Positions 1 to 64,000 of a stretch of 64,000 nt of DNA are shown one piece after another (within the stretch, counting starts at the first letter, position 1; every line of letters starts with the position of its first letter). Where the stretch lies: positions 62,001-126,000 of the forward strand of contig NZ_WTYC01000003.1 in assembly GCF_009827325.1 (NCBI RefSeq). The letters run 5' to 3'. The notes beneath the pieces are model-generated. The model was not told the DNA's origin, ran no database searches, and saw nothing but the letters and a program-made list of their open reading frames with translations. The position numbers and the translations under genes are program-made. The DNA comes from Qipengyuania vulgaris. Lineage in GTDB: Bacteria > Pseudomonadota > Alphaproteobacteria > Sphingomonadales > Sphingomonadaceae.

Positions 1-668
1 ACAGTTACACTTCCCGACCCCATGATATTGGCATCGACCTTGCCATCAGATGCGAACTCGGCATCGCCCGAACCGACGACCGAGATATCGGCCTTTCCGA
101 CCCGCAATCCTGCCATCCTGCTCGCACCCGACCCGGCGATCGTCAGATCGAGGTTCTCCGCGGACCCGGACGCTTCGAACGCACCCGACCCGGCGATGGT
201 GAGGTCGAGCTTCGTTGCATCGACCCTGGCAACCGTTGCACGGCCCGACCCGGCGATTGTGACCTCCGCTTCGCCACTCAGCGATTCGGCCTCGATTTCG
301 CCTGAACCGGCCATAACGATCGCATTGAGACTCGGCATCGTCACCCGCACCGTGGCGCGGCCGATCTGTTTAGCCGCATTCTTGTCACGCATCACACCCA
401 GCGCGCCATCATCGAATGTGAAGCGCAGGGCATCGACTGCCTTCTGGTCTCCCGAAACATCGATATCGAGGCTCGGCCCTTCGCTCACGACCACATTGTC
501 GGGTCCGGCTAACACCAGTTTGGTGGGCGGTGCGCCACTCGTATCAAGGTCTGCCAGCGGCACGCCCTCGCTATCGCCTATGGTGATATTGCCATTGCAT
601 CCGGCGAGGAAGGCGCCGGCAGCCAATGCTGCCAGTGGAGCCACGCCCTTAAGTACCTTATGAAGCAT
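1..668 (-). CDS. Head GIN domain (DUF2807) lipoprotein, partial at C-terminus
   Basis: The minus-strand reading frame is open from an ATG at 668 to the window edge, about 222 codons, so the C-terminus is missing. The first 23 residues form a lipoprotein signal ending in LAGC, so the protein is probably anchored to a membrane. From about residue 100 a beta-solenoid-like pattern repeats every 20 or so residues with a conserved GSG turn (AGSGEIEA, AGSGRATV, AGSGAFEA, AGSGRAGL, VGSGDAEF, MGSGSV), typical of the DUF2807 (putative auto-transporter adhesin, head GIN) family. AAGGA lies six bases before the ATG and decides this start over an in-frame ATG at 683. Its role is unknown; family members are presumed envelope structural or adhesive proteins. 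Confidence 0.85.
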   Translation of the reverse strand, partial: MLHKVLKGVAPLAALAAGAFLAGCNGNITIGDSEGVPLADLDTSGAPPTKLVLAGPDNVVVSEGPSLDIDVSGDQKAVDALRFTFDDGALGVMRDKNAAKQIGRATVRVTMPSLNAIVMAGSGEIEAESLSGEAEVTIAGSGRATVARVDATKLDLTIAGSGAFEASGSAENLDLTIAGSGASRMAGLRVGKADISVVGSGDAEFASDGKVDANIMGSGSVT

Positions 669-710
669 CTCTCGTCCTTCCATATCGACATACTCGCTTA
701 CCGTATTGGC

Positions 711-739
711 GATATAATACAGCGAGAGACCATCTTCAA
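711..739 (-). promoter_or_regulatory. Candidate sigma-70 promoter for the DUF2807 gene
   Basis: On the minus strand TTGAAG (734-739) and TATATC (711-716) are separated by 17 bases. The pair sits about 45 bases upstream of the ATG at 668 and just downstream of the carD terminator, so the lipoprotein gene probably has its own promoter. Assignment by pattern only. Confidence 0.4.
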
Positions 740-748
740 CCCAAAGCA

Positions 749-778
749 AAAGGGCCGCCCCTTGCGGAGCGGCCCTTT
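749..778 (-). terminator. Intrinsic terminator after carD
   Basis: A perfect 10-bp stem, AAAGGGCCGC (749-758) with GCGGCCCTTT (769-778) and a 10-base loop. The A-rich left side gives a U-rich tail on the minus strand. It lies 26 bases beyond the carD stop. Confidence 0.75.
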
Positions 779-804
779 CTGGAGTGTCGATCGCGCCTGA
801 CCGA

Positions 805-1338
805 TCAGGCTTCTTCGGTGTTCTCGTAATATTGCGGCGCATGTTCCCGCAGAACGTCGAGAATCTTTTCGAGCGCTGCCGGCTCGTCGGTCTTTTCCAT
901 GGCAGCGAGTTCGCGCGCAAGACGGCTGGAAGCCGCTTCGAAAATCTGACGTTCCGAATAGCTTTGTTCGGGCTGGTCATCGGGACGGAACAGGTCGCGC
1001 GTCACTTCGGCGATCAGCACGATCTCGCCCGAGTTGATCTTGGCTTCGTATTCTTGCGCGCGGCGGCTCCACATGGTCCGCTTGACCTTCGGCTTACCCT
1101 TCAAGGTTTCCATAGCCTCTTTCAGGGTCTTGTCGCTGGACAGTTTGCGCATGCCGATCGATTCGACCTTATTCACCGGAACGCGGAGCGTCATGCGCTC
1201 CTTTTCGAAGCGGAGGACATATAGATCGAGCTGCATACCGGCGATTTCCTCGCTCTGCAGTTCGATCACACGGCCTACGCCGTGCTTGGGGTAGACAACG
1301 TAATCGCCAACGTCGAAGGCGTCTGCCTTGCTCGCCAT
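805..1338 (-). CDS. carD: CarD family transcriptional regulator
   Basis: A 177-residue protein with the CarD/CdnL layout. An N-terminal RNA-polymerase-interaction domain (residues about 5-70; VGDYVVYPKHGVGRV near the start) is followed by a helical DNA-binding region containing TMWSRRAQEYEAKI. Family knowledge: CarD binds the RNA polymerase beta subunit and stabilises open complexes, especially at rRNA promoters. It ends a minus-strand run of helicase, S4 protein, ferredoxin and YihY protein and is followed by a strong terminator. The 183 bases upstream contain a possible promoter. Length and sequence are ordinary for alphaproteobacterial CarD. Confidence 0.95.
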   Translation of the reverse strand: MASKADAFDVGDYVVYPKHGVGRVIELQSEEIAGMQLDLYVLRFEKERMTLRVPVNKVESIGMRKLSSDKTLKEAMETLKGKPKVKRTMWSRRAQEYEAKINSGEIVLIAEVTRDLFRPDDQPEQSYSERQIFEAASSRLARELAAMEKTDEPAALEKILDVLREHAPQYYENTEEA

Positions 1339-1499
1339 GCATCAATCCTTTCGTCGGGGCCTAGAGGGGAGTCAACGGCACAGGAATCCTTACCGCATCC
1401 CGCGTTCGATTACGCGGCGACGGTTATCCTGTAACGTTGTGGGGTAAACGGCCCTTTCAATTCTCACATCTGCCCGGCCGTGACCGGTGCAGTTGTTGC

Positions 1500-1505
1500 A
1501 TTATA
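1500..1505 (-). promoter_or_regulatory. Candidate -10 element upstream of carD
   Basis: A perfect TATAAT is read on the minus strand here, inside the 183-base gap before carD. No good TTGACA-like -35 is visible at the expected distance, so the call is weak. Confidence 0.25.
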
Positions 1506-1521
1506 TAGCACAACTCTGGGA

Positions 1522-2406
1522 TTATTGCGAGTCTGGCGTGTCCGCCGTGCGCGAAACGGCGGACGACACTCTCACAGCTGCAAACTCGGCCCCCAGCAGC
1601 AGCATTAAAGCACTGACGTAAAACCAGGTTATCAGCACCACCACTGCGCCGAGCGAGCCGTATGTCGCGTTGTAGCTACCGAAATTGGCGGCGTAGAAGG
1701 CGAAACCGGCGGTGGCCGCGAGCCAGCCTGCGGCGAAGAGAACGGCGCCCGGAATGATATTGCGCCATTCAGGCGAGGGACGGTTGGGCGCATAGCGATA
1801 GAGAAGCGCCGCACCGCCCGTTGCCGCAAGGGCTAGAAGGCAGAAACTCGCCGCGGCTCCGGCCGGACCGGCAACAGCTGCGACGGCAGCACTTGCACTT
1901 CCCACCATGACCAGCCCGACGATACCGGCTGCCGTAATTGCCAGCGCCACCAGATTGCCGCGCATGAAACCGCGCATTTCGCTTGCGTGGAATGCGATAT
2001 TCAGGCCCGTCATAAGGGCCCGCGCACCATTTCGCGACCCGAAGAGTGTAATCAAGAGTGAAGCGATAAGGCCTAGGCCTTTTGCGCCGTCAGCGCCCTC
2101 ACTGACATTGCGAAGCTGTTCTCCGATGATCTGCGCTGCCGCGTTTGGGAGGTTTTCAGAAAGAACCCGGATATGGCCCGCAACCGTCTCCGGATCTGCG
2201 AAGATCCCGTAGCCCAACACCAACGCGCCGAGTGCCGGGACAAGTGCAAGTAAAGCGTAGTGCGCGATGCCCGCGGCGATCAGCGAAATATTGTCTTCGC
2301 TGCCGGCCGCCCAGGCCGATTTGAGATTCGAAACTGAAATGAAGATGAGATCAGTCGCCTTCGCCGGGTTCGGCGCTGAAGTACTTTTCGTACTTGCCTT
2401 CTTCAT
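1522..2406 (-). CDS. YihY/virulence factor BrkB family membrane protein
   Basis: About 294 residues with several strongly hydrophobic segments, for example [20 protein letters not shown] near the N-terminus and [19 protein letters not shown] near the C-terminus. This is the usual BrkB/YihY profile of about six helices. Function is unknown; older RNase BN labels for this family are wrong. The start is uncertain. ATG codons at 2406, 2418 and 2424 are in frame and all lie inside the 3' end of fdxA, while no ATG, GTG or TTG follows the fdxA stop before the first membrane segment. Translation is therefore probably coupled to fdxA over a 56-74 base overlap. Confidence 0.85.
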
Positions 2407-2689
2407 CCTTGTGCGCATCGGCATCTTCGGGTGGCGCCTTGCTCTGCGTGATGTTCGGCCATTCCGCGCTGAACTTGGTATTCAGTTCCAACCACTTTTC
2501 GAGATTGTCTTCAGTGTCCGGGAGGATCGCCTCGGCCGGGCACTCAGGTTCACACACGCCACAATCGATGCATTCGCTGGGATTGATGACCAGCATGTTG
2601 TCGCCTTCATAGAAGCAATCGACCGGACAGACCTCGACGCAGTCAGTGTATTTGCATTTGATGCAGGCGTCGGTGACGACATAGGTCAT
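2351..2689 (-). CDS. fdxA: 7Fe ferredoxin FdxA
   Basis: A 112-residue ferredoxin with two N-terminal cluster motifs. Cys9, Cys17 and Cys50 match the [3Fe-4S] ligands of Azotobacter-type ferredoxin I. Cys21, Cys40, Cys43 and Cys46 match the [4Fe-4S] ligands. An acidic tail follows, typical of alphaproteobacterial FdxA. It should act as a soluble low-potential electron carrier; the partner enzyme cannot be told from context. The gene lies between an S4 RNA-binding protein (52 bases upstream) and a YihY gene that starts inside it. A helicase, S4, fdxA, carD order is common in alphaproteobacteria. Confidence 0.96.
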
Positions 2690-2740
2690 GGGGTGTGGGT
2701 CCCTCGTGAGAATAGTGTGTTCGAGCGCTGCTATGGCTAT

Positions 2741-2998
2741 TCATGCGCCGGGGTCAAGTTCCCGATAACATTCCTGCGCTTCGCGCGGCGGACCGCGCCG
2801 TTCGGGGAGGGCGACCACCTCCACCAGGCGCACGTGGTTGCCGATCGGCAGTGTCAGCACATCCCCCGCTGCGATGTCGCGACTGGCGCGCCGGACCCTC
2901 TCGCCATTGCGGCGAATATGGCCTTCTTCGATGAGTTTGCGAGCCGCACTGCGGGTGCGCGTGAAGCGCAGGAAGCAGAGCAGACGGTCGATCCGCAA
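2741..2998 (-). CDS. S4 domain RNA-binding protein (HslR-like)
   Basis: An 85-residue protein beginning RIDRLLCFLRFTRTRS, followed by LIEEGHIRRNGERV, the typical S4 fold (residues about 1-60) of HslR/YbcJ-type RNA-binding proteins. Family knowledge: HslR binds stalled 50S subunits carrying nascent tRNA; here the substrate is unproven. A TTG at 2998 is the likely start because AAGG precedes it by six bases and it falls two bases after the helicase stop. A longer open frame to 3109 would overlap the helicase and has no S4 homology. Confidence 0.85.
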   Translation of the reverse strand: MRIDRLLCFLRFTRTRSAARKLIEEGHIRRNGERVRRASRDIAAGDVLTLPIGNHVRLVEVVALPERRGPPREAQECYRELDPGA

Positions 2999-3000
2999 AC

Positions 3001-5514
3001 TCAGCCTTGCTTCAAGAGCTCGGCAAGGCCGGAAAAGGCACTGCCTTCGCGTGGGGGCTGAACCTGCGCAAGGCGCTGACGCTGCTTTCTGCGATGCGAG
3101 GGTCGCCATTCCCAGCTCGCAGGGCGCGGGGGACCGAAGACTTCCTCTGCCAGCGGCTTGGCGTGCTGAACGCGGAAGCCCGCTTGTCCGAGCAGGCGTT
3201 CGGCATTTTTTTCCTCGAGCCCGATCGAGATGGGTAGCGAAAGGTCGAGGCGGAATTTTCGGCTCTTGTCTGCCTTCGCGCGGGCTTCATGCGCGGCGCG
3301 GAAGATTTTCTCCGCCAGATCGAGCCGGATCGCTTGGCTCCCAGCATGGCGATAGCCGGAGGGGAGCTTCTTTGCGTCGGGAATGACCGGGAGCATTGCT
3401 TCCTGAAGGGGGCGGCGATCAATTCCCAGTGAATTGAGCAACTGGCGCGGAGCCGGCTTGAGCAGCAAGGGCGCGAAAATATCCAGCGCTCCGAAGGTGA
3501 CGCCGATCTTGCGCAAGAACGGCCGCATGTCCTTGGGCAGATGCTCGATCCCGGCCTGTTCTCGCGTCACGAAGCCATGTCCCGAGATCAGATTGAGAAG
3601 CAGCGCACGGGCCTGGCTGCCAGCTTCGGGATTGGCCGAGGCGATATGCATCCGGCGCAGCGGCTCGAGCGGTTCGAGCTTCTTCTCGAGCCAGCCATCG
3701 ATCGCTTGCAGCAGTGCTTGCCGCGCCTTTTCGGGCAGGGCGGAGATCTCGCGCGAGGGCTCGAGTGCCGGCTTTACTTGCCCTTCGCGCGGTTGGAGCT
3801 TGGCAAGCACATGTCCATTCCAGCGAATGGCACCGCGCGACAGTTCGACGTCGGCCATATCCGAGACGGCAAGTTCTTCTGCGCGTTCCCCGAGTATGCG
3901 CGGCAGGCCCTTCTCGGCAGCTGCCAGAAGCATCTTGCGATCGGCGTGGTTCGCGGTCGGATCAACCTCGAAGCGGAAGCCTTCCACCTTGCCCATTGCC
4001 TCGTCTTCGACCAGCAGCGTGCCGTCTTCGGCTAGCGTTATCGGGAGGATGGAGGCGTCCTGTCCCAGCGATTTCATCAAGATTGCAGTCCTTCGGTTCA
4101 CGAATCGTTCGGTCAGCCGCGCATGAAGCGCATCCGACAGCTTGGCTTCGACACCCCGCGCTCGCGATGCCATCTCGTCGCGCGCAAGCACCCAGTCGGG
4201 CCGCTGACAGATATAGGCCCAGCTGCGAATCGCAGCGATGCGGCCCTGTAGCGTATCGATATCGCCGCTGGAGTTGTCGAGTTCGGAGATGCGCGCAGCA
4301 ACATAGTCGGCCCCGATATAGCCTTGCGACAGGTCTTGCCACAGCCGCGCGACGAAGCGGGCGTGGACGTCGGGGCCGCGTTGGCGGAAATCCGGCAGGG
4401 AACAGGCTTCCCAGAAGCGGCGCACCATTCCCCCACCGCGAACATTGCCAGCGAAGGGTTCTTCGGCCAGGCGTTTCAGCGTAGCGAGGTCGATTGCCTC
4501 CGGCGCGAGCCGCAGCGCTTCGTGTTCGGGTGGACGTTCGAGATCGGCAATCAAGGTGGGAATATTTGCGAAACGCGGCTCCGGCTCGCGCCAGAACAGT
4601 TTCGTGATCGGTGCGAAGCGATGCTCCTCGATCGCATAGACCTCTTCATCGGTGAACTCGGGCGCCGGCCCGGCCTTGCCGCCGCCGCCCGCCAAAGTGC
4701 CGAAGGTGCCATCGCGTTGGTGGCGTCCAGCGCGACCGGCTATCTGTGCCATTTCAGCGGGATAGAGCCGTCTCATGCGCACGCCGTCGAACTTAGTCAG
4801 CCCTGCAAAGGCGACATGATTGACGTCGAGGTTCAGCCCCATGCCAATGGCGTCAGTGGCGACGATGTAATCCACTTCACCATTCTGGAACAATTCGACC
4901 TGACGATTGCGCGTTTCCGGTGAAAGTGCGCCCATCACGACCGCCGCCCCGCCGCGAAAGCGCCGGAGCATCTCGGCGACCGCATAAACCTGCTCTGCAC
5001 TGAACGCCACGATGGCGCTCCGCGGAGGGAGCCGAGACAGTTTGCGCGGCCCGATATGGGTGAGGGTGGAGAAGCGCGGGCGTTCGGAAATTTCGGCGCC
5101 CGGGATAAGCGCTTTTACCATAGGCGCTAGCGTCGCAGCGCCCAGAAGCATGGTCTCTTCCCGTCCTCGCGCGTTGAGCAGGCGGTCGGTGAACACATGG
5201 CCCCGTTCGCGGTCGGCGGAGAGCTGCGCTTCGTCCAGCGCCACAAAGGCGCGCTCGTTCGCCGTGCGGGGCATGGCCTCCACGGTGCAGCACAGGTAGC
5301 GTGCGCCCTCCGGCTCGATCCGCTGTTCTCCGGTGATCAGCGCGACCTGCTTCTCGCCCTTGATCGCCACGACCCTATCATAGACCTCGCGGGCAAGCAG
5401 ACGTAGCGGAAAGCCCATCGCTCCGCTCGAATGCGCGCAGAGGCGTTCGATGGCGAGATGGGTCTTGCCGGTGTTGGTGGGCCCGAGGACCGCCTTGATC
5501 GAGGCGTCGTTCAC
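3001..5514 (-). CDS. SUV3/MgpS-like ATP-dependent RNA helicase
   Basis: An 837-residue superfamily 2 helicase. The N-terminus carries the SUV3-style Walker A GPTNTGKTH (residues about 11-19), a DEAQ box (ALDEAQLSADRERG) and the arginine-finger motif QIAGRAGRHQRDG. The C-terminal third is a family-specific region of unknown role. Family knowledge: mitochondrial SUV3 is the degradosome helicase and alphaproteobacterial homologues are probably RNA helicases. The stop is two bases from the TTG of the S4 gene, so the two are co-translated. It appears to head the minus-strand run that ends at carD. Confidence 0.9.
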   Translation of the reverse strand: MNDASIKAVLGPTNTGKTHLAIERLCAHSSGAMGFPLRLLAREVYDRVVAIKGEKQVALITGEQRIEPEGARYLCCTVEAMPRTANERAFVALDEAQLSADRERGHVFTDRLLNARGREETMLLGAATLAPMVKALIPGAEISERPRFSTLTHIGPRKLSRLPPRSAIVAFSAEQVYAVAEMLRRFRGGAAVVMGALSPETRNRQVELFQNGEVDYIVATDAIGMGLNLDVNHVAFAGLTKFDGVRMRRLYPAEMAQIAGRAGRHQRDGTFGTLAGGGGKAGPAPEFTDEEVYAIEEHRFAPITKLFWREPEPRFANIPTLIADLERPPEHEALRLAPEAIDLATLKRLAEEPFAGNVRGGGMVRRFWEACSLPDFRQRGPDVHARFVARLWQDLSQGYIGADYVAARISELDNSSGDIDTLQGRIAAIRSWAYICQRPDWVLARDEMASRARGVEAKLSDALHARLTERFVNRRTAILMKSLGQDASILPITLAEDGTLLVEDEAMGKVEGFRFEVDPTANHADRKMLLAAAEKGLPRILGERAEELAVSDMADVELSRGAIRWNGHVLAKLQPREGQVKPALEPSREISALPEKARQALLQAIDGWLEKKLEPLEPLRRMHIASANPEAGSQARALLLNLISGHGFVTREQAGIEHLPKDMRPFLRKIGVTFGALDIFAPLLLKPAPRQLLNSLGIDRRPLQEAMLPVIPDAKKLPSGYRHAGSQAIRLDLAEKIFRAAHEARAKADKSRKFRLDLSLPISIGLEEKNAERLLGQAGFRVQHAKPLAEEVFGPPRPASWEWRPSHRRKQRQRLAQVQPPREGSAFSGLAELLKQG

Positions 5515-5711
5515 TCAGGCATAGGTGGCAGCGCCGCCGCGTGGGTGCAACCGGCCAACGCCATCGAAACTCGATTCACCGCAGTCGGGAGTCGGTCCGT
5601 CGACGGTTAATCGCATCTTTACTTTGATATTGCATGATTTCCGCGCATTGGGTCGAATGGATAGGGGCCGCGCGGGCTCATCGCGCTGCGGTCGTATATG
5701 GAGGGTACGTC

Positions 5712-7310
5712 TTGGCCGAGCGCCAGAACGACGAACAGTTGCATTTTGTATTGGCTCGTCCGGAATCCGCACATGCGCATTCCGCGGCGCCGCGGGCGAG
5801 CGCTGGCAACAAGCATGCCGCATCGTTCTCCAGCCTGCGCGACAAGGTGTACCGCCGCATAGAAAGCTTCGACCTCGCGCCAGATCTCGGCGCCGACATC
5901 GGCTCTAGGCGCTGGTTCCGCGGATTGGGGACCTTCGTTGGCCTGTCTATAGTCGCGCTTGCCTTCTGGCCCGATTTCGCACCGCTCGAAGCCGCTTCGC
6001 CTCTGCCTGAGGATGCGTCCATCCGCAGCGAGTATCGTAGCCAGATGATCATGCCGCTCGGGCTAGGCGCCGATTCGGGGCGCCGGATGGGGCCGACCGA
6101 CCTTGTCCGGCCGCTTGCCCAGGCGCCTGAACGCCCCCAGCTGCAGATGCTGGCCACCTTGGGCCGGGGGGACAGTCTCGACCGCACCCTGCGCCGCGCG
6201 GGAGTAGGGGGTGACGAAGCCGACCTCGTGGCGTCACTGATCTCCGGCGCAGTGCCGCTGGAAGAGCTCGAGCCGGGTACCCAGATCGACATCACGCTCG
6301 GGCGCCGGCCCGAACCCGGTGCCACGCGCCCGCTCGAAAAACTGAGTTTTCGCGCGCGGTTCGATCTCGAACTTAAAGTCGATCGGCTGGACGAGGCGGG
6401 GCCACTCAATCTTACCCGGCGGATTATCCGCGTGGACGAGACACCGCTTCGCATACGCGGCACGGTCGGGGACAGCCTCTATCGATCCGCCCGCGCAGCA
6501 GGTGCCCCGACCAGCGCCGTCCAGGCTTACCTCAAGGCGCTCGGCGAACAGCTAGACGTCCAGCGTGACGTCCGGGCGACCGATACTTTCGACATCATAG
6601 TCTCGCACCGCCGTGCCGCAACAGGCGAACGGCAGGCCGGACAGTTGCTGTTTGCCGGGCTCGAACGGGGCTCGCGGGGGGCGCTCCAGCTGATGCGTTG
6701 GGGCAGTGAAGGCGATTTCTTCGACGCCGACGGCATTGGCGAGGAGCGCGGCGGGTTGATGGCTCCCGTACCGGGCCGGATGAGCTCGAGCTTCGGCATG
6801 CGGCGTCATCCCATTCTCGGTTACAAGCGAATGCATTCGGGCGTCGATTTCAAAGCGAGTTACGGCACGCCGATCGTCGCAGTGACCGACGGACGCGTCA
6901 CCGGCGCGGGGCGGATGGGTGGCTGTGGCAATGCGGTTCGAATCCGCCACGCCAATGGCATCGACACCCGCTATTGCCACATGAGCCGGGTAGCGGTGGA
7001 CCGCGGTGCCAGCGTGCGCCGTGGGCAAGTCATCGGCTACGTCGGATCGACCGGTCTCTCGACCGGACCTCACCTTCACTATGAAATGTATAACGGCGGC
7101 AGGGCCATCAACCCTGCATCGGTGAGCTTCGTCACACGCAAGCAGCTTTCGGGCGCAGAGCTCGAACGTTTCCGTTCGACCTTGAGTTCGCTTCGCAGTG
7201 TCGAAGAAGGGGCTGCTCTGGCAGATCTTTCTCCCACCTCCGACGAAGCCGCCTCGGAAGAGCCCGAGCGCGAGATCGACAAGCTCGACAGGCCGCGCCC
7301 CATCGGCTGA
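5712..7310 (+). CDS. M23 family metallopeptidase (LytM endopeptidase)
   Basis: About 532 residues. A membrane segment (WFRGLGTFVGLSIVALAFW) follows a cytoplasmic N-terminus, then comes a long periplasmic stalk and a C-terminal LytM domain. The zinc motifs are intact: HSGVDFKASYGTPI supplies His and Asp, and GPHLHYEMY supplies the HxH pair. It should cut peptidoglycan cross-bridges. The start is uncertain: TTG at 5712 is preceded at good spacing by GGAGGG, while an in-frame ATG at 5634 lacks a clear ribosome site. It is followed by hemB after 37 bases with no obvious terminator. Confidence 0.9.
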   Translation: MAERQNDEQLHFVLARPESAHAHSAAPRASAGNKHAASFSSLRDKVYRRIESFDLAPDLGADIGSRRWFRGLGTFVGLSIVALAFWPDFAPLEAASPLPEDASIRSEYRSQMIMPLGLGADSGRRMGPTDLVRPLAQAPERPQLQMLATLGRGDSLDRTLRRAGVGGDEADLVASLISGAVPLEELEPGTQIDITLGRRPEPGATRPLEKLSFRARFDLELKVDRLDEAGPLNLTRRIIRVDETPLRIRGTVGDSLYRSARAAGAPTSAVQAYLKALGEQLDVQRDVRATDTFDIIVSHRRAATGERQAGQLLFAGLERGSRGALQLMRWGSEGDFFDADGIGEERGGLMAPVPGRMSSSFGMRRHPILGYKRMHSGVDFKASYGTPIVAVTDGRVTGAGRMGGCGNAVRIRHANGIDTRYCHMSRVAVDRGASVRRGQVIGYVGSTGLSTGPHLHYEMYNGGRAINPASVSFVTRKQLSGAELERFRSTLSSLRSVEEGAALADLSPTSDEAASEEPEREIDKLDRPRPIG

Positions 7311-7347
7311 TTGATAAGCTTTCCGCTTTGCGGCAAGGCTTTGCGGC

Positions 7348-8346
7348 ATGACCGACGCAGCATATCCCGCCACGCGCCTTCGCCGCACCCGTGCCCATCG
7401 CTGGAGCCGGGCGATGCACCGCGAGACCGTACTGACCGCTGAAGACCTGATCTGGCCGCTTTTCGTGACCAGTGGAGCAGGTGTCGAAGAACCGGTCGGG
7501 AGCCTACCCGGCGTTTCGCGCTGGTCCGTCGACGGTATTGCGAAGCGTGCGAAGGAAGCCGTCGACCTCGGCATTCCCTGCGTGGCTCTGTTTCCCAATA
7601 CCCCTGCCGAAAAGCGTAGCGAGAAGGGTGACGAGGCGTTCAACCCCGACAATCTGATGTGCCGAGCTATCAAGGCGGTACGCGATGCCTGTGGGAACGA
7701 CATCGGCATTCTCACAGATGTCGCGCTCGACCCTTACACCAGCCACGGGCAGGACGGTCTGGTCGATGCGGAAGGCTATGTGCTCAACGACGAAACCGTC
7801 GCTGTGCTTGTCGATCAGGCGGTAAATCAGGCCGCTGCCGGCGCCGATATCATCGCTCCGTCGGACATGATGGATGGCCGCGTGAAAGCAATCCGCATGG
7901 CATTGGAGATGGAGGGCCATCCCAATGTCCAGATCATGGCCTATTCCGCGAAATACGCCTCGGCCTTCTACGGCCCTTTCCGTGACGCCGTGGGTTCGGG
8001 CGGGCTGCTCAAGGGCGACAAGAAGAGCTATCAGATGGATCCCGCCAATGGCGACGAGGCCTTGCGCGAAATCGCGCTCGACATCGCGGAGGGGGCCGAC
8101 AGCGTCATGGTCAAGCCGGGGCTCGCCTATCTCGACGTGATCTGGCGGGCCAAGCAGCAATTCGGAGTGCCGATCTTCGCTTATCAGGTGAGCGGCGAGT
8201 ATGCCCTGATCGAGGCGGGCGTTGCCGCTGGCGTGGCGGAGCGCGAGGCACTGCTTATGGAAAAGCTGGTCGCCTTCAAGCGGGCGGGCTGTTCGGGCAT
8301 CCTGACATATCATGCGCCCGTTGCGGCCCGCATCCTCAATGGCTGA
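7348..8346 (+). CDS. hemB: Delta-aminolevulinic acid dehydratase (porphobilinogen synthase)
   Basis: A 332-residue HemB that joins two 5-aminolevulinate molecules to porphobilinogen in haem synthesis. The Schiff-base lysines are Lys202 (MAYSAKYASAFYGP) and Lys256 (VMVKPGLAYLD). Around residues 124-137 the sequence DVALDPYTSHGQDG replaces the cysteine triad of zinc enzymes, which predicts the magnesium-dependent class seen in Pseudomonas. The stop codon overlaps the start of the next acetyltransferase by eight bases, so hemB leads a four-gene coupled operon. Confidence 0.97.
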   Translation: MTDAAYPATRLRRTRAHRWSRAMHRETVLTAEDLIWPLFVTSGAGVEEPVGSLPGVSRWSVDGIAKRAKEAVDLGIPCVALFPNTPAEKRSEKGDEAFNPDNLMCRAIKAVRDACGNDIGILTDVALDPYTSHGQDGLVDAEGYVLNDETVAVLVDQAVNQAAAGADIIAPSDMMDGRVKAIRMALEMEGHPNVQIMAYSAKYASAFYGPFRDAVGSGGLLKGDKKSYQMDPANGDEALREIALDIAEGADSVMVKPGLAYLDVIWRAKQQFGVPIFAYQVSGEYALIEAGVAAGVAEREALLMEKLVAFKRAGCSGILTYHAPVAARILNG

Positions 8347-8890
8347 ATTTCGCTGCGAAACCAAACGTTTGATCTTGCGCGATTGGCGCGCAGAGGATTG
8401 GGAGCCGTTCTGGAAAGGCACCAATACGCCTGCCGTCATGGAGTGGCTGGGCGGCGTATGCGATGACGTCAAACGGGGGGCGGCGCAGCAAAGACTCCTT
8501 TCTTATCAGGCAGATCACGGTCACACTTTCTGGGTGATCGAGCGAAAGTCAGATGCCGTCATCCTTGGCTTTTGTGGGCTCAAGCGGTGCAACCAGCAGG
8601 GCGGACCCCTTGGCGAAATGGAGGTCGGCTGGCGCCTGCGCGAAGATGCCTGGGGACAGGGTTATGCGAAGGAAGCGGCTGCCGCAGCGCTCGATCTCGC
8701 CTTCAAACGCTTCGCTGCCAACCGCGTCATCGCTTTGACCGTAGAGCCGAACACGGCCAGCTGGGGGCTGATGGAGCGGCTCGGGATGGAGCGGCACGAA
8801 GACCTCGATTTTCCCAACTCGGATTTCGGCGACGATACGATCATCGTCTATGCGATCGACCGGGAGAGCTGGCAGGGCGTCGATGCCTGA
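8339..8890 (+). CDS. GNAT family N-acetyltransferase (RimJ/RimL type), first of tandem pair
   Basis: A 183-residue protein with the RimJ-like start ETKRLILRDWRAEDW, the acetyl-CoA loop region REDAWGQGYAKEAAAA and the C-terminal SWGLMERLGM motif. It should transfer acetyl groups from acetyl-CoA to an amine or protein N-terminus; the substrate is not predictable. The ATG at 8339 lies inside the last codons of hemB. It resembles the next gene along its whole length, which points to an old tandem duplication. Confidence 0.88.
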   Translation: MAEFRCETKRLILRDWRAEDWEPFWKGTNTPAVMEWLGGVCDDVKRGAAQQRLLSYQADHGHTFWVIERKSDAVILGFCGLKRCNQQGGPLGEMEVGWRLREDAWGQGYAKEAAAAALDLAFKRFAANRVIALTVEPNTASWGLMERLGMERHEDLDFPNSDFGDDTIIVYAIDRESWQGVDA

Positions 8891-9440
8891 TATCATCGCG
8901 GAAACCGACCGCCTGATCTTGCGGACGATAGATGAGGGTGACGCCGCGGAGCAGATGCGGGTGCTGAATACCCCCACGGTAATGGCTCGACTCGGCGGCC
9001 CGAAGGAACTGCACGAAATCGCAGCAAAGCACGCCAAGGGCATGCACCTTTACGCGAAGCACGGCTTCAGCTTCCTGTTCCTGATCGAAAAATCCACCGG
9101 TGAAATGGTCGGCCACGCCGGAATCAAGCTGGTCGACAACCCCTTGGCCCGCAATCAGGGCGATCACGAAATCGGTTGGCTCATCCGCGAAGATCGCTGG
9201 CGCCTAGGTTATGCCGAGGAGGCCGTCCGCGCCGTAATCGGTTGGGCCTTCGGCCGCGTGGGTGCGCCGCATCTCGTTGCGCTGACCAGCCAAGCGAATG
9301 TGCCAAGCTGGAAGCTGATGGAAAAACTCGGCATGGTCCGCCGAAAGGATCTCGACTTCGACGATCCCGATTACCCGCCGGAAGATCGCACCACGATCCT
9401 CTACAGCCTCACACAAGAACAATGGGAGAGCCAGTCATGA
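8883..9440 (+). CDS. GNAT family N-acetyltransferase, second of tandem pair
   Basis: A 185-residue GNAT protein starting ETDRLILRTIDEGDAAE soon after the ATG. It shares with its upstream neighbour the blocks REDRWRLGYAEEAVRA and SWKLMEKLGM followed by KDLDF. The ATG overlaps the end of the first copy by eight bases, and its own stop overlaps the next gene in an ATGA. Substrate unknown. The two copies differ most in the stretch between residues 20 and 75, so they may act on different substrates. Confidence 0.88.
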   Translation: MPDIIAETDRLILRTIDEGDAAEQMRVLNTPTVMARLGGPKELHEIAAKHAKGMHLYAKHGFSFLFLIEKSTGEMVGHAGIKLVDNPLARNQGDHEIGWLIREDRWRLGYAEEAVRAVIGWAFGRVGAPHLVALTSQANVPSWKLMEKLGMVRRKDLDFDDPDYPPEDRTTILYSLTQEQWESQS

Positions 9441-10003
9441 CGAGCCGCCCCGGCGTCAACATCGTCCCGATCCACGGCAAGACACCGACAATTCACGAGA
9501 GCGCCTTCGTTGCGCCCGGCTGCACTATCGTGGGCGACGTCACGATCGGTGCGGAAAGCTCCATCTGGTACAATTGCGTGCTGCGGGCCGACGTCAGCCG
9601 TATCGTGATTGGCGAGCGGACCAATGTCCAGGACGGCAGCGTGCTTCACTGCGATCCGCCGCGACCCGGCGATCCCGAGGGTAGCCCGCTCCTGATCGGA
9701 GACGACGTGCTGATCGGTCACATGGTAATGGTCCACGGATGCGTGATCGAGGATCGCGGCTTTGTCGGTCTCGGCGCAATTGCGATGAACAAGGCGGTGA
9801 TCGGGAGTGACGCCATGTTGGCGGCAGGTGCCATGCTTACGGAGGGTAAGGTCATGGGCGAACGCGAGCTTTGGGGTGGACGTCCAGCTCGCAAAATGCG
9901 CGATCTCGACGATGCCGCCGTGGCGGGTATGCGAATGGGCGTGGTTCATTATGCGGAAAATGCGAAGCACCATTCCGCAGCGGTGAATGAAGCGCTCGAC
10001 TGA
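9437..10003 (+). CDS. Gamma carbonic anhydrase family protein (left-handed beta-helix)
   Basis: A 188-residue hexapeptide-repeat protein. Repeats such as VAPGCTIVGDVTIGAESSIW build a left-handed beta-helix, and the three family histidines are present in VLHCD, LIGHM and MVHGC. Family members (YrdA, PaaY, Cam-like) bind a metal and some hydrate CO2 or hydrolyse thioesters; activity here is not certain. The ATG at 9437 overlaps the preceding stop. The stop at 10001-10003 directly abuts the stop of the convergent ligase gene. Confidence 0.92.
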   Translation: MTSRPGVNIVPIHGKTPTIHESAFVAPGCTIVGDVTIGAESSIWYNCVLRADVSRIVIGERTNVQDGSVLHCDPPRPGDPEGSPLLIGDDVLIGHMVMVHGCVIEDRGFVGLGAIAMNKAVIGSDAMLAAGAMLTEGKVMGERELWGGRPARKMRDLDDAAVAGMRMGVVHYAENAKHHSAAVNEALD

Positions 10004-11596
10004 TCAGCCTGCAATCAGGGTGCGCAGGGTCTCGATCCGGTCGGCTTCGTGTGGTGGCTTGTCCCAGCGGATTCGGTGAATACGGGGGAAACGCATTGCG
10101 AGGCCGGATTTGTGCCGCTTGCTCTCGTGAACGCTGTCGAAGGCGACCTCGAATACCAAGCTCTTGTCGGTCTCTCTCACTGGTCCGAAGCGGTTCACTG
10201 TGTTGCTGCGGACATGACGATCGAGTTTCTTCAAATCGGCATCGGTAAAGCCCGAATAGGCCTTGCCTACCGGTAACAGGTCCGCGCCTAGGTCGGGATC
10301 GCCATCCCAGCAGCCGAAGGTGTAATCGGAGAAGAAGCTTGACCGCTTGCCGCTCCCCCGCTGGGCATACATCAGCACGCAATCGACCAGCAGCGGATCG
10401 CGCTTCCATTTGTACCAGTATCCGACGCGCCGCCCCGCGATATAGGGACTGTCCCTGCGCTTGAGCATCAGCCCCTCGATGGCGTCATCGCGGCTGCCCT
10501 CGCGGATTTGCGAAAGATGTTCGAAATCCGTGGCTTCGACAACGGAGCTGATATCGAAGTGCGAATCGGGAAGGCGTGACGCCAGCGCCTCGAGCTGTCC
10601 GCGCCGCTCGGACCAAGGGCGGGGGCGCATATCCTCCCCTTCGAGCAACAGTACATCGTAAAGCCTTATGAAGGCAGGATAATCTTTCAGCATCTTGTTC
10701 GAAACGGTCTTGCGCCCTAGCCGCTGCTGGAGCGCGTTGAAACTTGCCGCCCCGCCTGCCTCACCGCCTTGGGTGTTGCCGCGTACCAGCAATTCGCCAT
10801 CGACCACCGCATTCACGGGAAGAATGTCGAGAAATTCCGGGAAAGTCGCCGAAATATCGTCCCCGGACCGCGAAAACAGTCGTGTTTCGCCGCCGGCGCG
10901 GACCAGTTGCACCCTGATCCCGTCCCATTTCCATTCAGCGGCATAATCAGCCAGATCGACTACCGTTTCTTCCAGCGGGTGCGCGAGCATGAAAGGGCGG
11001 AAAGTAGGGAGATTCTCGATGTCGGGCGGCGCATCGCCCTCGGCCGCCCAGGCGAAGAGTTCAGCATATGGCGGGGCAAGGCCGTGCCAGTATTCCTCGA
11101 CATCATCTACCGCGACTTCGAAGGCTTGGGCAAAGGCCGTCTTGGCGAGCCGGGAGGAAACCCCGATCCGCATCCCTCCTGTTGCAAGTTTGAGCAGGGC
11201 ATAGCGACCGGAAGAATCGAGGCGGTCCAGCAGCTTGGACAGTTCTGCTACCACCGACTTGCGATTCATTACGGTCAGAAGCTCCACCGCTTCGCTGACG
11301 GAAGGTGGGGCAGGGGGCGTATCCGGGGCGGGCCATAGCAGGCTTGCCGTCTCGGCAGTGTCGCCCACGAAATCGCGGCTCAGCGTCCACAGCACCGGAT
11401 CGACGCGGTCCATCAGCAGGTTGCGGATAGTCGAGCTCTTTACCGCCGGGAAATCGAGCCCGTCCGACAGTGCCGCCAAGGCCCAGCCACGGTCGGGGTC
11501 GGGTGTTAAGCGGAGATATTCGGCGATGAGCCGCAGTTTCTCGTTCCGGCTCCGCGTATAGACCAGCGCATCGATCAGGGCGGCGAATTCCTCCAC
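10004..11596 (-). CDS. ATP-dependent DNA ligase (cisplatin/LigB-type, exonuclease-associated)
   Basis: A 530-residue ligase with an N-terminal DNA-binding domain, then the adenylation motif EWKWDGIRVQL with the nucleophile Lys223, motifs such as DGELLVRG and EGLMLKRRDSPY, and a C-terminal OB fold. It belongs to the class that sits beside an MBL-fold exonuclease and sometimes a DEXH helicase, presumed to serve DNA repair. The GTG at 11596 is two bases after the exonuclease stop with GAGG in front, so the pair is translationally coupled. No helicase of this system is seen nearby. Confidence 0.95.
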   Translation of the reverse strand: MEEFAALIDALVYTRSRNEKLRLIAEYLRLTPDPDRGWALAALSDGLDFPAVKSSTIRNLLMDRVDPVLWTLSRDFVGDTAETASLLWPAPDTPPAPPSVSEAVELLTVMNRKSVVAELSKLLDRLDSSGRYALLKLATGGMRIGVSSRLAKTAFAQAFEVAVDDVEEYWHGLAPPYAELFAWAAEGDAPPDIENLPTFRPFMLAHPLEETVVDLADYAAEWKWDGIRVQLVRAGGETRLFSRSGDDISATFPEFLDILPVNAVVDGELLVRGNTQGGEAGGAASFNALQQRLGRKTVSNKMLKDYPAFIRLYDVLLLEGEDMRPRPWSERRGQLEALASRLPDSHFDISSVVEATDFEHLSQIREGSRDDAIEGLMLKRRDSPYIAGRRVGYWYKWKRDPLLVDCVLMYAQRGSGKRSSFFSDYTFGCWDGDPDLGADLLPVGKAYSGFTDADLKKLDRHVRSNTVNRFGPVRETDKSLVFEVAFDSVHESKRHKSGLAMRFPRIHRIRWDKPPHEADRIETLRTLIAG

Positions 11597-11598
11597 CG

Positions 11599-12603
11599 TT
11601 AGTCGTCCTCATCCTCGTAGCCGACAAGGGCCAGGGCCCGGGCACGGCGCTGGTGAAGCTGGCACCAGCGCAGCAGCGCATCCTCGCGACCGTGAGTGAT
11701 CCAGTTCTCCTGCGCATCGACCTCCTTGATCGTGCGCGTCAATTCGCCCCAGTCGGCATGGTCGGAGATCACTAGCGGCAGCTCGACGTTACGCTGGCGG
11801 GCACGCTGGCGCACGCGCATCCAGCCGCTCGCCATGGCGGTGATCGGATCGGGGAGACGCCGGCTCCAGCGGTCGTTGAGCGCGCTTGGCGGGCAGACCA
11901 CGATATGCCCGCGGATATCCTCTTTGGAATAGTCCATGACCAATCGCAGCTCGCCCATATCGACGCCGTGTTCCTCGTAGAGGCGGCACATTTTCTCCAT
12001 GGCGCCGTGAAGGTAGATCGGCTGATTGTGGCCGGCCGCGCGCAGCTCCGCGATAACGCGCTGCGCCTTGCCCAGCGCATAGGCGCCGACGAGTACGCAG
12101 CGGTCGGGATGGGCGGCGAGGCGGTCCAGCAGCTTCGTCATCTCCTCCTCGATCGGCGGGTGGCAGAACACGGGCAGGCCGAAGGTCGCCTCGGTGATGA
12201 AGATATCGCAGGCGGTCACTTCGAAGGGCGGGCAGGTGGGATCGGCGCGGCGCTTGTAATCACCGGTCACGATGACGCGCTCGCCGGCATGTTCGAGCAG
12301 GATCTGCGCGCTGCCGAGAACGTGGCCGGCCGGAATATATGTCGCGTCCACACCGCCCTTGAGCCGGATCGTCTCGCCATATCCTACGGCTGTTGCGCCT
12401 TCCCGGGTGTTATAGCGCAAATCCATGATCGCCAGCGTTGCGGGTGTCGCAACCGTCTGTCCGTGACCGCCGCGTGCGTGGTCGGCGTGACCATGCGTAA
12501 CCAGCGCCCGGTCGACTGCGCGGGAGGGATCGACCCAGCAATCGGCGGGCTCGATGTAAATCCCGTGCGGTTCGGGTTTGATCCAGGAGAAGGGTGCGGC
12601 CAT
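11599..12603 (-). CDS. Ligase-associated DNA exonuclease (metallo-beta-lactamase fold)
   Basis: A 334-residue protein of the beta-CASP/SNM1-like metallo-beta-lactamase class. The metal motif THGHADHARGG lies near residue 37 and a further histidine set follows (VTGDYKRRADPTCPPFE, ISDHADW). Family knowledge: it is a predicted DNA exonuclease always found with the ATP-dependent ligase encoded next. Operon arrangement with the ligase (two-base gap) supports a joint role in processing and sealing DNA ends. Confidence 0.93.
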   Translation of the reverse strand: MAAPFSWIKPEPHGIYIEPADCWVDPSRAVDRALVTHGHADHARGGHGQTVATPATLAIMDLRYNTREGATAVGYGETIRLKGGVDATYIPAGHVLGSAQILLEHAGERVIVTGDYKRRADPTCPPFEVTACDIFITEATFGLPVFCHPPIEEEMTKLLDRLAAHPDRCVLVGAYALGKAQRVIAELRAAGHNQPIYLHGAMEKMCRLYEEHGVDMGELRLVMDYSKEDIRGHIVVCPPSALNDRWSRRLPDPITAMASGWMRVRQRARQRNVELPLVISDHADWGELTRTIKEVDAQENWITHGREDALLRWCQLHQRRARALALVGYEDEDD

Positions 12604-12657
12604 TGCTAAGTGAAGTGTAAACGCCCGCCTTGCGTTCCCGCTCTCTCGATGGGGCGT

Positions 12658-14145
12658 CTACTGTTTCTGTGCGCGGAACCGCTCGATCAAGCGCTTGGTT
12701 GACGGCTTCTGTCCAGTCGCTAGCAGGCTCGCGCGGAAGAGCCGGCCGAGAAATATCAACTCCAGTGCAATGGCGGCCGCGAGCAGGATGCCGGTCCCGA
12801 CCAGCACCCAGGTCTCGATACCCATGCCCAATCGAGCCAGCACGGCGAAGGGTGTCCATAGCGGCACCCAGGTAAGAACCTGTACAAGCAGCCCTTCCTT
12901 TCCTGCCAAAATGGCCTGCAACAGGAAGGTGATCGGCAGCAGGATCGCGAGCAATACCGGCATCAGGTAACCCTGCGCTTCGCTCATTGAATCCACCATC
13001 GCGCCGATCGCGACGAAAATGGCCGAGATCAGGATATAACCGGCAATGAAGAAATAGAGGATCGCAAGGATTATTCCGGGTGCAGATACCGGCTCGAGCG
13101 CGGGCCGGATCATGTCCGCAATCACACCCTGCGTGGCGTAAGCCGCGATACCCGCACAGCCAGCCCAGACGGCGATCATCAGCAAGCCTACGCTTAGGCC
13201 GCCGAGGAGCTTGCCGTACATCAGTTCTTCTGGCCGGATGCAGGCGAGCAGCGATTCCAGAAGCTTGTTCGAACGTTCTTCAACCGAGCCTTGGAGCATC
13301 CAGCTGCCCGACAGCATCAGGCTCATCATCAGGATGTAGGCAAGTGCCAGCGGCACGATCGAACGCACCAGTAGTGCCTCGCGCGCGCCGTCCCCGGGCG
13401 GCGGGGTGGTGACCTCGATCGCCGGAGCCGCCGCCTGAATAGCCGCGGCATCTTCCGCCGAAAGTCCGCGCTCGGCGAGAAGGCGGGTACGCAGATCCCC
13501 CGTCAGCGTGTCCTGCAAGGCGGTGACAAAGCTGGATCGCGCCTGGTTTGCGGCATACAGCCCGATACGCGGATCCTCCGGATAGTTTTCGCCCACCAGG
13601 ACGATTACTTCGGGGGCATCCTTCGCTTCGCTGTCGAACAGTTCGCGGGCAGCTTCCGCAAAACCTTCGCCCTCTTGCGCGGCAAGTTCGGGAGGGGGCG
13701 CCTGAAACTCGTATTCCCGCGCGTCTGGTTCGAATTCCGGCACGCCTTCCGGGCGTACCGCTTCGAGTCTCTCGATCGCGCTTTCGATTCCCCCGCCTTC
13801 TCGGAAAGCAGCAATATCGGCTGCCGTGTACCAGCGATCGTGTTGGGTCCAGGGTGCGCCCGGATCGGCGCTTTCGAGTCCGTACCGCTGGACATATCGC
13901 GATAGGCTACGGAGGATATCGCGGTCATCATCGTCTGCGAAGCGCGCTTCAAGTGCCGCCGCGGCAGCGCCGCCGGAACGGTCAACCACCACGACTCTTG
14001 CGGGCTCGCTATCGTCGAGCGTATCTCCGAGTATCGGGCCTAGAGCAAGGGCAACCGGCAGGATCAACAGGGTAAGCCAGAAGCTCTTCATGGTCAGAAT
14101 CTGGCGGATTTCGCGGCGCGCAACGAGAAGGATGTTGTCCATCAT
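12658..14145 (-). CDS. ABC-2 type exporter permease (NatB-like)
   Basis: A 495-residue permease. One membrane segment (residues about 20-38, SFWLTLLILPVALALGPILG) precedes a large periplasmic domain, and a C-terminal block of about five membrane helices runs from residue 260 to 480. This is the NatB/YhaP layout. Its ATG overlaps the stop of the ATPase gene as ATGA, so the two subunits are made together. Family members export sodium, drugs or unknown substrates; nothing here fixes the cargo. Confidence 0.92.
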   Translation of the reverse strand: MMDNILLVARREIRQILTMKSFWLTLLILPVALALGPILGDTLDDSEPARVVVVDRSGGAAAAALEARFADDDDRDILRSLSRYVQRYGLESADPGAPWTQHDRWYTAADIAAFREGGGIESAIERLEAVRPEGVPEFEPDAREYEFQAPPPELAAQEGEGFAEAARELFDSEAKDAPEVIVLVGENYPEDPRIGLYAANQARSSFVTALQDTLTGDLRTRLLAERGLSAEDAAAIQAAAPAIEVTTPPPGDGAREALLVRSIVPLALAYILMMSLMLSGSWMLQGSVEERSNKLLESLLACIRPEELMYGKLLGGLSVGLLMIAVWAGCAGIAAYATQGVIADMIRPALEPVSAPGIILAILYFFIAGYILISAIFVAIGAMVDSMSEAQGYLMPVLLAILLPITFLLQAILAGKEGLLVQVLTWVPLWTPFAVLARLGMGIETWVLVGTGILLAAAIALELIFLGRLFRASLLATGQKPSTKRLIERFRAQKQ

Positions 14146-15059
14146 TGTTCGACACCTTCACCGCCAACCAGTTCGACAAAAATATCGTGAAGGCTTGCGT
14201 GGCGCTCGTCCCACCGACGCAGGCCGATGCCGTTTGCCGTGCAATGTTCGAGCACGCGTTCGGGAGCGACACCGGGTTCGAGTTCGACCCGCCATTCCTG
14301 CCAAATCTCTTGTGCTTCGCCGTTACGATGCGCGAAAGCGACTCCTGGAATTGAACGAGGGTCGCCTCTCGATATAACGGTAAGGCTTGCTGGCAACTGC
14401 GCGCGCGCCTCTTCCAGTGTGCCCTCGAATCGCTTGCGACCTTTGCGCAGTAGAAGCAGCCGGTCGCACAGGCGCTCGGCATGCTGCATGACGTGGGTCG
14501 AGAAGATGACCGCCGCTCCGCGTTCGGATGCGCGCAAAATCTCGTTTTCGAGCAAACCCTGATTGACCGGATCGAGCCCGGAAAACGGTTCGTCGAGCAT
14601 CAGCAATTCGGGATCGTTGACCAGCGAAGTGGCCAGCTGAACCTTCTGCGCCATGCCTTTCGACATGTCACCGATGTCGCTCTTTGCCCTGACGGCAAGA
14701 TCGAAGCGTTCGAGCAGTTCCATGCCGCGCGAGCGTGCGTCGGAGGCGGACATTCCCTTGAGCCGCCCGAAATATACGATGGTCTCGATGGCGCTCATGC
14801 CGGAATAGAGGCCGCGCTCTTCCGGGAGGAAACCGATAGAGCCTGCCTTGCGCCGGTCAGGCGTACCACCGAGTACGATAATACTGCCCGATGTTGGCCG
14901 AATGATGTCGAGCACCATCCTCAGCGTGGTCGTCTTGCCCGCTCCATTCCCGCCGAGAAAACCGAAGATTTCGCCGGGTGCTACCGAAAAGGAAAGGTCG
15001 TCCACGGCCAGAACGTCGCCGAAGCGTTTGACGAGATTGGATACTTCCAGAATTGCCAT
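14142..15059 (-). CDS. ABC transporter ATP-binding protein (NatA-like)
   Basis: A 305-residue ATPase with Walker A GGNGAGKTTT, signature DMSKGMAQKVQL, Walker B LLMLDEPFSGLD and the H-loop STHVMQHAERL. The C-terminal 80 residues form the extra domain common in NatA-type ATPases. The start is the ATG at 15059, preceded by GGGGAAA; a longer frame to 15116 adds 19 residues without homology. It drives the permease encoded immediately downstream. Confidence 0.94.
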   Translation of the reverse strand: MAILEVSNLVKRFGDVLAVDDLSFSVAPGEIFGFLGGNGAGKTTTLRMVLDIIRPTSGSIIVLGGTPDRRKAGSIGFLPEERGLYSGMSAIETIVYFGRLKGMSASDARSRGMELLERFDLAVRAKSDIGDMSKGMAQKVQLATSLVNDPELLMLDEPFSGLDPVNQGLLENEILRASERGAAVIFSTHVMQHAERLCDRLLLLRKGRKRFEGTLEEARAQLPASLTVISRGDPRSIPGVAFAHRNGEAQEIWQEWRVELEPGVAPERVLEHCTANGIGLRRWDERHASLHDIFVELVGGEGVEQ

Positions 15060-15187
15060 GAGTTTCCCCGACCCCAGCGGAAAGTTGAGGCTATGGCCTA
15101 AGGGCTCGGGGGGCAAGCGAAAGGCTCGACTGCCGAACCGAAAGGGGTTGCGCCTGCCAACCCTCTCCTTCTCTCACCTAGACAATT

Positions 15188-17581
15188 TCAGTTCTCACCG
15201 TCGTCCGAACCCTTGCCCTCGCTCGCATCAGCGTCCGGCTTCTTTGGCGCAGATGTCTTTTTCGCTGCTGGCTTTCTTTTCGGCTTGGGTTTGGCCTTGG
15301 GGGGGGAAGGGGTAAGTTCGAAAGAAGGCTTGCCGTCCTTCATCGTCACGGAAACCTCCCCGCCATCGGCAAGCTTGCCGAAAAGCAATTCCTCGGCCAG
15401 CGGCTGCTTGATCTTTTCCTGGATCAGGCGGCCCATCGGGCGCGCACCATAGAGTCTGTCATAGCCCTTGTCGGCCAGCCAGGCGCGGCTTTCCTTGTCG
15501 AACTGGATGTCGACATTCTGTTCGGCCAGCTGCAGCTCGAGCTGGAGAATGAACTTGTCGACAACCCGCGCAACGGTAGATTTTCCGAGATACGCGAACG
15601 GAACGATTGCATCGAGGCGGTTGCGGAATTCCGGCGTGAACATGCGCTTCACCGCTTCCTCGCTCGCATCTTCCTTCGACACGTCGCCGAAGCCAATACC
15701 CTGCTTGGCCATGTCGGATGCTCCGGCATTCGTGGTCATGATCAGCACCACGTTGCGGAAATCCACTGTCTTGCCGTGATGGTCGGTCAGACGACCGTTA
15801 TCCATCACCTGCAGCAGGATGTTGAAGAGGTCGGGGTGCGCCTTCTCGATTTCGTCTAGCAGCAGCACGCAATGCGGGTTCTGATCGATTGCATCGGTCA
15901 GCAGGCCGCCCTGATCGTACCCGACATAGCCCGGAGGTGCGCCGATCAAGCGCGAAACGCTGTGACGCTCCATGTATTCGGACATGTCGAAACGCTTGAG
16001 CTCGATCCCCATGATCGAGGCGAGCTGGCGCGCCACTTCGGTCTTGCCGACACCGGTGGGTCCGCTGAACAGGAATGAGCCGATCGGCTTATCCGGATCG
16101 CGCAGGCCCGCGCGGCTGAGCTTCATAGCGGTCGAAAGCCTGTCGACTGCGGCATCCTGTCCGAACACGACGTGCTTCAGGTCGCGGTCAAGGTTCTGGA
16201 GTGCCTTCTTGTCGTCGCTCGACACCGATTTGGGCGGAATGCGCGCCATGGTGGCGATTACCGCCTCGATCTCCTTCGAAGTGATCTTCTTCTTGCGGCG
16301 ACTCGGCGGGACCAGCATCTGCATTGCGCCGACTTCGTCGATCACGTCGATCGCCTTGTCGGGCAATTTGCGGTCGTTGATGTAGCGCGCCGACAGCTCG
16401 ACCGCGGTCTTGAGCGCATCGGGCGTGTACTTGACCTTATGATGCTCTTCGAAGGCGCTGCGCAGGCCTTTGAGAATGGCAACCGTGTCCTCGATCGTCG
16501 GTTCGTTGACGTCGATTTTCTGGAACCGGCGCAGCAGTGCGCGATCCTTCTCGAAATGGTTGCGGAATTCCTTGTAAGTCGTTGATCCAATGCAGCGGAT
16601 GCTGCCTGACGAGAGCGCGGGCTTGAGCAGGTTGGAGGCATCCATCGCCCCGCCGCTGGTCGCGCCGGCCCCGATGACCGTATGTATTTCGTCGATGAAC
16701 AGAACCGCATCGGGCATGCCTTCGAGTTCGTTCACGACCTGCTTGAGGCGTTCTTCGAAATCACCACGATAACGTGTCCCCGCGAGCAGCGCGCCCATGT
16801 CGAGCGAGTAGATGACGGCGTCTTCCAGCACTTCGGGAACGTCGCCTTCGACGATTTTCCGCGCGAGGCCTTCTGCAATAGCAGTCTTTCCAACGCCTGG
16901 ATCGCCAACGTAGAGTGGGTTGTTCTTGGAGCGGCGGCACAAGATCTGCACGGTGCGATCCACCTCGGGGCCGCGACCGATCAGCGGATCGATCCTGCCG
17001 TCCTCCGCCTTCTGGTTGAGGTTTACGGTGAACTGGTCGAGCGCGGTTTCCTTCTTGTCGCCCGGCTTGCCGGTTTCGGCCCCCGGTTCGCCGGCTTGCT
17101 CTTCATCTGCTCCTTGAGGAGCCTTGCTGTCGATTTGCTTGCCGCCCTTGCCGATGCCGTGGCTGATATAGCTCACTGCATCGAGACGGCTCATGTCCTG
17201 CTGCTGCAGGAAATAGACGGCGTAACTGTCGCGCTCGGAAAACAGCGCCACCAGCACGTTGGCGCCGGTGACCGTATCCTTGCCCGATGACTGGACATGC
17301 AGGATGGCGCGCTGGATGACGCGCTGGAACCCTGCGGTCGGCTGCGGGTCGGAGCCCTCTTCGCTCTTGAGCGATTGGTATTCCTGCTCGAGATACTGCT
17401 TAACGACCGCCGCCAGTTCGTCGGTATCGACGCCGCAGGCCGCCATGACCTGCGCCGCGTCCTCGTCGCCGATCAGCGAGAGTAGCAGGTGCTCCAGCGT
17501 GGCGTATTCGTGACGCCGTTCGGCCGCATCGGTAAGCGCGGCGTGAAGGGTCTTTTCGAGGTTAGCGGCAAAACTGGGCAT
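15188..17581 (-). CDS. clpA: ATP-dependent Clp protease ATP-binding subunit ClpA
   Basis: A 797-residue AAA+ unfoldase that feeds ClpP. It has the Clp N-domain (two repeats, residues 1-145), a linker rich in Gly, Glu and Lys, AAA module 1 with [13 protein letters not shown] module 2 with [10 protein letters not shown] and the ClpP-binding C-terminal region. It exceeds the usual length of about 760 because of a basic Lys/Pro/Ala tail of some 40 residues ([17 protein letters not shown] then acidic). The adaptor gene clpS, often just upstream, is not in this window. A 130-base gap precedes it. Confidence 0.96.
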
Positions 17582-17711
17582 CAGGTTTCTGCTTTCCGAA
17601 GGACTCGCAGCATTGCGAGGTAGAGACAGGCTACCGTTCGAAGGTTAGCCAAAGCTGTATGTTCCAAAGATATGGTGGCGGAGCGGCAAGTTTGAAGGCC
17701 CCGCACCGCCG

Positions 17712-17912
17712 CTACTTCTTTCGCCCGAAGAGGGATTCGGCAGCGTCCCGATGCGCTGCGGCCTTGAGGCGGTGGGATTCCACCCTCGCGATCTCGGTCT
17801 CAAGCAATTCGATCCGTTCCTGCAACTCGTCCTGAGAATAGGGGCCGAGATCTTCGCTTGCGAGCTTGCTCGCGGCATCGCCTTTCGGCCGGGGACGATC
17901 ACCGTCTTCCAT
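17712..17912 (-). CDS. DUF1192 family small protein
   Basis: A 66-residue protein with the DUF1192 core LASEDLGPYSQDELQERIELLETEIARVES, which should form a short coiled coil, and a conserved end AAESLFGRKK. Function unknown; the family is restricted to alphaproteobacteria. ATG at 17912 fits the family length better than the upstream frame to 17969. It is transcribed divergently from the quinone oxidoreductase gene, 120 bases away. Confidence 0.8.
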   Translation of the reverse strand: MEDGDRPRPKGDAASKLASEDLGPYSQDELQERIELLETEIARVESHRLKAAAHRDAAESLFGRKK

Positions 17913-18032
17913 TCGCGGTACAATCCACCGCTGCCCGGTTGCTGTCAACAAGTCCCCACGGTAATGCACCGCTCGATCGGTTATTTCGTCCAGCTTCAGG
18001 GGGCATCTTTGGCAACTGGCTTACCTTCGACC

Positions 18033-19022
18033 ATGACTGCAATGGGATACGATGCTCCGGGTGGACCGGATGTCTTCCGTCCGGAAGAACTGGCCGTGCC
18101 AGAGCTGGGCGAGGGCCAGGTATTGATCGAGGTCAGCCATGCTGGGGTTAACCGGCCCGACGTCATCCAGCGGCAGGGCTTCTATCCCCCGCCACCGGGT
18201 GCTTCGCCAATTCCCGGTCTCGAAGTGTCCGGGAAGGTAGTCGCGACGGGGCCGGGGGCCCCGCCCGAGATACTCAACCGCCGCGTCTGCGCGCTGGTTA
18301 GCGGGGGAGGCTATGCGGAATACTGCCTGGCCCACGCGGCGCATTGCCTGACGGTGCCCGAGGATATGGACATGGCAAGTGCCGGGGCCATTCCGGAGAC
18401 CCTCTTCACGGTGTGGCACAATGTTTTCGAGCGGGGATGGGCGCGCGAGGGGGAGACGTTGCTCGTGCATGGTGGCACCTCCGGCATCGGGACGATGGCG
18501 ATCCAACTGGCCAAGGCCTTCGAACTCAAGGTCGTAACAACAGCCGGATCGGACGAAAAATGTAACGCGGCCCGCGAGTTGGGCGCCGACCTTGCGATCA
18601 ATTACAAGAGCGGGGATTTCGTGGAGCAGGTGAATGCGTTCACGGGCGGCAAGGGGGCTGACGTCATTCTCGACATGGTGTCGGGCGATTACGTCCAGCG
18701 CAATCTGGATTGCCTTGCCGTCGATGGACGCCATGTGACGATTGCGGTTCTCGGAGGGCTGAAGGCCGAAATCAATATGGCAAAGCTGATGGGCAAGCGG
18801 CAAACGCTCACCGGGTCCACGCTGCGCCCGCGTTCGGATGAATTCAAGGCCTTGCTGGCCGACGAAATCCATACCCATGCCTGGCCGCTGTTCGAGGATC
18901 AGACCGTCGCCCCGGTTATGGACAAGGTTTTTCCCCTATCAGAAGTCGCCGCCGCCCATGCGCGGATGGAAAACGGCGATCACATCGGCAAGATTGTCCT
19001 CGAGGTACGATCGCAGGCGTGA
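18033..19022 (+). CDS. NAD(P)H quinone oxidoreductase (PIG3/zinc-type ADH superfamily)
   Basis: A 329-residue medium-chain dehydrogenase lacking the catalytic zinc cysteines, as in quinone oxidoreductases. An N-terminal GroES-like domain contains HAGVNRPDVIQRQGFYPPPP, the PIG3/Qor signature, and the nucleotide fold has VHGGTSGIGTMAIQLAK. It likely reduces quinones with NADPH in the cytoplasm. The ATG at 18033 starts family homology; the frame upstream to 17751 lies antisense to DUF1192 and is not coding. Confidence 0.93.
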   Translation: MTAMGYDAPGGPDVFRPEELAVPELGEGQVLIEVSHAGVNRPDVIQRQGFYPPPPGASPIPGLEVSGKVVATGPGAPPEILNRRVCALVSGGGYAEYCLAHAAHCLTVPEDMDMASAGAIPETLFTVWHNVFERGWAREGETLLVHGGTSGIGTMAIQLAKAFELKVVTTAGSDEKCNAARELGADLAINYKSGDFVEQVNAFTGGKGADVILDMVSGDYVQRNLDCLAVDGRHVTIAVLGGLKAEINMAKLMGKRQTLTGSTLRPRSDEFKALLADEIHTHAWPLFEDQTVAPVMDKVFPLSEVAAAHARMENGDHIGKIVLEVRSQA

Positions 19023-19123
19023 CGCCAAACGGTAGCAAAGTCTCCGTTCCGTAACGGAAACGAGAATCTCCTGTAACATTTCGCTGTCATGGCTTTCCCC
19101 AACGGAGCTTCGGGGGATGGACC

Positions 19124-20011
19124 ATGACCGAACTGCCCAGAAACTTTGCCGATTTCGCAAATGTCGCGGGCTTTCCGTCCGTGCAACCCTGTGTGCCGGA
19201 GCGCACATTGGGCGAACGACGCCAGTATCGCACGATCTGGATCAGCGACGTGCATCTCGGCACCAAGGGCTGCAATGCCGAGTTGCTGATCGACTTTCTC
19301 GACCATACCGACAGCGACACGATGTACCTCGTCGGCGACATCATCGACGGCTGGCGGCTGAAAAAGAAGTTCTACTGGCCCCCCGAGCACAACGATATTG
19401 TCTGGCGTATCCTCAAGCGCGCCAAGCGCGGCACGCGGATCGTCTATATTCCAGGCAATCACGATGAAATGGTTCGGCCGTTTTCGGGTATGAACTTCGG
19501 CGGCGTGGAAATCCGTAGGGCCGCCTTCCACGATACGGCCGACGGACGCCGCTTGATGGTGCTGCACGGCGATGAATTCGACACGATCATGCTCGCGCAC
19601 CGCTGGCTCGCTTTTGTTGGCGACGCGCTTTACCACGCGATGATGCAGTTGAACGGCTGGGTCGCCAGCGTGCGCAAATTGTTCGGGCTACCCTATTGGT
19701 CGATCAGCAAGGCGGCGAAGCACAAGGTCAAGAACGCCGTCGAGTTTATCTCCAAGTATGAAGAGGTTGTGGCAAGGGCAGCGGGAGAACGTGGCGTGGA
19801 CGGTGTGGTCTGCGGTCATATCCACACCGCTGAAATTCGCGAGTTTGACCACGATGGTAAATCTGTTTCCTACTACAATGACGGAGATTGGGTCGAGGGA
19901 TGCAACGCTCTGGTCGAACATTTCGATGGCACTATCGAATTGCTCCATTGGCCCGACGAGGTCGCCCGGCGCGAACCCGTCGCCGCTGGCCAAGAGCTCG
20001 AAGCTGCGTGA
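19124..20011 (+). CDS. LpxH-like metallophosphoesterase (UDP-2,3-diacylglucosamine diphosphatase family)
   Basis: A 295-residue calcineurin-like phosphoesterase. The metal motifs appear in order: SDVHLGTKG, GDIIDGW, GNHDE, LHGDEFD and GHIHTAE. These match the LpxH superfamily, which cleaves UDP-2,3-diacylglucosamine in lipid A synthesis. The protein is longer than classical LpxH (about 240), and its stop overlaps the start of a glycosyltransferase as GTGA, so a glycolipid role other than lipid A is also possible. A 101-base gap precedes it. Confidence 0.85.
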   Translation: MTELPRNFADFANVAGFPSVQPCVPERTLGERRQYRTIWISDVHLGTKGCNAELLIDFLDHTDSDTMYLVGDIIDGWRLKKKFYWPPEHNDIVWRILKRAKRGTRIVYIPGNHDEMVRPFSGMNFGGVEIRRAAFHDTADGRRLMVLHGDEFDTIMLAHRWLAFVGDALYHAMMQLNGWVASVRKLFGLPYWSISKAAKHKVKNAVEFISKYEEVVARAAGERGVDGVVCGHIHTAEIREFDHDGKSVSYYNDGDWVEGCNALVEHFDGTIELLHWPDEVARREPVAAGQELEAA

Positions 20012-21084
20012 AATTGCCAGAAAACGGATTGCCACCAAATCGCGTCCCAATTGAGCCGCCGCAGCGTGTTGCGATAATTACCGATGCCTGGCTCCCTCAG
20101 ATGAACGGCGTCGTGCGCACCCTTACGGCGACCTGCAATATGTTGCGCGAGCAGGGCCACGAAGTGATGGTCGTCTCCCCCGACCATTTCGCCTCGTTTC
20201 CCTGTCCAACCTACCCTGAAATTCGCCTTGCAATCAGTCCGCCGGGCGCAATTTCCCGAAAGCTACGTGAATTTGCGCCCGGTGCGATTCACATTGCAAC
20301 CGAAGGGCCGCTTGGAATGGCGGCACGGCGATACTGCGCCCGGAATGGTACTCCCTTTACCACAGCCTACCACACCCAGTTTCCTGAATATCTGGCGCGC
20401 CGAACACACCTCCCGGCAAGCTGGTTCTGGCGGTATATCGAGTGGTTTCATCGACCGGCCCGCCGCGTACTCGTCGCTACAGAGAGCATTCGCGAGGAAC
20501 TGCGAAGCCACGGCTTGGGGAAGCTTCATCACTGGACCCGCGGCGTGGACCTCGCCTGTTTCGATTCCGATGCACCCCATCCGGCTGAATTCGAAGCGCT
20601 ACCGCGGCCCATCCAGCTCTACGTCGGGCGTGTTGCGGTCGAGAAGAATATCGAAGCGTTTCTCGATTCCCGCCATCCCGGCACGAAAGTGGTGGTGGGC
20701 GATGGACCGGCGCTTGAACGCCTTCGCCGCGAATATCCCGAGGCGCACTTTCTCGGCCGCAAATCGGGCCGCGAACTGGCCGGGTGCTATGCGGGCGCGG
20801 ATGTTTTCGTTTTTCCGAGCCGGACCGATACGTTCGGCCTCGTGATGATAGAGGCGCTGGCTTGCGGCACGCCCGTTGCGGCCTATCCCGTTGCCGGGCC
20901 GCGCGACATCGTTACCGACGACGTCGGAGCGCTTTCCGAGGATCTCGATCGGGCGATCGATGCAGCCCTCTATTGCGACTCCACGGCTTGCTCCGGTTAT
21001 GGGGCTCAGTTCAGTTGGGAGGCGGCCACCGCTCAATTCCTTTCGGGCCTCGCAACACTCGAGGTCGACGCGCTCCCGGCCTGA
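20008..21084 (+). CDS. GT4-type glycosyltransferase (MgtA/SqdX-like)
   Basis: About 358 residues with the GT-B fold of family 4. The N-terminal acceptor motif is ITDAWLPQMNGVVRTL; the donor-site block GRVAVEKNIEAFLDS precedes PSRTDTFGLVMIEALACG, with Asp in place of the usual first Glu of the EX7E motif, as in several mannosyl- and sulfoquinovosyl-transferases. It likely adds a hexose to a lipid. GTG at 20008 overlaps the phosphoesterase stop by four bases, which argues that the two work on one pathway. A hairpin terminator follows. Confidence 0.88.
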   Translation: MKLPENGLPPNRVPIEPPQRVAIITDAWLPQMNGVVRTLTATCNMLREQGHEVMVVSPDHFASFPCPTYPEIRLAISPPGAISRKLREFAPGAIHIATEGPLGMAARRYCARNGTPFTTAYHTQFPEYLARRTHLPASWFWRYIEWFHRPARRVLVATESIREELRSHGLGKLHHWTRGVDLACFDSDAPHPAEFEALPRPIQLYVGRVAVEKNIEAFLDSRHPGTKVVVGDGPALERLRREYPEAHFLGRKSGRELAGCYAGADVFVFPSRTDTFGLVMIEALACGTPVAAYPVAGPRDIVTDDVGALSEDLDRAIDAALYCDSTACSGYGAQFSWEAATAQFLSGLATLEVDALPA

Positions 21085-21162
21085 TCTTTGCCCTCCTGCT
21101 TGTCTCCACCAGTGCAAGCTGCTTGCCGAATCCGGCGCCGTCGCCTACACGAAAGTCGCAAT

Positions 21163-21193
21163 GGCCGCTCCGCGAGGGGCGGCCCTTCTATTT
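21163..21193 (+). terminator. Intrinsic terminator after the glycosyltransferase gene
   Basis: GGCCGC (21163-21168) pairs with GCGGCC (21179-21184) around a 10-base loop, followed by CTTCTATTTT. It separates the phosphoesterase-glycosyltransferase pair from trcR. Confidence 0.55.
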
Positions 21194-21198
21194 TCAGG

Positions 21199-21208
21199 TT
21201 TACGTAAA
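21199..21208. promoter_or_regulatory. 10-bp palindrome in front of trcR
   Basis: TTTACGTAAA, ten bases before the trcR ATG. The same 10-mer is the core of the longer palindrome upstream of etfB (52544-52557). It may be an operator half shared by two genes or chance. Confidence 0.2.
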
Positions 21209-21218
21209 GGCGCTCTAG

Positions 21219-21935
21219 ATGGCCGACCAACCCACTCCGCTTATGCCGCATGCGACCGCCACTTGGCTGATCGACAACACCGGGCTCTCTTTCGAACAGA
21301 TCGCCGAGTTCTGCGGTCTCCACATCCTAGAAGTCCAAGCCATGGCCGACGATTTGGCGAGTAGCAAATATACCGGTCGCGATCCGCTCCACTCGGGCGA
21401 GCTGACCCAGGAAGAAATCGAGAAGGGTCAGAAGGACAGCGAATATCGGCTCAAGATGCAGCGCGCACCGGTCGCGGTCAGCCGCACCAAAGGTCCGCGT
21501 TATACTCCGGTATCCAAGCGGCAGGACAAGCCCGATGGCATCGCCTGGCTACTCCGCAACCATCCGGAAGTTTCGGACGCCCAGATTTCCAAGCTGATCG
21601 GAACGACACGCAACACGATCACCGCGATTCGCGAGCGGAGCCACTGGAACATTCAGAACATCCAGCCAAAGGACCCAGTAACTCTGGGTCTCTGTTCGCA
21701 GCGAGAGCTCGATGCGGTCGTAGCGAAGGCGGCGAAGAAGGCCGGTATCGAAGAGGAAGCGGCCCCGGTGCAGGCCACCGGCGGCAGCGATCGCGAAAAG
21801 CTGATCGAAGAACTGCGCGCCGAACGCGACGCCAACGAAAAGGCCGCCGCAGAAGCCGTGCAGGAAGCCGAGGCCGAAGCCTGGCTCACTGCCAAGCGTG
21901 CGCAGGAAGCCGAAGAAGGCGCTCCGGAAAGCTGA
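21219..21935 (+). CDS. trcR: DUF1013 cell-cycle transcriptional regulator TrcR
   Basis: A 238-residue protein. The N-terminal half is the DUF1013 domain (TATWLIDNTGLSFEQIAEFC, a helix-turn-helix-like start, then DGIAWLLRNHPEVSDAQISK and TTRNTITAIRERSHWN). The C-terminal 70 residues are Ala/Glu-rich and should form a coiled coil. Family knowledge: TrcR is an alphaproteobacterial regulator that interacts with RNA polymerase and affects cell-cycle genes. It is a single-gene unit between two terminators. The window also holds SciP, another member of the CtrA-linked network. Confidence 0.92.
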   Translation: MADQPTPLMPHATATWLIDNTGLSFEQIAEFCGLHILEVQAMADDLASSKYTGRDPLHSGELTQEEIEKGQKDSEYRLKMQRAPVAVSRTKGPRYTPVSKRQDKPDGIAWLLRNHPEVSDAQISKLIGTTRNTITAIRERSHWNIQNIQPKDPVTLGLCSQRELDAVVAKAAKKAGIEEEAAPVQATGGSDREKLIEELRAERDANEKAAAEAVQEAEAEAWLTAKRAQEAEEGAPES

Positions 21936-21960
21936 ACGTCAAAATTGACTATCGGAACGA

Positions 21961-21991
21961 GCGGGGAGAACCAACGCTTTCCCCGCCCTTT
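21961..21991 (+). terminator. Intrinsic terminator after trcR
   Basis: GCGGGGA (21961-21967) pairs with TCCCCGC (21980-21986) and is followed by CCTTTT. Confidence 0.7.
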
Positions 21992-22029
21992 TCGCTTGCG
22001 TTTCAGACTCTTTTCTCCATGTTACTGAC

Positions 22030-23700
22030 ATGGATGTTAATAGCTATACCTACCACCATCCCACGCCGTGGGACACGCAGTTCCAGGTCGCCAGCCTTCC
22101 CGAGCTGTTGCGGCAGACGGCCTCGAAAACACCTGACGCGCCGTTTCTGCATTTCCTGGGGCGCAGTTATCGGTATCGCGATATTCTATCCGAGGCCGAG
22201 CGTTTCGCGGCGGGCCTGATGGCACGGGGTATCGCGCCGGGCGACCGGGTTGGCCTCTTCCTCCCCAATGTCCCAATCTATGCATCGGCCTATTATGGGG
22301 CGATGTTCGCGGGTGCCGTGGTGGTAAATTTCTCCCCGCTCTACACGGTGGAAGAGCTGGCCTGGCAGGTCGAGGATTCGGGAACGCGACTGCTCGTCAC
22401 GCTCGACGTCCCGGAACTCCATGCAAACGCTGCCAGCGTGCTCGAAGCGTCGGGGCTCGAAACACTCGTTGTCGGTTCGCTGTCCGACATGCTGCCCTGG
22501 TACAAGGGGCTGGCACTGAAGACGCTTGGGCGCAGCAAGATCGCCACAGTGAAATATTCTCGCAGCATACTGGCGTGGAGCGATGTACTCACCGATGCCG
22601 AAGGCGCTTCCTATCCATCCATCGACGCGGCTGAAGACATCGCCTTGCTGCAATATACCGGCGGCACCACCGGGCGTCCCAAAGGTGCCATGCTGGGCCA
22701 TTCCCAACTGGCGATCAATGCGCAGCAAGTCGCCGGGCTCAATCCATATGGGGATCCGGCCAGCGAGGTCTTCATGGGCGCGCTGCCGTTCTTCCATGTC
22801 TTCGCCAATACCGCGCTGCTCAACCACGCCATGGTGACCGGCGCGTCCATCGCGATGGTCCCCCGTTTCGAGACGGCGCAGGTGCTGGATACGATCGAAC
22901 GATACAAAACCACCGGCTTTCCCGGCGTGCCGACCATGTTTCAGGCGCTGCTGGACCATCCGAAGCTCGCCAAGACCGACGTCTCATCCCTGAAAGTTTG
23001 TATTTCAGGCGGTGCGCCGATGCCTGCGCCCGTACACAATCGCTTCGAAGAGGTGACGGGCGTCCGTATCGTCGAGGGATATGGGCTCACCGAAAGTTCT
23101 GGGGTCGTCTCTGCAAATCCCTACGAAGGCATACGCAAGAAGGGGACGATCGGCCAGCTCGTCATGGGAACGGAGATACTCCTGCTCGACAAGGAAAACC
23201 CTGAAAAGCTGGCTCCTGCGGGTGAGCCGGGAGAACTCGCGGTCCATGGTCCCCAGATCATGCGCGGCTACTGGAACCGGCCCGACACGAACAGCGAGAC
23301 TTTCGTGGAGCGCGATGGAAAGCGCTGGCTACGGACCGGCGACGTCGCCACCATGGATGAAGACGGATTTCTCGAGATCGTCGACCGGATCAAGGACATG
23401 ATTGCGGTGGGGGGATTCAAGGTCTTCCCGAGCCAGGTCGAAGATGTCCTGCTCGAACACGAAGCCGTGAAGGAAGTTCTCGTGATCGGCCAACCCGATT
23501 CCTACCGCGGGGAATGTCCTTACGCCTACGTCGTTCTCCAGCCAGACGCCGATATTTCGGCTGAGGCGCTGCGCGCATGGCTCAACGCCCGTGTCGGCAA
23601 GCACGAACGGGTGGAGCGAATCGTCCTGCGTGAAGACTTGCCCAAGACCATGATCGGCAAGCTGGATCGCAAGGCCCTGCGCGCCGAAGTCGGCGTCTGA
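22030..23700 (+). CDS. fadD: Long-chain fatty acid--CoA ligase
   Basis: A 556-residue adenylate-forming enzyme. The ATP motif YTGGTTGRPKGAML lies near residue 208, EGYGLTESSG follows, and the hinge and catalytic lysine region reads DRIKDMIAVGGFKVFPSQVE, with the final lysine in PKTMIGKLDRKALR. It activates fatty acids to acyl-CoA through an acyl-AMP. It is monocistronic, ending in a two-way terminator shared with the bactofilin gene. The gene symbol is the general family name; chain-length preference is not visible. Confidence 0.92.
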   Translation: MDVNSYTYHHPTPWDTQFQVASLPELLRQTASKTPDAPFLHFLGRSYRYRDILSEAERFAAGLMARGIAPGDRVGLFLPNVPIYASAYYGAMFAGAVVVNFSPLYTVEELAWQVEDSGTRLLVTLDVPELHANAASVLEASGLETLVVGSLSDMLPWYKGLALKTLGRSKIATVKYSRSILAWSDVLTDAEGASYPSIDAAEDIALLQYTGGTTGRPKGAMLGHSQLAINAQQVAGLNPYGDPASEVFMGALPFFHVFANTALLNHAMVTGASIAMVPRFETAQVLDTIERYKTTGFPGVPTMFQALLDHPKLAKTDVSSLKVCISGGAPMPAPVHNRFEEVTGVRIVEGYGLTESSGVVSANPYEGIRKKGTIGQLVMGTEILLLDKENPEKLAPAGEPGELAVHGPQIMRGYWNRPDTNSETFVERDGKRWLRTGDVATMDEDGFLEIVDRIKDMIAVGGFKVFPSQVEDVLLEHEAVKEVLVIGQPDSYRGECPYAYVVLQPDADISAEALRAWLNARVGKHERVERIVLREDLPKTMIGKLDRKALRAEVGV

Positions 23701-23720
23701 AACAGGTCTGAAACGAGAGA

Positions 23721-23751
23721 AGGCCGCTCCGGCACATGGCAGGAACGGCCC
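23721..23751. terminator. Bidirectional terminator between fadD and bactofilin
   Basis: AGGCCGCTCC (23721-23730) is mirrored by GGAACGGCCCT (23742-23752) with one mismatch in the stem, lying between convergent genes. Confidence 0.55.
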
Positions 23752-23774
23752 TCATCCTCTCAAATCGAAGATAA

Positions 23775-24248
23775 TCAGTTCGCCAGCTGCAGCTCCGGCT
23801 TGGCTTTGCCTTCCGGGATCGGATTGCCGGCCGACGGTGCATTCTTCTTCGGATCGCGATGGGCGAAGCGGCCTTCGACCTGCGCGCCCTGTTCGATGGT
23901 CAGCGCATCGTAGAAGACGTCTCCGGTAATCTTCGCGCTCTTCAGGATCACCAGCTCACGCGCGGAAATCGAGCCTTCGACAGTGCCGGCGAGGCGGGCG
24001 CTCTCCGCCTCGACCGCGCCAATGACCTTGCTGGTCTCTCCCTGCACCAGGCTGGTGCAGGCGATATCCCCTTCGACATTACCGTCAATGTGAAGGTCTG
24101 CCGAAGCCTTGATGTTGCCGGTTATCGCAAGATCCGAACCGAGGACCGAGAAAGTAGAACTGTTTTTAGAAGCCATTGGGGCGCTGCGTCCTGGATTAGT
24201 GGGCGTTGGCGGCGAGCTCTGGGGCTCGGCGGATTTCTTCGAGAACAT
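23775..24248 (-). CDS. Bactofilin (polymer-forming cytoskeletal protein)
   Basis: A 157-residue DUF583 protein. The beta-helix core runs from about residue 33 to 125, with repeats like VLGSDLAITGNI and ARLAGTVEGSISARELVI, and the tail is Pro/Lys-rich. The N-terminus MFSKKS closely resembles that of Caulobacter BacA (MFSKQ, from memory), a membrane-binding peptide; this supports the ATG at 24248 rather than the internal Met at 24176. With that start the gene overlaps the end of the M23 peptidase gene by 53 bases. Bactofilins polymerise without nucleotide and recruit peptidoglycan enzymes. Confidence 0.93.
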   Translation of the reverse strand: MFSKKSAEPQSSPPTPTNPGRSAPMASKNSSTFSVLGSDLAITGNIKASADLHIDGNVEGDIACTSLVQGETSKVIGAVEAESARLAGTVEGSISARELVILKSAKITGDVFYDALTIEQGAQVEGRFAHRDPKKNAPSAGNPIPEGKAKPELQLAN

Positions 24249-25356
24249 TGGGGGCTGTCTCCAGGAATTTACGGGGATTGACGGCGCGCCCGTTGATGCG
24301 GACCTCGAAGTGAAGGTGCGGACCTGTCGAGCGCCCGGTGCTGCCGATCGCGCCGATCGTGTTTCCGCCGGTCACAACGTCACCGACCTTCGCGTCGAAG
24401 CGCGACATATGGGCGTAACGGGTCATAAGCCCGTTGCCATGGGTGATTTCGACAGTTTTCCCGTAACCACCCTTCCAGCCGACGAAGCTGACACGACCGT
24501 TGGCAGCGGCAAAAATAGGCGTTCCGGTCTTGCCGCGGAAATCGAGGCCCTTGTGCATCGCGGCGCTGCGATTGAACGGATCGCGGCGATAGCCGAAACC
24601 GCTGGAAATCATGTCACGGCGTGCGGGGGCGAATTGGGGCACGCTTTCAAGTGCGTTCTCGAGCGCCGTCATACGTGCCATGGAAAGGCCAAGGCGTTCG
24701 AAGCGCGGATCGACGGTGCCGTTAGCATCGGTCGACAGGCCTTCCAGCGGACCACCCATTGCCTGACGTTCGGACTGGCGAATTACCGCGTCGGGATTGA
24801 GCTCAAGTTTCTTCAGCGCAGCCGCAGCACGCTGGGCACGCCAATCCGCAAAACGGGTCAGACCTTCGACAACCGCGAGCTGGCGGGCTTCGATGCGTGC
24901 GAGCTCGGCGGCCTGCGGAAAGGCCATGCTGACTTTTTCGACCGTCGCGGCGGCTTCGCCGCTCGATTCGATGATGCGAGTGTCGACCTTCATGTCGGCA
25001 GGCAGAAGTTCCGCAACGCCTTCGATGAATTCCATTCGGCGGTCGAGATCCTCGCTCACATTCTCAATGTTGTCGCCATAGGCAGCGAGTCGCTCTTCGG
25101 AAGTTGCAACCTTGGCTTCGCGGCCTAGCAGGCTGATCCGGTCGGCGCTGGCGCTGTATTGCGCCCACCCAGCGATGACCAAGGATGCTGCACATGCGAG
25201 CGCGATCAGTATCACGCTTACTGCAGTAACCTTCTGAAATCGTGAAGAAATGGTGATGAAACGAACTTGGCCTTCGGACCGCATGAAAAACTCGCGATCA
25301 GGAAACCAGCTTTCCATTCGGCTTTTCCAGCCGAGCTTAGCGTGTGAATTGTTCAA
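24196..25356 (-). CDS. M23 peptidase paired with bactofilin (LmdC-like)
   Basis: A 386-residue inner-membrane peptidase. A membrane segment (VTAVSVILIALACAASLVIAG, residues about 44-64) precedes a coiled-coil periplasmic region and a LytM domain. The zinc motifs MHKGLDFRGKTGTPI and GPHLHFEVR are intact, so it should be an active endopeptidase. Gene order with a downstream bactofilin is the conserved bactofilin-LmdC module, in which the cytoskeletal polymer positions the hydrolase to shape cells. The ATG at 25356 follows a 272-base divergent control region shared with nadD. Confidence 0.93.
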   Translation of the reverse strand: MNNSHAKLGWKSRMESWFPDREFFMRSEGQVRFITISSRFQKVTAVSVILIALACAASLVIAGWAQYSASADRISLLGREAKVATSEERLAAYGDNIENVSEDLDRRMEFIEGVAELLPADMKVDTRIIESSGEAAATVEKVSMAFPQAAELARIEARQLAVVEGLTRFADWRAQRAAAALKKLELNPDAVIRQSERQAMGGPLEGLSTDANGTVDPRFERLGLSMARMTALENALESVPQFAPARRDMISSGFGYRRDPFNRSAAMHKGLDFRGKTGTPIFAAANGRVSFVGWKGGYGKTVEITHGNGLMTRYAHMSRFDAKVGDVVTGGNTIGAIGSTGRSTGPHLHFEVRINGRAVNPRKFLETAPNVLEEIRRAPELAANAH

Positions 25357-25628
25357 ACGACCCGTCCCTTGGTCTTTTTATCCCTGACGAGGTCGGTATG
25401 GGAGAATCCTAACAAAATCGAATCCGGGTTCCCGCAGAATCCACGAGTTGAGGTCGGAATGCGATGAAGCGTTTGATTGCGCCAAATTCATTGCAAATTC
25501 CGGCGCGTGACAAGTTTCTGACCCGTTAACCTTTTGCCTCTGAATCTCAGACGGTGTCGCGCGGCTGACACGCCTTGCGCAAGCTGATAGGCCCACCCCA
25601 TGAACAGCGTCGAAAATTGTCGATAGAT
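25357..25628. promoter_or_regulatory. Divergent intergenic region with four GANTC sites
   Basis: This gap separates the divergent M23-bactofilin operon and nadD. GAATC, a CcrM methylation target (GANTC), occurs at 25404, 25420, 25437 and 25542. No clear consensus promoter hexamers or RNA gene were recognised. A short unsupported frame (ATG 25600) is closed by a stop before nadD. Confidence 0.3.
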
Positions 25629-26294
25629 ATGGGTTCGTACACTACGCGCATTGGTCTGCTGGGGGGGAGTTTCAATCCGGCGCACGGCGGGCATCGCCAG
25701 ATCTCTCTCTTCGCCCTGTCCGCGCTGGGGCTGGACGAGGTCTGGTGGCTCGTTTCTCCCGGAAATCCGCTTAAACCCAAAAGAGGCATAGCGCCGCTTC
25801 CGGCGAGAATTTCCTCGGCCGTCGAGCAGGCCCGGCGTGCCCCGATCCGGGTTACCGCGATCGAGCGGGAGTTCGGCACGCGCTATACCGTGGATACTCT
25901 CCACGCGATGCGTCGGCGATATGCCAAGCGGAGTTTTGTCTGGTTGATGGGGGCAGACAACCTTGCCCAATTCCATCTCTGGAAGGACTGGCGGGAAATA
26001 GCACGCACCATGCCGATTGCAGTCATCGGTCGGCCCGGCTATGATGCAGAAGCTATCGCAAGCCCCGCGATGGCCTGGCTCAGGCGCTACCGAGTGCCGC
26101 TCGCCAGTTTTGCCAATGGGGGCGAATGGAGCGCACCGGCGCTGGTGACATTGCGTTTCGATCCCGACCCGCGTTCGGCCACGGCCATCCGCCGTGCCGA
26201 TCCTGACTGGGCTATGCGCCATGCCGGTTCTTCCCCGCGAGATCAGGTTACACACCGCCTCATACCCTCGGCGGAGGAAACGGCCACGCCATGA
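25629..26294 (+). CDS. nadD: Nicotinate-nucleotide adenylyltransferase
   Basis: About 221 residues. The nucleotidyltransferase motif GGSFNPAHGGH lies at the N-terminus (the GxFxPxHxxH signature), WWLVSPGNPLKP follows, and the ribose/phosphate motif appears as RSATAIRR. It makes deamido-NAD from nicotinate mononucleotide and ATP. ATG at 25629 is chosen because homology starts six residues later; no strong Shine-Dalgarno is seen, and an in-frame ATG lies at 25575. It leads the common nadD-rsfS-rlmH cluster. Confidence 0.93.
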   Translation: MGSYTTRIGLLGGSFNPAHGGHRQISLFALSALGLDEVWWLVSPGNPLKPKRGIAPLPARISSAVEQARRAPIRVTAIEREFGTRYTVDTLHAMRRRYAKRSFVWLMGADNLAQFHLWKDWREIARTMPIAVIGRPGYDAEAIASPAMAWLRRYRVPLASFANGGEWSAPALVTLRFDPDPRSATAIRRADPDWAMRHAGSSPRDQVTHRLIPSAEETATP

Positions 26295-26363
26295 TGCGCG
26301 TTGTCCTTTTCTCTTTTCTCCCTACCTCAAGGGCTTACACGATCAGGAGTAATATAATCGCCT

Positions 26364-26783
26364 ATGACTCAGGCGCATACAGATCCGGCTGCATCCGGAA
26401 CCGCCACGGCCAAGGCCGTCCACATGACTGAACCGACCAAAGACGAATTGCTCGACTTCGTGCTCGGGCAGCTCGACGACGACCAGGCCCAGGATGTCGT
26501 TGCGATCGATCTGGCCGGGAAAAGCTCCATTGCCGATCACATGGTGATCGCATCGGGCCGTTCGACTCGGCAGGTCGCTTCGATCGCGCAGAAACTCGCG
26601 GAAAAGCTGAAACAGAACGGATACGGTCCGGTAAAGCTCGAAGGCCTTCCGGCCGCAGACTGGGTGCTGCTCGATGCCGGCGACATCGTCGTTCACCTGT
26701 TCCGGCCCGAAGTGCGCAGTTTCTACAATCTCGAGCGCATGTGGGCATTCGGCGATGCTCCACCGGTAGCCGGCACGGCGTAA
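26364..26783 (+). CDS. rsfS: Ribosome silencing factor RsfS
   Basis: A 139-residue protein with the RsfS (DUF143/Iojap) domain from about residue 25: DVVAIDLAGKSSIADHMVIASGRSTRQV, then GLPAADWVLLDAGDIVVHLF and RSFYNLERMW. It binds uL14 on the 50S subunit and blocks subunit joining during starvation. The first 20 residues are a variable Ala/Thr-rich extension; translation might instead start at the Met at residue 21. It sits between nadD and rlmH as in most bacteria. Confidence 0.95.
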   Translation: MTQAHTDPAASGTATAKAVHMTEPTKDELLDFVLGQLDDDQAQDVVAIDLAGKSSIADHMVIASGRSTRQVASIAQKLAEKLKQNGYGPVKLEGLPAADWVLLDAGDIVVHLFRPEVRSFYNLERMWAFGDAPPVAGTA

Positions 26784-26907
26784 CTCCCCGGCGGCGGCAC
26801 CGCCGGTGGGCACTTGCGGGCCGGCGACCGTTCACGCCAGTAGGCGCGGGAGCTTGTCGGTCTTCGAATGCCGCTACCATCGAGCAGCCATACTTGGGGG
26901 CGATGCC

Positions 26908-27330
26908 ATGCTTCTTCACGTTATTGCTCGCGGCAAAATTGCCCGGTCACCCGAGGCCGATCTGGTAGCGCGATATGAAAAGCGGCTGACATGGCCGGTG
27001 AAATTCACAGAGCTGCCGGAGAACGGCGGGCGAATTCCCGAGCCGCAGACTCCTTGCAAGAGCGTGCTACTGGACGAGCGCGGAAAAGATCTGTCCTCCG
27101 AAGAGCTTGCCGCGATACTGGAGCGCTGGCGCGACAGCGGAACGCGCGAATGCCGTTTCGTGCTGGGTGCCGCGGACGGGCATTCGTCGGACGAGAGGGA
27201 AGAGGCGGACCTGCTTCTCGCATTCGGAAAGGCAACCTGGCCACACCTCCTTGCCCGGGCGATGCTAGCCGAACAGCTTTACCGCGCAGCCACGATCATC
27301 GCCGGTCACCCCTACCATCGCAGCGGATAA
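26908..27330 (+). CDS. rlmH: 23S rRNA (pseudouridine1915-N3)-methyltransferase RlmH
   Basis: A 140-residue SPOUT methyltransferase. The AdoMet-binding trefoil-knot portion reads FVLGAADGHS and the conserved C-terminus LLARAMLAEQLYRAATIIAGHPYHRSG-like block ends the protein. It methylates pseudouridine 1915 in helix 69 of 23S rRNA. The ATG at 26908 is preceded by GGGGG at suitable distance; the open frame extends upstream to 26806 without homology. Confidence 0.95.
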   Translation: MLLHVIARGKIARSPEADLVARYEKRLTWPVKFTELPENGGRIPEPQTPCKSVLLDERGKDLSSEELAAILERWRDSGTRECRFVLGAADGHSSDEREEADLLLAFGKATWPHLLARAMLAEQLYRAATIIAGHPYHRSG

Positions 27331-27363
27331 TCGGGCATCACGCCAGCAGGAAAGCCTGACGTC

Positions 27364-28587
27364 ATGAACCGCGCCGCCATCCTCCTTGTAGCCCTATTCC
27401 TCGTGATTATCCTGGGGGCGCAGGGTCTTGCTCCCCTTACTGCACAGCAATCCTCATCGTCTGCACGCAACGCTGATGCACGCGAAGCCTTCGAAATCGC
27501 CCGGCTCCAGCAGCGCAATGCCCGCCTCAGAGCAGAACTGCTCGAAGCCGAGGCGCAGCGTGCCGCGAACGATTCGGAAAAGGCGATCAGCGCGGCGGCC
27601 GCACTGGCCGCGAGAGTGCAGCAGGCCGAGGCGCGTGTCGCTGCAGCCGAGGCCGAACTTTCGATGGTCGAGCGGCAGCGACGTGCGCTTTCCCGCGATC
27701 TCGCGCAGCGCCGCGAACCGCTCGCCCAACTGACTGGGGCTCTTGAGACAATGGCGCGGCGTCCCCTAGTGCTCGCTGCTTTCCAGCCGGGATCCCTGAG
27801 CGACGTCGTCCACACGCGCGCGGTCTTGGCCAGCGCCGTTCCCGTGGTCCGCCAACGTACTACCGCACTGCGGAGCGACCTCGAACGCACGCGGCAGCTC
27901 GCAGCGGATCGTCGCAGCTTTCTTGCCGACCGACGCCGCGCGGAACAGGCGCTTGTCCGGCGTCGGGCCGACATGCTCGCGCTCGCCGAAACGGAGCGCA
28001 TCCTGGCCCAGCAGGCTGCAGGCGGCGCAAATCGAGAGGCCGAACTTGCAGTCGAGCTTGCTGAAGAGGCGCGCGATCTGGATGCGCTGGTCATCCGGCT
28101 CGATAAATCGGCCAGCCTGCGTCAACGCCTTGCCAAACTGGACGGTCCACTCGTTCGTCCTGCACAGCCCGCCGCCGCCCGCCTTCCTTCACCGCGAAAT
28201 TCCGGCGCGGCATCAGTGGCTGGCGCTCCCGAACCATATCTCTTGCCGGTCGCGGGACGAATCACTGCCGGGTTCGGCGAGATTGCGGAAGGTGGCCGAA
28301 GCAGTGGCGTCACCATTCGTCCGCGAGCCGAGGCGCAAGTGATTGCACCCGCCGCCGGACGGGTAGGGTTCGCAGGCCAATACGAAGGTTATGGCCGCAT
28401 CGTTATACTGGAGCACAAAGGTGGCTGGACCAGCATCGTCACGGGACTGGGAGATCTTGCGGTCGGCACCGGACAGCAGCTTGGCGCCGGTTCGCCGATG
28501 GGGCTGGCCCCCAGAACGAATCCCGAAATCGCGCTCGAACTCCGGCGAGAAGGAGCCGCAGTCAATCCACTCGATCAATTGCGCTGA
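27364..28587 (+). CDS. EnvC-like murein hydrolase activator with degenerate LytM domain
   Basis: A 407-residue exported protein. An N-terminal hydrophobic signal (AAILLVALFLVIILGAQ) is followed by a long coiled coil (residues about 35-250) and a C-terminal LytM domain. The zinc ligands are lost: the HxGxD position reads SSGVTIRP and the HxH position reads ALELRRE. This is the pattern of EnvC, which activates amidases at the septum instead of cutting peptidoglycan. It precedes ctpA, a frequent alphaproteobacterial neighbour. Confidence 0.9.
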   Translation: MNRAAILLVALFLVIILGAQGLAPLTAQQSSSSARNADAREAFEIARLQQRNARLRAELLEAEAQRAANDSEKAISAAAALAARVQQAEARVAAAEAELSMVERQRRALSRDLAQRREPLAQLTGALETMARRPLVLAAFQPGSLSDVVHTRAVLASAVPVVRQRTTALRSDLERTRQLAADRRSFLADRRRAEQALVRRRADMLALAETERILAQQAAGGANREAELAVELAEEARDLDALVIRLDKSASLRQRLAKLDGPLVRPAQPAAARLPSPRNSGAASVAGAPEPYLLPVAGRITAGFGEIAEGGRSSGVTIRPRAEAQVIAPAAGRVGFAGQYEGYGRIVILEHKGGWTSIVTGLGDLAVGTGQQLGAGSPMGLAPRTNPEIALELRREGAAVNPLDQLR

Positions 28588-28704
28588 TCCCTGCACAGGA
28601 ACAGATTGCTGAAAATTCGCCGCGCGCATGGCACTTTTCGGCTCATCTTTCATTCAGCCGGAATGCGCGATACACTCGCCACCGGAATCTGGAGATCCGC
28701 TTCA

Positions 28705-30045
28705 ATGAAATTTGCCGCCCTGGCTCGCTCGGCCGCCCTTGTAACCGCTGTTGCGCTGCTTCCTGCCACGACTGCCGGTCTCGCCCGCGTCGAAGGCAAT
28801 GCGGGTCCCGAATTTGCGAAACTTTTCGCTGTTTATCAAAGGGTCAAGGCGAGTTACGTCGAGCCTGTCGAGGACGACGTCCTGATAAACGGCGCCATCA
28901 GCGGCATGCTCGCCGCACTTGATCCGCACTCGGCCTATCTCGATGGGTCGGACCTTCAGCGGCTCGAAACCATGATTGACGGTAATTACTCGGGACTCGG
29001 CCTTTCGGTCGTAGGCGAAGATGGTGCCGTCAAGGTCATTTCCCCCTTCCGCGGCAGTCCGGCTGACAACGCTGGCATCAAGGCGGGAGACTATATTACC
29101 CACATTGATGGTGAACTGATTTACGGGCTCGAACTGGACGAGGCAGTAGCCAAGATGCGCGGTCAGGCGGGCACTTCGATTCAATTGACCGTATTCCGCC
29201 CGGGACGAGAAGAACCTTTCGACGTCGGTGTTACGCGCGGCGTGATTGAACTCGAGCCGGTGACCTGGGAATTGCAGGACGGCAATATCGGACACATCAT
29301 GGTCAACGAATTCTCGCGCGATGTCGGTAGCGATGTGTTCGCTGCTTGGAAGGATTTGCAAAGTCAGGCCACCGGTCGCCTCAATGGTCTGGTACTCGAC
29401 CTGCGCAGCAATCCCGGCGGTTCGCTCGATGAGGCGGTGGCCCTGTCCGATCTGTTCCTCACAAAGGGCCAGATCGTATCTCAGCGTGGCCGCGCTCGCG
29501 GAGAATCGATTACGTACGACGCAGAAACGGTTTTCCGCGGAGATATTGCCGAAAATCTTCCCATCGTTGTGCTGATCGATGCCGGTTCGGCCTCGGCCAG
29601 CGAAATAGTTGCTGGCGCGCTGCAGGATCACCGCCGCGCCATCGTCATGGGCGAGCGGAGCTTCGGCAAGGGCAGCGTCCAGTCGCTGTTGCCGCTCGGA
29701 CGCGATGCCGCGTTGAAGCTTACCACGGCGCGCTATTTCACGCCTTCAGGCCATTCGGTTCAGGAGGGTGGAATCAAGCCTGACATCAAAGTGCCGCAGC
29801 TATCCGACCCCGATCTCGCCAGCCGTATGAAGTACACGATGCGGGAAAGCGATCTGCGCGGTCATCTGATCAATGAACTCGGCATCAAGGACGAGGATCT
29901 GGAAAACGACACGCGAACCGACCCGCGCTTCCAACTGACTGCGGAAGAGCTCGAAACGCAGGGCATCGAGGACTTCCAGTTGCATTACGCAGTCGAGACA
30001 CTGCGCCGGACCAATTCGAGCGCCGTTGCCTCGCGAACGAAGTAA
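28705..30045 (+). CDS. ctpA: S41 family C-terminal processing peptidase
   Basis: A 446-residue periplasmic protease. It has a signal peptide (ALVTAVALLPATTAGLA), a PDZ domain (residues about 95-180, YSGLGLSVVGEDG) and a serine-lysine catalytic domain with the nucleophile in DAGSASASEIVAGAL and the general-base lysine in ERSFGKGSVQS. It trims or degrades periplasmic proteins from their C-termini. ATG at 28705 has GGAG upstream and gives a proper signal peptide; the frame opens earlier at 28606. Confidence 0.94.
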   Translation: MKFAALARSAALVTAVALLPATTAGLARVEGNAGPEFAKLFAVYQRVKASYVEPVEDDVLINGAISGMLAALDPHSAYLDGSDLQRLETMIDGNYSGLGLSVVGEDGAVKVISPFRGSPADNAGIKAGDYITHIDGELIYGLELDEAVAKMRGQAGTSIQLTVFRPGREEPFDVGVTRGVIELEPVTWELQDGNIGHIMVNEFSRDVGSDVFAAWKDLQSQATGRLNGLVLDLRSNPGGSLDEAVALSDLFLTKGQIVSQRGRARGESITYDAETVFRGDIAENLPIVVLIDAGSASASEIVAGALQDHRRAIVMGERSFGKGSVQSLLPLGRDAALKLTTARYFTPSGHSVQEGGIKPDIKVPQLSDPDLASRMKYTMRESDLRGHLINELGIKDEDLENDTRTDPRFQLTAEELETQGIEDFQLHYAVETLRRTNSSAVASRTK

Positions 30046-30067
30046 AGCTAGCGCCCGCAGGGTGAGA

Positions 30068-30547
30068 ATGGAAAACAATCTAAGCCTGAGGCGGGCGCAG
30101 CGACTGGTACTGGCCATACCTGCGCTGTTGTTAGCGGGAGCCTATCTCTCGCAATACGGCTTCGATCTCTACCCCTGCGAAATGTGCTGGTGGCAGCGAT
30201 ATCCGCATTTTGCGGCAGTAGGATTCGCTCTTCTTTCCTTTCTCGCCGCCCCGAAACGCTTATTGATCGCGCTCGCCGCGGGGGGAATCCTTACTTCAGG
30301 ACTGATCGGATTTTTTCACGCCGGGGTCGAATATGGCTGGTGGGAAGGCGTCACCTCTTGCGCGGCAATTCCGCAGACGGGGGAAGGGCAGAGCGCGCTC
30401 GACGCCATCATGAATGCGCCCGTCGTGCGCTGCGATGAAGCACCGTGGACATTGCTGGGTATCAGCTTGGCAGGCTTCAACTTTCTTATCTCGGCGGCGA
30501 CAAGCCTTTTCGTTTTCAATCTACTACGCAAGGATGGTCGGCCATGA
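30068..30547 (+). CDS. dsbB: Disulfide bond formation protein B family
   Basis: A 159-residue protein with four predicted membrane helices. The first periplasmic loop carries CEMCWWQR, the quinone-proximal CxxC, and the second loop has paired cysteines in VTSCAAIP and VVRCDEAP. It should re-oxidise a DsbA-type thiol oxidase using ubiquinone. The ATG at 30068 is 22 bases after the ctpA stop and the stop overlaps the Coq7-like gene in an ATGA. No dsbA is seen in the window. Confidence 0.93.
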   Translation: MENNLSLRRAQRLVLAIPALLLAGAYLSQYGFDLYPCEMCWWQRYPHFAAVGFALLSFLAAPKRLLIALAAGGILTSGLIGFFHAGVEYGWWEGVTSCAAIPQTGEGQSALDAIMNAPVVRCDEAPWTLLGISLAGFNFLISAATSLFVFNLLRKDGRP

Positions 30548-31071
30548 TGAGAACACCGGACCATATCGCCAGAATGATTCGCGTTGATCAGGCCGGCGAA
30601 TTCGGAGCAACCCGGATCTACGCGGGGCAGCTTGCCGTCATGGGTGACCGCGGACCCGATTCCGCAGAGATCGCGGGAATGGCGGAGCAGGAGGCAGGGC
30701 ATCGCGCAAAATTCGATGCGCTGATGGCTCGCCGGGGTGTGCGACCGACTGCGCTCCAGCCTTTCTGGGATCGCGCCGGTTTTGCCCTAGGTGCGGCCAC
30801 TGCCCTGATAGGGCCGGAAGCGGCAATGGCCTGCACTGCAGCCGTCGAGACGGAAATTGACCTGCATTATTCCGATCAGCTCGACGAGCTCGAAGCGACC
30901 AATGAGGATCCCGAACTCGCAGCAATGATTGAAGAATTCCGAGAAGACGAGCGGGAGCATCGCGATACCGCGCTTGCTGCGGGTGCCGAACGCGCTCCTG
31001 CCTATCCCGTCCTTTCAGCCCTTATCCGCTTGGGCTGCCGGGCGGCTATCAAGTTATCCGAAAGGATCTGA
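30544..31071 (+). CDS. coq7: Demethoxyubiquinone hydroxylase family protein (Coq7/CoqF)
   Basis: A 175-residue diiron protein. The four carboxylate/histidine motifs are visible in order: DQAGEFGATRIY, EQEAGH, ETEIDLHY and EDEREH. Coq7 adds a hydroxyl to demethoxyubiquinone, the penultimate step of ubiquinone synthesis, at the inner membrane. It shares an ATGA overlap with dsbB, whose product reduces ubiquinone, a sensible functional pairing. Confidence 0.94.
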   Translation: MMRTPDHIARMIRVDQAGEFGATRIYAGQLAVMGDRGPDSAEIAGMAEQEAGHRAKFDALMARRGVRPTALQPFWDRAGFALGAATALIGPEAAMACTAAVETEIDLHYSDQLDELEATNEDPELAAMIEEFREDEREHRDTALAAGAERAPAYPVLSALIRLGCRAAIKLSERI

Positions 31072-31159
31072 CGGGAACGGCAGGCGTACCTCAGTCGCTT
31101 CATAAAGAGTTCACGCGCCAACGCGCCTACAGAATGACATTGCTCACAAGAGGCTCATT

Positions 31160-31753
31160 ATGACGAAACCCCTGCTCGCTCTCGTCGCCGTCTCCGCCGC
31201 TGCTTTCGCAGTGCCGGCCCTGGCGCAGACTCCGGTCGATACCGGCGATGAAAGTTACAACATGGTCATTGTCTATGGTGAAGACGAGTGCCCTCAGGGT
31301 GATGATGGTACGATCGTTGTCTGTGCGCGTCAGGCGGAGAGCGAACGTTATCGCATTCCAGAATCCTTGCGTTTCACCGACGGGCCGCAGGCCGAGGCGT
31401 GGATGAGTCGTGTCGAACGGCTCGAGATGGTCGGTGATTTTGGCATCATGTCTTGCTCTCCCGCGGGTTCGGGGGGATTTACCGGTTGCACGCAGGAAAT
31501 GATCGCCAAGGCATACGCCGACAAGGAAAACTCTTCCGACGTTCGCTTCAGCGAAGTAATTGCTGCCGCGCGTGCAGAGCGCCTTTCGACCATAGACGAG
31601 GATGCGGAACGCACCCAGGAGGAGGTCGAGATGATCGAGCGCGAATATATGGAGCGACTCGAAAACGAACGTGCCAGCACCACGCCCGACGAAGAGCCTC
31701 TGCCGCAACCCGACGCCGGTGCAGAGGTCGTCGCGGGCGACCCGGAAAGCTGA
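31160..31753 (+). CDS. Secreted protein of unknown function with acidic C-terminal tail
   Basis: A 197-residue protein with a clear Sec signal peptide (MTKPLLALVAVSAAAFAVPALA, cleavage before QTPVD). Three or more cysteines occur in the mature part (DECPQG, VVCARQ, IMSCSPAG, GCTQEM), suitable for disulfides. The C-terminal 70 residues are rich in Glu and probably helical, ending in an acidic Pro-rich tail. I do not recognise a named domain. It lies between coq7 and wecB with its own gap on each side. Confidence 0.75.
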   Translation: MTKPLLALVAVSAAAFAVPALAQTPVDTGDESYNMVIVYGEDECPQGDDGTIVVCARQAESERYRIPESLRFTDGPQAEAWMSRVERLEMVGDFGIMSCSPAGSGGFTGCTQEMIAKAYADKENSSDVRFSEVIAAARAERLSTIDEDAERTQEEVEMIEREYMERLENERASTTPDEEPLPQPDAGAEVVAGDPES

Positions 31754-31793
31754 TTATCTTTCCTTCGCAAGGGTTTGCGGCTAGCTCGGCAGG

Positions 31794-32915
31794 ATGAACA
31801 GGCCTCGCGTACTTACAGTCTTCGGAACTCGCCCTGAAGCGATCAAGCTCTTTCCCTTGATTCATGCGCTGGAGAAGGACGACCGCTTCGAAAGTCGCGT
31901 TTGTGTTTCGGCCCAGCATCGTTCGATGCTCGATCAGGTTCTCCATATTGCGGATATCGTGCCGCACTACGATCTCGATCTGATGACCGCAGGTCAAACG
32001 CTAGACGATCTCACCGCAAGGGCCCTTACCGGCATTGGAAAGATCCTCGATTTGGAAAAGCCGGACTGGGTGGTGGTACAGGGCGATACGACCACCGTGA
32101 TGGCCGGAGCGATCGCGGCCTACTACCGGAAAATCCCTGTCTGTCACGTCGAGGCAGGGCTACGCAGCGGGAATATCTACCAGCCGTGGCCCGAAGAGGT
32201 GAACCGCCGCGTGGTGGGCACCTTCGCTAAACTCCACTGCGCACCGACGCAGACCAGTGCGGACGCGTTGATAGGAGAGAATGTCGATCCGGCCACGGTC
32301 CATGTTACTGGCAACACCGTGATCGACGCCCTCAAATGGGTAACGGGTAAGATCAAGCAGGAACCCTCGCTTGCCTCGGGCCTGGCAGATCTTCAACAGC
32401 GGTTCGCGGGCAAGCGTATCATCGGGATAACCAGCCATCGGCGCGAGAATTTTGGCGAAGGTATGCAGAATATCGCCAATGCAGTTAAGAGAATTGCTTC
32501 GAGAGATGACGTGGCGGTGATTTTTCCGGTCCATATGAACCCTAATGTCCGCGCGATCATGATGGACCACCTCGAAGACCTCGAAAATGTCGCGCTGATC
32601 GAGCCACTCGATTATCCGCACTTTGCCCGCCTATTGGACATCAGCCATATCATGCTGACCGACAGCGGCGGTGTGCAAGAGGAGGCTCCCGCGCTGGGGA
32701 AGCCAGTGCTGGTCATGCGTGAGACTACCGAACGACCGGAAGGGGTGGACGCAGGGACAGCAAAGCTCGTCGGCACCGATGCCGAGACGATCGTCCGCGA
32801 GGTTGAAAAGCTGCTTGACGACGGTGAAGCCTATTCCGCCATGGCCCGCGCGCACAATCCTTTCGGCGACGGGAAGTCAGCGCAGCGCATCTGCGATCTG
32901 CTCGCCCGCTCCTGA
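31794..32915 (+). CDS. wecB: UDP-N-acetylglucosamine 2-epimerase (non-hydrolysing)
   Basis: A 373-residue enzyme. The family landmarks are FGTRPEAIKLFPL at the start, QGDTTTVMAGAIAAYY, HVEAGLRSGNIYQPWPEE, TSHRRENFG and LTDSGGVQEEAP. It converts UDP-GlcNAc to UDP-ManNAc for surface polysaccharide. Forty bases separate it from the upstream secreted protein. The broken GFA gene lies just downstream on the other strand, and a UDP-glucuronate epimerase follows, so a polysaccharide precursor region is possible. Confidence 0.95.
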   Translation: MNRPRVLTVFGTRPEAIKLFPLIHALEKDDRFESRVCVSAQHRSMLDQVLHIADIVPHYDLDLMTAGQTLDDLTARALTGIGKILDLEKPDWVVVQGDTTTVMAGAIAAYYRKIPVCHVEAGLRSGNIYQPWPEEVNRRVVGTFAKLHCAPTQTSADALIGENVDPATVHVTGNTVIDALKWVTGKIKQEPSLASGLADLQQRFAGKRIIGITSHRRENFGEGMQNIANAVKRIASRDDVAVIFPVHMNPNVRAIMMDHLEDLENVALIEPLDYPHFARLLDISHIMLTDSGGVQEEAPALGKPVLVMRETTERPEGVDAGTAKLVGTDAETIVREVEKLLDDGEAYSAMARAHNPFGDGKSAQRICDLLARS

Positions 32916-32923
32916 ACAGGCAC

Positions 32924-33322
32924 CTACTGCCCCGGGTAGCGTTCGAATTCCGGCAAATTGCCGAGATCAGCCATGTAGCCGAGCCGTTCGGCCGTCTGGA
33001 TTTGCGCCCCGGGAGCGTGATTCTGTGCATCGTCGAGCGTGGCTGACTGTATGTCGACAATGCCCGGTAACCTGACTTCGTTGATGAAGTAGATGCCCGT
33101 TCCGCAGGTTCCGCAAAAATGCCGTCAAGATGCTCCGGAGGAATTGTAGGGAGTGGCTTTGCCGCTCGTAATCCGGAAGCTGTCCGAAGCGAACGCCATC
33201 CACGCCGTGGCGGGTGCACCCGAAGAAGCACGGCAGTCCGCACAGTGGCATAGCGCGTGATGCGCTGCCTCGCCTTCGACTTCGTAACTGACTGCGCCGC
33301 ATTGGCATCCACCGGTCAACAT
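32924..33322 (-). pseudogene. GFA family zinc protein interrupted by an in-frame TGA
   Basis: Read from ATG 33322 to TAG 32924 this is a full-length, 132-codon GFA (glutathione-dependent formaldehyde-activating enzyme-like) gene broken only by TGA at 33125-33127. Both zinc sites are kept: GGCQCGAV, CHCADCRASSG before the stop and FCGTCGTGIYF right after it. Conserved downstream blocks PGIVDIQSATLDD and LPEFERYPGQ remain in frame. A single CGA or GGA to TGA change explains it. It is either a recent nonsense mutation or a sequencing error; the 65-residue N-terminal piece would not fold alone. Confidence 0.85.
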
Positions 33323-33388
33323 ATCGCTTCTCCACCTGCCGAAGACCAGAACATATTATGAACATGCGAGTCGAGCAAGCGGTGAGGT

Positions 33389-34387
33389 TCAGAGATTGTG
33401 ATATTCGCGGTACCACTTGACGAACCGCGGAATGCCTTGCTCGATGGCGGTTGTCGGCTGGTAGCCGATGTCACGCTGGATGGCATCGATATCGGCATAG
33501 GTCTTCTCCACGTCGCCCGGCTGCATGGGAAGGAATTCCACTTCGGCCTTCCTTCCGCATGCTTCCTCGATCAGCTCGATGACGCGGGTCAGCTTCTCGC
33601 TGCGGTGGTTGCCGATGTTGTAGAGCGCATGCGGTTTCACGCTGCCACCCGCTTTTTGCGCCCCGTCATCGGCGGGAGGGCTGTCGAGGCAGGCGATCAC
33701 GCCGCTCACGATGTCGTCTATGAAGGTGAAATCGCGCCACATCTCGCCGTGATTGAACACCTTGATCGGCCGGCCGTTCAGGATCGCATCGGTGAAGAGC
33801 CATAGGGCCATGTCGGGGCGTCCCCAAGGGCCGTAGACGGTGAAGAACCTGAGGCCGGTCAGCGGTACGCGATAGAGATGCGCGTAAGTTTCGCTCATCA
33901 ATTCGTCTGCGCGCTTCGTCGCCGCATAGAGCGAGACCGGATGGTCTGCCCGGTCCTCGACAGCGAAAGGCAGTTTGTCGTTCCCGCCATAGACCGAGGA
34001 GGAGCTGGCATAAACTATATGCGCCACGCCGCGATGCCGCGCGACCTCGAGCAGGTTCACATGCCCCATCAGGTTGGCCTCGACATAGGCGCGCGGGTTT
34101 TCGAGGCTGTAGCGCACACCTGCCTGCGCGCCGAGGTGGACGATCCTGTCGAAGTGTTCGCTCTCGAGCGCAGCGGTCAGCGCTTCCCAATCCGAAAAAT
34201 CGACTTGCTGGAAAGAAAACCTCTCGCCTGCCTGCTCGCGCATATGCGCGACACGGTCCTGCTTCAACGAGACTTGATAATAATCGTTGAGGCTGTCGAT
34301 CCCCAGCACCGTATCGCCGCGCGCACAAAGCCGCTCGGCGACCGCGGCGCCGATGAAGCCCGCCGCGCCGGTGACGAGGACGCGCAC
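33389..34387 (-). CDS. UDP-glucuronate 4-epimerase type NAD-dependent epimerase
   Basis: A 332-residue short-chain extended SDR. The NAD motif is GAAGFIGAAV, the catalytic Tyr and Lys lie in YAATKRADE, and SLNDYYQVSLKQDR and WGRPDMALWLFTDAI are characteristic of the LpsL/CapI class that interconverts UDP-glucuronate and UDP-galacturonate. GTG at 34387 follows the fabI stop by one base, so it is the last gene of a four-gene operon. Product feeds capsule or LPS. Confidence 0.9.
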   Translation of the reverse strand: MRVLVTGAAGFIGAAVAERLCARGDTVLGIDSLNDYYQVSLKQDRVAHMREQAGERFSFQQVDFSDWEALTAALESEHFDRIVHLGAQAGVRYSLENPRAYVEANLMGHVNLLEVARHRGVAHIVYASSSSVYGGNDKLPFAVEDRADHPVSLYAATKRADELMSETYAHLYRVPLTGLRFFTVYGPWGRPDMALWLFTDAILNGRPIKVFNHGEMWRDFTFIDDIVSGVIACLDSPPADDGAQKAGGSVKPHALYNIGNHRSEKLTRVIELIEEACGRKAEVEFLPMQPGDVEKTYADIDAIQRDIGYQPTTAIEQGIPRFVKWYREYHNL

Positions 34388-34388
34388 C

Positions 34389-35198
34389 TTAGCCCTTGTC
34401 GAGCGCGATGTCGGGCGCGTCTTCCTGCTTCATGCCGACGATGTGATAGCCCGCATCCACATGATGCGTCTCGCCCGTCACGCCGCCGGAAAGGTTCGAG
34501 AGGAAATAGAGGCCCGAGCCGCCGACATCCTCGATCGTCACGGTCCGGCGTAGGGGCGAGTTGAGCTCGTTCCACTTGAGGATATAGCGGAAGTCGCCGA
34601 TCCCGCTCGCCGCGAGCGTCTTGATCGGTCCGGCGCTGATCGCGTTGACGCGGATGTTCTCTGGCCCAAGATCGTTGGCGAGGTATTTCACGCTCGCTTC
34701 CAGCGCCGCCTTCGCCACGCCCATCACATTGTAATGCGGGATGACCTTTTCCGCGCCATAATAGGTTAACGTGAGGATGCTGCCGCCATTCGGCATCATT
34801 TCACGCGCGCGCTTGGCCACCGCTACCAGCGAATAGGCCGAAATATTCATCGTCATAAGGAAGTTGTCGAGGCTGGTATCGACATATTTGCCGCGCAGCT
34901 CGCTTTTGTCGGAAAAACCGATGGCGTGAACGACGAAGTCGATCGTGTCCCATCTTTGCTTCAGGGTAGCGAAAGCGCGGTTGAGCGCGTCCATATCGGA
35001 AACGTCGCATTCGAAGGTGAAATCGCTGCCCAATTGCTCGGCCAGCGGCCCGACGCGCTTCTTGAGCGCCTCACCCTGATAGGAGAATGCCATTTCCGCA
35101 CCATGTTCGGCCAGCTGCTTGGCAATGCCCCACGCCAGCGACTTGTCGTTGGCGAGACCCATGATGAGACCACGCTTGCCCTTCATCAGACCGGTCAT
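34389..35198 (-). CDS. fabI: Enoyl-[acyl-carrier-protein] reductase FabI
   Basis: A 269-residue SDR of the FabI class. The cofactor motif is GLANDKSLAWGIAK, and the catalytic set appears in LTYYGAEKVIPHYNVMGVAK (Tyr-x6-Tyr/Met-Lys arrangement). It reduces trans-2-enoyl-ACP in the last step of each fatty acid elongation cycle and is the target of triclosan-like inhibitors. The ATG overlaps the upstream YihY stop (ATGA). The C-terminal acidic tail (KQEDAPDIALDKG) is slightly longer than usual. Confidence 0.96.
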   Translation of the reverse strand: MTGLMKGKRGLIMGLANDKSLAWGIAKQLAEHGAEMAFSYQGEALKKRVGPLAEQLGSDFTFECDVSDMDALNRAFATLKQRWDTIDFVVHAIGFSDKSELRGKYVDTSLDNFLMTMNISAYSLVAVAKRAREMMPNGGSILTLTYYGAEKVIPHYNVMGVAKAALEASVKYLANDLGPENIRVNAISAGPIKTLAASGIGDFRYILKWNELNSPLRRTVTIEDVGGSGLYFLSNLSGGVTGETHHVDAGYHIVGMKQEDAPDIALDKG

Positions 35199-36295
35199 TC
35201 GTCGTTTCCTTCCTGCTCTTTTTGTATTTCCCGCGTGAGCTGCGCCCGGCGCCGGTTGTCCTCCTGCCCGACCAGGTTCAGTTCCTCTTCGGGTGTTTCG
35301 GCAAGCGCGGCATTCAGTTCCGCGCCGATAACCACACCTAAGCCGACAAGCCAGAAAAAGAACAGCGCAACCATCACTCCCGCCAGTCCGCCATAGGTCA
35401 GATCATAAGCAAAAAAACTGGTCAGCACTGCCGGCATGATTGTGGTCACGGCGATCCACCAAAGCGTCGTCAGCAGGACCCCTGGCCATTTGGGATAGCG
35501 CCGCTGGCGATAGTTGGAGGGAGTGAGGGTGTAAAAGATGAGGTAGAGCGAACCGAAGAGGCCCAAGGCGGGAACGATGCGCGAAAGCTGTAATTCGAGG
35601 ACGCGGTCCACCAGATCCGGAAAATAGGCCTCTATAATTTCCTGCGCGGCGCCGATCATGAATTGAGCCATCAGGCTGAGCATGAGCAGCAGCACGGCGC
35701 CGAGAATCACACCGGTCGAGAACAGGCGGTATTTCCAGAATGCCTTGGTCGCCTCGGTTCCGTAGGCACGGCGGAGGATATCACGAATGGTTTCGACCAA
35801 GCTCCCCACGGTCCACAATGCGACGAATGCACCAGCCCAGAGCAGCCACCCACTACGCGCCTGGATCACATCGCGCGCGACGGGCTCGATGACATTGCCG
35901 ACGACAGGAGGGAGAGCAAAAAGCACCGCGTTGATCATTGCTGCGCGTTCGCTTTCCTCGCCGACTGCGGAAAAAACCGCCGCGCCGAGAATAAAGAAGG
36001 GGAAGATCGACAGCATCGCCAGATAGGCGAGATTGCCAGCATGGATGAACCCGTCGTTGTAGGTGCCGACCAGTGTCCGCTTGGCCACTTCCCAGGCGCG
36101 CGTCCCTGGCCCAACCTTGTCCTCGATGCGGCCGCGCAGGTTCTGGGCCTGCTTTCGCCTTGCCTCGGGTGACAGCGAAAGGACTTCGCGTTCCTTGGCG
36201 GGGGGAAGATGGGCTTCTGACAGGTTACACCTGGAGCTTGCTGCGGGGGTCGCTCTCGTCCTTCCAGCCGTCGAGCCGCGTGGCGAGTTCGCCAA
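35195..36295 (-). CDS. YihY/BrkB family membrane protein (second paralogue)
   Basis: Up to 366 residues, about six membrane helices, with the family blocks GNLAYLAMLSIFPFFILGAA, LVETIRDILRRAYG and GGLAGVMVALFFFWLVGLGVVIGAE. Function unknown. The only in-frame standard start before the first helix is the ATG at 36295, which overlaps the end of the dnaJ-like gene by 71 bases. The N-terminal 30 residues lack family similarity, so a non-standard start near the dnaJ stop remains possible. It shares only the fold, not close similarity, with the YihY at 1.5 kb. Confidence 0.85.
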   Translation of the reverse strand: MANSPRGSTAGRTRATPAASSRCNLSEAHLPPAKEREVLSLSPEARRKQAQNLRGRIEDKVGPGTRAWEVAKRTLVGTYNDGFIHAGNLAYLAMLSIFPFFILGAAVFSAVGEESERAAMINAVLFALPPVVGNVIEPVARDVIQARSGWLLWAGAFVALWTVGSLVETIRDILRRAYGTEATKAFWKYRLFSTGVILGAVLLLMLSLMAQFMIGAAQEIIEAYFPDLVDRVLELQLSRIVPALGLFGSLYLIFYTLTPSNYRQRRYPKWPGVLLTTLWWIAVTTIMPAVLTSFFAYDLTYGGLAGVMVALFFFWLVGLGVVIGAELNAALAETPEEELNLVGQEDNRRRAQLTREIQKEQEGNDE

Positions 36296-37187
36296 GGTCG
36301 TCGGGCAACTGGATTTCCAGCGTTACCAGCTGGTCCCCCCGGCTGCCATCCTTCTTGCTGAAACCCTTTCCCTTCAGGCGCAGCACCGTGCCGCCGTTGG
36401 TGCCTGTCTTGATGGTCATCATCACCGGTCCATCGACTGTGGGAACGCGAACCTTGCCCCCGTTCACCGCCTCGTCGAGCGTGATCGGAAGGTCGAAGCG
36501 CACCGCGTCGCCATCGCGTTTGAACAGATTGTGCTTGTCGACCTTGATCGTCACCAGCCCGTCGCCAGCGCCTCCGGGACCTTGCCGACCCTTGCCCTTG
36601 AGCCGCATCTGCGTCCCGTCTTCGAGGCCCTTGGGCAGCTTCAGGTCGATCGTCTTTCCGTCGGCCAGGGTGATGCGCTGATCCTTGAGAGTTGCGGCAT
36701 CAATGAAGGGAACGCGCAGCGTATATCCGATATCCGCCCCCTTCTGCGGAGGCGGGGCGTGCCTGCCACCAAAGGGATCACCGCCCGGGCGTGCGGCGCC
36801 GCGTGCTCGGCCACCGCCGAAAAGCCCTTCGAAGATGTCGCCAAGGTCCACCTGCTCGTTGCCGAATCCTTGGAAATCCTCGGCGCGAAAGCCCCGCTGA
36901 CCGCCGGCACCGCCATTGAAACCTCCGCGACCGCCGCCGCCCATTCCGGCAAAAGGATTGGCGGGATTGCCTTCCATATCGATTTCGCCGCGGTCGAACT
37001 GGGCGCGCTTGTCCTTGTCGGACAGCAGGTCGTACGCCTTGGTTATGTCGGAAAAGCGTTCCGAAGCGTTGGGATTGTCCTTGTTGCGATCGGGATGCAG
37101 CTCCTTCGCCAGCTTGCGATAGGCGCTCTTGATGTCCTTTTCGTTCGCGCTACGGGTGACGCCGAGAGTGGAATAGGGGTCTGCCAT
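36225..37187 (-). CDS. DnaJ/CbpA-type co-chaperone without zinc finger
   Basis: A 320-residue type B J-protein. The J domain has the HPD motif in AKELHPDRNK (residues about 28-37), a Gly/Phe-rich linker follows (GMGGGGRGGFNGG), and two C-terminal substrate-binding beta domains complete it (LRVPFIDAATLKDQRITL, RFDLPITLDEAVNGGKVRVP). No CxxCxGxG zinc repeats are present. It should stimulate DnaK. It starts the operon with yihY, fabI and the sugar epimerase. Confidence 0.94.
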   Translation of the reverse strand: MADPYSTLGVTRSANEKDIKSAYRKLAKELHPDRNKDNPNASERFSDITKAYDLLSDKDKRAQFDRGEIDMEGNPANPFAGMGGGGRGGFNGGAGGQRGFRAEDFQGFGNEQVDLGDIFEGLFGGGRARGAARPGGDPFGGRHAPPPQKGADIGYTLRVPFIDAATLKDQRITLADGKTIDLKLPKGLEDGTQMRLKGKGRQGPGGAGDGLVTIKVDKHNLFKRDGDAVRFDLPITLDEAVNGGKVRVPTVDGPVMMTIKTGTNGGTVLRLKGKGFSKKDGSRGDQLVTLEIQLPDDLGELATRLDGWKDESDPRSKLQV

Positions 37188-37270
37188 AGTGTGTTAGCTA
37201 GTTGCGACGCTTCCCGCGCGCAAGCAGAGAGCCTTTCCTCCAATTGCCAGCAGAGTTAGAGACGCCGACC

Positions 37271-37393
37271 ATGCCTAAGCGCAACTCGCCGAAATCCACC
37301 GAAGTTCCTGCTCTGGCGGATGAGAATGGCGCTGCGGTATTTTTCTATCCGGATCGTGCTCCGCGCGTTCTGCCTGACAGGAGCGCGCAATGA
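37271..37393 (+). CDS. Possible 40-residue leader ORF coupled to pdxH
   Basis: ATG 37271 opens a 40-codon frame whose TGA overlaps the pdxH ATG as ATGA. The peptide (MPKRNSPKSTEVPALAD at the start) is basic, then mixed, with no recognised domain and no hydrophobic signal. The ribosome site is weak. It may be a real small protein, a leader that sets pdxH translation, or a chance frame. Confidence 0.3.
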   Translation: MPKRNSPKSTEVPALADENGAAVFFYPDRAPRVLPDRSAQ

Positions 37394-38013
37394 ACGAAGC
37401 CGATAGTGCCATTCCGGTCACCGATCCCTTCACCCTGTTCGAGGCCTGGTTCGCCGAAGCCAAGGAGGCCGAGCCGAACGATCCCAACGCGATGGCACTG
37501 GCGACTGCGACGTCCCGCGGACAGCCGTCGGTACGCATGGTCCTCCTCAAGGGTCATGGCAGCCAGTGGGGGAAAGGCGGAGGTTTCGTGTTCTATACCA
37601 ATGCCGAAAGCCGGAAGGGCAAGGAAATTCGCGCCAATCTGCAGGCTTCTTTGCTGTTTCACTGGAAATCCCTGCGCCGCCAGATCCGGATCGAGGGCTC
37701 GCTCGAGGAAGTGAGCGGCCAGCAGGCCGACAGTTATTTCCATTCCAGGCCGCGGGTTTCGCAGATCGGTTCGGCGGCCAGCGACCAGTCGCGCGCCCTT
37801 GCGGACCGCCAGCACTATCTCGACAGGGTAACGGCATTGGAGGAACGCTATCCCGAAGGCGATATACCGCGTCCGCCGCACTGGACCGGGTTCCTGCTGA
37901 CCCCGCACACGATCGAATTCTGGCAGGATCGCGATTTCCGTCTGCATGACCGCAGGCAGTTTACCCGCGAGGGTCCGGGGGAGGCGTGGTCGAACACGCT
38001 GCTGTACCCGTGA
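37390..38013 (+). CDS. pdxH: Pyridoxamine 5'-phosphate oxidase
   Basis: A 207-residue FMN enzyme. Visible family blocks are RMVLLKGHGSQWGKGGGFVFYTNAES-like FMN/PLP contacts (split around VFYTNAESRKGKEI), SLLFHWKSLRRQIRIEG and SAASDQSRAL. It oxidises pyridoxamine or pyridoxine phosphate to pyridoxal phosphate. The usual C-terminal RLxP ending is here NTLLYP. The stop overlaps the CDF transporter GTG start (GTGA). Confidence 0.94.
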   Translation: MNEADSAIPVTDPFTLFEAWFAEAKEAEPNDPNAMALATATSRGQPSVRMVLLKGHGSQWGKGGGFVFYTNAESRKGKEIRANLQASLLFHWKSLRRQIRIEGSLEEVSGQQADSYFHSRPRVSQIGSAASDQSRALADRQHYLDRVTALEERYPEGDIPRPPHWTGFLLTPHTIEFWQDRDFRLHDRRQFTREGPGEAWSNTLLYP

Positions 38014-38945
38014 GCGACAACCGCGCTCGCCTCGCCCGCTCAGCCGCACTCGCTTCGATCACGGTCGCGGTCATCCTCGTCGCCTTGAAGAGCTGGGCGA
38101 GTTGGCGCACCGGCTCGACCGCGATGCTTGGCAGCCTTGCCGATTCCGCGCTCGACCTTGTTGCGAGCATCGCCACGCTTACGGGGGTGTGGATCGCCTC
38201 CATGCCGGCAGACGAAGATCACCGGTTCGGTCACGGCAAGGCGGAAGCGCTGGCGGCGATTTTCCAGGTCATGCTCATTACCCTGTCCGCCTTCGGCATA
38301 GCGGCACGCGCGATCAGCCAATTGGTCGATGGCGGACAAACGTCCGCTGCGGGCGAGGGGATAGCGGTCTCGGTCGTCGCCATCGTTCTCACCTTTGCGT
38401 TGCTCGGATGGCAGCGGCATGTGATGCGCCGGACACGCAGCCTCGCGATCCAGACCGATCACCTTCACTACAAGTCGGACCTCTTGCTAAACGTCGCGGT
38501 CATCGCCGCACTCATGCTCGATCAGTATGCCGGTTTCGGTCTCGCAGACCCGCTGTTCGGGCTCGCTATCGCCGCATGGCTCGGCTGGGGCGCTTTCCAT
38601 GCGGCAGGCGAAGCGGTCGACGATCTGATGGACCGCGAATGGCCCGAGGAAAAGCGGCTGGCCTTCGTCGAAGCGGCGGCCGAGCATCCGGAACTGTCCA
38701 ATCTTCACGACCTGCGCACCCGTACCAGCGGCAATCGCGATTTCGTCCAGTTCCATGTCGACCTGCCCGGCAATATGACGGTCGAGCAGGCGCATGATAT
38801 CATCGAACGCGTCGAGAACGATTTGTGCCGCCGTTTTCCGGCCATGGAGCTGTTGATCCACATCGATCCCAAGGGCCATGTGGACGAACCCGATAACCCG
38901 CTCGTCGAAGAAAACGAGTTCGCGAAGCTGGACCCGGAGAAGTGA
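38010..38945 (+). CDS. Cation diffusion facilitator (FieF-like)
   Basis: A 311-residue transporter with about six membrane helices and a cytoplasmic C-terminal domain. The transport-site residues are present as DSALD in helix 2 and HYKSD in helix 5, matching the FieF/YiiP tetrahedral zinc site. It likely exports zinc or ferrous iron by proton antiport. GTG at 38010 overlaps the pdxH stop and starts directly before the first homologous residues (SDNRARLARSAALASITVAV). Confidence 0.93.
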   Translation: MSDNRARLARSAALASITVAVILVALKSWASWRTGSTAMLGSLADSALDLVASIATLTGVWIASMPADEDHRFGHGKAEALAAIFQVMLITLSAFGIAARAISQLVDGGQTSAAGEGIAVSVVAIVLTFALLGWQRHVMRRTRSLAIQTDHLHYKSDLLLNVAVIAALMLDQYAGFGLADPLFGLAIAAWLGWGAFHAAGEAVDDLMDREWPEEKRLAFVEAAAEHPELSNLHDLRTRTSGNRDFVQFHVDLPGNMTVEQAHDIIERVENDLCRRFPAMELLIHIDPKGHVDEPDNPLVEENEFAKLDPEK

Positions 38946-39745
38946 TGAAACTGCCCTATACCCATGTCGATGCTTTCGCCCCGCGGCCCTTCACGGGCAA
39001 CCAGGCAGCAGTGATGCCGCTCGAGGCGTGGCTCGACGATGATGTCCTTCTGGCCATCGCCGAGGAGAACAATTTTGCTGAGACTGCCTTCGTCGTGCAG
39101 GACAATTCGGGCGAAACCGATTGGGAACTGCGCTGGTTCACGCCGACCGAGGAAGTGCGCTTGTGCGGTCATGCGACGCTGGCGAGTGGGCATGTCCTGC
39201 TGCAGCGCGACGGGGGTGAACACGTCACCTTCCGGACCCGCAAGGCCGGCAACCTCGAGGTGCGCAGAATGGAGGAGGGTTACGAACTCGCGCTTCCGCT
39301 CATTCCTACCAGCAAGGGCGACTGGGACGAGGCTACGGAGCTGCTGGGTTCCAGACCCCGGGAAGTCTGGCTCAATCCTGACGGATACGGGATCTATCTG
39401 TATGGAAGCGAAGAGGAAGTGCGCGCGCTCGACCCGGATTTGCGCGGGCTGCGAGCGCTTGGGAACGACCAGTTCATTTGCACCGCGCCGGGCGGTGATA
39501 CCGATGTGGTCAGCCGGGTCTTCGTCCCGGGCGGCGGCGTGGATGAGGATAGCTTCACCGGGTCGGCCCACGCCTGCCTCACCCATTTCTGGACCGAGCG
39601 GCTGGGGCGCGAAAGCTTCAGCGCCTATCAGGCATCAAAGCGGGGCGGCCATGCCCGGTGCCGCCGCGATGGCGACAAGGCGGTTCTGGGCGGAAATTGC
39701 GTGACCGTGGTGGAAGGAAGTTTCTACCTGCCTTCGGCTGGATAG
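38945..39745 (+). CDS. PhzF family isomerase-like protein
   Basis: A 266-residue protein of the phenazine biosynthesis PhzF/diaminopimelate epimerase fold. It opens with YTHVDAFAPRPFTGNQAAV and contains the catalytic Glu region ENNFAETAFV and LCGHATLASGHVLL, then the second-half block DSFTGSAHACLTHFW. No phenazine genes are nearby, so the substrate is unknown. ATG at 38945 is favoured over the overlapping GTG at 38942. Its last 22 bases overlap the end of the convergent serine hydrolase gene. Confidence 0.92.
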   Translation: MKLPYTHVDAFAPRPFTGNQAAVMPLEAWLDDDVLLAIAEENNFAETAFVVQDNSGETDWELRWFTPTEEVRLCGHATLASGHVLLQRDGGEHVTFRTRKAGNLEVRRMEEGYELALPLIPTSKGDWDEATELLGSRPREVWLNPDGYGIYLYGSEEEVRALDPDLRGLRALGNDQFICTAPGGDTDVVSRVFVPGGGVDEDSFTGSAHACLTHFWTERLGRESFSAYQASKRGGHARCRRDGDKAVLGGNCVTVVEGSFYLPSAG

Positions 39746-40857
39746 AGCTCCACGATATCGGCCAGTTGCTGCAGCATTGCTTCGCGCTCCGGGGCATTTG
39801 AATGGCCGAGACGCACGACGGTCAGCCCCTGTTCGGGCGACACGAACACATACTGGCCCATATGCCCGATCATGGAGAAGGCCGAATGCGGTGCACGATC
39901 GGGGAACAGTGGATGTTCTTCCTCTCCCGTGGGCCGGTTGAGCCAGGTCTGGAGCCCGTATTGCGGTGATCTGGGGCTGGGTCTCACCATTTCGGCAATC
40001 CAGCTGCGCGGGACGAGCTGTTCGCCCCGGTGCGAGCCCTTGCGGCGCATCAGTTCGCCCAGTTTCGCCCAGTCGCGCGCACTCGCATGCATCAGGCTTC
40101 CGCCGATCAGCGTGCCTGCCCGGTCGAATTCGGGGACCATGGAAGTGGCACCGAGCGGTTCGAACAGCCGCGCGGAGAGATAATCGCTCACTGCACGCCG
40201 CCGCGCCTCGGGATGTTCGGCATCGGACAGTACGCGCGCGGCGATGCCGGCGAGGATCACGGTAGTGTTGGAAGAATATTCGAACTTTTCTCCCGGTTCG
40301 GCCTCGGGCGGCTGGGCAGTGGCATAATCCGCCATATCGTCCCGCCCGTCGAGAAAGAGCATGCGCACTTCGCTGCTTTCGTAAGGCGGGCTGCCCGCCT
40401 CGGTATGCTCCAGCCCGCTGCGCATCTGCAGCAAATGGCGCAGGGTAATGTCCGCCCGGGGGTCCCCGCTGCGCTGCCAGCGGGGGACGGGTGCGGGCTG
40501 GTCCAGCCGGAGCAAACCGTCGCCGACGAGTTGGCCGATCATCAGGGCAGTTACCGTCTTGGCCATCGACCAGCTGACGAAGCGCGTGTTCTCGTCATAG
40601 TCTTCACCGTACCGCTCGGCTGCGATGGCGCCATCGTGCATCACGATCAGCGCGCGCGTTTCGCCAAGGCCTTCCATCCTGAAAAGATCGTCGACTTCGC
40701 GCGCCAGCGCTTTTGTCGGGGCGCCCGGATTCTCGGTCACGGCAGCGAGCGCTTCCTCGCTCAGTGGCGGCTCTTCTGCAGGGCCGGGCGAACCGCATGC
40801 CGCAAGGCTTGTAGTGGCAAGGACAAGGGCGATAAGGGAAGCGGGCCGCGGGAACAT
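39724..40857 (-). CDS. Serine hydrolase lipoprotein (class C beta-lactamase family)
   Basis: About 377 residues. The ATG at 40857 gives a lipoprotein signal with lipobox LAAC (MFPRPASLIALVLATTSLAAC), better than the longer frame to 40971. The catalytic SxxK is in FVSWSMAKTVTAL and the YxN motif in FEYSSNTT. Family members are esterases, DD-peptidases or peptidases; true beta-lactamase activity is unlikely to be inferable. It is convergent with and overlaps PhzF by 22 bases. Confidence 0.9.
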   Translation of the reverse strand: MFPRPASLIALVLATTSLAACGSPGPAEEPPLSEEALAAVTENPGAPTKALAREVDDLFRMEGLGETRALIVMHDGAIAAERYGEDYDENTRFVSWSMAKTVTALMIGQLVGDGLLRLDQPAPVPRWQRSGDPRADITLRHLLQMRSGLEHTEAGSPPYESSEVRMLFLDGRDDMADYATAQPPEAEPGEKFEYSSNTTVILAGIAARVLSDAEHPEARRRAVSDYLSARLFEPLGATSMVPEFDRAGTLIGGSLMHASARDWAKLGELMRRKGSHRGEQLVPRSWIAEMVRPSPRSPQYGLQTWLNRPTGEEEHPLFPDRAPHSAFSMIGHMGQYVFVSPEQGLTVVRLGHSNAPEREAMLQQLADIVELYPAEGR

Positions 40858-40892
40858 GCCCGCGTCACTCGCATGAGGAAATAACGCGCGCA

Positions 40893-41231
40893 ATGGCGAA
40901 AAAACGCTCTCTCTTTTCACGCTGGTGGTTCTGGCTCGCCCTCGTCCTTCTGCTCGCGGCCGGTGCTGCATGGCTGGCCTATGGCGAAGCGGCGACCCGT
41001 ACGGGCGAAACCGGGACAGCCTATGCCGCGCGAGTGGGCTGCTCTTGTCGTTTTGTCGCCGGACGCAGCCTCGAGGATTGCGCCAAGGACAAGCTGGAAG
41101 GCATGGAACTGGTGTCGCTGAGCGCGAACGAAACGACGAGGAGCGTTTCTGCCTCGATCCCCTTCATCGCTTCCGATACGGCGAGCTACCGCGAAGGTTA
41201 TGGCTGCGTCCTGCAGAAGTGGGAAGACTAG
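40893..41231 (+). CDS. Small single-pass membrane protein of unknown function
   Basis: A 112-residue protein with one N-terminal membrane helix ([19 protein letters not shown]) after a basic start, and a periplasmic part with four cysteines (GCSCRF, EDCAKD, GYGCVL). I recognise no domain. It is divergent from the serine hydrolase, 35 bases away, a pairing seen for beta-lactamase-like genes of this group by impression only. Its TAG stop shares the palindrome CTAG with the convergent mnmA stop. Confidence 0.7.
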
Positions 41232-42394
41232 GCCGCGCAGCCCGTGGTCGAATCGATCCAGCCGCCACCGATCACGCGGTCTCCGGCATAGATCACTGCC
41301 GCCTGCCCGGGCGCGACACCATATTCGGGTGTTTCGAACCGGATGGTCGTCGATTCCCCGCTGCCAAGCGGACCGTCCAAAATGATCGGCACAGGCTTGG
41401 CGAGGCTGCGGACCTTGGCGGTCAGCTGGACATCGGGTAGCGGGCCGATGCGGTTGGTTTCGACAAGACTGACCTCGTCTACCGCCAGCATGTGCTTGGG
41501 CCCGACTTTCACCAGTGCTTCGGCAGCGTCGATGCCGACGACATATAGCGGTTCGGGCTGTCCGCCGATGTCCAGGCCGCGGCGCTGGCCGACGGTGTAG
41601 TGGATCACGCCGCGATGTTCGCCCAGTTCCTCGCCAGTGGAAGCATGTACGATCGCGCCCGGACGCGCGCCTTCAGGGCGCATTTTCTTGACGATCTTCG
41701 CATAATCGCCGTCGGGTACGAAGCAGATATCCTGGCTGTCGGGCTTGGCGGCATTGCGCAGGCCAGCTGCCACGGCCAGTTCGCGCACCTCGCTTTTCGG
41801 CAATCCGCCCAGCGGGAAACGCAGGTAACCGAGCTGGTCCTCGGTCGTTGCGTAAAGGAAATAGGACTGGTCGCGCGCAGGATCGGTTGCTCGGTGAAGT
41901 TCTGCGCCTGCGGGACCCATCAGCCGCTGGACGTAATGACCCGTGGCAAGACAGTCTGCGCCGAGCTCGCGGGCCATGGCAAACAGGTCGGTAAACTTGG
42001 GCCCCATATTGCAGCGGATGCAGGGGACGGGCGTGCGGCCGGCTAAATATTCATCGGCGAAGGTTTCGACCACTTCCTCGCGGAATGCGCTTTCATGGTC
42101 CGAGACGTAATGCGCAATGCCCAGCCGGTCGGCCACGGCGCGCGCATCGGCGATGTCGTCGCCAGCGCAGCATGCACCCTTGCGGCCCGTTGCCGCCCCA
42201 TAATCGTACAGCTGGAGAGTGATGCCGATGACTTCGGCGCCGCTCTTCGCTGCCAGCGCCGCGACAACGGAAGAATCCACGCCGCCCGACATCGCCACCA
42301 CTATCCGGCTTTCGGGCGCAGGTTTTTCAAGGTCAAACAGCCCGGCGGCGCTGGCCGGGTCGAGGAGGCGGGATTCGGGCATGGGCGCGCCCAT
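41228..42394 (-). CDS. mnmA: tRNA-specific 2-thiouridylase MnmA
   Basis: About 388 residues. The PP-loop ATP motif is [12 protein letters not shown], the catalytic cysteines lie in [11 protein letters not shown] and [12 protein letters not shown], and [11 protein letters not shown] is a family signature. It thiolates U34 of Glu, Gln and Lys tRNAs. The ATG at 42394 is preceded by GAGG at seven bases; a longer frame to 42457 lacks homology. An extra cysteine pair occurs in GACCAGDD. Confidence 0.95.
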
Positions 42395-42487
42395 ACACGT
42401 CCTCGCGCCTCGTCTCCAGTACTTCCCGGACGACGCCGCAAAACATGATTCACACACCCTTTACCATGTAACCCTATCAAGGAATGC

Positions 42488-42781
42488 ATGTTTGAGGGGC
42501 AAATCAACAAGAAGACGGTGGGGGAGTCTCGTGAAAGCGAGGTTTTGCACCAGTTTCGCTGGACCGAGCTGGTCGCGAAATTATCCGCGACTCGCGAATT
42601 GCGCGAAGAACTCTCCAAAGGTGAAAGCGGGGGCTTCGAGGCCTTTGGTGAAGCCCGCCGCGAAAAAGATGGAGAAAGTAAACGGACCGTTAACCAAAAC
42701 GGTTTAGCGCATGGCAAATCGGAGGCGTTAGGTCAGGGCCGAGCCGCAAGTGGTGCGGTGCAAGGCGACCGAGAGAAATAG
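42488..42781 (+). CDS. Small hypothetical protein upstream of sciP
   Basis: A 97-residue hydrophilic protein (MFEGQINKKTVGES at the start, then FRWTELVAKLSATRELREEL, a probable amphipathic helix, and a charged Gly/Ser-rich tail). AAGGA lies four bases before the ATG. Its TAG stop directly abuts the sciP ATG, so the two are co-translated. I recall similar small genes before sciP in sphingomonads but cannot confirm. Function unknown. Confidence 0.6.
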   Translation: MFEGQINKKTVGESRESEVLHQFRWTELVAKLSATRELREELSKGESGGFEAFGEARREKDGESKRTVNQNGLAHGKSEALGQGRAASGAVQGDREK

Positions 42782-43081
42782 ATGATCGAAAACCAGGACA
42801 TCCGCCCTGCACAGGTAATCGGCCCGCTTGGCGAGCCGCTGACCGTGGAGGATTTGCCGTCGCCTTCGACAAAGCGCTGGGTCGTGCGCCGCAAGGCCGA
42901 GGTGGTTGCGGCTGTCAATGGCGGTCTCCTGAGTATCGATGATGTTCTCGAACGCTATGGCCTCACCTTGGAGGAGTTCGCTTCCTGGCAGCGTGCGGTC
43001 GACCGGTCGGGCATGCAGGGCCTCCGCGTCACCCGCATCCAGCACTATCGCGACCTGTACGAGCGCCAGTTCAAGTACTGA
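42782..43081 (+). CDS. sciP: SciP (DUF1153), CtrA-interacting cell-cycle regulator
   Basis: A 99-residue protein with the DUF1153 helix-turn-helix: PSPSTKRWVVRRKAEVVAAV, then GGLLSIDDVLERYGLTLEEF and WQRAVDRSGMQGLRVTRIQ. In Caulobacter SciP binds CtrA and DNA and shuts down CtrA-activated promoters early in the cycle. Length and sequence are normal. It directly follows the small gene at 42488, so transcription may start upstream of that gene or within it. Confidence 0.95.
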   Translation: MIENQDIRPAQVIGPLGEPLTVEDLPSPSTKRWVVRRKAEVVAAVNGGLLSIDDVLERYGLTLEEFASWQRAVDRSGMQGLRVTRIQHYRDLYERQFKY

Positions 43082-43104
43082 TACGGACGGGCTCGCCCCT
43101 GGCG

Positions 43105-43129
43105 GGAACCAAAACCTCCTGAATCCGCT
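43105..43129 (+). promoter_or_regulatory. Degenerate upstream EcfG-like element
   Basis: GGAAC (43105-43109), a 16-base spacer, then CGCT (43126-43129). It differs from the general-stress consensus in one base of the -10. If used, its start site would lie within or beyond the anti-Shine-Dalgarno arm. Confidence 0.25.
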
Positions 43130-43220
43130 GACTTCCTATCCCCATGCAGAAGGGGAACCCCCGCTTATGCTGTCCGTTCTGGGGGCATAGGGTCGGATGG
43201 GAGTCTAACAGGAGGTTTTG
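43110..43220 (+). promoter_or_regulatory. Long-range hairpin that can hide the glsB-type gene's ribosome site
   Basis: CAAAACCTCCTG (43110-43121) is the exact reverse complement of CAGGAGGTTTTG (43209-43220), which contains the Shine-Dalgarno AGGAGG three bases plus spacer before the ATG at 43223. A transcript that begins upstream of 43110 could pair the two arms and block translation. A transcript beginning after 43178 lacks the left arm. Observation of complementarity is direct; regulation is inferred. Confidence 0.45.
43154..43178 (+). promoter_or_regulatory. EcfG-type general stress response promoter
   Basis: GGAAC (43154-43158), 16 bases, CGTT (43175-43178): a perfect match to the alphaproteobacterial EcfG/SigT consensus GGAAC-N16/17-CGTT. 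It lies 45 bases before the ATG of a GlsB/YeaQ-family stress membrane protein, a typical member of the general stress regulon. Confidence 0.75.
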
Positions 43221-43222
43221 CA

Positions 43223-43489
43223 ATGGGTTGGATTATCGCAATTATCGTCGGCGGCGTGGCCGGCTGGCTCGCAAGTTTGGTCATGGCGCGTGATGCTTCG
43301 ATGGGCATTTTCTGGAATATCATCGTCGGTATCGTCGGCGCACTTATCGGCAACTTCCTTGCTGGCGCGCTATTCGGGATCGAAGGCAGCATACAGAGCT
43401 TCAACTTGACCGGTTTCATTATCGCGATCGTCGGCGCCATCGTATTGCTCGCTATCGCCAACCTCGTCCAGCGAGGCCGCGTGCGGTAA
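43223..43489 (+). CDS. GlsB/YeaQ/YmgE family stress response membrane protein
   Basis: An 88-residue, Gly-rich membrane protein with three hydrophobic segments (IIAIIVGGVAGWLASLVM, IIVGIVGALIGNFLAGALF, FIIAIVGAIVLLAIANL), the usual transglycosylase-associated protein fold of this family. Function is unknown, but homologues are induced by stress. AGGAGG is at ideal spacing, and the promoter matches the EcfG consensus. It is monocistronic with a strong terminator. Confidence 0.92.
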   Translation: MGWIIAIIVGGVAGWLASLVMARDASMGIFWNIIVGIVGALIGNFLAGALFGIEGSIQSFNLTGFIIAIVGAIVLLAIANLVQRGRVR

Positions 43490-43516
43490 ATACAGCGCAA
43501 CTAGTTTCGATGAATT

Positions 43517-43549
43517 GGGCGGTGCAGCGTTGGCTGCGCCGCCCTTTTT
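43517..43549 (+). terminator. Strong intrinsic terminator after the GlsB-type gene
   Basis: GGGCGGTGCAGC (43517-43528) pairs with GCTGCGCCGCCC (43533-43544) with one internal mismatch and a four-base loop, then TTTTT. It isolates the stress gene from the RND operon. The rest of the gap to 43734 shows no other clear element. Confidence 0.85.
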
Positions 43550-43734
43550 CATGCCCCACGAGGCCCGAAGGCCACAATAGTGCGTCATTCGTCCATCCAA
43601 CTGCCACTCCGGTCGAGTGAAAGATTGCCCCGCTTCGGCGCGTGCATTACTAGGAAAATCGCAGACTTGCGCTTTGTGGTTTACTTAACTAATACACCGA
43701 ACAATCGAAGTCGTTGCCAGACGGGGCACCAAGA

Positions 43735-44928
43735 ATGACGTATGAATCCGAGATCATGGCGAAAAAGGGGGAAGCGGTTAACGTTTCGCTGGACGGTGAA
43801 ACCGTAATCGAAGAGCGCGGCGGCCGTAGCCGCAAGCGCCTCTACATCGTCATCGCCCTAATCGTGCTCGCAGCCATCGTCGCTGCCTATCTTTTGCTCA
43901 CGGCTGGTGCCGAAGAGGAGGCTGTCGATACCGGCGCCCAGGCCCCTGCGATCACCGTCGTCTCCCCCGGGCGGACCACCGTCGCAGGAGAAATCGTGGC
44001 GACAGGCGTGCTCGCAGCGCGCCGGGATGCACCCGTTGGCGTTGTCGGCGAAGGCGGCAGGGTCGTCTCGATTCCTGTCGAAGCCGGCGACTGGGTTCGC
44101 CAAGGACAGGTCCTCGCCGTCATCGACCGTTCGGTCCAGTCACAGCAGGCGCATGCCGCATCCGCGCAGATCCAGGTTGCCCGGGCCGACGCAGAGCTTG
44201 CGCAGGCCAATCTCGATCGCGCCCTGCAACTTGTCGAGCGCGGCTTCGTCTCGCAAGCCGATGTCGATCGCCTGACTGCAACCCGTGACGCTGCCGCGGC
44301 CCGTGTCCAGGTGGCGCGCGCGCAGCTCGATGAACTGCAGGCCCGCAATGCGCGGCTCAATATCGTCGCCCCCTCCGCAGGACTGTTACTCGAACGCAAT
44401 GTAGAGGTCGGTGCGACGGTTTCGGCCGGGTCCGGACCTCTGTTTCGCCTCGCCCGCGGCGGGGAGATCGAAATGCTCGCCCAAGTTGGCGAGGAACAGC
44501 TTACCAAGCTGCGCGCCGGAGTTTCAGCCGAAGTGACGCCGGTGGGTTCCGACCAGACATTTACTGGACAGGTATGGCAGGTGGCCCCGACCATCGATGC
44601 CCAGAACCGGCAGGGGACGGCGCGGATCGCGCTTTCCTACGATCCCGCCCTGCGTCCCGGCGGCTTTGCCACGGCCCGCATCCTTAGCGGCACCACAACC
44701 GCTCCGCTATTGCCCGAAAGCGCCGTGCTGTCGGATGATGATGGCAGCTTCGTTTACGTGGTGGACGCCGAGAACAAGGTCCAACGCAGGCCGGTGAGAA
44801 CCGGAATGGTCACCAGCGAAGGTGTCGTGATCGAGAGCGGCATCACCGGCAACGAGAAGATCGTACTGCGCGCCGGCGGCTTCCTCACCGAGGGCGAAAC
44901 GGTCAATCCGCGCACGGCCGGGCAATAG
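43735..44928 (+). CDS. RND efflux periplasmic adaptor (membrane fusion protein)
   Basis: About 397 residues. A cytoplasmic stretch and a membrane anchor (LYIVIALIVLAAIVAAYLLL) precede the lipoyl/biotinyl halves (VSIPVEAGDWVRQGQVLAVID and LNIVAPSAGLLLERNVEVG), split by a helical hairpin, then beta-barrel and membrane-proximal domains. It links the permease to an outer-membrane channel, which is not encoded nearby. Start codons at 43714 (TTG), 43735 and 43756 are possible; 43735 is chosen for the GGGG upstream. The permease follows by 10 bases. Confidence 0.92.
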   Translation: MTYESEIMAKKGEAVNVSLDGETVIEERGGRSRKRLYIVIALIVLAAIVAAYLLLTAGAEEEAVDTGAQAPAITVVSPGRTTVAGEIVATGVLAARRDAPVGVVGEGGRVVSIPVEAGDWVRQGQVLAVIDRSVQSQQAHAASAQIQVARADAELAQANLDRALQLVERGFVSQADVDRLTATRDAAAARVQVARAQLDELQARNARLNIVAPSAGLLLERNVEVGATVSAGSGPLFRLARGGEIEMLAQVGEEQLTKLRAGVSAEVTPVGSDQTFTGQVWQVAPTIDAQNRQGTARIALSYDPALRPGGFATARILSGTTTAPLLPESAVLSDDDGSFVYVVDAENKVQRRPVRTGMVTSEGVVIESGITGNEKIVLRAGGFLTEGETVNPRTAGQ

Positions 44929-44938
44929 GGGGCCTGCA

Positions 44939-47900
44939 ATGAACTTCCGCAACCTTTCCGCGTGGTCGATCCGCAATCCTGTAATTCCCTTGGTTGCCTT
45001 CACCGCTCTGCTGCTGGCCGGCATTCTGAGCTTCGCGCGGATGGATGTGGTCAACAATCCGGATATCGAGTTCCCGGCGGTCAACATCACGATTTCGCAG
45101 CCCGGCGCTGCCCCGACCGAAATTGAGAACCAGATCACCCAGCGTGTCGAATCGGCGGTCCGTTCGGTTTCCGGGGTGAACAAGATTACCTCGACTGCTC
45201 GTGAAGGCAGTTCGAACACCTTCGTCGAATTCGAGATCGGCACCGATCCGAACGACGCCGTGTCCGAGGTGAAGAACGCGATCGACGGGGTGCGCGGAAG
45301 CTTGCCCGAAGGGATTCTCGAACCGCGTATCGAGAAGGTCGATGTCGCTGGGGGCTTCCTGGGGATTTACGCCGTCGAAGCGAGCGACATGACGATCGAG
45401 CAGCTTAGCTGGTTCATCGACGATACCGTTGCCAAGCGCCTGCTGTCGATCGAGGGCATGGCCGAAGCCGGACGCTTCGGCGGGGTCGACCGGGAAATCG
45501 AGGTCACGCTCGATCTCGCGAAGATGCAGGCTTACGGAGTGACGGCATCCGAGATCAACCAGGTGCTGCGGCGCGACAATCTCGATGCTGCAGGCGGCAT
45601 GGCGGAAGTCGGCGGCACGCGCCAGTCGGTCCGCGTTCTCGGCAACACCGGAAGCGCGTTCGAACTCTCCCAGCGCCAGATCCGCCTTGCGGACGGCACG
45701 ACGCTCAGACTGGGCGATGTTGCTACTGTGAGCGACGGCTATTCGGAACGCACGTCGATTTCCAAGGTTCGCAATCAGGAAGTCGTGAACTTCTACATGA
45801 GCCGCGCCAAGGGCGCTTCGGACGTTACGGTCTATGAAGACGCGCAGGAGCTCATTGCGGAAATCGAGGCCGAAAACCCCGATGTCCGCTTCATCCAGCT
45901 GTTCGATACGGTCAAATATACCAAGGACCAGTATTCCAGTTCGATCGCCGCGATGATCGAAGGCGCGATCCTGGCGGTCGTGGTGGTGTTCTTCTTCCTG
46001 CGCGACTGGCGGGCGACCTTCATCTCTGCCGTCGCCATCCCGCTGTCCGCAATCCCGACATTCTGGTTCATGGATCTGCTCGGGTTCAATCTGAACTTCC
46101 TGTCGCTACTCGCGCTCGGGCTCGTGGCGGGTGTGCTGGTCGATGATGCTATCGTCGAGATCGAGAACATCGTCAGACACATGCGCATGGGTAAATCCGC
46201 CTATCAGGCCTCGATCGATGCGGCGGATGAAATCGGCCTGCCGGTTGTCGCAACGAGTTTCTGCATCGTCGCGGTCTTCCTGCCGGTCGGCCTGATGCCG
46301 GGCGTGACGGGCCAGTTCTTCAAGAATTTTGGTCTGACCGTAGTCATCGCGGTGCTGATGAGCCTTGCTGTCGCACGCATGATCACGCCGATGCTGTCGG
46401 CTTATTTTCTCAAGGCGCACGGCCATGCGGAACACGGCGAAGGCAAGTGGATGGACCGCTATATGCGTGTGCTCCATTGGTCGCTCGAGCGCGGCAAAAT
46501 GCGTACACGGCGCGAGGGTCTGCCGGGGCCAAAGCGTCGCTGGACCTATGCATTGTCGCTGCTGCTTGTCGTGTTCGCCTTGCTGGGTATTTCCGGCGCT
46601 GCGGTTTTCATGACCTTCAATGCGATCGACGGATTGCAGATACCTCAGACGCTGGCCAATGCCGTGGCGGCAGACGGTTTCCTGCACGATCTGGTGATGC
46701 GTCCGCTGCAGATAATCCAACTCGCAGTGGCTACCGCAGTCGGTTTTGCGCTGGTGTTGGGTTTCCTGAAAGTTCTTGGCTTCCTCACCCGTGTGATTGG
46801 CGAACGGCTGAGCCAGAGCTGGCGCTATCTAGAAGCGCGCTTCTACGATCATCGGGTCTGGATGCTTGGCGTCGGCTGGTTTTCATTCCTATTGACGATC
46901 CTGCTGTTCACGCAGACGCCGTTCCAGTTCAATCCCGAGATCGACGACGAGAATGTGCAGGTCGCGATCGAAATGGTACCCGGCACGACGCTGGAAACCA
47001 CAGAGCGGGTGGCCGATAGGGTAGCGGCGCTGCTCTATGACCAGCAGGAGGTCCTGCGTGTCCTCGAACGCGTTCAGGAAGGCCAAGCGACCCTTTACGT
47101 GACCTTGAAAGAGGATCGCGAGCGTCCGTCATACGAGTTCACCAGAGCACTCGCGCCGGAACTGGCTCTGATTCCCGATGCCCGGGTCCGCTGGAATTCG
47201 ATGGGCGGTCCTGGCGGCGGTGGCAGCGGGCGCGATCTGACAATCATGCTCGCCGGTTCCGATCCGGAACTTCTCAGCGACACCGCTTCGAAGGTGGTCG
47301 AGGAAATGAAGGGCCTCTCCACCGTGGTCGCGCCGCGTATCACGGCCGACGTCCCGCGGCCCGAGATCATCATCCGCCCGCGTACCGCATTGCTAGCCGA
47401 CCTTGGTGTATCGACCGCCGCGATGAGCCAGGCGATCCGTATCGCGACGATGGGTGAAATCGAACAGAACGCAGCGAAATTCTCGCTTTCCGATCGTCAG
47501 ATTCCTATCACCGTTCGCCTTCCGGAAGGCGCGCGCGAGGATATTACAACGATCGAGAACCTGCCGGTGCCGACGGCCAACGGTTCGTCGGTCCCTCTCG
47601 GCCGGATTGCTGACATAACCTTCGGCTCGGGCCCGACGACGATCCAGCGCTACAACCAGAACCGGCGTGTCTTCATCGGGGCCGACCTTGCCAGCGACGT
47701 GTTGCGCGGCAACGCGATGGAGCAGGTCGACGCTCTGCCGACCCTCGCCAACCTGCCGCAAGGCGTGATCCGCGACCAGGTTGGTGAAGACGAAATGCAG
47801 CAGGAACTGATGGCGAATTTCTCCGTCGCCCTGCTCGCAGGTATTCTCCTCGTCTTTGCGGTGCTGGTCCTGCTCTACAAGCGCCTGATGAGTCCGCTGG

Positions 47901-48409
47901 TCAATATGACCTCACTCGCACTCGCGCCCCTCGGCGGGATATTCCTGGTCTGGATCGTGGGTCAGCCGCTCTCCATGCCAGTGCTGATCGGGGTCTTGCT
48001 GCTCCTGGGGATCGTCTCGAAGAACTCCATCCTGCTGATCGACTTCGCAATCGAGGCAATGGACGCCGGGCAGAGCAAGATGGAAGCCATCATCGACGCC
48101 GGGCACAAGCGCGCACAGCCCATCGTCATGACCACCGTCGCGATGACCGCAGGGATGGTGCCCACTGCGCTGAGCCTTTCGGGCGACGGCGCATGGCGTG
48201 CGCCGATGGGGACGGTGGTGATCGGCGGTCTGATCCTTTCCACACTCCTGACGCTGCTTATCGTCCCCGCCGGGTTCAGTCTGGCGGACGGATTCGAAAA
48301 GCGCGCCGGTCCGTGGATGCGCAACCGCTTCCTGACCTACCGCCCGGGTGACGAAGACGGCGTTCCGGGGGCAAAGGGCCACCAACCCGGGATCGAACCG
48401 GCAGAGTAA
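44939..48409 (+). CDS. RND efflux transporter permease with an extra two-helix insert
   Basis: A 1156-residue AcrB/MdtB-superfamily pump, about 100 longer than usual. The first helix (PVIPLVAFTALLLAGILSF) and the transport motif in helix 4 (ALGLVAGVLVDDAIVEIENI, the Asp-Asp pair) are intact. Between helix 6 and the canonical helix 7 (DHRVWMLGVGWFSFLL, about residue 637) lies an unusual stretch, residues about 515-636. It has two further hydrophobic segments, near 534 (YALSLLLVVFALLGISGAAV) and 590 (QLAVATAVGFALVLGFLKVL). Substrate unknown. It is coupled to the upstream adaptor. Confidence 0.94.
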   Translation: MNFRNLSAWSIRNPVIPLVAFTALLLAGILSFARMDVVNNPDIEFPAVNITISQPGAAPTEIENQITQRVESAVRSVSGVNKITSTAREGSSNTFVEFEIGTDPNDAVSEVKNAIDGVRGSLPEGILEPRIEKVDVAGGFLGIYAVEASDMTIEQLSWFIDDTVAKRLLSIEGMAEAGRFGGVDREIEVTLDLAKMQAYGVTASEINQVLRRDNLDAAGGMAEVGGTRQSVRVLGNTGSAFELSQRQIRLADGTTLRLGDVATVSDGYSERTSISKVRNQEVVNFYMSRAKGASDVTVYEDAQELIAEIEAENPDVRFIQLFDTVKYTKDQYSSSIAAMIEGAILAVVVVFFFLRDWRATFISAVAIPLSAIPTFWFMDLLGFNLNFLSLLALGLVAGVLVDDAIVEIENIVRHMRMGKSAYQASIDAADEIGLPVVATSFCIVAVFLPVGLMPGVTGQFFKNFGLTVVIAVLMSLAVARMITPMLSAYFLKAHGHAEHGEGKWMDRYMRVLHWSLERGKMRTRREGLPGPKRRWTYALSLLLVVFALLGISGAAVFMTFNAIDGLQIPQTLANAVAADGFLHDLVMRPLQIIQLAVATAVGFALVLGFLKVLGFLTRVIGERLSQSWRYLEARFYDHRVWMLGVGWFSFLLTILLFTQTPFQFNPEIDDENVQVAIEMVPGTTLETTERVADRVAALLYDQQEVLRVLERVQEGQATLYVTLKEDRERPSYEFTRALAPELALIPDARVRWNSMGGPGGGGSGRDLTIMLAGSDPELLSDTASKVVEEMKGLSTVVAPRITADVPRPEIIIRPRTALLADLGVSTAAMSQAIRIATMGEIEQNAAKFSLSDRQIPITVRLPEGAREDITTIENLPVPTANGSSVPLGRIADITFGSGPTTIQRYNQNRRVFIGADLASDVLRGNAMEQVDALPTLANLPQGVIRDQVGEDEMQQELMANFSVALLAGILLVFAVLVLLYKRLMSPLVNMTSLALAPLGGIFLVWIVGQPLSMPVLIGVLLLLGIVSKNSILLIDFAIEAMDAGQSKMEAIIDAGHKRAQPIVMTTVAMTAGMVPTALSLSGDGAWRAPMGTVVIGGLILSTLLTLLIVPAGFSLADGFEKRAGPWMRNRFLTYRPGDEDGVPGAKGHQPGIEPAE

Positions 48410-48423
48410 GCGTCGCCTAGGGT

Positions 48424-49704
48424 ATGGCGGGCACATTCGATAGACTGGCAGGATTAAGCGTAGCGCCGCTCCCGCCTGATCGCGCCCGCATCATGCGCCG
48501 TACCGCCACGGGCATGCTGGTGCTCATGGCGGCAATCTTCATTGCCTCCGGCCGCTGGCTCGATGTGCATCCTGCCTGGGGTTACGTCCATGCGTTCGCC
48601 GAAGCAGCGATGGTGGGCGGCCTTGCCGACTGGTTTGCGGTGACCGCGCTGTTCCGCCGCCCACTCGGCCTGCCGATCCCGCACACTGCGATCATCCCGG
48701 AAAACAAGGACCGTATCGCGGATACGATGGCGGGCTTCCTGCGCGAGAACTTCCTGACGCCGCAGGTCGTCGCCCGACGTATGGGGTCCATGAACCTGGC
48801 CTCGGCGGTGGGGAGCTATCTGGCCGACCCAAAAGCGGCTCGCGATTCGCGCGTCCGTGCCGGTGCTGGCGAACTTGCGGTCGAAGTGCTGGAATCGCTC
48901 GATCCCGACCGGCTGGGAACGCAAGTCCGTTCCGGGCTCGCGGCGCAGATCGAGAAGCTGGAAGTCTCGCCGCTGCTCGGCAGCATGCTGGATGCGATGA
49001 TCGAGGACGGGCGGCACAAGGTGCTGATCGACAAGATCATCCGCTGGGCAGGCCTCGTGCTCGAGGACAACGAGCAGATGGTTCGCGACATGGTCCACAA
49101 CCGGGCCAACGCGGTCCTTCGCTTCACCGGTCTGGACGAAAGGGTTGCGAATTCGGTTCTCGACGGCCTCTACAAGCTTCTGGCCGAAGTGCTGGTGGAT
49201 CCGGAGCACCCCCTGCGCAACAAGATCGAGGAAGGCCTCCAGGAACTCGCCCGCGGTCTGCGCGAGGATCCGGAGATGCAGGCGCGGGTCGAGCGCATGA
49301 AGGTCGAACTGGTAAACAATCCGGCGATCGCGGACTGGTGGCAGTCGGTCTGGGAGCGCATCCGCGCGCGGCTCATCAGGAGCATTCGCGAAAGCGGCGG
49401 CGCAGGTGGCGGATACCTTGGCGAGACCTTGGCCGAACTCGGCGGCGCCCTACGCGATGACATCCGCTTGCAGCAGCAGGTCAACCGCTTCGCCCGCCGG
49501 ACCGCCGTGGGCGTGGCAACGCGCTATGGTGACCAGATCGTTCAGTTGGTCAGCGAAACCGTCCGCCGCTGGGATGCGACTACGCTGACTGGTCGTGTGG
49601 AAAGCGCCGTGGGTCGCGATCTCCAGTTCATCCGGATCAACGGAACACTGGTGGGCGGCCTGGTCGGCGTCACCATTCACGTTCTCACTGAAGTCTTCGG
49701 CTGA
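48424..49704 (+). CDS. DUF445 family membrane protein
   Basis: A 426-residue protein of the YjiN/DUF445 family. One N-terminal hydrophobic segment (GMLVLMAAIFIASGRWL) and the signature FAEAAMVGGLADWFAVTALFRRPLG-type block (around residues 58-82) are followed by a long helical region and a C-terminal hydrophobic stretch (GTLVGGLVGVTIHVLTEVF). Function unknown. It follows the RND permease by 14 bases and may be in its operon. Confidence 0.88.
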   Translation: MAGTFDRLAGLSVAPLPPDRARIMRRTATGMLVLMAAIFIASGRWLDVHPAWGYVHAFAEAAMVGGLADWFAVTALFRRPLGLPIPHTAIIPENKDRIADTMAGFLRENFLTPQVVARRMGSMNLASAVGSYLADPKAARDSRVRAGAGELAVEVLESLDPDRLGTQVRSGLAAQIEKLEVSPLLGSMLDAMIEDGRHKVLIDKIIRWAGLVLEDNEQMVRDMVHNRANAVLRFTGLDERVANSVLDGLYKLLAEVLVDPEHPLRNKIEEGLQELARGLREDPEMQARVERMKVELVNNPAIADWWQSVWERIRARLIRSIRESGGAGGGYLGETLAELGGALRDDIRLQQQVNRFARRTAVGVATRYGDQIVQLVSETVRRWDATTLTGRVESAVGRDLQFIRINGTLVGGLVGVTIHVLTEVFG

Positions 49705-49723
49705 GCGGAACCAGTCCGTTGCC

Positions 49724-50581
49724 TTACGAGGCGAGAAAAAGAACGCGGTTGGCCGAGTACGATTTTACGGCTTCTCCCGCGGCATTGCGGGCTGGTTCAA
49801 ACCGTGCGTTGCGTGTGAATCCATCACAAACTGATTCCGAGAATGCCGGATCGGAATAGTTCGACTGGATCACGCAGTCCGTTACGCGGCCTTTTTCATT
49901 GATGGCCAAACGGTACCCAATACTGCCCGACAGTCCCTTGCGCATAGCCATGGTCGGGTAAACGCCGCCCCGGAACCAGTCACTCATGTCACCCTTGGCC
50001 TTCGGTCTCGTGGCAAGAGATCTCTGCACCTCCGGGTCGTAGCCCCAACTCCTTACCAGATCATCGAGGCAGACATCCATGGCCTCCAACCCCTGCCCGA
50101 AGCCGGTAAAGTGAAGAACCACAGGATCTGAGCGACCGACAGATATCGTTAGACTTTCGGTCCTTTCCGCGATTGCGGTTTCGACCTCTCTCAACGCCGG
50201 TGGGGAGCTGTCTCGATCTGCGCGAGCTTCCAAAGTGTCGTCAGGAATAAGCTGCGCATGGAATTGCCATACCGTTCCGCCCTTGTCGGTATCACCAAAC
50301 AGAACTCGCTCTTCCTCGATCTCGTCAGCGGGATCGAAACTGTAAGCGAAGGACCGGGAACGACCGGACTTGAGTGGTTTCCCGGACACCACAACTTCCA
50401 TCGAGATACCTGGAGCGTATTTCGCGAGAACCAAAGTGACCTTGGATTCGCCTTGACCGAAGGTGCGGGCCAACCGGCATGCTTCATTGCCGTAGTCCAA
50501 ATTCCAGCTCGAACTGGGTTCGAGGACCAGCGGCTCCTTTGCAGAACCTATTGTCGGCAGAGCGAACAGGTGAAGGCACAA
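49724..50581 (-). CDS. TonB C-terminal domain protein; N-terminal signal possibly frameshifted
   Basis: About 285 residues. The last 90 resemble a TonB-like C-terminal domain (GVYPTMAMRKGLSGSIGYRL, VTDCVIQSNYSDPAF, CDGFTRNARFEPARNA), and the preceding 180 form the region usual in sphingomonad proteins annotated as energy transducer TonB (EPSSSWNLDYGNEACRLARTF). In this frame only a weak TTG start (50581) and a poor signal are available. A good signal peptide (MKTLLAGLCAFTCSL, TTG at 50604 with GGGGG before it) sits in another frame, so a one-base loss is likely. Lack of a TonB membrane anchor means it is probably a periplasmic protein. Confidence 0.75.
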   Translation of the reverse strand: MCLHLFALPTIGSAKEPLVLEPSSSWNLDYGNEACRLARTFGQGESKVTLVLAKYAPGISMEVVVSGKPLKSGRSRSFAYSFDPADEIEEERVLFGDTDKGGTVWQFHAQLIPDDTLEARADRDSSPPALREVETAIAERTESLTISVGRSDPVVLHFTGFGQGLEAMDVCLDDLVRSWGYDPEVQRSLATRPKAKGDMSDWFRGGVYPTMAMRKGLSGSIGYRLAINEKGRVTDCVIQSNYSDPAFSESVCDGFTRNARFEPARNAAGEAVKSYSANRVLFLAS

Positions 50582-50642
50582 AGGCCGGCTAATAGTGTCT
50601 TCAAGTTACGACCCCCGAAATTCAGGAGGTTAATATAAAGAA

Positions 50643-50674
50643 GGGGCGGCCAACCACAATAGGACAGCCGCCCC
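50643..50674 (-). terminator. Intrinsic terminator after etfA
   Basis: GGGGCGGC (50643-50650) pairs with GCCGCCCC (50667-50674), an eight-base perfect stem, with a T-rich tail (CTTCTTTAT) on the minus strand. It lies 22 bases beyond the etfA stop. Confidence 0.75.
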
Positions 50675-50696
50675 GTCATTCTGCAGAAGATAGCAA

Positions 50697-51626
50697 TTAT
50701 AGCTTTTCAGTGAGTTCCGGGACTGCCTTGTAGAGATCGGCGACCAGGCCGATGTCGGCGACCTGGAAGATCGGCGCGTCTTCGTCCTTGTTGATCGCGA
50801 TGATTGTCTTGGAATCCTTCATGCCCGCAAGGTGCTGGATAGCGCCTGAAATGCCGATGGCGATGTAGACTTCCGGAGCCACGATCTTGCCGGTCTGTCC
50901 GACCTGGTAATCGTTCGGTACGTAACCCGCATCGACCGCGGCCCGCGAAGCGCCGATGCCTGCGCCGAGTTTGTCTGCCAGCGGCGTGATGACCTGCTCG
51001 AAGGTTTCCGCGTCCTTCAGCGCTCGGCCACCCGAAACGATGATCTTGGCGCTGGTGAGTTCGGGGCGGTCGCTCTCGGCGATTTCCTGGCTGACGAAGC
51101 TGGAAAGGCCTGCATCGGCCGGACCGGAAATTTCCTCGATAGTGCCCGAACCGCCTTCCGCTTCCGCCTTGTCGAAAGCGGTGCCGCGAACGGTGATGAC
51201 GAGCTTTTCATCCGAGCTTTCCACCGTCGCGATGGCGTTCCCGGCGTAGATCGGCCGGGTGAAGGTCTTGTCGCCTTCCACCGAGAGGATGTCCGACACC
51301 TGCATCACGTCGAGCAGCGCGGCGACGCGCGGCGCGATGTTCTTGCCGGTGGTGGTGGCGGGTGCCACGAACGCATCGTGGTGGCCCATCTGGTCGGCAA
51401 TCAGCGGCGCAACGTTTTCGGCCAGCGCATGCTCATAGGCAGCATCGTCTGCAAGGTGGACCTTGCCCACGCCCGCGACCTTCGCAGCCTGTTCGGCAAC
51501 CGCGCGGCAGCCCGATCCGGCAACCAGCAGGTGCACTTCGCCCAGCTTGCCAGCGGCGGTTACCGCTGCAAGCGTGGCGTCCTTCATCTCGGCATTGTCG
51601 TGTTCGACCCACACCAGTGTCTTCAT
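50697..51626 (-). CDS. etfA: Electron transfer flavoprotein subunit alpha
   Basis: A 309-residue FixB/EtfA protein. The FAD-binding C-terminal domain is clear: [58 protein letters not shown] and the final [20 protein letters not shown]. With EtfB it carries electrons from acyl-CoA and other dehydrogenases to ubiquinone. The ATG at 51626 is used; it is separated from etfB by a 123-base spacer almost filled by a repeat element. Confidence 0.97.
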
Positions 51627-51641
51627 GTTCAAACCTCTAAG

Positions 51642-51734
51642 TCCGTTCGCCCTGAGCTTGTCGAAGGGCCGTACTTTTCTTCATCCGAGCGCCCGAAAGA
51701 AGGACGGTGCTTCGACAAGCTCAGCACGAACGGA
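51642..51734. repeat. Twin inverted hairpin repeat (REP/BIME-like) between etfB and etfA
   Basis: Two 31-base arms, 51642-51672 and 51704-51734, are inverted copies separated by 31 bases. They agree at 27 positions. Each arm is itself a hairpin around the common loop GAGCTTGTCGA: stem GCCCT/AGGGC in the left arm and GTGCT/AGCAC in the right. The four differences are therefore compensatory. This core is common between genes in sphingomonads and other proteobacteria (recalled, not checked). Confidence 0.85.
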
Positions 51735-51749
51735 TGACGGGTGAATTCC

Positions 51750-52496
51750 TTATGCGATGCCCAACGCCTTGATCTTGGCGACCAGCGCATCGACGTCTTC
51801 GACCTTCACGCCTGCCTGGCGAACCGGCGGTTCCGAGACATTGGTAGTCTTCAGCCGCGGGGCCGTGTCGACGCCGTAATCGGACGGGCTCTTGGTATCG
51901 AGCGGCTTCTTCTTCGCCTTCATGATGTTCGGCAAAGAAGCATAGCGCGGTTCGTTCAGGCGCAAATCGGTGGTGACGATGGCCGGAAGCGTGAGCTTCA
52001 CGGTCTCGAGACCGCCGTCGACTTCGCGCTTCACGGTGACGTGATCGCCTTCAACTTCGACCGTATTGGCGAAAGTGCCCTGCGGGCGGCCCATGAGGGC
52101 TGCGAGCATCTGGCCAGTCTGGTTCGAATCGTCGTCGATCGCCTGCTTGCCGAGCATCACGATGCCGGGCTCTTCCTCTTCGGCGATGGCCTTGAGGATC
52201 TTGGCAACCGCGAGAGGTTCGACCTCGTCATCGGTTTCTACCAGGATCGCGCGGTCGGCGCCCATGGCGAGCGCGGTGCGCAGGGTTTCCTGCGCCTTTG
52301 CCGGGCCGATGCTGACGGCCACGATCTCTTCCGCCTTGCCCGCTTCCTTGAGGCGGATGGCCTCTTCGACCGCGATTTCGTCGAAGGGGTTCATGCTCAT
52401 CTTCACGTTGGCGAGGTCCACGCCCGAGCCATCGGCCTTCACGCGCGGTTTTACGTTGTAATCGATCACCCGCTTGACGGGGACGAGGATCTTCAT
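51750..52496 (-). CDS. etfB: Electron transfer flavoprotein subunit beta
   Basis: A 248-residue FixA/EtfB protein. It has the start [15 protein letters not shown], the AMP-binding region [41 protein letters not shown] and the recognition-loop segment [18 protein letters not shown] that docks to dehydrogenases. It forms the heterodimer with EtfA, encoded next. A 14-bp palindrome 48 bases upstream may be an operator. Confidence 0.97.
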
Positions 52497-52539
52497 CGGT
52501 GTTACCTTCCTCTCGATAGAAACTGTGGCGCACGCCTAG

Positions 52540-52562
52540 CTTGCGTTTACGTAAACGTCAAG
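52540..52562. promoter_or_regulatory. Palindromic operator candidate upstream of etfB
   Basis: CGTTTACGTAAACG (52544-52557) is a perfect 14-bp palindrome, flanked by CTTG on one side and CAAG on the other (one-base offset). It resembles, from memory, operators of MerR-family LiuR-type regulators of acid and amino acid catabolism. It lies 48 bases before the etfB start, in the promoter zone. Confidence 0.45.
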
Positions 52563-52698
52563 TTGAGCAGGCCATGTAGCCTGCGCCCTCTGCCTGCTTC
52601 CTTGTCCGCAGAAATCCGCAGGTCAAGCGCGTCCGCCCATTCATCTTTACTATGGTTTGGCGGGCGAATAGTTTCAGGCGAACGGCGGGAGGTTGGCG

Positions 52699-53577
52699 AT
52701 GCGCGTTTGGATGATGATTACGGCCCTGGCGGCAGCGCTGGCTACGCCGATAGCTGCGCAGGAAACCCGGGTCGCTCACGAAGGTCATGCAGCGCCGCCC
52801 GCCACGCTCGAACAGATGTCGTGGCTGGTGGGCCAGTGGAGCGGAGCCGGGATCGGCGATGCGCCTGCGTGGGAAAGCTGGCTGCCGCCCACCGGCGATA
52901 CGATGGTCGGCACTTTCGTGCAGCAGACGGCAGGAGGCGGCATCCGCTTTACCGAACACCTCTACCTGATGGAGGAGGAAGGCACGCTGGTACTGCGCCT
53001 CAAGCACTTCAACGCCGATCTCACCGGGTGGGAAGACAAGGGCGACATGCTAACCTTCCCCCTTGTCGCAATTGAGGAATGCGCGGCGTACTTCAACGCC
53101 CTGACGCTGCGCTGCGATGGCGAGAACGGACTGCTTGCCGCTGTCCGCATGAAGAGCGACAGCGACGAAATTAGCGAACTCGTCTTCCGGTTCACCAAAT
53201 CGGGTGACAGCGCGCCTCCCGTGTCGCGCTGTCCGGATGCGACCACGACGATCGAAATCAACCAATGCCTGATGGCTGTGGCCGGAAGGGCAGATGCGCG
53301 CCGGTCCGAATATCTCGAAGCGGTTCTGGCGGAGCGCAAGGACCGGCCCGATCTGGCGGAAAGCATCCGCGCCAGCGAAGCGGCATTCATCGCCTATCGC
53401 GACGCGGAGTGCGGCGCGGTCTATCAGGACTGGATCGACGGATCGATCCGCGGGGCCATGGCTGCTACATGCCGGATCGACATGACCGATGGGCGCACCC
53501 ACCGGTTATGGCAAACCTGGCTGGCCGGAATGGAGCCATCCAGCGCTGTCCTGCCGGAGCCCGGCCCAACGAGCTAG
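52699..53577 (+). CDS. Secreted protein, DUF6265-like domain plus LprI/DUF1311-like domain
   Basis: About 292 residues with a signal peptide (MMITALAAALATPIAAQ). Residues about 35-170 match the DUF6265 style (LEQMSWLVGQWSG, then a lipocalin-like beta pattern with DTMVGTFVQQ). Residues about 180-280 match the lysozyme inhibitor LprI/DUF1311 pattern (TTIEINQCLMAVAGRADARR, SIRASEAAFIAYRDAECGAV) with paired cysteines. GGGAGG precedes the ATG at 52699 by six bases. Role unknown; the second half suggests an envelope or lysozyme-inhibition function. Confidence 0.8.
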   Translation: MRVWMMITALAAALATPIAAQETRVAHEGHAAPPATLEQMSWLVGQWSGAGIGDAPAWESWLPPTGDTMVGTFVQQTAGGGIRFTEHLYLMEEEGTLVLRLKHFNADLTGWEDKGDMLTFPLVAIEECAAYFNALTLRCDGENGLLAAVRMKSDSDEISELVFRFTKSGDSAPPVSRCPDATTTIEINQCLMAVAGRADARRSEYLEAVLAERKDRPDLAESIRASEAAFIAYRDAECGAVYQDWIDGSIRGAMAATCRIDMTDGRTHRLWQTWLAGMEPSSAVLPEPGPTS

Positions 53578-53598
53578 ACGGCGCCATCCGAAGCTGGA

Positions 53599-54798
53599 TC
53601 AGGCCGCCTTCTTCACCTCTGCCACGATCTTGCGGGCGGCATCGCCCAGATCGTCGGCGCTGACGATCGGCAGGCCCGAATTGGCGAGGATGTCCTTGCC
53701 CTGCTGGACATTGGTGCCTTCGAGGCGGACAACGAGCGGAACAGAAAGATTCACTTCCTTGGCCGCCGCCACGATACCGTCGGCGATGATGTCGCACTTC
53801 ATGATCCCGCCGAAGATGTTGACGAGGATGCCTTCCACCGCCGGGTCCTTCAGGATGATCTTGAACGCTGCCGTGACCTTTTCCTTGGTCGCGCCGCCGC
53901 CCACGTCGAGGAAGTTCGCCGGGAAGGCGCCGTTCAGCTTGATAATGTCCATCGTCGCCATGGCGAGGCCCGCACCATTGACCATGCAGCCGATGTTGCC
54001 GTCGAGCTTGATGTAGGCGAGGTCGTATTCGCTCGCTTCGACTTCGGCCGGGTCTTCCTCGGTCTCGTCGCGCATCGCTTCCACGTCCTTGTGGCGATAA
54101 AGCGCATTGCCGTCGAAGCTCATCTTGGTGTCGAGTACGAGGAGGTTGCCTTCCTTGTCTTCCACCAGCGGATTGATCTCGAGCATTTCCATGTCGAGGT
54201 CCATGAAGGCGGTGTAAAGCTGCTTGGCCAGCTTCTGGCACTGCTTGTTGGTATCGCCGGTCAGCTTGAGCGCGAAGGCAACTGCGCGTCCGTGGTGCGG
54301 CATGAAGCCCTGTGCCGGATCGATGGTAATCGTGGTGATCTTCTCGGGCGTTTCATGCGCCACGTCCTCGATATCCATGCCGCCTTCGGTGGAGGCGATC
54401 ATCGCGACCTGCCCGCTCGCACGGTCGACCAGCATGGAGAGGTAATATTCCTTTTCGATGTCGACGCCGTCGGTGACGTAGAGGCGGTTGACCTGCTTGC
54501 CTTCGTCGCCGGTCTGGATCGTCACCAGCGTGTTGCCGAGCATCTCCTTGGCGTTGGCTTCAACCTCGTCGATGCTCTTCGACAGGCGGACGCCGCCCTT
54601 TGCATCGGGGCCGAGTTCCGTGAACTTGCCCTTTCCGCGCCCGCCGGCGTGGATCTGCGCCTTCACGACATAGAGCGGCCCGGGAAGCTGTTTCGCGCCC
54701 GCAACCGCTTCTTCGACGGTGAGTGCTGCGTGTCCTGCGGGAACGGCGATGCCGTATTTCGCGAGGAGTTCCTTGGCCTGGTATTCGTGAATGTTCAT
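53599..54798 (-). CDS. sucC: Succinyl-CoA ligase (ADP-forming) subunit beta
   Basis: A 399-residue ATP-grasp enzyme, with the start [17 protein letters not shown], then [41 protein letters not shown] and [15 protein letters not shown]. It makes succinate and ATP from succinyl-CoA with SucD. The ATG at 54798 is chosen from homology; the frame runs on to 54867. The alpha subunit gene sucD is not adjacent on either side, which is unusual. Confidence 0.96.
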
Positions 54799-54920
54799 CG
54801 GGGTTCTCGTCCTTCGCGCAAAATGCGCGGTCTGGGGGGATGGGAATCTGCGCGTGCGCATAAGCATGTCTGGGCGCGCTTGAAAAGTGCGGTTTTCGGG
54901 TGCAGGTGCTCTCGCGCTCC

Positions 54921-55703
54921 ATGATCGATAGCAAACGTCTCGAATCCATCGTCGCGCAGGCAGGCGAGATAGCGCTCGGACTCTGGCCGGGCGCGGGCGC
55001 GGAACTGGAGTCGTGGGAGAAGACGCCGGGAAGTCCGGTGTGCGAGGCCGATCTTGCCGTCGATGCCTTTCTGAAACGCGAACTGGGCGCTCTGCTGCCT
55101 TCGGCCGGATGGCTGTCTGAGGAAACCGCCGACGATCCGGAGCGGCTCGAACGCGATCTGATCTGGCTGGTCGATCCGGTGGACGGCACGCGCGATTTCA
55201 TCCGCGGGCGCAAGGGCTGGGCGGTGTCGGTCGCCCTGATCAGCTCCGGCAGGCCGCTCATCGGTACGCTATGCGCGCCGGCACGCGGGGAGGTGTGGCA
55301 GGCCGTTGCAGGGCAGGGGGCAACACTCAACGGTTCGTCTATCGCTGCTTCGACACGCCAGAAGTTCGAAGGTGCTCGCGTGCCCGCCAACGATCTGATG
55401 AAGCAGGACCGGATATTGAACAAGGTCGAGCAGCCCAATTCCATCGCCCTCCGGATCGCCATGGTGGCGGACGACCGCGCCGATCTCGTCGCTACGCTGC
55501 GCTGGGGGTTCGAATGGGACATTGCCGCCGCCGGGCTGATCGCGCGCGAAGCGGGGGCTGCCGTGTCCGACAGTTTCGGGCGAAAGCTCGATTACAACAA
55601 GCGCGACCCGCGCGCCTTCGGCGTCATCGCCAGCGCGCCGGGAATCCATGCCGCCACGGTCGAACATCTTGCAGACCGGGCACGGCAGATCGCCAGTCCC
55701 TAG
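54921..55703 (+). CDS. Inositol monophosphatase family protein (possibly CysQ-like)
   Basis: About 260 residues with the metal motifs in order: LSEET (Glu), [15 protein letters not shown] (the DPxDGT signature) and [16 protein letters not shown] (WDxAAG). It removes phosphate from inositol phosphate, 3'-phosphoadenosine phosphate or related sugars; in alphaproteobacteria such genes are annotated either IMPase or CysQ. ATG at 54921 begins homology; a GTG at 54900 is also in frame. It is convergent with the OmpA gene across a shared terminator. Confidence 0.9.
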
Positions 55704-55720
55704 AACCCGGCGCACGAAAA

Positions 55721-55748
55721 AAGGGGCCGGGCTGAACCCGACCCCTTC
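55721..55748. terminator. Bidirectional terminator
   Basis: AAGGGGCCGGG pairs with CCCGACCCCTT with one mismatch and a short loop; A-run on the left and T-rich flank on the right, between convergent IMPase and OmpA genes. Confidence 0.75.
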
Positions 55749-55778
55749 ATTTCGAACCGCGGTTCGATTTACTTCAGG

Positions 55779-56477
55779 TTACTGGCTCGCCTGAGCAGCT
55801 TCCACGTCATCCTGATCGAACGGGATGATCTTGATTTCGACACGGCGATTGAGCGGTTCGTTCACGCCGTCGGCGGTCTTGACCTTGAGATGCTCATACT
55901 GCTCGCCGTAACCCTGCCAGCGGATGCGCGAAGAACTCACGCCGCGGCTGATCAGGTAGTTGGCCACCGCCTGGGCGCGCTGTTCGGACAGGCGCTGGTT
56001 GAGATCGGTACCGCCGGTCGTGTCGGTATATCCGTACACGTCGATCAGGCTGTTGGGATACTGGACGAGGTTCGAAGCGACATTGTCCAGCGTGGCGCGG
56101 AAGGCCGAATTGATCGTAGCGCTGCCGGTGGCGAAGGTCACGCCGTCGGGCAGGTTGACGAGAATCGCGTTTCCGCCGTCGGTTTCGGTAACATCGACGC
56201 CCGAACCGGCGGTCTGTTCTTCCAGTTCCTTGATCTGCTGGTCCATGCGGTAGCCGACATAGCCGCCAGCTGCGCCGCCTGCGGCTGCGCCGATAATGCG
56301 TCCGGTCTTGCCGCCGATAACGCCGCCAAGAAGGCCGCCGGCAACAGCGCCGCCGACACCGCCGAGCACGGTGCGCGATACCTTGCGTTCACCGGTGTTG
56401 GGATCGGTGACACAGGCAGACGTGCCGAGCAGAGCGATGGAAGAAAGTCCTGCGAGGAAAAAGCGTGATGATTTCAT
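55779..56477 (-). CDS. OmpA family lipoprotein with glycine zipper
   Basis: A 232-residue lipoprotein. The signal ends in the lipobox GTSAC, a glycine-zipper segment follows (GGVGGAVAGGLLGGVIGG, residues about 45-85), and a C-terminal OmpA domain binds peptidoglycan (TFATGSATINSAFR, then LIDVYGYTDTTGGTDLNQRLSEQRA and NRRVEIKI). It probably tethers the outer membrane to the wall. The ATG at 56477 gives a proper signal; the longer frame does not. Confidence 0.92.
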   Translation of the reverse strand: MKSSRFFLAGLSSIALLGTSACVTDPNTGERKVSRTVLGGVGGAVAGGLLGGVIGGKTGRIIGAAAGGAAGGYVGYRMDQQIKELEEQTAGSGVDVTETDGGNAILVNLPDGVTFATGSATINSAFRATLDNVASNLVQYPNSLIDVYGYTDTTGGTDLNQRLSEQRAQAVANYLISRGVSSSRIRWQGYGEQYEHLKVKTADGVNEPLNRRVEIKIIPFDQDDVEAAQASQ

Positions 56478-56646
56478 GTTTTCATTCCCTTTCTGAGAGC
56501 TGGGCTGGATGGAGCTCTCCGGCCCCTGCCTCACCCGAACGCCATGGGACGCACCCACCAGCGTCTCTAGAGTGTTCCAACCATTGAATTCACAGCCTGT
56601 TCCGAGAGACGCTGGCAGAGCGGCGCTTTTGTGCTAGCGACGGGGC

Positions 56647-57972
56647 GTGACACCCTTTCCCTGGACCGACCTCCTCATCATCGCCGGATTGATCGTACTC
56701 AACGGCGTATTCGCCATGAGCGAACTGGCAATCGTATCTGCGCGCACCGGACGGCTGCGTTCGGCTGCCAATCGCGGGAGCACGAGCGCACAGACAGCGA
56801 TCGAGCTGGCGGCCGATCCCGGCAAGTTCCTTTCCACCGTGCAGATCGGCATCACGCTGATCGGCATCATCAACGGCGCCTATTCCGGCGCGAGCCTTGG
56901 TGGTCCGGTGGGAGCACGTCTGGCAGCCCTCGGCCTGCCCGCGCAATGGGCGGAGGAAGCCGGTTTTGCCGCGGTAATCGCCGTGACAACCTATCTCAGT
57001 CTCGTCGTGGGCGAACTGGTGCCCAAGCAGGTCGCCTTGCGGCTGGCAGCACCGATCGCCATCGCCACGGCTCGCCCGATGGCGCTGCTGGCGCGCGTTG
57101 CCGCCCCGCTGGTCTGGCTGCTCGACGCCTCCTCGGGCCTGCTGATTCGCCTGCTCGGCGTGAAGCCGGAAGGCCAGAGCTCGATCACGGCGGAAGAACT
57201 GCACATGCTGTTCGCCGATGCGACCCGCAGCGGGGTGATCGAGAGCGAACAGCACCAGATGCTCGCGGGGGTTGTGCGCCTCGCCCAGCGCCCCGTGCGC
57301 GAGGTGATGACCCCGCGGACGGATCTCGACTGGATCGACGTCAATGCTGATGAAGAAGCGATCCGCGCGATGCTGGAAGAAAGCCCGCATTCGGTGTGGC
57401 CGGTGGCCGATGGGTCGCCTGACCGGGTCATGGGCCTCGTGCGCGTGCGCGAGGTGCTGGGGGCGATGCTGGCGGGCGAGGGCGTGATGCTCGAAACACT
57501 GATGAAGAAGGCCGAAGTCGTGCCCGACCAGCTCGATGCGGTGGACGCGCTTCGCGTACTCCAGCAGGCCGATATCGCCATGGCCATGGTGCATGACGAA
57601 TACGGCCATCTGGACGGTGTCGTGACCCCGGTAGACCTGCTCACCGCGCTGGTCGGCGATTTCGCAAGCGATCAGGACCCGGACGATACGCCCGGCATCG
57701 TGGAGCGCGACGACGGCTCGCTGCTCGTGGCCGGATCGCTCTCGGCCGACGCACTCGCCGACCGGCTGGATCTCGACTATGGCGACGACCGCGAGTTCGC
57801 GACAGTCGCGGGCTTCTGCCTCGCGGTGATGAAGAAACTGCCCGCCGAAGGCGAATGGTTCGAAGAGCAGGGCTGGCGCTTCGAAGTCGTCGACCTGGAC
57901 GAACGCCGCATCGACAAGGTGCTGGTCAGCGAAGTCGCGGGCAAGCCAAAGCGCGAAGTCTCAACAGACTAA
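56647..57972 (+). CDS. HlyC/CorC (CNNM-like) family transporter
   Basis: A 441-residue protein. An N-terminal DUF21 membrane domain (about four helices; LIIAGLIVLNGVFAMSELAI) is followed by two CBS domains (REVMTPRTDLDWIDV and HDEYGHLDGVVTPVDLLTAL) and a C-terminal CorC/HlyC domain ending near GFCLAVMKKLPAEGEWF. Homologues affect magnesium and cobalt efflux; hemolysin is a historical name. The start is a GTG at 56647. Confidence 0.93.
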   Translation: MTPFPWTDLLIIAGLIVLNGVFAMSELAIVSARTGRLRSAANRGSTSAQTAIELAADPGKFLSTVQIGITLIGIINGAYSGASLGGPVGARLAALGLPAQWAEEAGFAAVIAVTTYLSLVVGELVPKQVALRLAAPIAIATARPMALLARVAAPLVWLLDASSGLLIRLLGVKPEGQSSITAEELHMLFADATRSGVIESEQHQMLAGVVRLAQRPVREVMTPRTDLDWIDVNADEEAIRAMLEESPHSVWPVADGSPDRVMGLVRVREVLGAMLAGEGVMLETLMKKAEVVPDQLDAVDALRVLQQADIAMAMVHDEYGHLDGVVTPVDLLTALVGDFASDQDPDDTPGIVERDDGSLLVAGSLSADALADRLDLDYGDDREFATVAGFCLAVMKKLPAEGEWFEEQGWRFEVVDLDERRIDKVLVSEVAGKPKREVSTD

Positions 57973-58043
57973 ACTAACGGGCTGCGCCTGACCGGGCCGG
58001 GGGAGGTCCGGCAAGGCCGACTGGCCGCACACCTAGCGAGGAA

Positions 58044-58063
58044 GAACCCGCAGAAGCGGGTTC
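58044..58063 (-). terminator. Hairpin after the ileS-lspA-DUF3035 operon
   Basis: GAACCCGC (58044-58051) pairs perfectly with GCGGGTTC (58056-58063), loop AGAA, ten bases beyond the DUF3035 stop. The tail is only weakly T-rich on the minus strand. Confidence 0.5.
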
Positions 58064-58072
58064 GCGAAACAA

Positions 58073-58483
58073 TCAGCCCGGAATTACGGCCTGCGCCGAA
58101 GCGCCGTCACCTTCGGGTGCGGCGATGATGTCGCGGGTCACACGGCCCTTGGCCACGGTGTTGGTTTCTTCCGAACCTACCTGCGAACGGATGCCCGGTT
58201 CGGCTGCACCGGCACGGTCGAGCGCGCTGGTTTCGACAGAGCTACGCTCCGCCGGGCCGCCGAACAGCGCTTCGAGCGTCTGTTCTGCCGCAGTCCCTTC
58301 CGCCGGGCGCGGCGCGCCGGGAGCGGGGGGAACGAGGTTGAAATCGGGCGGCACCACCAGCGGGGCCTGACGCTGCACGGCGAATTCATCGGGGCGTTCG
58401 CGGTTCAGGAAACCGCCGCCGCCGCATGCTGCCAGCATGCTGGAAACTGCGCCAAGAAGGGCGATACGGGTAAGGGTATTCAT
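58073..58483 (-). CDS. DUF3035 lipoprotein, candidate BamF
   Basis: A 136-residue lipoprotein with lipobox LAAC and the alphaproteobacterial DUF3035 core NRERPDEFAVQRQAPLVVPP. From memory, the RPDEF motif also occurs in BamC, and Caulobacter BamF, a BAM complex lipoprotein, carries it. The rest is Pro/Ala-rich and probably disordered. The ATG overlaps the lspA stop (TGATG), so the signal peptidase and one of its likely substrates are co-translated. Confidence 0.88.
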   Translation of the reverse strand: MNTLTRIALLGAVSSMLAACGGGGFLNRERPDEFAVQRQAPLVVPPDFNLVPPAPGAPRPAEGTAAEQTLEALFGGPAERSSVETSALDRAGAAEPGIRSQVGSEETNTVAKGRVTRDIIAAPEGDGASAQAVIPG

Positions 58484-59028
58484 CAGTTGCTCTCCGCGGC
58501 ATCTGCCGGTTTGCCGTGCATGAGGTCGTCGACCTCTTCATCGGCCTTGTCGCGCATGAAGAAGGCGCGGGCAAGGATTATCAGGACGCCGATGGTGATG
58601 GCCGCATCGGCGATGTTGAAGATCAGGAAGGGGCGGAATTCCCCGATATGGAGGTCGGCATAGTCGATGACATAGCCAAGCTCGTAGCGGTCCTTGATGT
58701 TGCCCAGCGCCCCACCGAGGATCATCGACAGGCCTAGGATATCACCCAGCGCCTTCTCGCGGAACATCCAGATGGTGACCACCAGCGCGATCAGCGCGGT
58801 GACGCCCACCAGGATCCAGCGCGATTCGAAGCTGTCGGCCTCGAACAGGCCCATCGATACGCCGAAATTCTGCGTCCAGCGCAGGTCGAAGAAAGGCAGC
58901 AGCTCGATGACCCGGACCTGCCGCAGCTGGAGCGGCTCGACCATGAGCCATTTCACATACTGGTCCGCGCCATAGATGGCGAAGGCGAGCGCGACGCCGA
59001 TCAGGCGCATGCGAAGGAGCGGGTTCAT
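58483..59028 (-). CDS. lspA: Lipoprotein signal peptidase (signal peptidase II)
   Basis: A 181-residue protein with four membrane helices. The catalytic aspartates lie in GADQYVKWLM-adjacent and FNIADAAITIGVLII blocks, and the family sequence WTQNFGVSMGLF is present. It cleaves the signal peptide of diacylglyceryl prolipoproteins. The ATG at 59028 is one base after the ileS stop, and the acidic C-terminal tail is somewhat longer than in E. coli. Confidence 0.95.
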   Translation of the reverse strand: MNPLLRMRLIGVALAFAIYGADQYVKWLMVEPLQLRQVRVIELLPFFDLRWTQNFGVSMGLFEADSFESRWILVGVTALIALVVTIWMFREKALGDILGLSMILGGALGNIKDRYELGYVIDYADLHIGEFRPFLIFNIADAAITIGVLIILARAFFMRDKADEEVDDLMHGKPADAAESN

Positions 59029-59029
59029 G

Positions 59030-61939
59030 TCAGGCTGCATCCATCTGGGTGACGACATCCTCGCAGCGGTCGCACAGCGCCCCGTCCTCGGAAACCGAGG
59101 GCAGCAGGCGCCAGCAACGGCCGCATTTGTTTTCGTCTGTACGGGTAACGGACACCGCGTCGCTATCGCTCCGGGCGACTGACGCGGTGATGAACAGTTC
59201 GGCGAGATCCGCGTCGCTGAAGCCTTCGGGCGCCGCGCTGGCGGGGACCACGACATCGGCTTCGAGGCTGGAACGGATGGTCTTGTCGCGGCGCAGCGGC
59301 TCGATCGCCTCGGTCACGCGCTCACGCAGATCGCGCAGCTTTTCCCAGCGTGCGCCATCGGCAGTGACGCCCGGCACCTTGGGCCATTCGAGCAGGTGGA
59401 CGCTGCCGCCTTCGGGATAGCGCGTGGTCCATACCTCCTCGGCGGTGAACACCAGAACCGGCGCGGCATAGCGTGCCAGCGCGTGGAACAGGATATCGAG
59501 CACGGTGCGATAGGCATTGCGGCGCGTACTGTCCGGCCCGTCGCAATAGAGGCAGTCCTTGCGGATATCGAAGTAGAAGGCCGACAGGTCCTCGTTGCAG
59601 AAATCCACCAGCAGGCGCGTGTAGGTGTTGAAGTCGTACGCCTCGAGCGCGGTCTTCAGCTTCCCGTCGAGATTCGCGAGCAGCGCGAGGACATAGACCT
59701 CCAGCTCGGGAATCTCGCCCGTATCGCCCATGTCACCGACGAAGCCATCGAGCGCGCCGAGAAGATAGCGGAAGGTGTTGCGCAGGCGCCTGTACTGGTC
59801 TCCCACGCCTTTGAGGATTTCATCGCCGATCCGGTGGTCTTCGGTGAAATCGACGCTCAGCGCCCACAGGCGGATGATGTCCGCGCCGTATTGCTCCATC
59901 ACCTTCAGAGGATCGATGGTGTTGCCGAGGCTCTTCGACATCTTCTTGCCGTCGCTCGCCATGGTGAAACCGTGGGTCAGTACCGCGTCATAGGGCGCGC
60001 GGCCGCGGGTGGCGGAGCTTTCGAGCAGGGAGGACTGGAACCAGCCGCGATGCTGGTCGGAGCCTTCCAAGTAGAGGTCGGCGGGCCAGCGCTGGTCGGG
60101 CCAGCGGCCGCTTTCCAGCGTGAAGGCGTGGGTGCAGCCGCTATCGAACCAGACGTCGAGGATGTCGGTGACCATCTCGAACTCGGCCGGATCGTGGTCG
60201 GGACCGAGGAATTCGGCCTTGCGGCTTTCGTCCCACGCATCGACGCCCTGCTGCTTCACCGCTTCGATGACGCGGGCATTGACCTGCGGGTCCTGCAGAT
60301 AGCTGCCGTCCTGCCGCACGAACAGCGTGATCGGCACGCCCCATGCGCGCTGGCGCGAAAGCACCCAGTCCGGACGGCCTTCGACCATCGAGCCGATGCG
60401 GCGGCGGCCCTTTTCAGGATAGAACTTCACGCGGCTGATCTCGCGCATGGCGATCTCGCGCAGGGTGGAGTGGTCCTTGCTGGCGAACATCGCCACGGCT
60501 GCGCCGAATCCTTCGGGCGCGGCCACGTCGAAATCGCCGGTGTCGAGCGGCTTGTCCATCGGCACGAACCACTGCGGCGTGCAGCGATAGATGACCTTGG
60601 CTTTCGACCGCCACGAATGCGGGTAGGAATGCTGGTAGTCGTCGCTCGCGGAAAGCAGCGCGCCCGCTTCGCGCAAATCCGAACAGATCGGCCCGTCGGG
60701 TGCGTTGAAGGCCTTGTTGATGACTGCGCGGCGGCGTTCGTCATCTCCGCCCAGCCACGGCCAGTCGTCGCGATAGCGCCCGTCGCCCATGACCGCGAAC
60801 TGCGGCTCGATGCCGTTTGCGCGGCAGAGCAGGAAATCGTCCTCGCCATGGTCGGGCGACATGTGGACGAGGCCCGTACCGCTATCGGTGGTGACGAAAT
60901 CGCCCGCGAGCAGCGGACGCGGGTTGGCGTAGAACCCGCCGAGATGGTGCATCGGGTGGCGGGCGATGGTTCCGGCGAGTTGTGCGCCTCCCTTGAAGTA
61001 GGTTTGCACCGCGTCGCTGTTCTCCCAGTCGCAACCGATGCGCTTGAGAAAGGTGGGAACAAGCTCGGTCGCAACCAATAGTTGCTTCCCCCGCCACCGC
61101 TCTAGGTTTGGCTTCTCATCGAATTCGCCGGTCTTTATTTCGAACAGCGAGTAATCAACGTCCGGCCCATAGGCCAAAGCCTGGTTCACCGGGATCGTCC
61201 ACGGAGTAGTGGTCCAGATCACCGCATATGCACCGACCAGTTCCTCGATCGGGCTTTCCACGATCTCGAACGCCACGTCGATCTGGGTCGAGGTGATGTC
61301 CTCATATTCGACCTCGGCCTCGGCCAGGGCGGTCTCTTCCACCGGGCTCCACATCACCGGCTTCGACCCGCGATAGAGATTGCCCGCCTCGGCGAACTTC
61401 ATCAGTTCGGCAACGATGGTCGCCTCGCTCTCCGCCTGCATGGTCAGATACGGACTGTCGAAATCCGCCATCAGGCCGAGCCGCTTCAGCTGCTCGCGCT
61501 GAACATCGACCCATTTCTGCGCATATTCGCGGCATTCCTGCCGGAATTCGGCTGCGGGGACGGCCTTCTTGTCCTTCTTCTTCTTGCGGTACTGTTCCTC
61601 GACCTTCCATTCGATGGGCAGGCCGTGGCAGTCCCAGCCGGGCACGAAGGGTGCGTCCTTGCCGAGCAGGCTCTGGCTGCGCACCACCATGTCCTTCAGG
61701 ATGCGGTTCAGCGCATGGCCGATGTGCATGTCGCCATTGGCATAGGGCGGGCCGTCGTGAAGGATGAACTTTTCGCGGCCGGAGCGCTCTTTGCGCAGCT
61801 GCTCGTACAGCTTTTTTTCCTGCCAGCGCGCAAGGATCTGCGGCTCCTTCTGCGGGAGGCCGGCCTTCATCGGAAAATCGGTCTTGGGAAGGAAGACCGT
61901 GTCCCGGTAATCGCGCTGTGTCTGGTCGCTTTCTGGCAT
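59030..61939 (-). CDS. ileS: Isoleucyl-tRNA synthetase
   Basis: A 969-residue class I synthetase. The HIGH motif is at residues 72-75 (ANGDMHIGHALNR) and KMSKS occurs in GKKMSKSLGNTID. The editing domain is present between them, and the C-terminus has a zinc site (CGRCWRLL and LCDRCEDVV). It charges tRNA-Ile. It heads the common order ileS-lspA. Confidence 0.97.
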   Translation of the reverse strand: MPESDQTQRDYRDTVFLPKTDFPMKAGLPQKEPQILARWQEKKLYEQLRKERSGREKFILHDGPPYANGDMHIGHALNRILKDMVVRSQSLLGKDAPFVPGWDCHGLPIEWKVEEQYRKKKKDKKAVPAAEFRQECREYAQKWVDVQREQLKRLGLMADFDSPYLTMQAESEATIVAELMKFAEAGNLYRGSKPVMWSPVEETALAEAEVEYEDITSTQIDVAFEIVESPIEELVGAYAVIWTTTPWTIPVNQALAYGPDVDYSLFEIKTGEFDEKPNLERWRGKQLLVATELVPTFLKRIGCDWENSDAVQTYFKGGAQLAGTIARHPMHHLGGFYANPRPLLAGDFVTTDSGTGLVHMSPDHGEDDFLLCRANGIEPQFAVMGDGRYRDDWPWLGGDDERRRAVINKAFNAPDGPICSDLREAGALLSASDDYQHSYPHSWRSKAKVIYRCTPQWFVPMDKPLDTGDFDVAAPEGFGAAVAMFASKDHSTLREIAMREISRVKFYPEKGRRRIGSMVEGRPDWVLSRQRAWGVPITLFVRQDGSYLQDPQVNARVIEAVKQQGVDAWDESRKAEFLGPDHDPAEFEMVTDILDVWFDSGCTHAFTLESGRWPDQRWPADLYLEGSDQHRGWFQSSLLESSATRGRAPYDAVLTHGFTMASDGKKMSKSLGNTIDPLKVMEQYGADIIRLWALSVDFTEDHRIGDEILKGVGDQYRRLRNTFRYLLGALDGFVGDMGDTGEIPELEVYVLALLANLDGKLKTALEAYDFNTYTRLLVDFCNEDLSAFYFDIRKDCLYCDGPDSTRRNAYRTVLDILFHALARYAAPVLVFTAEEVWTTRYPEGGSVHLLEWPKVPGVTADGARWEKLRDLRERVTEAIEPLRRDKTIRSSLEADVVVPASAAPEGFSDADLAELFITASVARSDSDAVSVTRTDENKCGRCWRLLPSVSEDGALCDRCEDVVTQMDAA

Positions 61940-62078
61940 AGGGTGCCGCCGCTAGAGGAATTGCGCGCCGTAGGAAAGTGTTTCGCGCGTGGGTTTAGAC
62001 ACGACAAGCTCTCTCTCGTCGCGCCGGCCCCCGAGCCGGGGCAGTGCTGCCTTTCGACAGTGCAGCAAAAGTAAGCAC

Positions 62079-62101
62079 CACTCCGGATCCAGTCCGGGGT
62101 G
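62079..62101. repeat. Small palindromic intergenic element before ileS
   Basis: CACTCCGGA (62079-62087), TCCAG, TCCGGGGTG (62093-62101): a nine-base stem with one G-T pair. It resembles the dispersed CACCCCGG-type hairpins of alphaproteobacteria (recalled). Another GC-rich hairpin (CCCCGAGCCGGGG) lies near 62030. Both are in the 167-base gap between ribF and ileS and might also act as a ribF terminator. Confidence 0.35.
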
Positions 62102-62106
62102 ACGGC

Positions 62107-63033
62107 TTAGGCGAGCAACCGCCGCGCTTCCTCGCAATCCTGTTCCATCTGCGCCACCAGCGCATCGAGCGAATCGAACTTCGCCTCGCCGCGCAGGAAA
62201 TGGTGGAAGGCGACTTCGATCTCCTGCCCGTAGAGATCGCCGGAGAAATCGAAGAAATAGGGTTCGAGCAATTCCTTGGGCGGTTCGAACTGCGGGCGCA
62301 CGCCGATATTGGCCGCGCCTTTCAGCTCCTGCCCCGTTGCCAGGATGCGCCCCGTCACCGCGTAGATCCCGTATTTCGGGCGCAGGTAACTCTCGATGGA
62401 AAGGTTGGCGGTGGGATAGCCGATCTCGCGCCCGCGCTTGTCGCCATGTTCCACCACGCCACGAATGGCGAAGGGGCGGGTGAGGAGGCGCGCGGCTTCC
62501 TGCGGGTCGCCTTCGCGCAGCGCATCGCGCACGCGGCTGGAGGATACGGGCTTGCCGCCATCCATGACCGGCTCGACCGCGCGGGCCTCGATCCCGACCT
62601 CGTGGCCGAGTTCGACCAGTTTTTCGAAATTGCCGCCGCGCGCCTTTCCGAAGGTGAAATCGCCCCCCGTCGCGACGCCTTTCACGCCCAGCTTTTCGGC
62701 GAGGAGTACGCGGACGAAATCCTCCGCCGTTGTCCTCGCCAATTCGCCGTCGAAGTGGAACACCAGCATCGCGGTCGCCCCGGCGGCGAGATAGAGTTCC
62801 TGCCGCTGCTCCAGCGTGGTCAGGCGGAAGGGCGGCACATCGGGCTTGAAGAAACGCACCGGGTGCGGATCGAAGGTCGCGATGATGCTCGGCCGCCCCT
62901 CGGCTCGGGCCCATTCGATCGCTTCGCGCGCCACCGCTAGGTGGCCGAGGTGGAAGCCGTCGAAATTGCCCAGCGCCACGATCGCACCGCGCAGCGATTC
63001 GGGGAGCGGGTCACGGTGGTCGAGGAACCTCAT
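62107..63033 (-). CDS. ribF: Bifunctional riboflavin kinase/FAD synthetase
   Basis: A 308-residue enzyme. The FAD synthetase half starts ALGNFDGFHLGHLAV and includes IATFDPHPVRFF; the kinase half begins about residue 185 with TRPFAIRGVVEHGDKRGREIG and YPTANL. It converts riboflavin to FMN and then FAD. The start ATG overlaps the M19 dipeptidase stop (ATGA). No FMN riboswitch is seen, as expected downstream in an operon. Confidence 0.95.
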   Translation of the reverse strand: MRFLDHRDPLPESLRGAIVALGNFDGFHLGHLAVAREAIEWARAEGRPSIIATFDPHPVRFFKPDVPPFRLTTLEQRQELYLAAGATAMLVFHFDGELARTTAEDFVRVLLAEKLGVKGVATGGDFTFGKARGGNFEKLVELGHEVGIEARAVEPVMDGGKPVSSSRVRDALREGDPQEAARLLTRPFAIRGVVEHGDKRGREIGYPTANLSIESYLRPKYGIYAVTGRILATGQELKGAANIGVRPQFEPPKELLEPYFFDFSGDLYGQEIEVAFHHFLRGEAKFDSLDALVAQMEQDCEEARRLLA

Positions 63034-64000
63034 GGTTTTGCTCCCATGGGTTCGATCCCGGCGCTCAGCACGCGAAGCGCATTGCCGCCCATCGCGGCGC
63101 GGATTTCGCCCTCGGAAAAGCCTTCGTCCATTAGCGCCTGCGTCACCTGCGACAGTTCGCTGGTGTCGAAGCGAGTCGTGACCGAACCATCGAAATCGCT
63201 TCCGAGCGCGACATGTTCGATCCCCACCAAATCGCGGATATGGCGCATTGCGCTAGCCGTAGAGCGCGGCGAGGTGTCGCAGACGGCACCCGGCCAATAA
63301 CCCACTCCGATGATCCCGCCGGTAGCTGCGACCCCGCGAATTTGGTCGTCCGAAAGGTTGCGATTGACACCGCAGGTCGCCTGCACGCCGCCATGGCTGG
63401 AGACAACTGGGCGCCGCGCGATGGCGATGATGTCGGCGACGCAGGCCGGGCTGCAGTGCGCGATGTCGACCACCATGCCCATCTCTTCCATGCGCCGCAC
63501 GACGGCGCGCCCCTTGTTGGTAAGGCCCCCCTTCTCGGTGCCGTGCATCGAACCGGCAAGGTCATTGTCGAAGAAATGGGTGAGGCCCGCCATGCGGAAG
63601 CCGGCGTCGTATAGCCGTTCGAGATTGGCGCGGTCGCCTTCGAGATTGTGCAGACCTTCGATGGACAGCATCGCGCCGACGCCATCACGGCCACTTGCGC
63701 GGCGTCGAAGCAGCCGGTCGACATCTTCCGCGCCGTGAATCTGGAACAGTCCGTCGCGCTCGTCTTCCACCGCGCGGTCGAGCTTCTGCGCGTGCCAGAG
63801 CGAGCGTTCGAGCAGGCTGCCCCATGTCCGTAGCGGCTGGAGCTGGGCGATGACCAGCGGGGTGATGTTGTCGGTCTCGCCCGTGTTCGAATCGTAATTC
63901 TGTCCGCGGGGCGACTTGGTCACGCTGGAGAAGACCTGCAGTGCAACATTTCCGTCCCGCAGGCGCGGAAGGTCGACATGGCCGCGCGAGGCACGCTGGG
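63030..64000 (-). CDS. Membrane dipeptidase (peptidase M19), partial at N-terminus
   Basis: The frame is open to the window edge, so the N-terminus, including the first HxD metal motif, lies outside. About 323 codons are visible, beginning RGHVDLPRLRDGNVALQ. The remaining zinc ligands are seen in MLSIEGLHNLEG, VDIAHCSP, VVSSHGG and ALGSDFDG. M19 enzymes hydrolyse dipeptides, including D-configured ones, in the periplasm or cytoplasm. The internal GTG at 63923 is not the true start because homology continues upstream. Confidence 0.93.
   Translation of the reverse strand, partial: QRASRGHVDLPRLRDGNVALQVFSSVTKSPRGQNYDSNTGETDNITPLVIAQLQPLRTWGSLLERSLWHAQKLDRAVEDERDGLFQIHGAEDVDRLLRRRASGRDGVGAMLSIEGLHNLEGDRANLERLYDAGFRMAGLTHFFDNDLAGSMHGTEKGGLTNKGRAVVRRMEEMGMVVDIAHCSPACVADIIAIARRPVVSSHGGVQATCGVNRNLSDDQIRGVAATGGIIGVGYWPGAVCDTSPRSTASAMRHIRDLVGIEHVALGSDFDGSVTTRFDTSELSQVTQALMDEGFSEGEIRAAMGGNALRVLSAGIEPMGAKP

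Follow-up and report, generated by a model that had tools for sequence, protein, structure and literature searches.

Making the translation of a gene depend on the promoter from which its RNA was started, by hiding the ribosome site in one transcript and not in the other, is not a new principle: it is known from the bacteriophage T4 genes e and I-TevI. In gene e, which codes for lysozyme, the long early transcripts hide the ribosome site, whereas two late promoters located just upstream of the gene give well-translated RNA that does not include the 5' strand of the helix; the difference, established by experiment, was reported to be 100-fold (PMC3014915). I-TevI has been described in the same way, with similar arrangements for I-TevII, I-TevIII, segB, and mobE (PMC2988022), and the T4 genes soc and 49 have been grouped with gene e and I-TevI as being of the same type (PMC3014915, PMC2988022). 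A narrow search of the open-access literature revealed no recognizable bacterial chromosomal counterpart of the T4-type lock among the matches listed. Likewise, no such leader was found among the matches listed for open-access papers on the GlsB/YeaQ/YmgE proteins. A related arrangement protects the IS10 transposase gene from outside transcription: RNA started outside folds over the ribosome site, whereas RNA from its own promoter does not. IS10, however, is a mobile element with the inverted repeat at the element end, which sets it apart from the glsB gene described here.

The promoters that would be relevant to this gene are those of the EcfG type. In Sphingopyxis, such promoters have a flexible -10 box, with up to 14 variants, and their output has been reported to depend on the sequence of the spacer (PMC7083833). 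The table of motif matches in S. melonis includes a few that end in CGCT, with scores, among the matches listed, below that paper's cut-off of 10 (PMC6599016).

Genomic locus and promoter elements

The window, i.e., the whole stretch of 64,000 nucleotides that was analyzed and in which all positions are counted (Table 1), comes from the genome of the marine bacterium Qipengyuania vulgaris (3,233,171 bases, or 3.23 Mb), whose GTDB genus includes Qipengyuania- and Erythrobacter-like species. It contains two genes on the same strand with 141 bases between them. The first codes for a DUF1153 protein that we take to be SciP, presumably the product of a cell-cycle gene. The second codes for a small membrane protein with a score of 49.9 bits against PF04226 (cut-off, 25.3), which places it in the GlsB/YeaQ/YmgE group; we assume glsB to be the appropriate gene name. 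A glsB match is found downstream on the same strand in 68 of the 80 SciP loci; the 12 loci with no such match were removed from the set, along with the duplicates L001 and L002. On the other side of sciP there is a 97-aa reading frame (42488-42781) with no Pfam match, whose stop codon abuts the sciP start (TAGATG). The longest invariant run among the five genomes that carry the arm (see below), 29 nt at 42764-42792, is found at this junction, and its conservation suggests that translation of the 97-aa frame and sciP is coupled.

Table 1. Positions of genes and of observed or predicted sequence elements at the sciP-glsB locus of the window
Feature	Position	Strand	Sequence or product	Basis and remarks
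sciP-like gene	42782-43081	+	99 aa	Pfam DUF1153 PF06627, E 5.5e-41; source of any read-through RNA
H1, predicted hairpin	43092-43106	+	CTCGCC-CCT-GGCGGG	MFE folds; directly 3' of sciP stop; swap peak at 43097, 1.5 kcal/mol
P2, upstream EcfG-like promoter element	43105-43129	+	GGAAC-N16-CGCT	Encloses the arm
Anti-Shine-Dalgarno arm	43110-43121	+	CAAAACCTCCTG	First 12 of the 16 P2 spacer bases
H2, predicted hairpin	43139-43156	+	TCCCC...GGGGA	Single-sequence folds; approximately at the start of the P2 transcript; swap peak at 43142, 3.0 kcal/mol
P1, EcfG-type promoter	43154-43178	+	GGAAC-N16-CGTT	Sequence
H3, predicted hairpin region	43160-43202 (limits approximate)	+		Folds; around the P1 -10 box; swap peak at 43177-43181, 3.4-3.5 kcal/mol
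glsB ribosome site	43209-43220	+	CAGGAGGTTTTG	Sequence; partner of the arm
glsB	43223-43489	+	Small membrane protein of GlsB/YeaQ/YmgE type, 88 aa	Pfam Transgly_assoc PF04226, E 3.7e-13
Intrinsic terminator-like site	43517-43544	+		Consensus scan; after glsB

A simple consensus scan of positions 42700-43700 detected no plus-strand intrinsic terminator in the sciP-glsB spacer. The hairpin H1 lacks a T-run and was not reported by the terminator scan, and is therefore not an intrinsic terminator. No known structured RNA family was recognized at this locus in a scan of positions 42400-43900 against Rfam 15, in which nothing reached the gathering score and the sciP-glsB spacer had no matches at all; the matches to sbrA and GlsR7 (43490-43551 and 43739-43796, respectively), located 3' of the glsB coding region, are far below gathering and were judged to be due to chance.

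The original prediction, made from the sequence of this region, was that a 12-nt arm upstream of glsB blocks its ribosome site in some transcripts and not in others, owing to an EcfG-type promoter that lies between the two complementary segments. This promoter, P1, is located where it had been placed and has the complete set of EcfG features (GGAAC, a spacer of 16-17 bases, and CGTT). The current analysis revealed that the arm itself is embedded in a second promoter-like element, P2, whereas P1 alone had been named before. P2 consists of a GGAAC box (43105-43109), a 16-base spacer (43110-43125), and CGCT (43126-43129), so that it has the expected -35 box and spacing and a -10 box that is one base off the consensus CGTT. 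Compared to the sphingomonad EcfG promoters, P1 is an exact GGAAC-N16-CGTT and P2 is similar in its -35 box and N16 spacing (PMC7083833, PMC6599016) but differs in its -10 box, CGCT, which is not known to be among the boxes named for Sphingopyxis (PMC7083833). Searches of the entire genome showed no enrichment of GGAAC-N16/17-CGCT (77 matches versus 110 in the reversed control), so that the idea of CGCT as a genome-wide -10 box was rejected, and none of the CGTT form (49 versus 80). Given the CGCT box and the absence of genome-wide enrichment, P2 is referred to here as EcfG-like only. We infer its role as a promoter from the constancy of its position and spacing in the genus; genome statistics do not contribute to this inference.

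The distribution of the two elements was analyzed in a sample of 60 genomes of the genus, with the 4 genomes that had no match to the region left out. Among the remaining 56, P2 is found in 41 and an intact P1 (GGAAC-N15..17-CGTT) in 32: both are present in 20 genomes and neither in 3, and the 21 genomes with P2 and no intact P1, together with the 12 in which the reverse is true, indicate a turnover of promoters within the genus. Within the set of 37 distinct genus spacers that contain it, P2 starts 116-122 bases 5' of the glsB start, and 36 of them have the N16 spacing. This tally treated each group of identical spacers as one (124 spacers, 108 of them distinct); it covers 49 genus spacers (P2 in 37 and P1 in 25), the other 7 being identical to the named loci. 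By eye, the more distant genera appear to have a single GGAAC...CGTT element that lies closer to the gene.

RNA started at either P1 or P2 would begin 3' of the arm. The arm would therefore be present only in RNA that comes from further upstream, which in practice means sciP. Inclusion of the arm by read-through from sciP had been suggested earlier; the important correction is that the arm itself belongs to promoter DNA, that of P2, and is excluded by the position of both elements.

Complementarity between the arm and the ribosome site

The exact 12-nt reverse complement was described correctly with regard to both sequence and coordinates: CAAAACCTCCTG and CAGGAGGTTTTG can form 12 base pairs out of 12, with 87 nt between the two arms and a calculated duplex energy of -20.0 kcal/mol. 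Within the 43060-43260 region, a repeat finder reported this pair and no other inverted repeat of 8 nt or longer. With up to one mismatch allowed, the window contains these two matches to the 12-mer alone, versus 0.22 expected from shuffled sequences, and in the whole genome the 12-mer is present at these two sites only. A gene on the reverse strand that would use the arm as its own ribosome site was considered and rejected, as the window sequence has no ATG at a suitable distance.

The match had also been said to be very unlikely by chance, and the comparison with other genes agrees. In 464 kb of the genome, comprising the window and twenty 20-kb stretches, a simple gene-prediction script predicted 386 genes, 204 of them with a Shine-Dalgarno sequence of 4 nt or more. 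For glsB, the longest complement of this sequence in the upstream region is 12 nt, making the gene an outlier in this set; the runner-up length, 8 nt, is found in 3 genes. When upstream regions were swapped between genes, complements of at least 12 nt were seen in 0.0004 of the 20,400 draws and in 0.0008 of the 5,300 draws that were limited to the 53 genes whose site is 5 nt or longer, with both figures including chance re-pairings of glsB with itself.

Predicted opening of the ribosome site and folding of the leader

The energy needed to open the glsB ribosome site was computed for read-through RNA containing 0, 60, or 150 nt of sciP and for RNAs with several assumed P2 and P1 start points. 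Folding the long and short leaders had been proposed as a check on the switch, and for the window it gave the expected difference: the predicted opening energies are 11.8, 11.3, and 11.1 kcal/mol for the read-through RNA with 0, 60, and 150 nt of sciP, respectively, versus 0.2-2.2 kcal/mol for the P2 RNA (six assumed start points) and 1.7-2.0 kcal/mol for the P1 RNA. Barring the arm from pairing lowered the cost from 11.3 to 5.5 kcal/mol; the arm would thus account for approximately half of it, with other upstream bases partly substituting for the arm. Similar values were predicted for all five arm-carrying genomes. Their read-through RNAs would require 7.5-14.2 kcal/mol, and at least 10 kcal/mol in 13 of the 15 tests (five genomes at three lengths); the four carriers other than the window genome fall at 10.3-14.0 kcal/mol with the spacer alone and at 7.5-14.2 kcal/mol with 60 or 150 nt of sciP. 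The corresponding values are 0.6-3.7 kcal/mol for the P2 RNAs of the five genomes and 0.3-2.0 kcal/mol for the P1 RNAs of four (the carrier G057 has no intact P1); with further assumed start points, these ranges become 0.2-4.1 and 0.2-2.2 kcal/mol, the P2 RNAs of the other four carriers taking 2.1-4.1 kcal/mol. With the arm barred from pairing, the predicted cost is 2.5-5.2 kcal/mol in the other four carriers and 2.5-5.5 kcal/mol in all five.

The upstream swaps, as well as the fold z-scores and the exchange test described below, were performed on the 43 distinct spacers that contain P2. When the upstream parts of the 43 genomes were swapped, only 0-7% of the 42 foreign upstreams were predicted to equal the lock that a carrier's own upstream places on its site, and all of those came from other carriers. 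Among 40 shuffled upstreams, none gave an equal lock for four of the carriers, and 5% did so for G004.

The explanation that we tentatively favor, with slightly less than even confidence, is that translation of glsB, a chromosomal stress gene, is locked in a promoter-dependent manner, with a lock of the T4 gene e/I-TevI type that is restricted to one small clade. Read-through RNA from sciP would carry the arm, which would pair in cis with the glsB ribosome site around the hairpins H2 and H3 and keep ribosomes off; RNA started at P2 or P1 would begin 3' of the arm and leave the site open to translation. GlsB would then be produced exclusively from RNA initiated by the general-stress sigma factor, and sciP leakage would not contribute. 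The parallel to gene e is that a long upstream transcript would hold the 5' strand of a helix over the ribosome site and that nearer promoters exclude this strand (PMC3014915); moreover, the late promoter of related phages is said to lie in the DNA that codes for the 5' strand, as P2 does here (PMC3014915, PMC2988022). However, the T4 cases are phage genes with phage late promoters and have been demonstrated experimentally, whereas glsB is a chromosomal gene with stress-type promoters, for which the layout comes from the sequence and the predicted folds; from this layout we infer the use of P1 and P2, the read-through RNA, and the block of translation. Also, unlike in the T4 genes, the arms at glsB are 87 nt apart and enclose two predicted hairpins.

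The hairpins were evaluated in an exchange test, in which the 5' part of the spacer from one genome was joined to the 3' part from another one, across clades, giving 396 hybrids per cut point. The folding cost of such swaps is approximately zero in the coding part (-0.1 to 0.2 kcal/mol) and peaks within the spacer (Table 1), which points to three hairpins, H1 to H3, with halves that are matched within lineages. In the stretch from H2 to H3 and beyond H3, swaps with the clade of eight genomes that includes the window genome (see below) cost 2.4-3.3 kcal/mol and the others 0.6-1.0 kcal/mol; the extra cost is consistent with pairing of the arm. The evidence for H2 and H3 consists of this test and the fold z-scores. 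In the 43 related sequences, the leaders that follow P2 fold better than their shuffles, with a mean z of -1.88, the window's own value being +0.56; the whole leader of the window folds no better than shuffles (z of -0.59). The RNAalifold consensus has 0 pairs for the 43 sequences and 5 pairs for 17 sequences, with the hairpins not recovered across the genus; there is little covariation among the 21 pairs that it has for the clade of eight. Two of the hairpins overlap a GGAAC (-35) box with their 3' strand: H1 that of P2, and H2 that of P1.

Distribution, conservation, and decay of the arm

In the tree of sciP and glsB, the clade of eight (support, 99/92; inner two-way groups, 80-89 bootstrap where not starred) includes the window genome and consists of three sublineages: (G000, G001), (G054, (G032, G004)), and (Q. 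huizhouensis L034, (G022, G057)). The 12-mer of the arm is found in 5 of the 56 genus genomes, all of them in this clade and spread over all three of its sublineages, and the remaining 51 lack it. Only in the window does the complement to the genome's own ribosome site run for 12 nt without a break; it is 11 nt in G022 and G057 and is split into 7 and 4 nt around a mismatch in G032 and G004. Among 397 genomes of the family, 10 of them from the genus, a perfect arm with the -10 box is present in 2 (the window genome and G022) and a version with one mismatch in 6 more.

According to the original prediction, related genomes that keep the promoter and lack the arm would speak against the switch. 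Such genomes make up most of the genus (of the 56, P2 is found in 41, P1 in 32, and the arm in 5), as well as 3 of the 8 members of the clade, so the switch survives only as a lineage-restricted device. An anti-ribosome-site switch common to the entire genus was rejected, because the genomes outside the clade gain no advantage in locking from their own upstreams over foreign ones and the 12-mer is confined to 5 of the 56 genomes. The prediction of a promoter-dependent switch is partly supported: in its favor are the presence of a promoter between the arms, the lack of a recognized terminator, the predicted opening energies, and the conservation of the arm in the five carriers, and against it are the occurrence of the promoter without the arm in most of the genus, the shorter or interrupted complement in four of the five carriers, and the absence of covariation (see below).

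In the five carriers, a 28-nt block (43102-43129) that extends from the -35 to the -10 box of P2, with the arm inside, does not show a single change and ranks second in length among the invariant runs of the 1.74-kb alignment, while 34% of the non-motif spacer columns are invariant (35 of 102, with gap columns counted as variable). At coding distances of 0.10-0.15, all eight carrier pairs are identical at 16 of the 16 positions of the P2 spacer, whereas the 86 other pairs have a mean of 8.4-8.8 identities and a maximum of 13; this comparison used 41 of the 43 distinct P2 spacers. In simulations on the tree, at least 5 of the 8 leaves were identical at all 16 sites in 29% of the runs at a relative rate of 0.5, 2.7% at a rate of 1, 0.2% at 1.5, 0.01% at 2, and 0 of 40,000 at 2.5 or more; a relative rate of about 3 is needed to obtain the invariant fraction seen in the spacer. 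The five carriers were picked after their shared arm had been seen, so these conservation tests are partly post hoc and their figures are somewhat overstated.

The same conserved block is an argument for the main rival explanation, a constraint at the level of DNA, under which the P2 spacer would be the site of a regulator or would have a shape that sets the strength of P2, and its complementarity to the ribosome site would be incidental. The block covers all of P2 and includes bases that are not needed for pairing, such as the GAATC before the -10 box, whose conservation pairing does not explain; the spacer sequence has been reported to alter the output of EcfG promoters in Sphingopyxis (PMC7083833); and the three sister genomes that lost the arm, with no compensation, are in line with the gain and loss of such a site. 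However, this explanation needs a separate coincidence to account for the perfect 12-nt complement (0.0004 per gene by exchange), and the P2 spacers vary elsewhere in the genus. On balance, we consider it unlikely, if worth keeping in mind.

The three clade members with altered arms are G001, G054, and Q. huizhouensis L034. Covariation of the two arms in the sciP-glsB spacer had been suggested as a check, and no compensatory covariation was found. In all three lineages, pairing with the present ribosome site would be stronger for the ancestral arm than for the existing one (-13.1 versus -11.7 kcal/mol in G001, -10.5 versus -8.2 in G054, and -20.2 versus -8.9 in L034), which indicates decay, not compensation. 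Compensatory evolution in G054 and G001, where both the arm and the site have changed, was thus discarded on the basis of the duplex energies. In G001 (locus L008), the altered arm has a different predicted partner, formed by the 3' part of the ribosome site together with the region where glsB starts; this effect is gone when 150 nt of sciP are included (opening energy of 2.3 kcal/mol).

Outside the clade, the 35 other genomes with P2 have a mean predicted opening energy of 4.91 kcal/mol with their own upstreams, 4.78 with exchanged ones, and 3.49 with shuffled ones, and the mean share of foreign upstreams that are at least as good as the own one is 0.51. There, the promoter region seems to hide the site in a generic way, and not as a matched lock would. 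Such background pairing would also be expected if the arm were an accident of one lineage with no function, an A- and pyrimidine-rich spacer that happens to match a very common CAGGAGG site. The CAGGAGG core is shared by most of the aligned relatives, so that only CCTCCTG and a short A-run had to arise, and the arm has been altered in 3 of the 8 members of the clade. Against an accident stands the finding that none of the 16 spacer bases has changed in the five genomes, in contrast to the turnover at other spacer columns, which makes this explanation rather improbable. Finally, the action of the arm in trans, with a sciP mRNA that ends just past H1 and the arm and uses its anti-ribosome-site tail to repress the glsB mRNA from P1 or P2, would take advantage of H1 at the sciP 3' end, whose halves match better within than between clades, and of the arm just 3' of it, but it is highly improbable, as the scan recognized no terminator at that end of sciP and 12 nt would make a short tail.

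Implications

The lineage-restricted translation lock, if it exists, would mean that a bacterial chromosome uses the strategy of T4 lysozyme, keeping a stress gene silent despite the transcription of its neighbor and doing so without a terminator. The same layout can be searched for elsewhere by annotators, as anti-ribosome-site arms that lie just upstream of, or inside, promoters of alternative sigma factors. It would also mean that the spacer sequence of a promoter has been selected for its role as RNA. A more doubtful, though still reasonable, possibility is that the 16-base stretch has been selected twice, as the spacer between the -35 and -10 boxes of a stress promoter and as the RNA strand that closes the ribosome site in any transcript initiated at another place. 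In that case, the stress sigma factor would set both the amount of glsB RNA and which glsB RNA is translatable.
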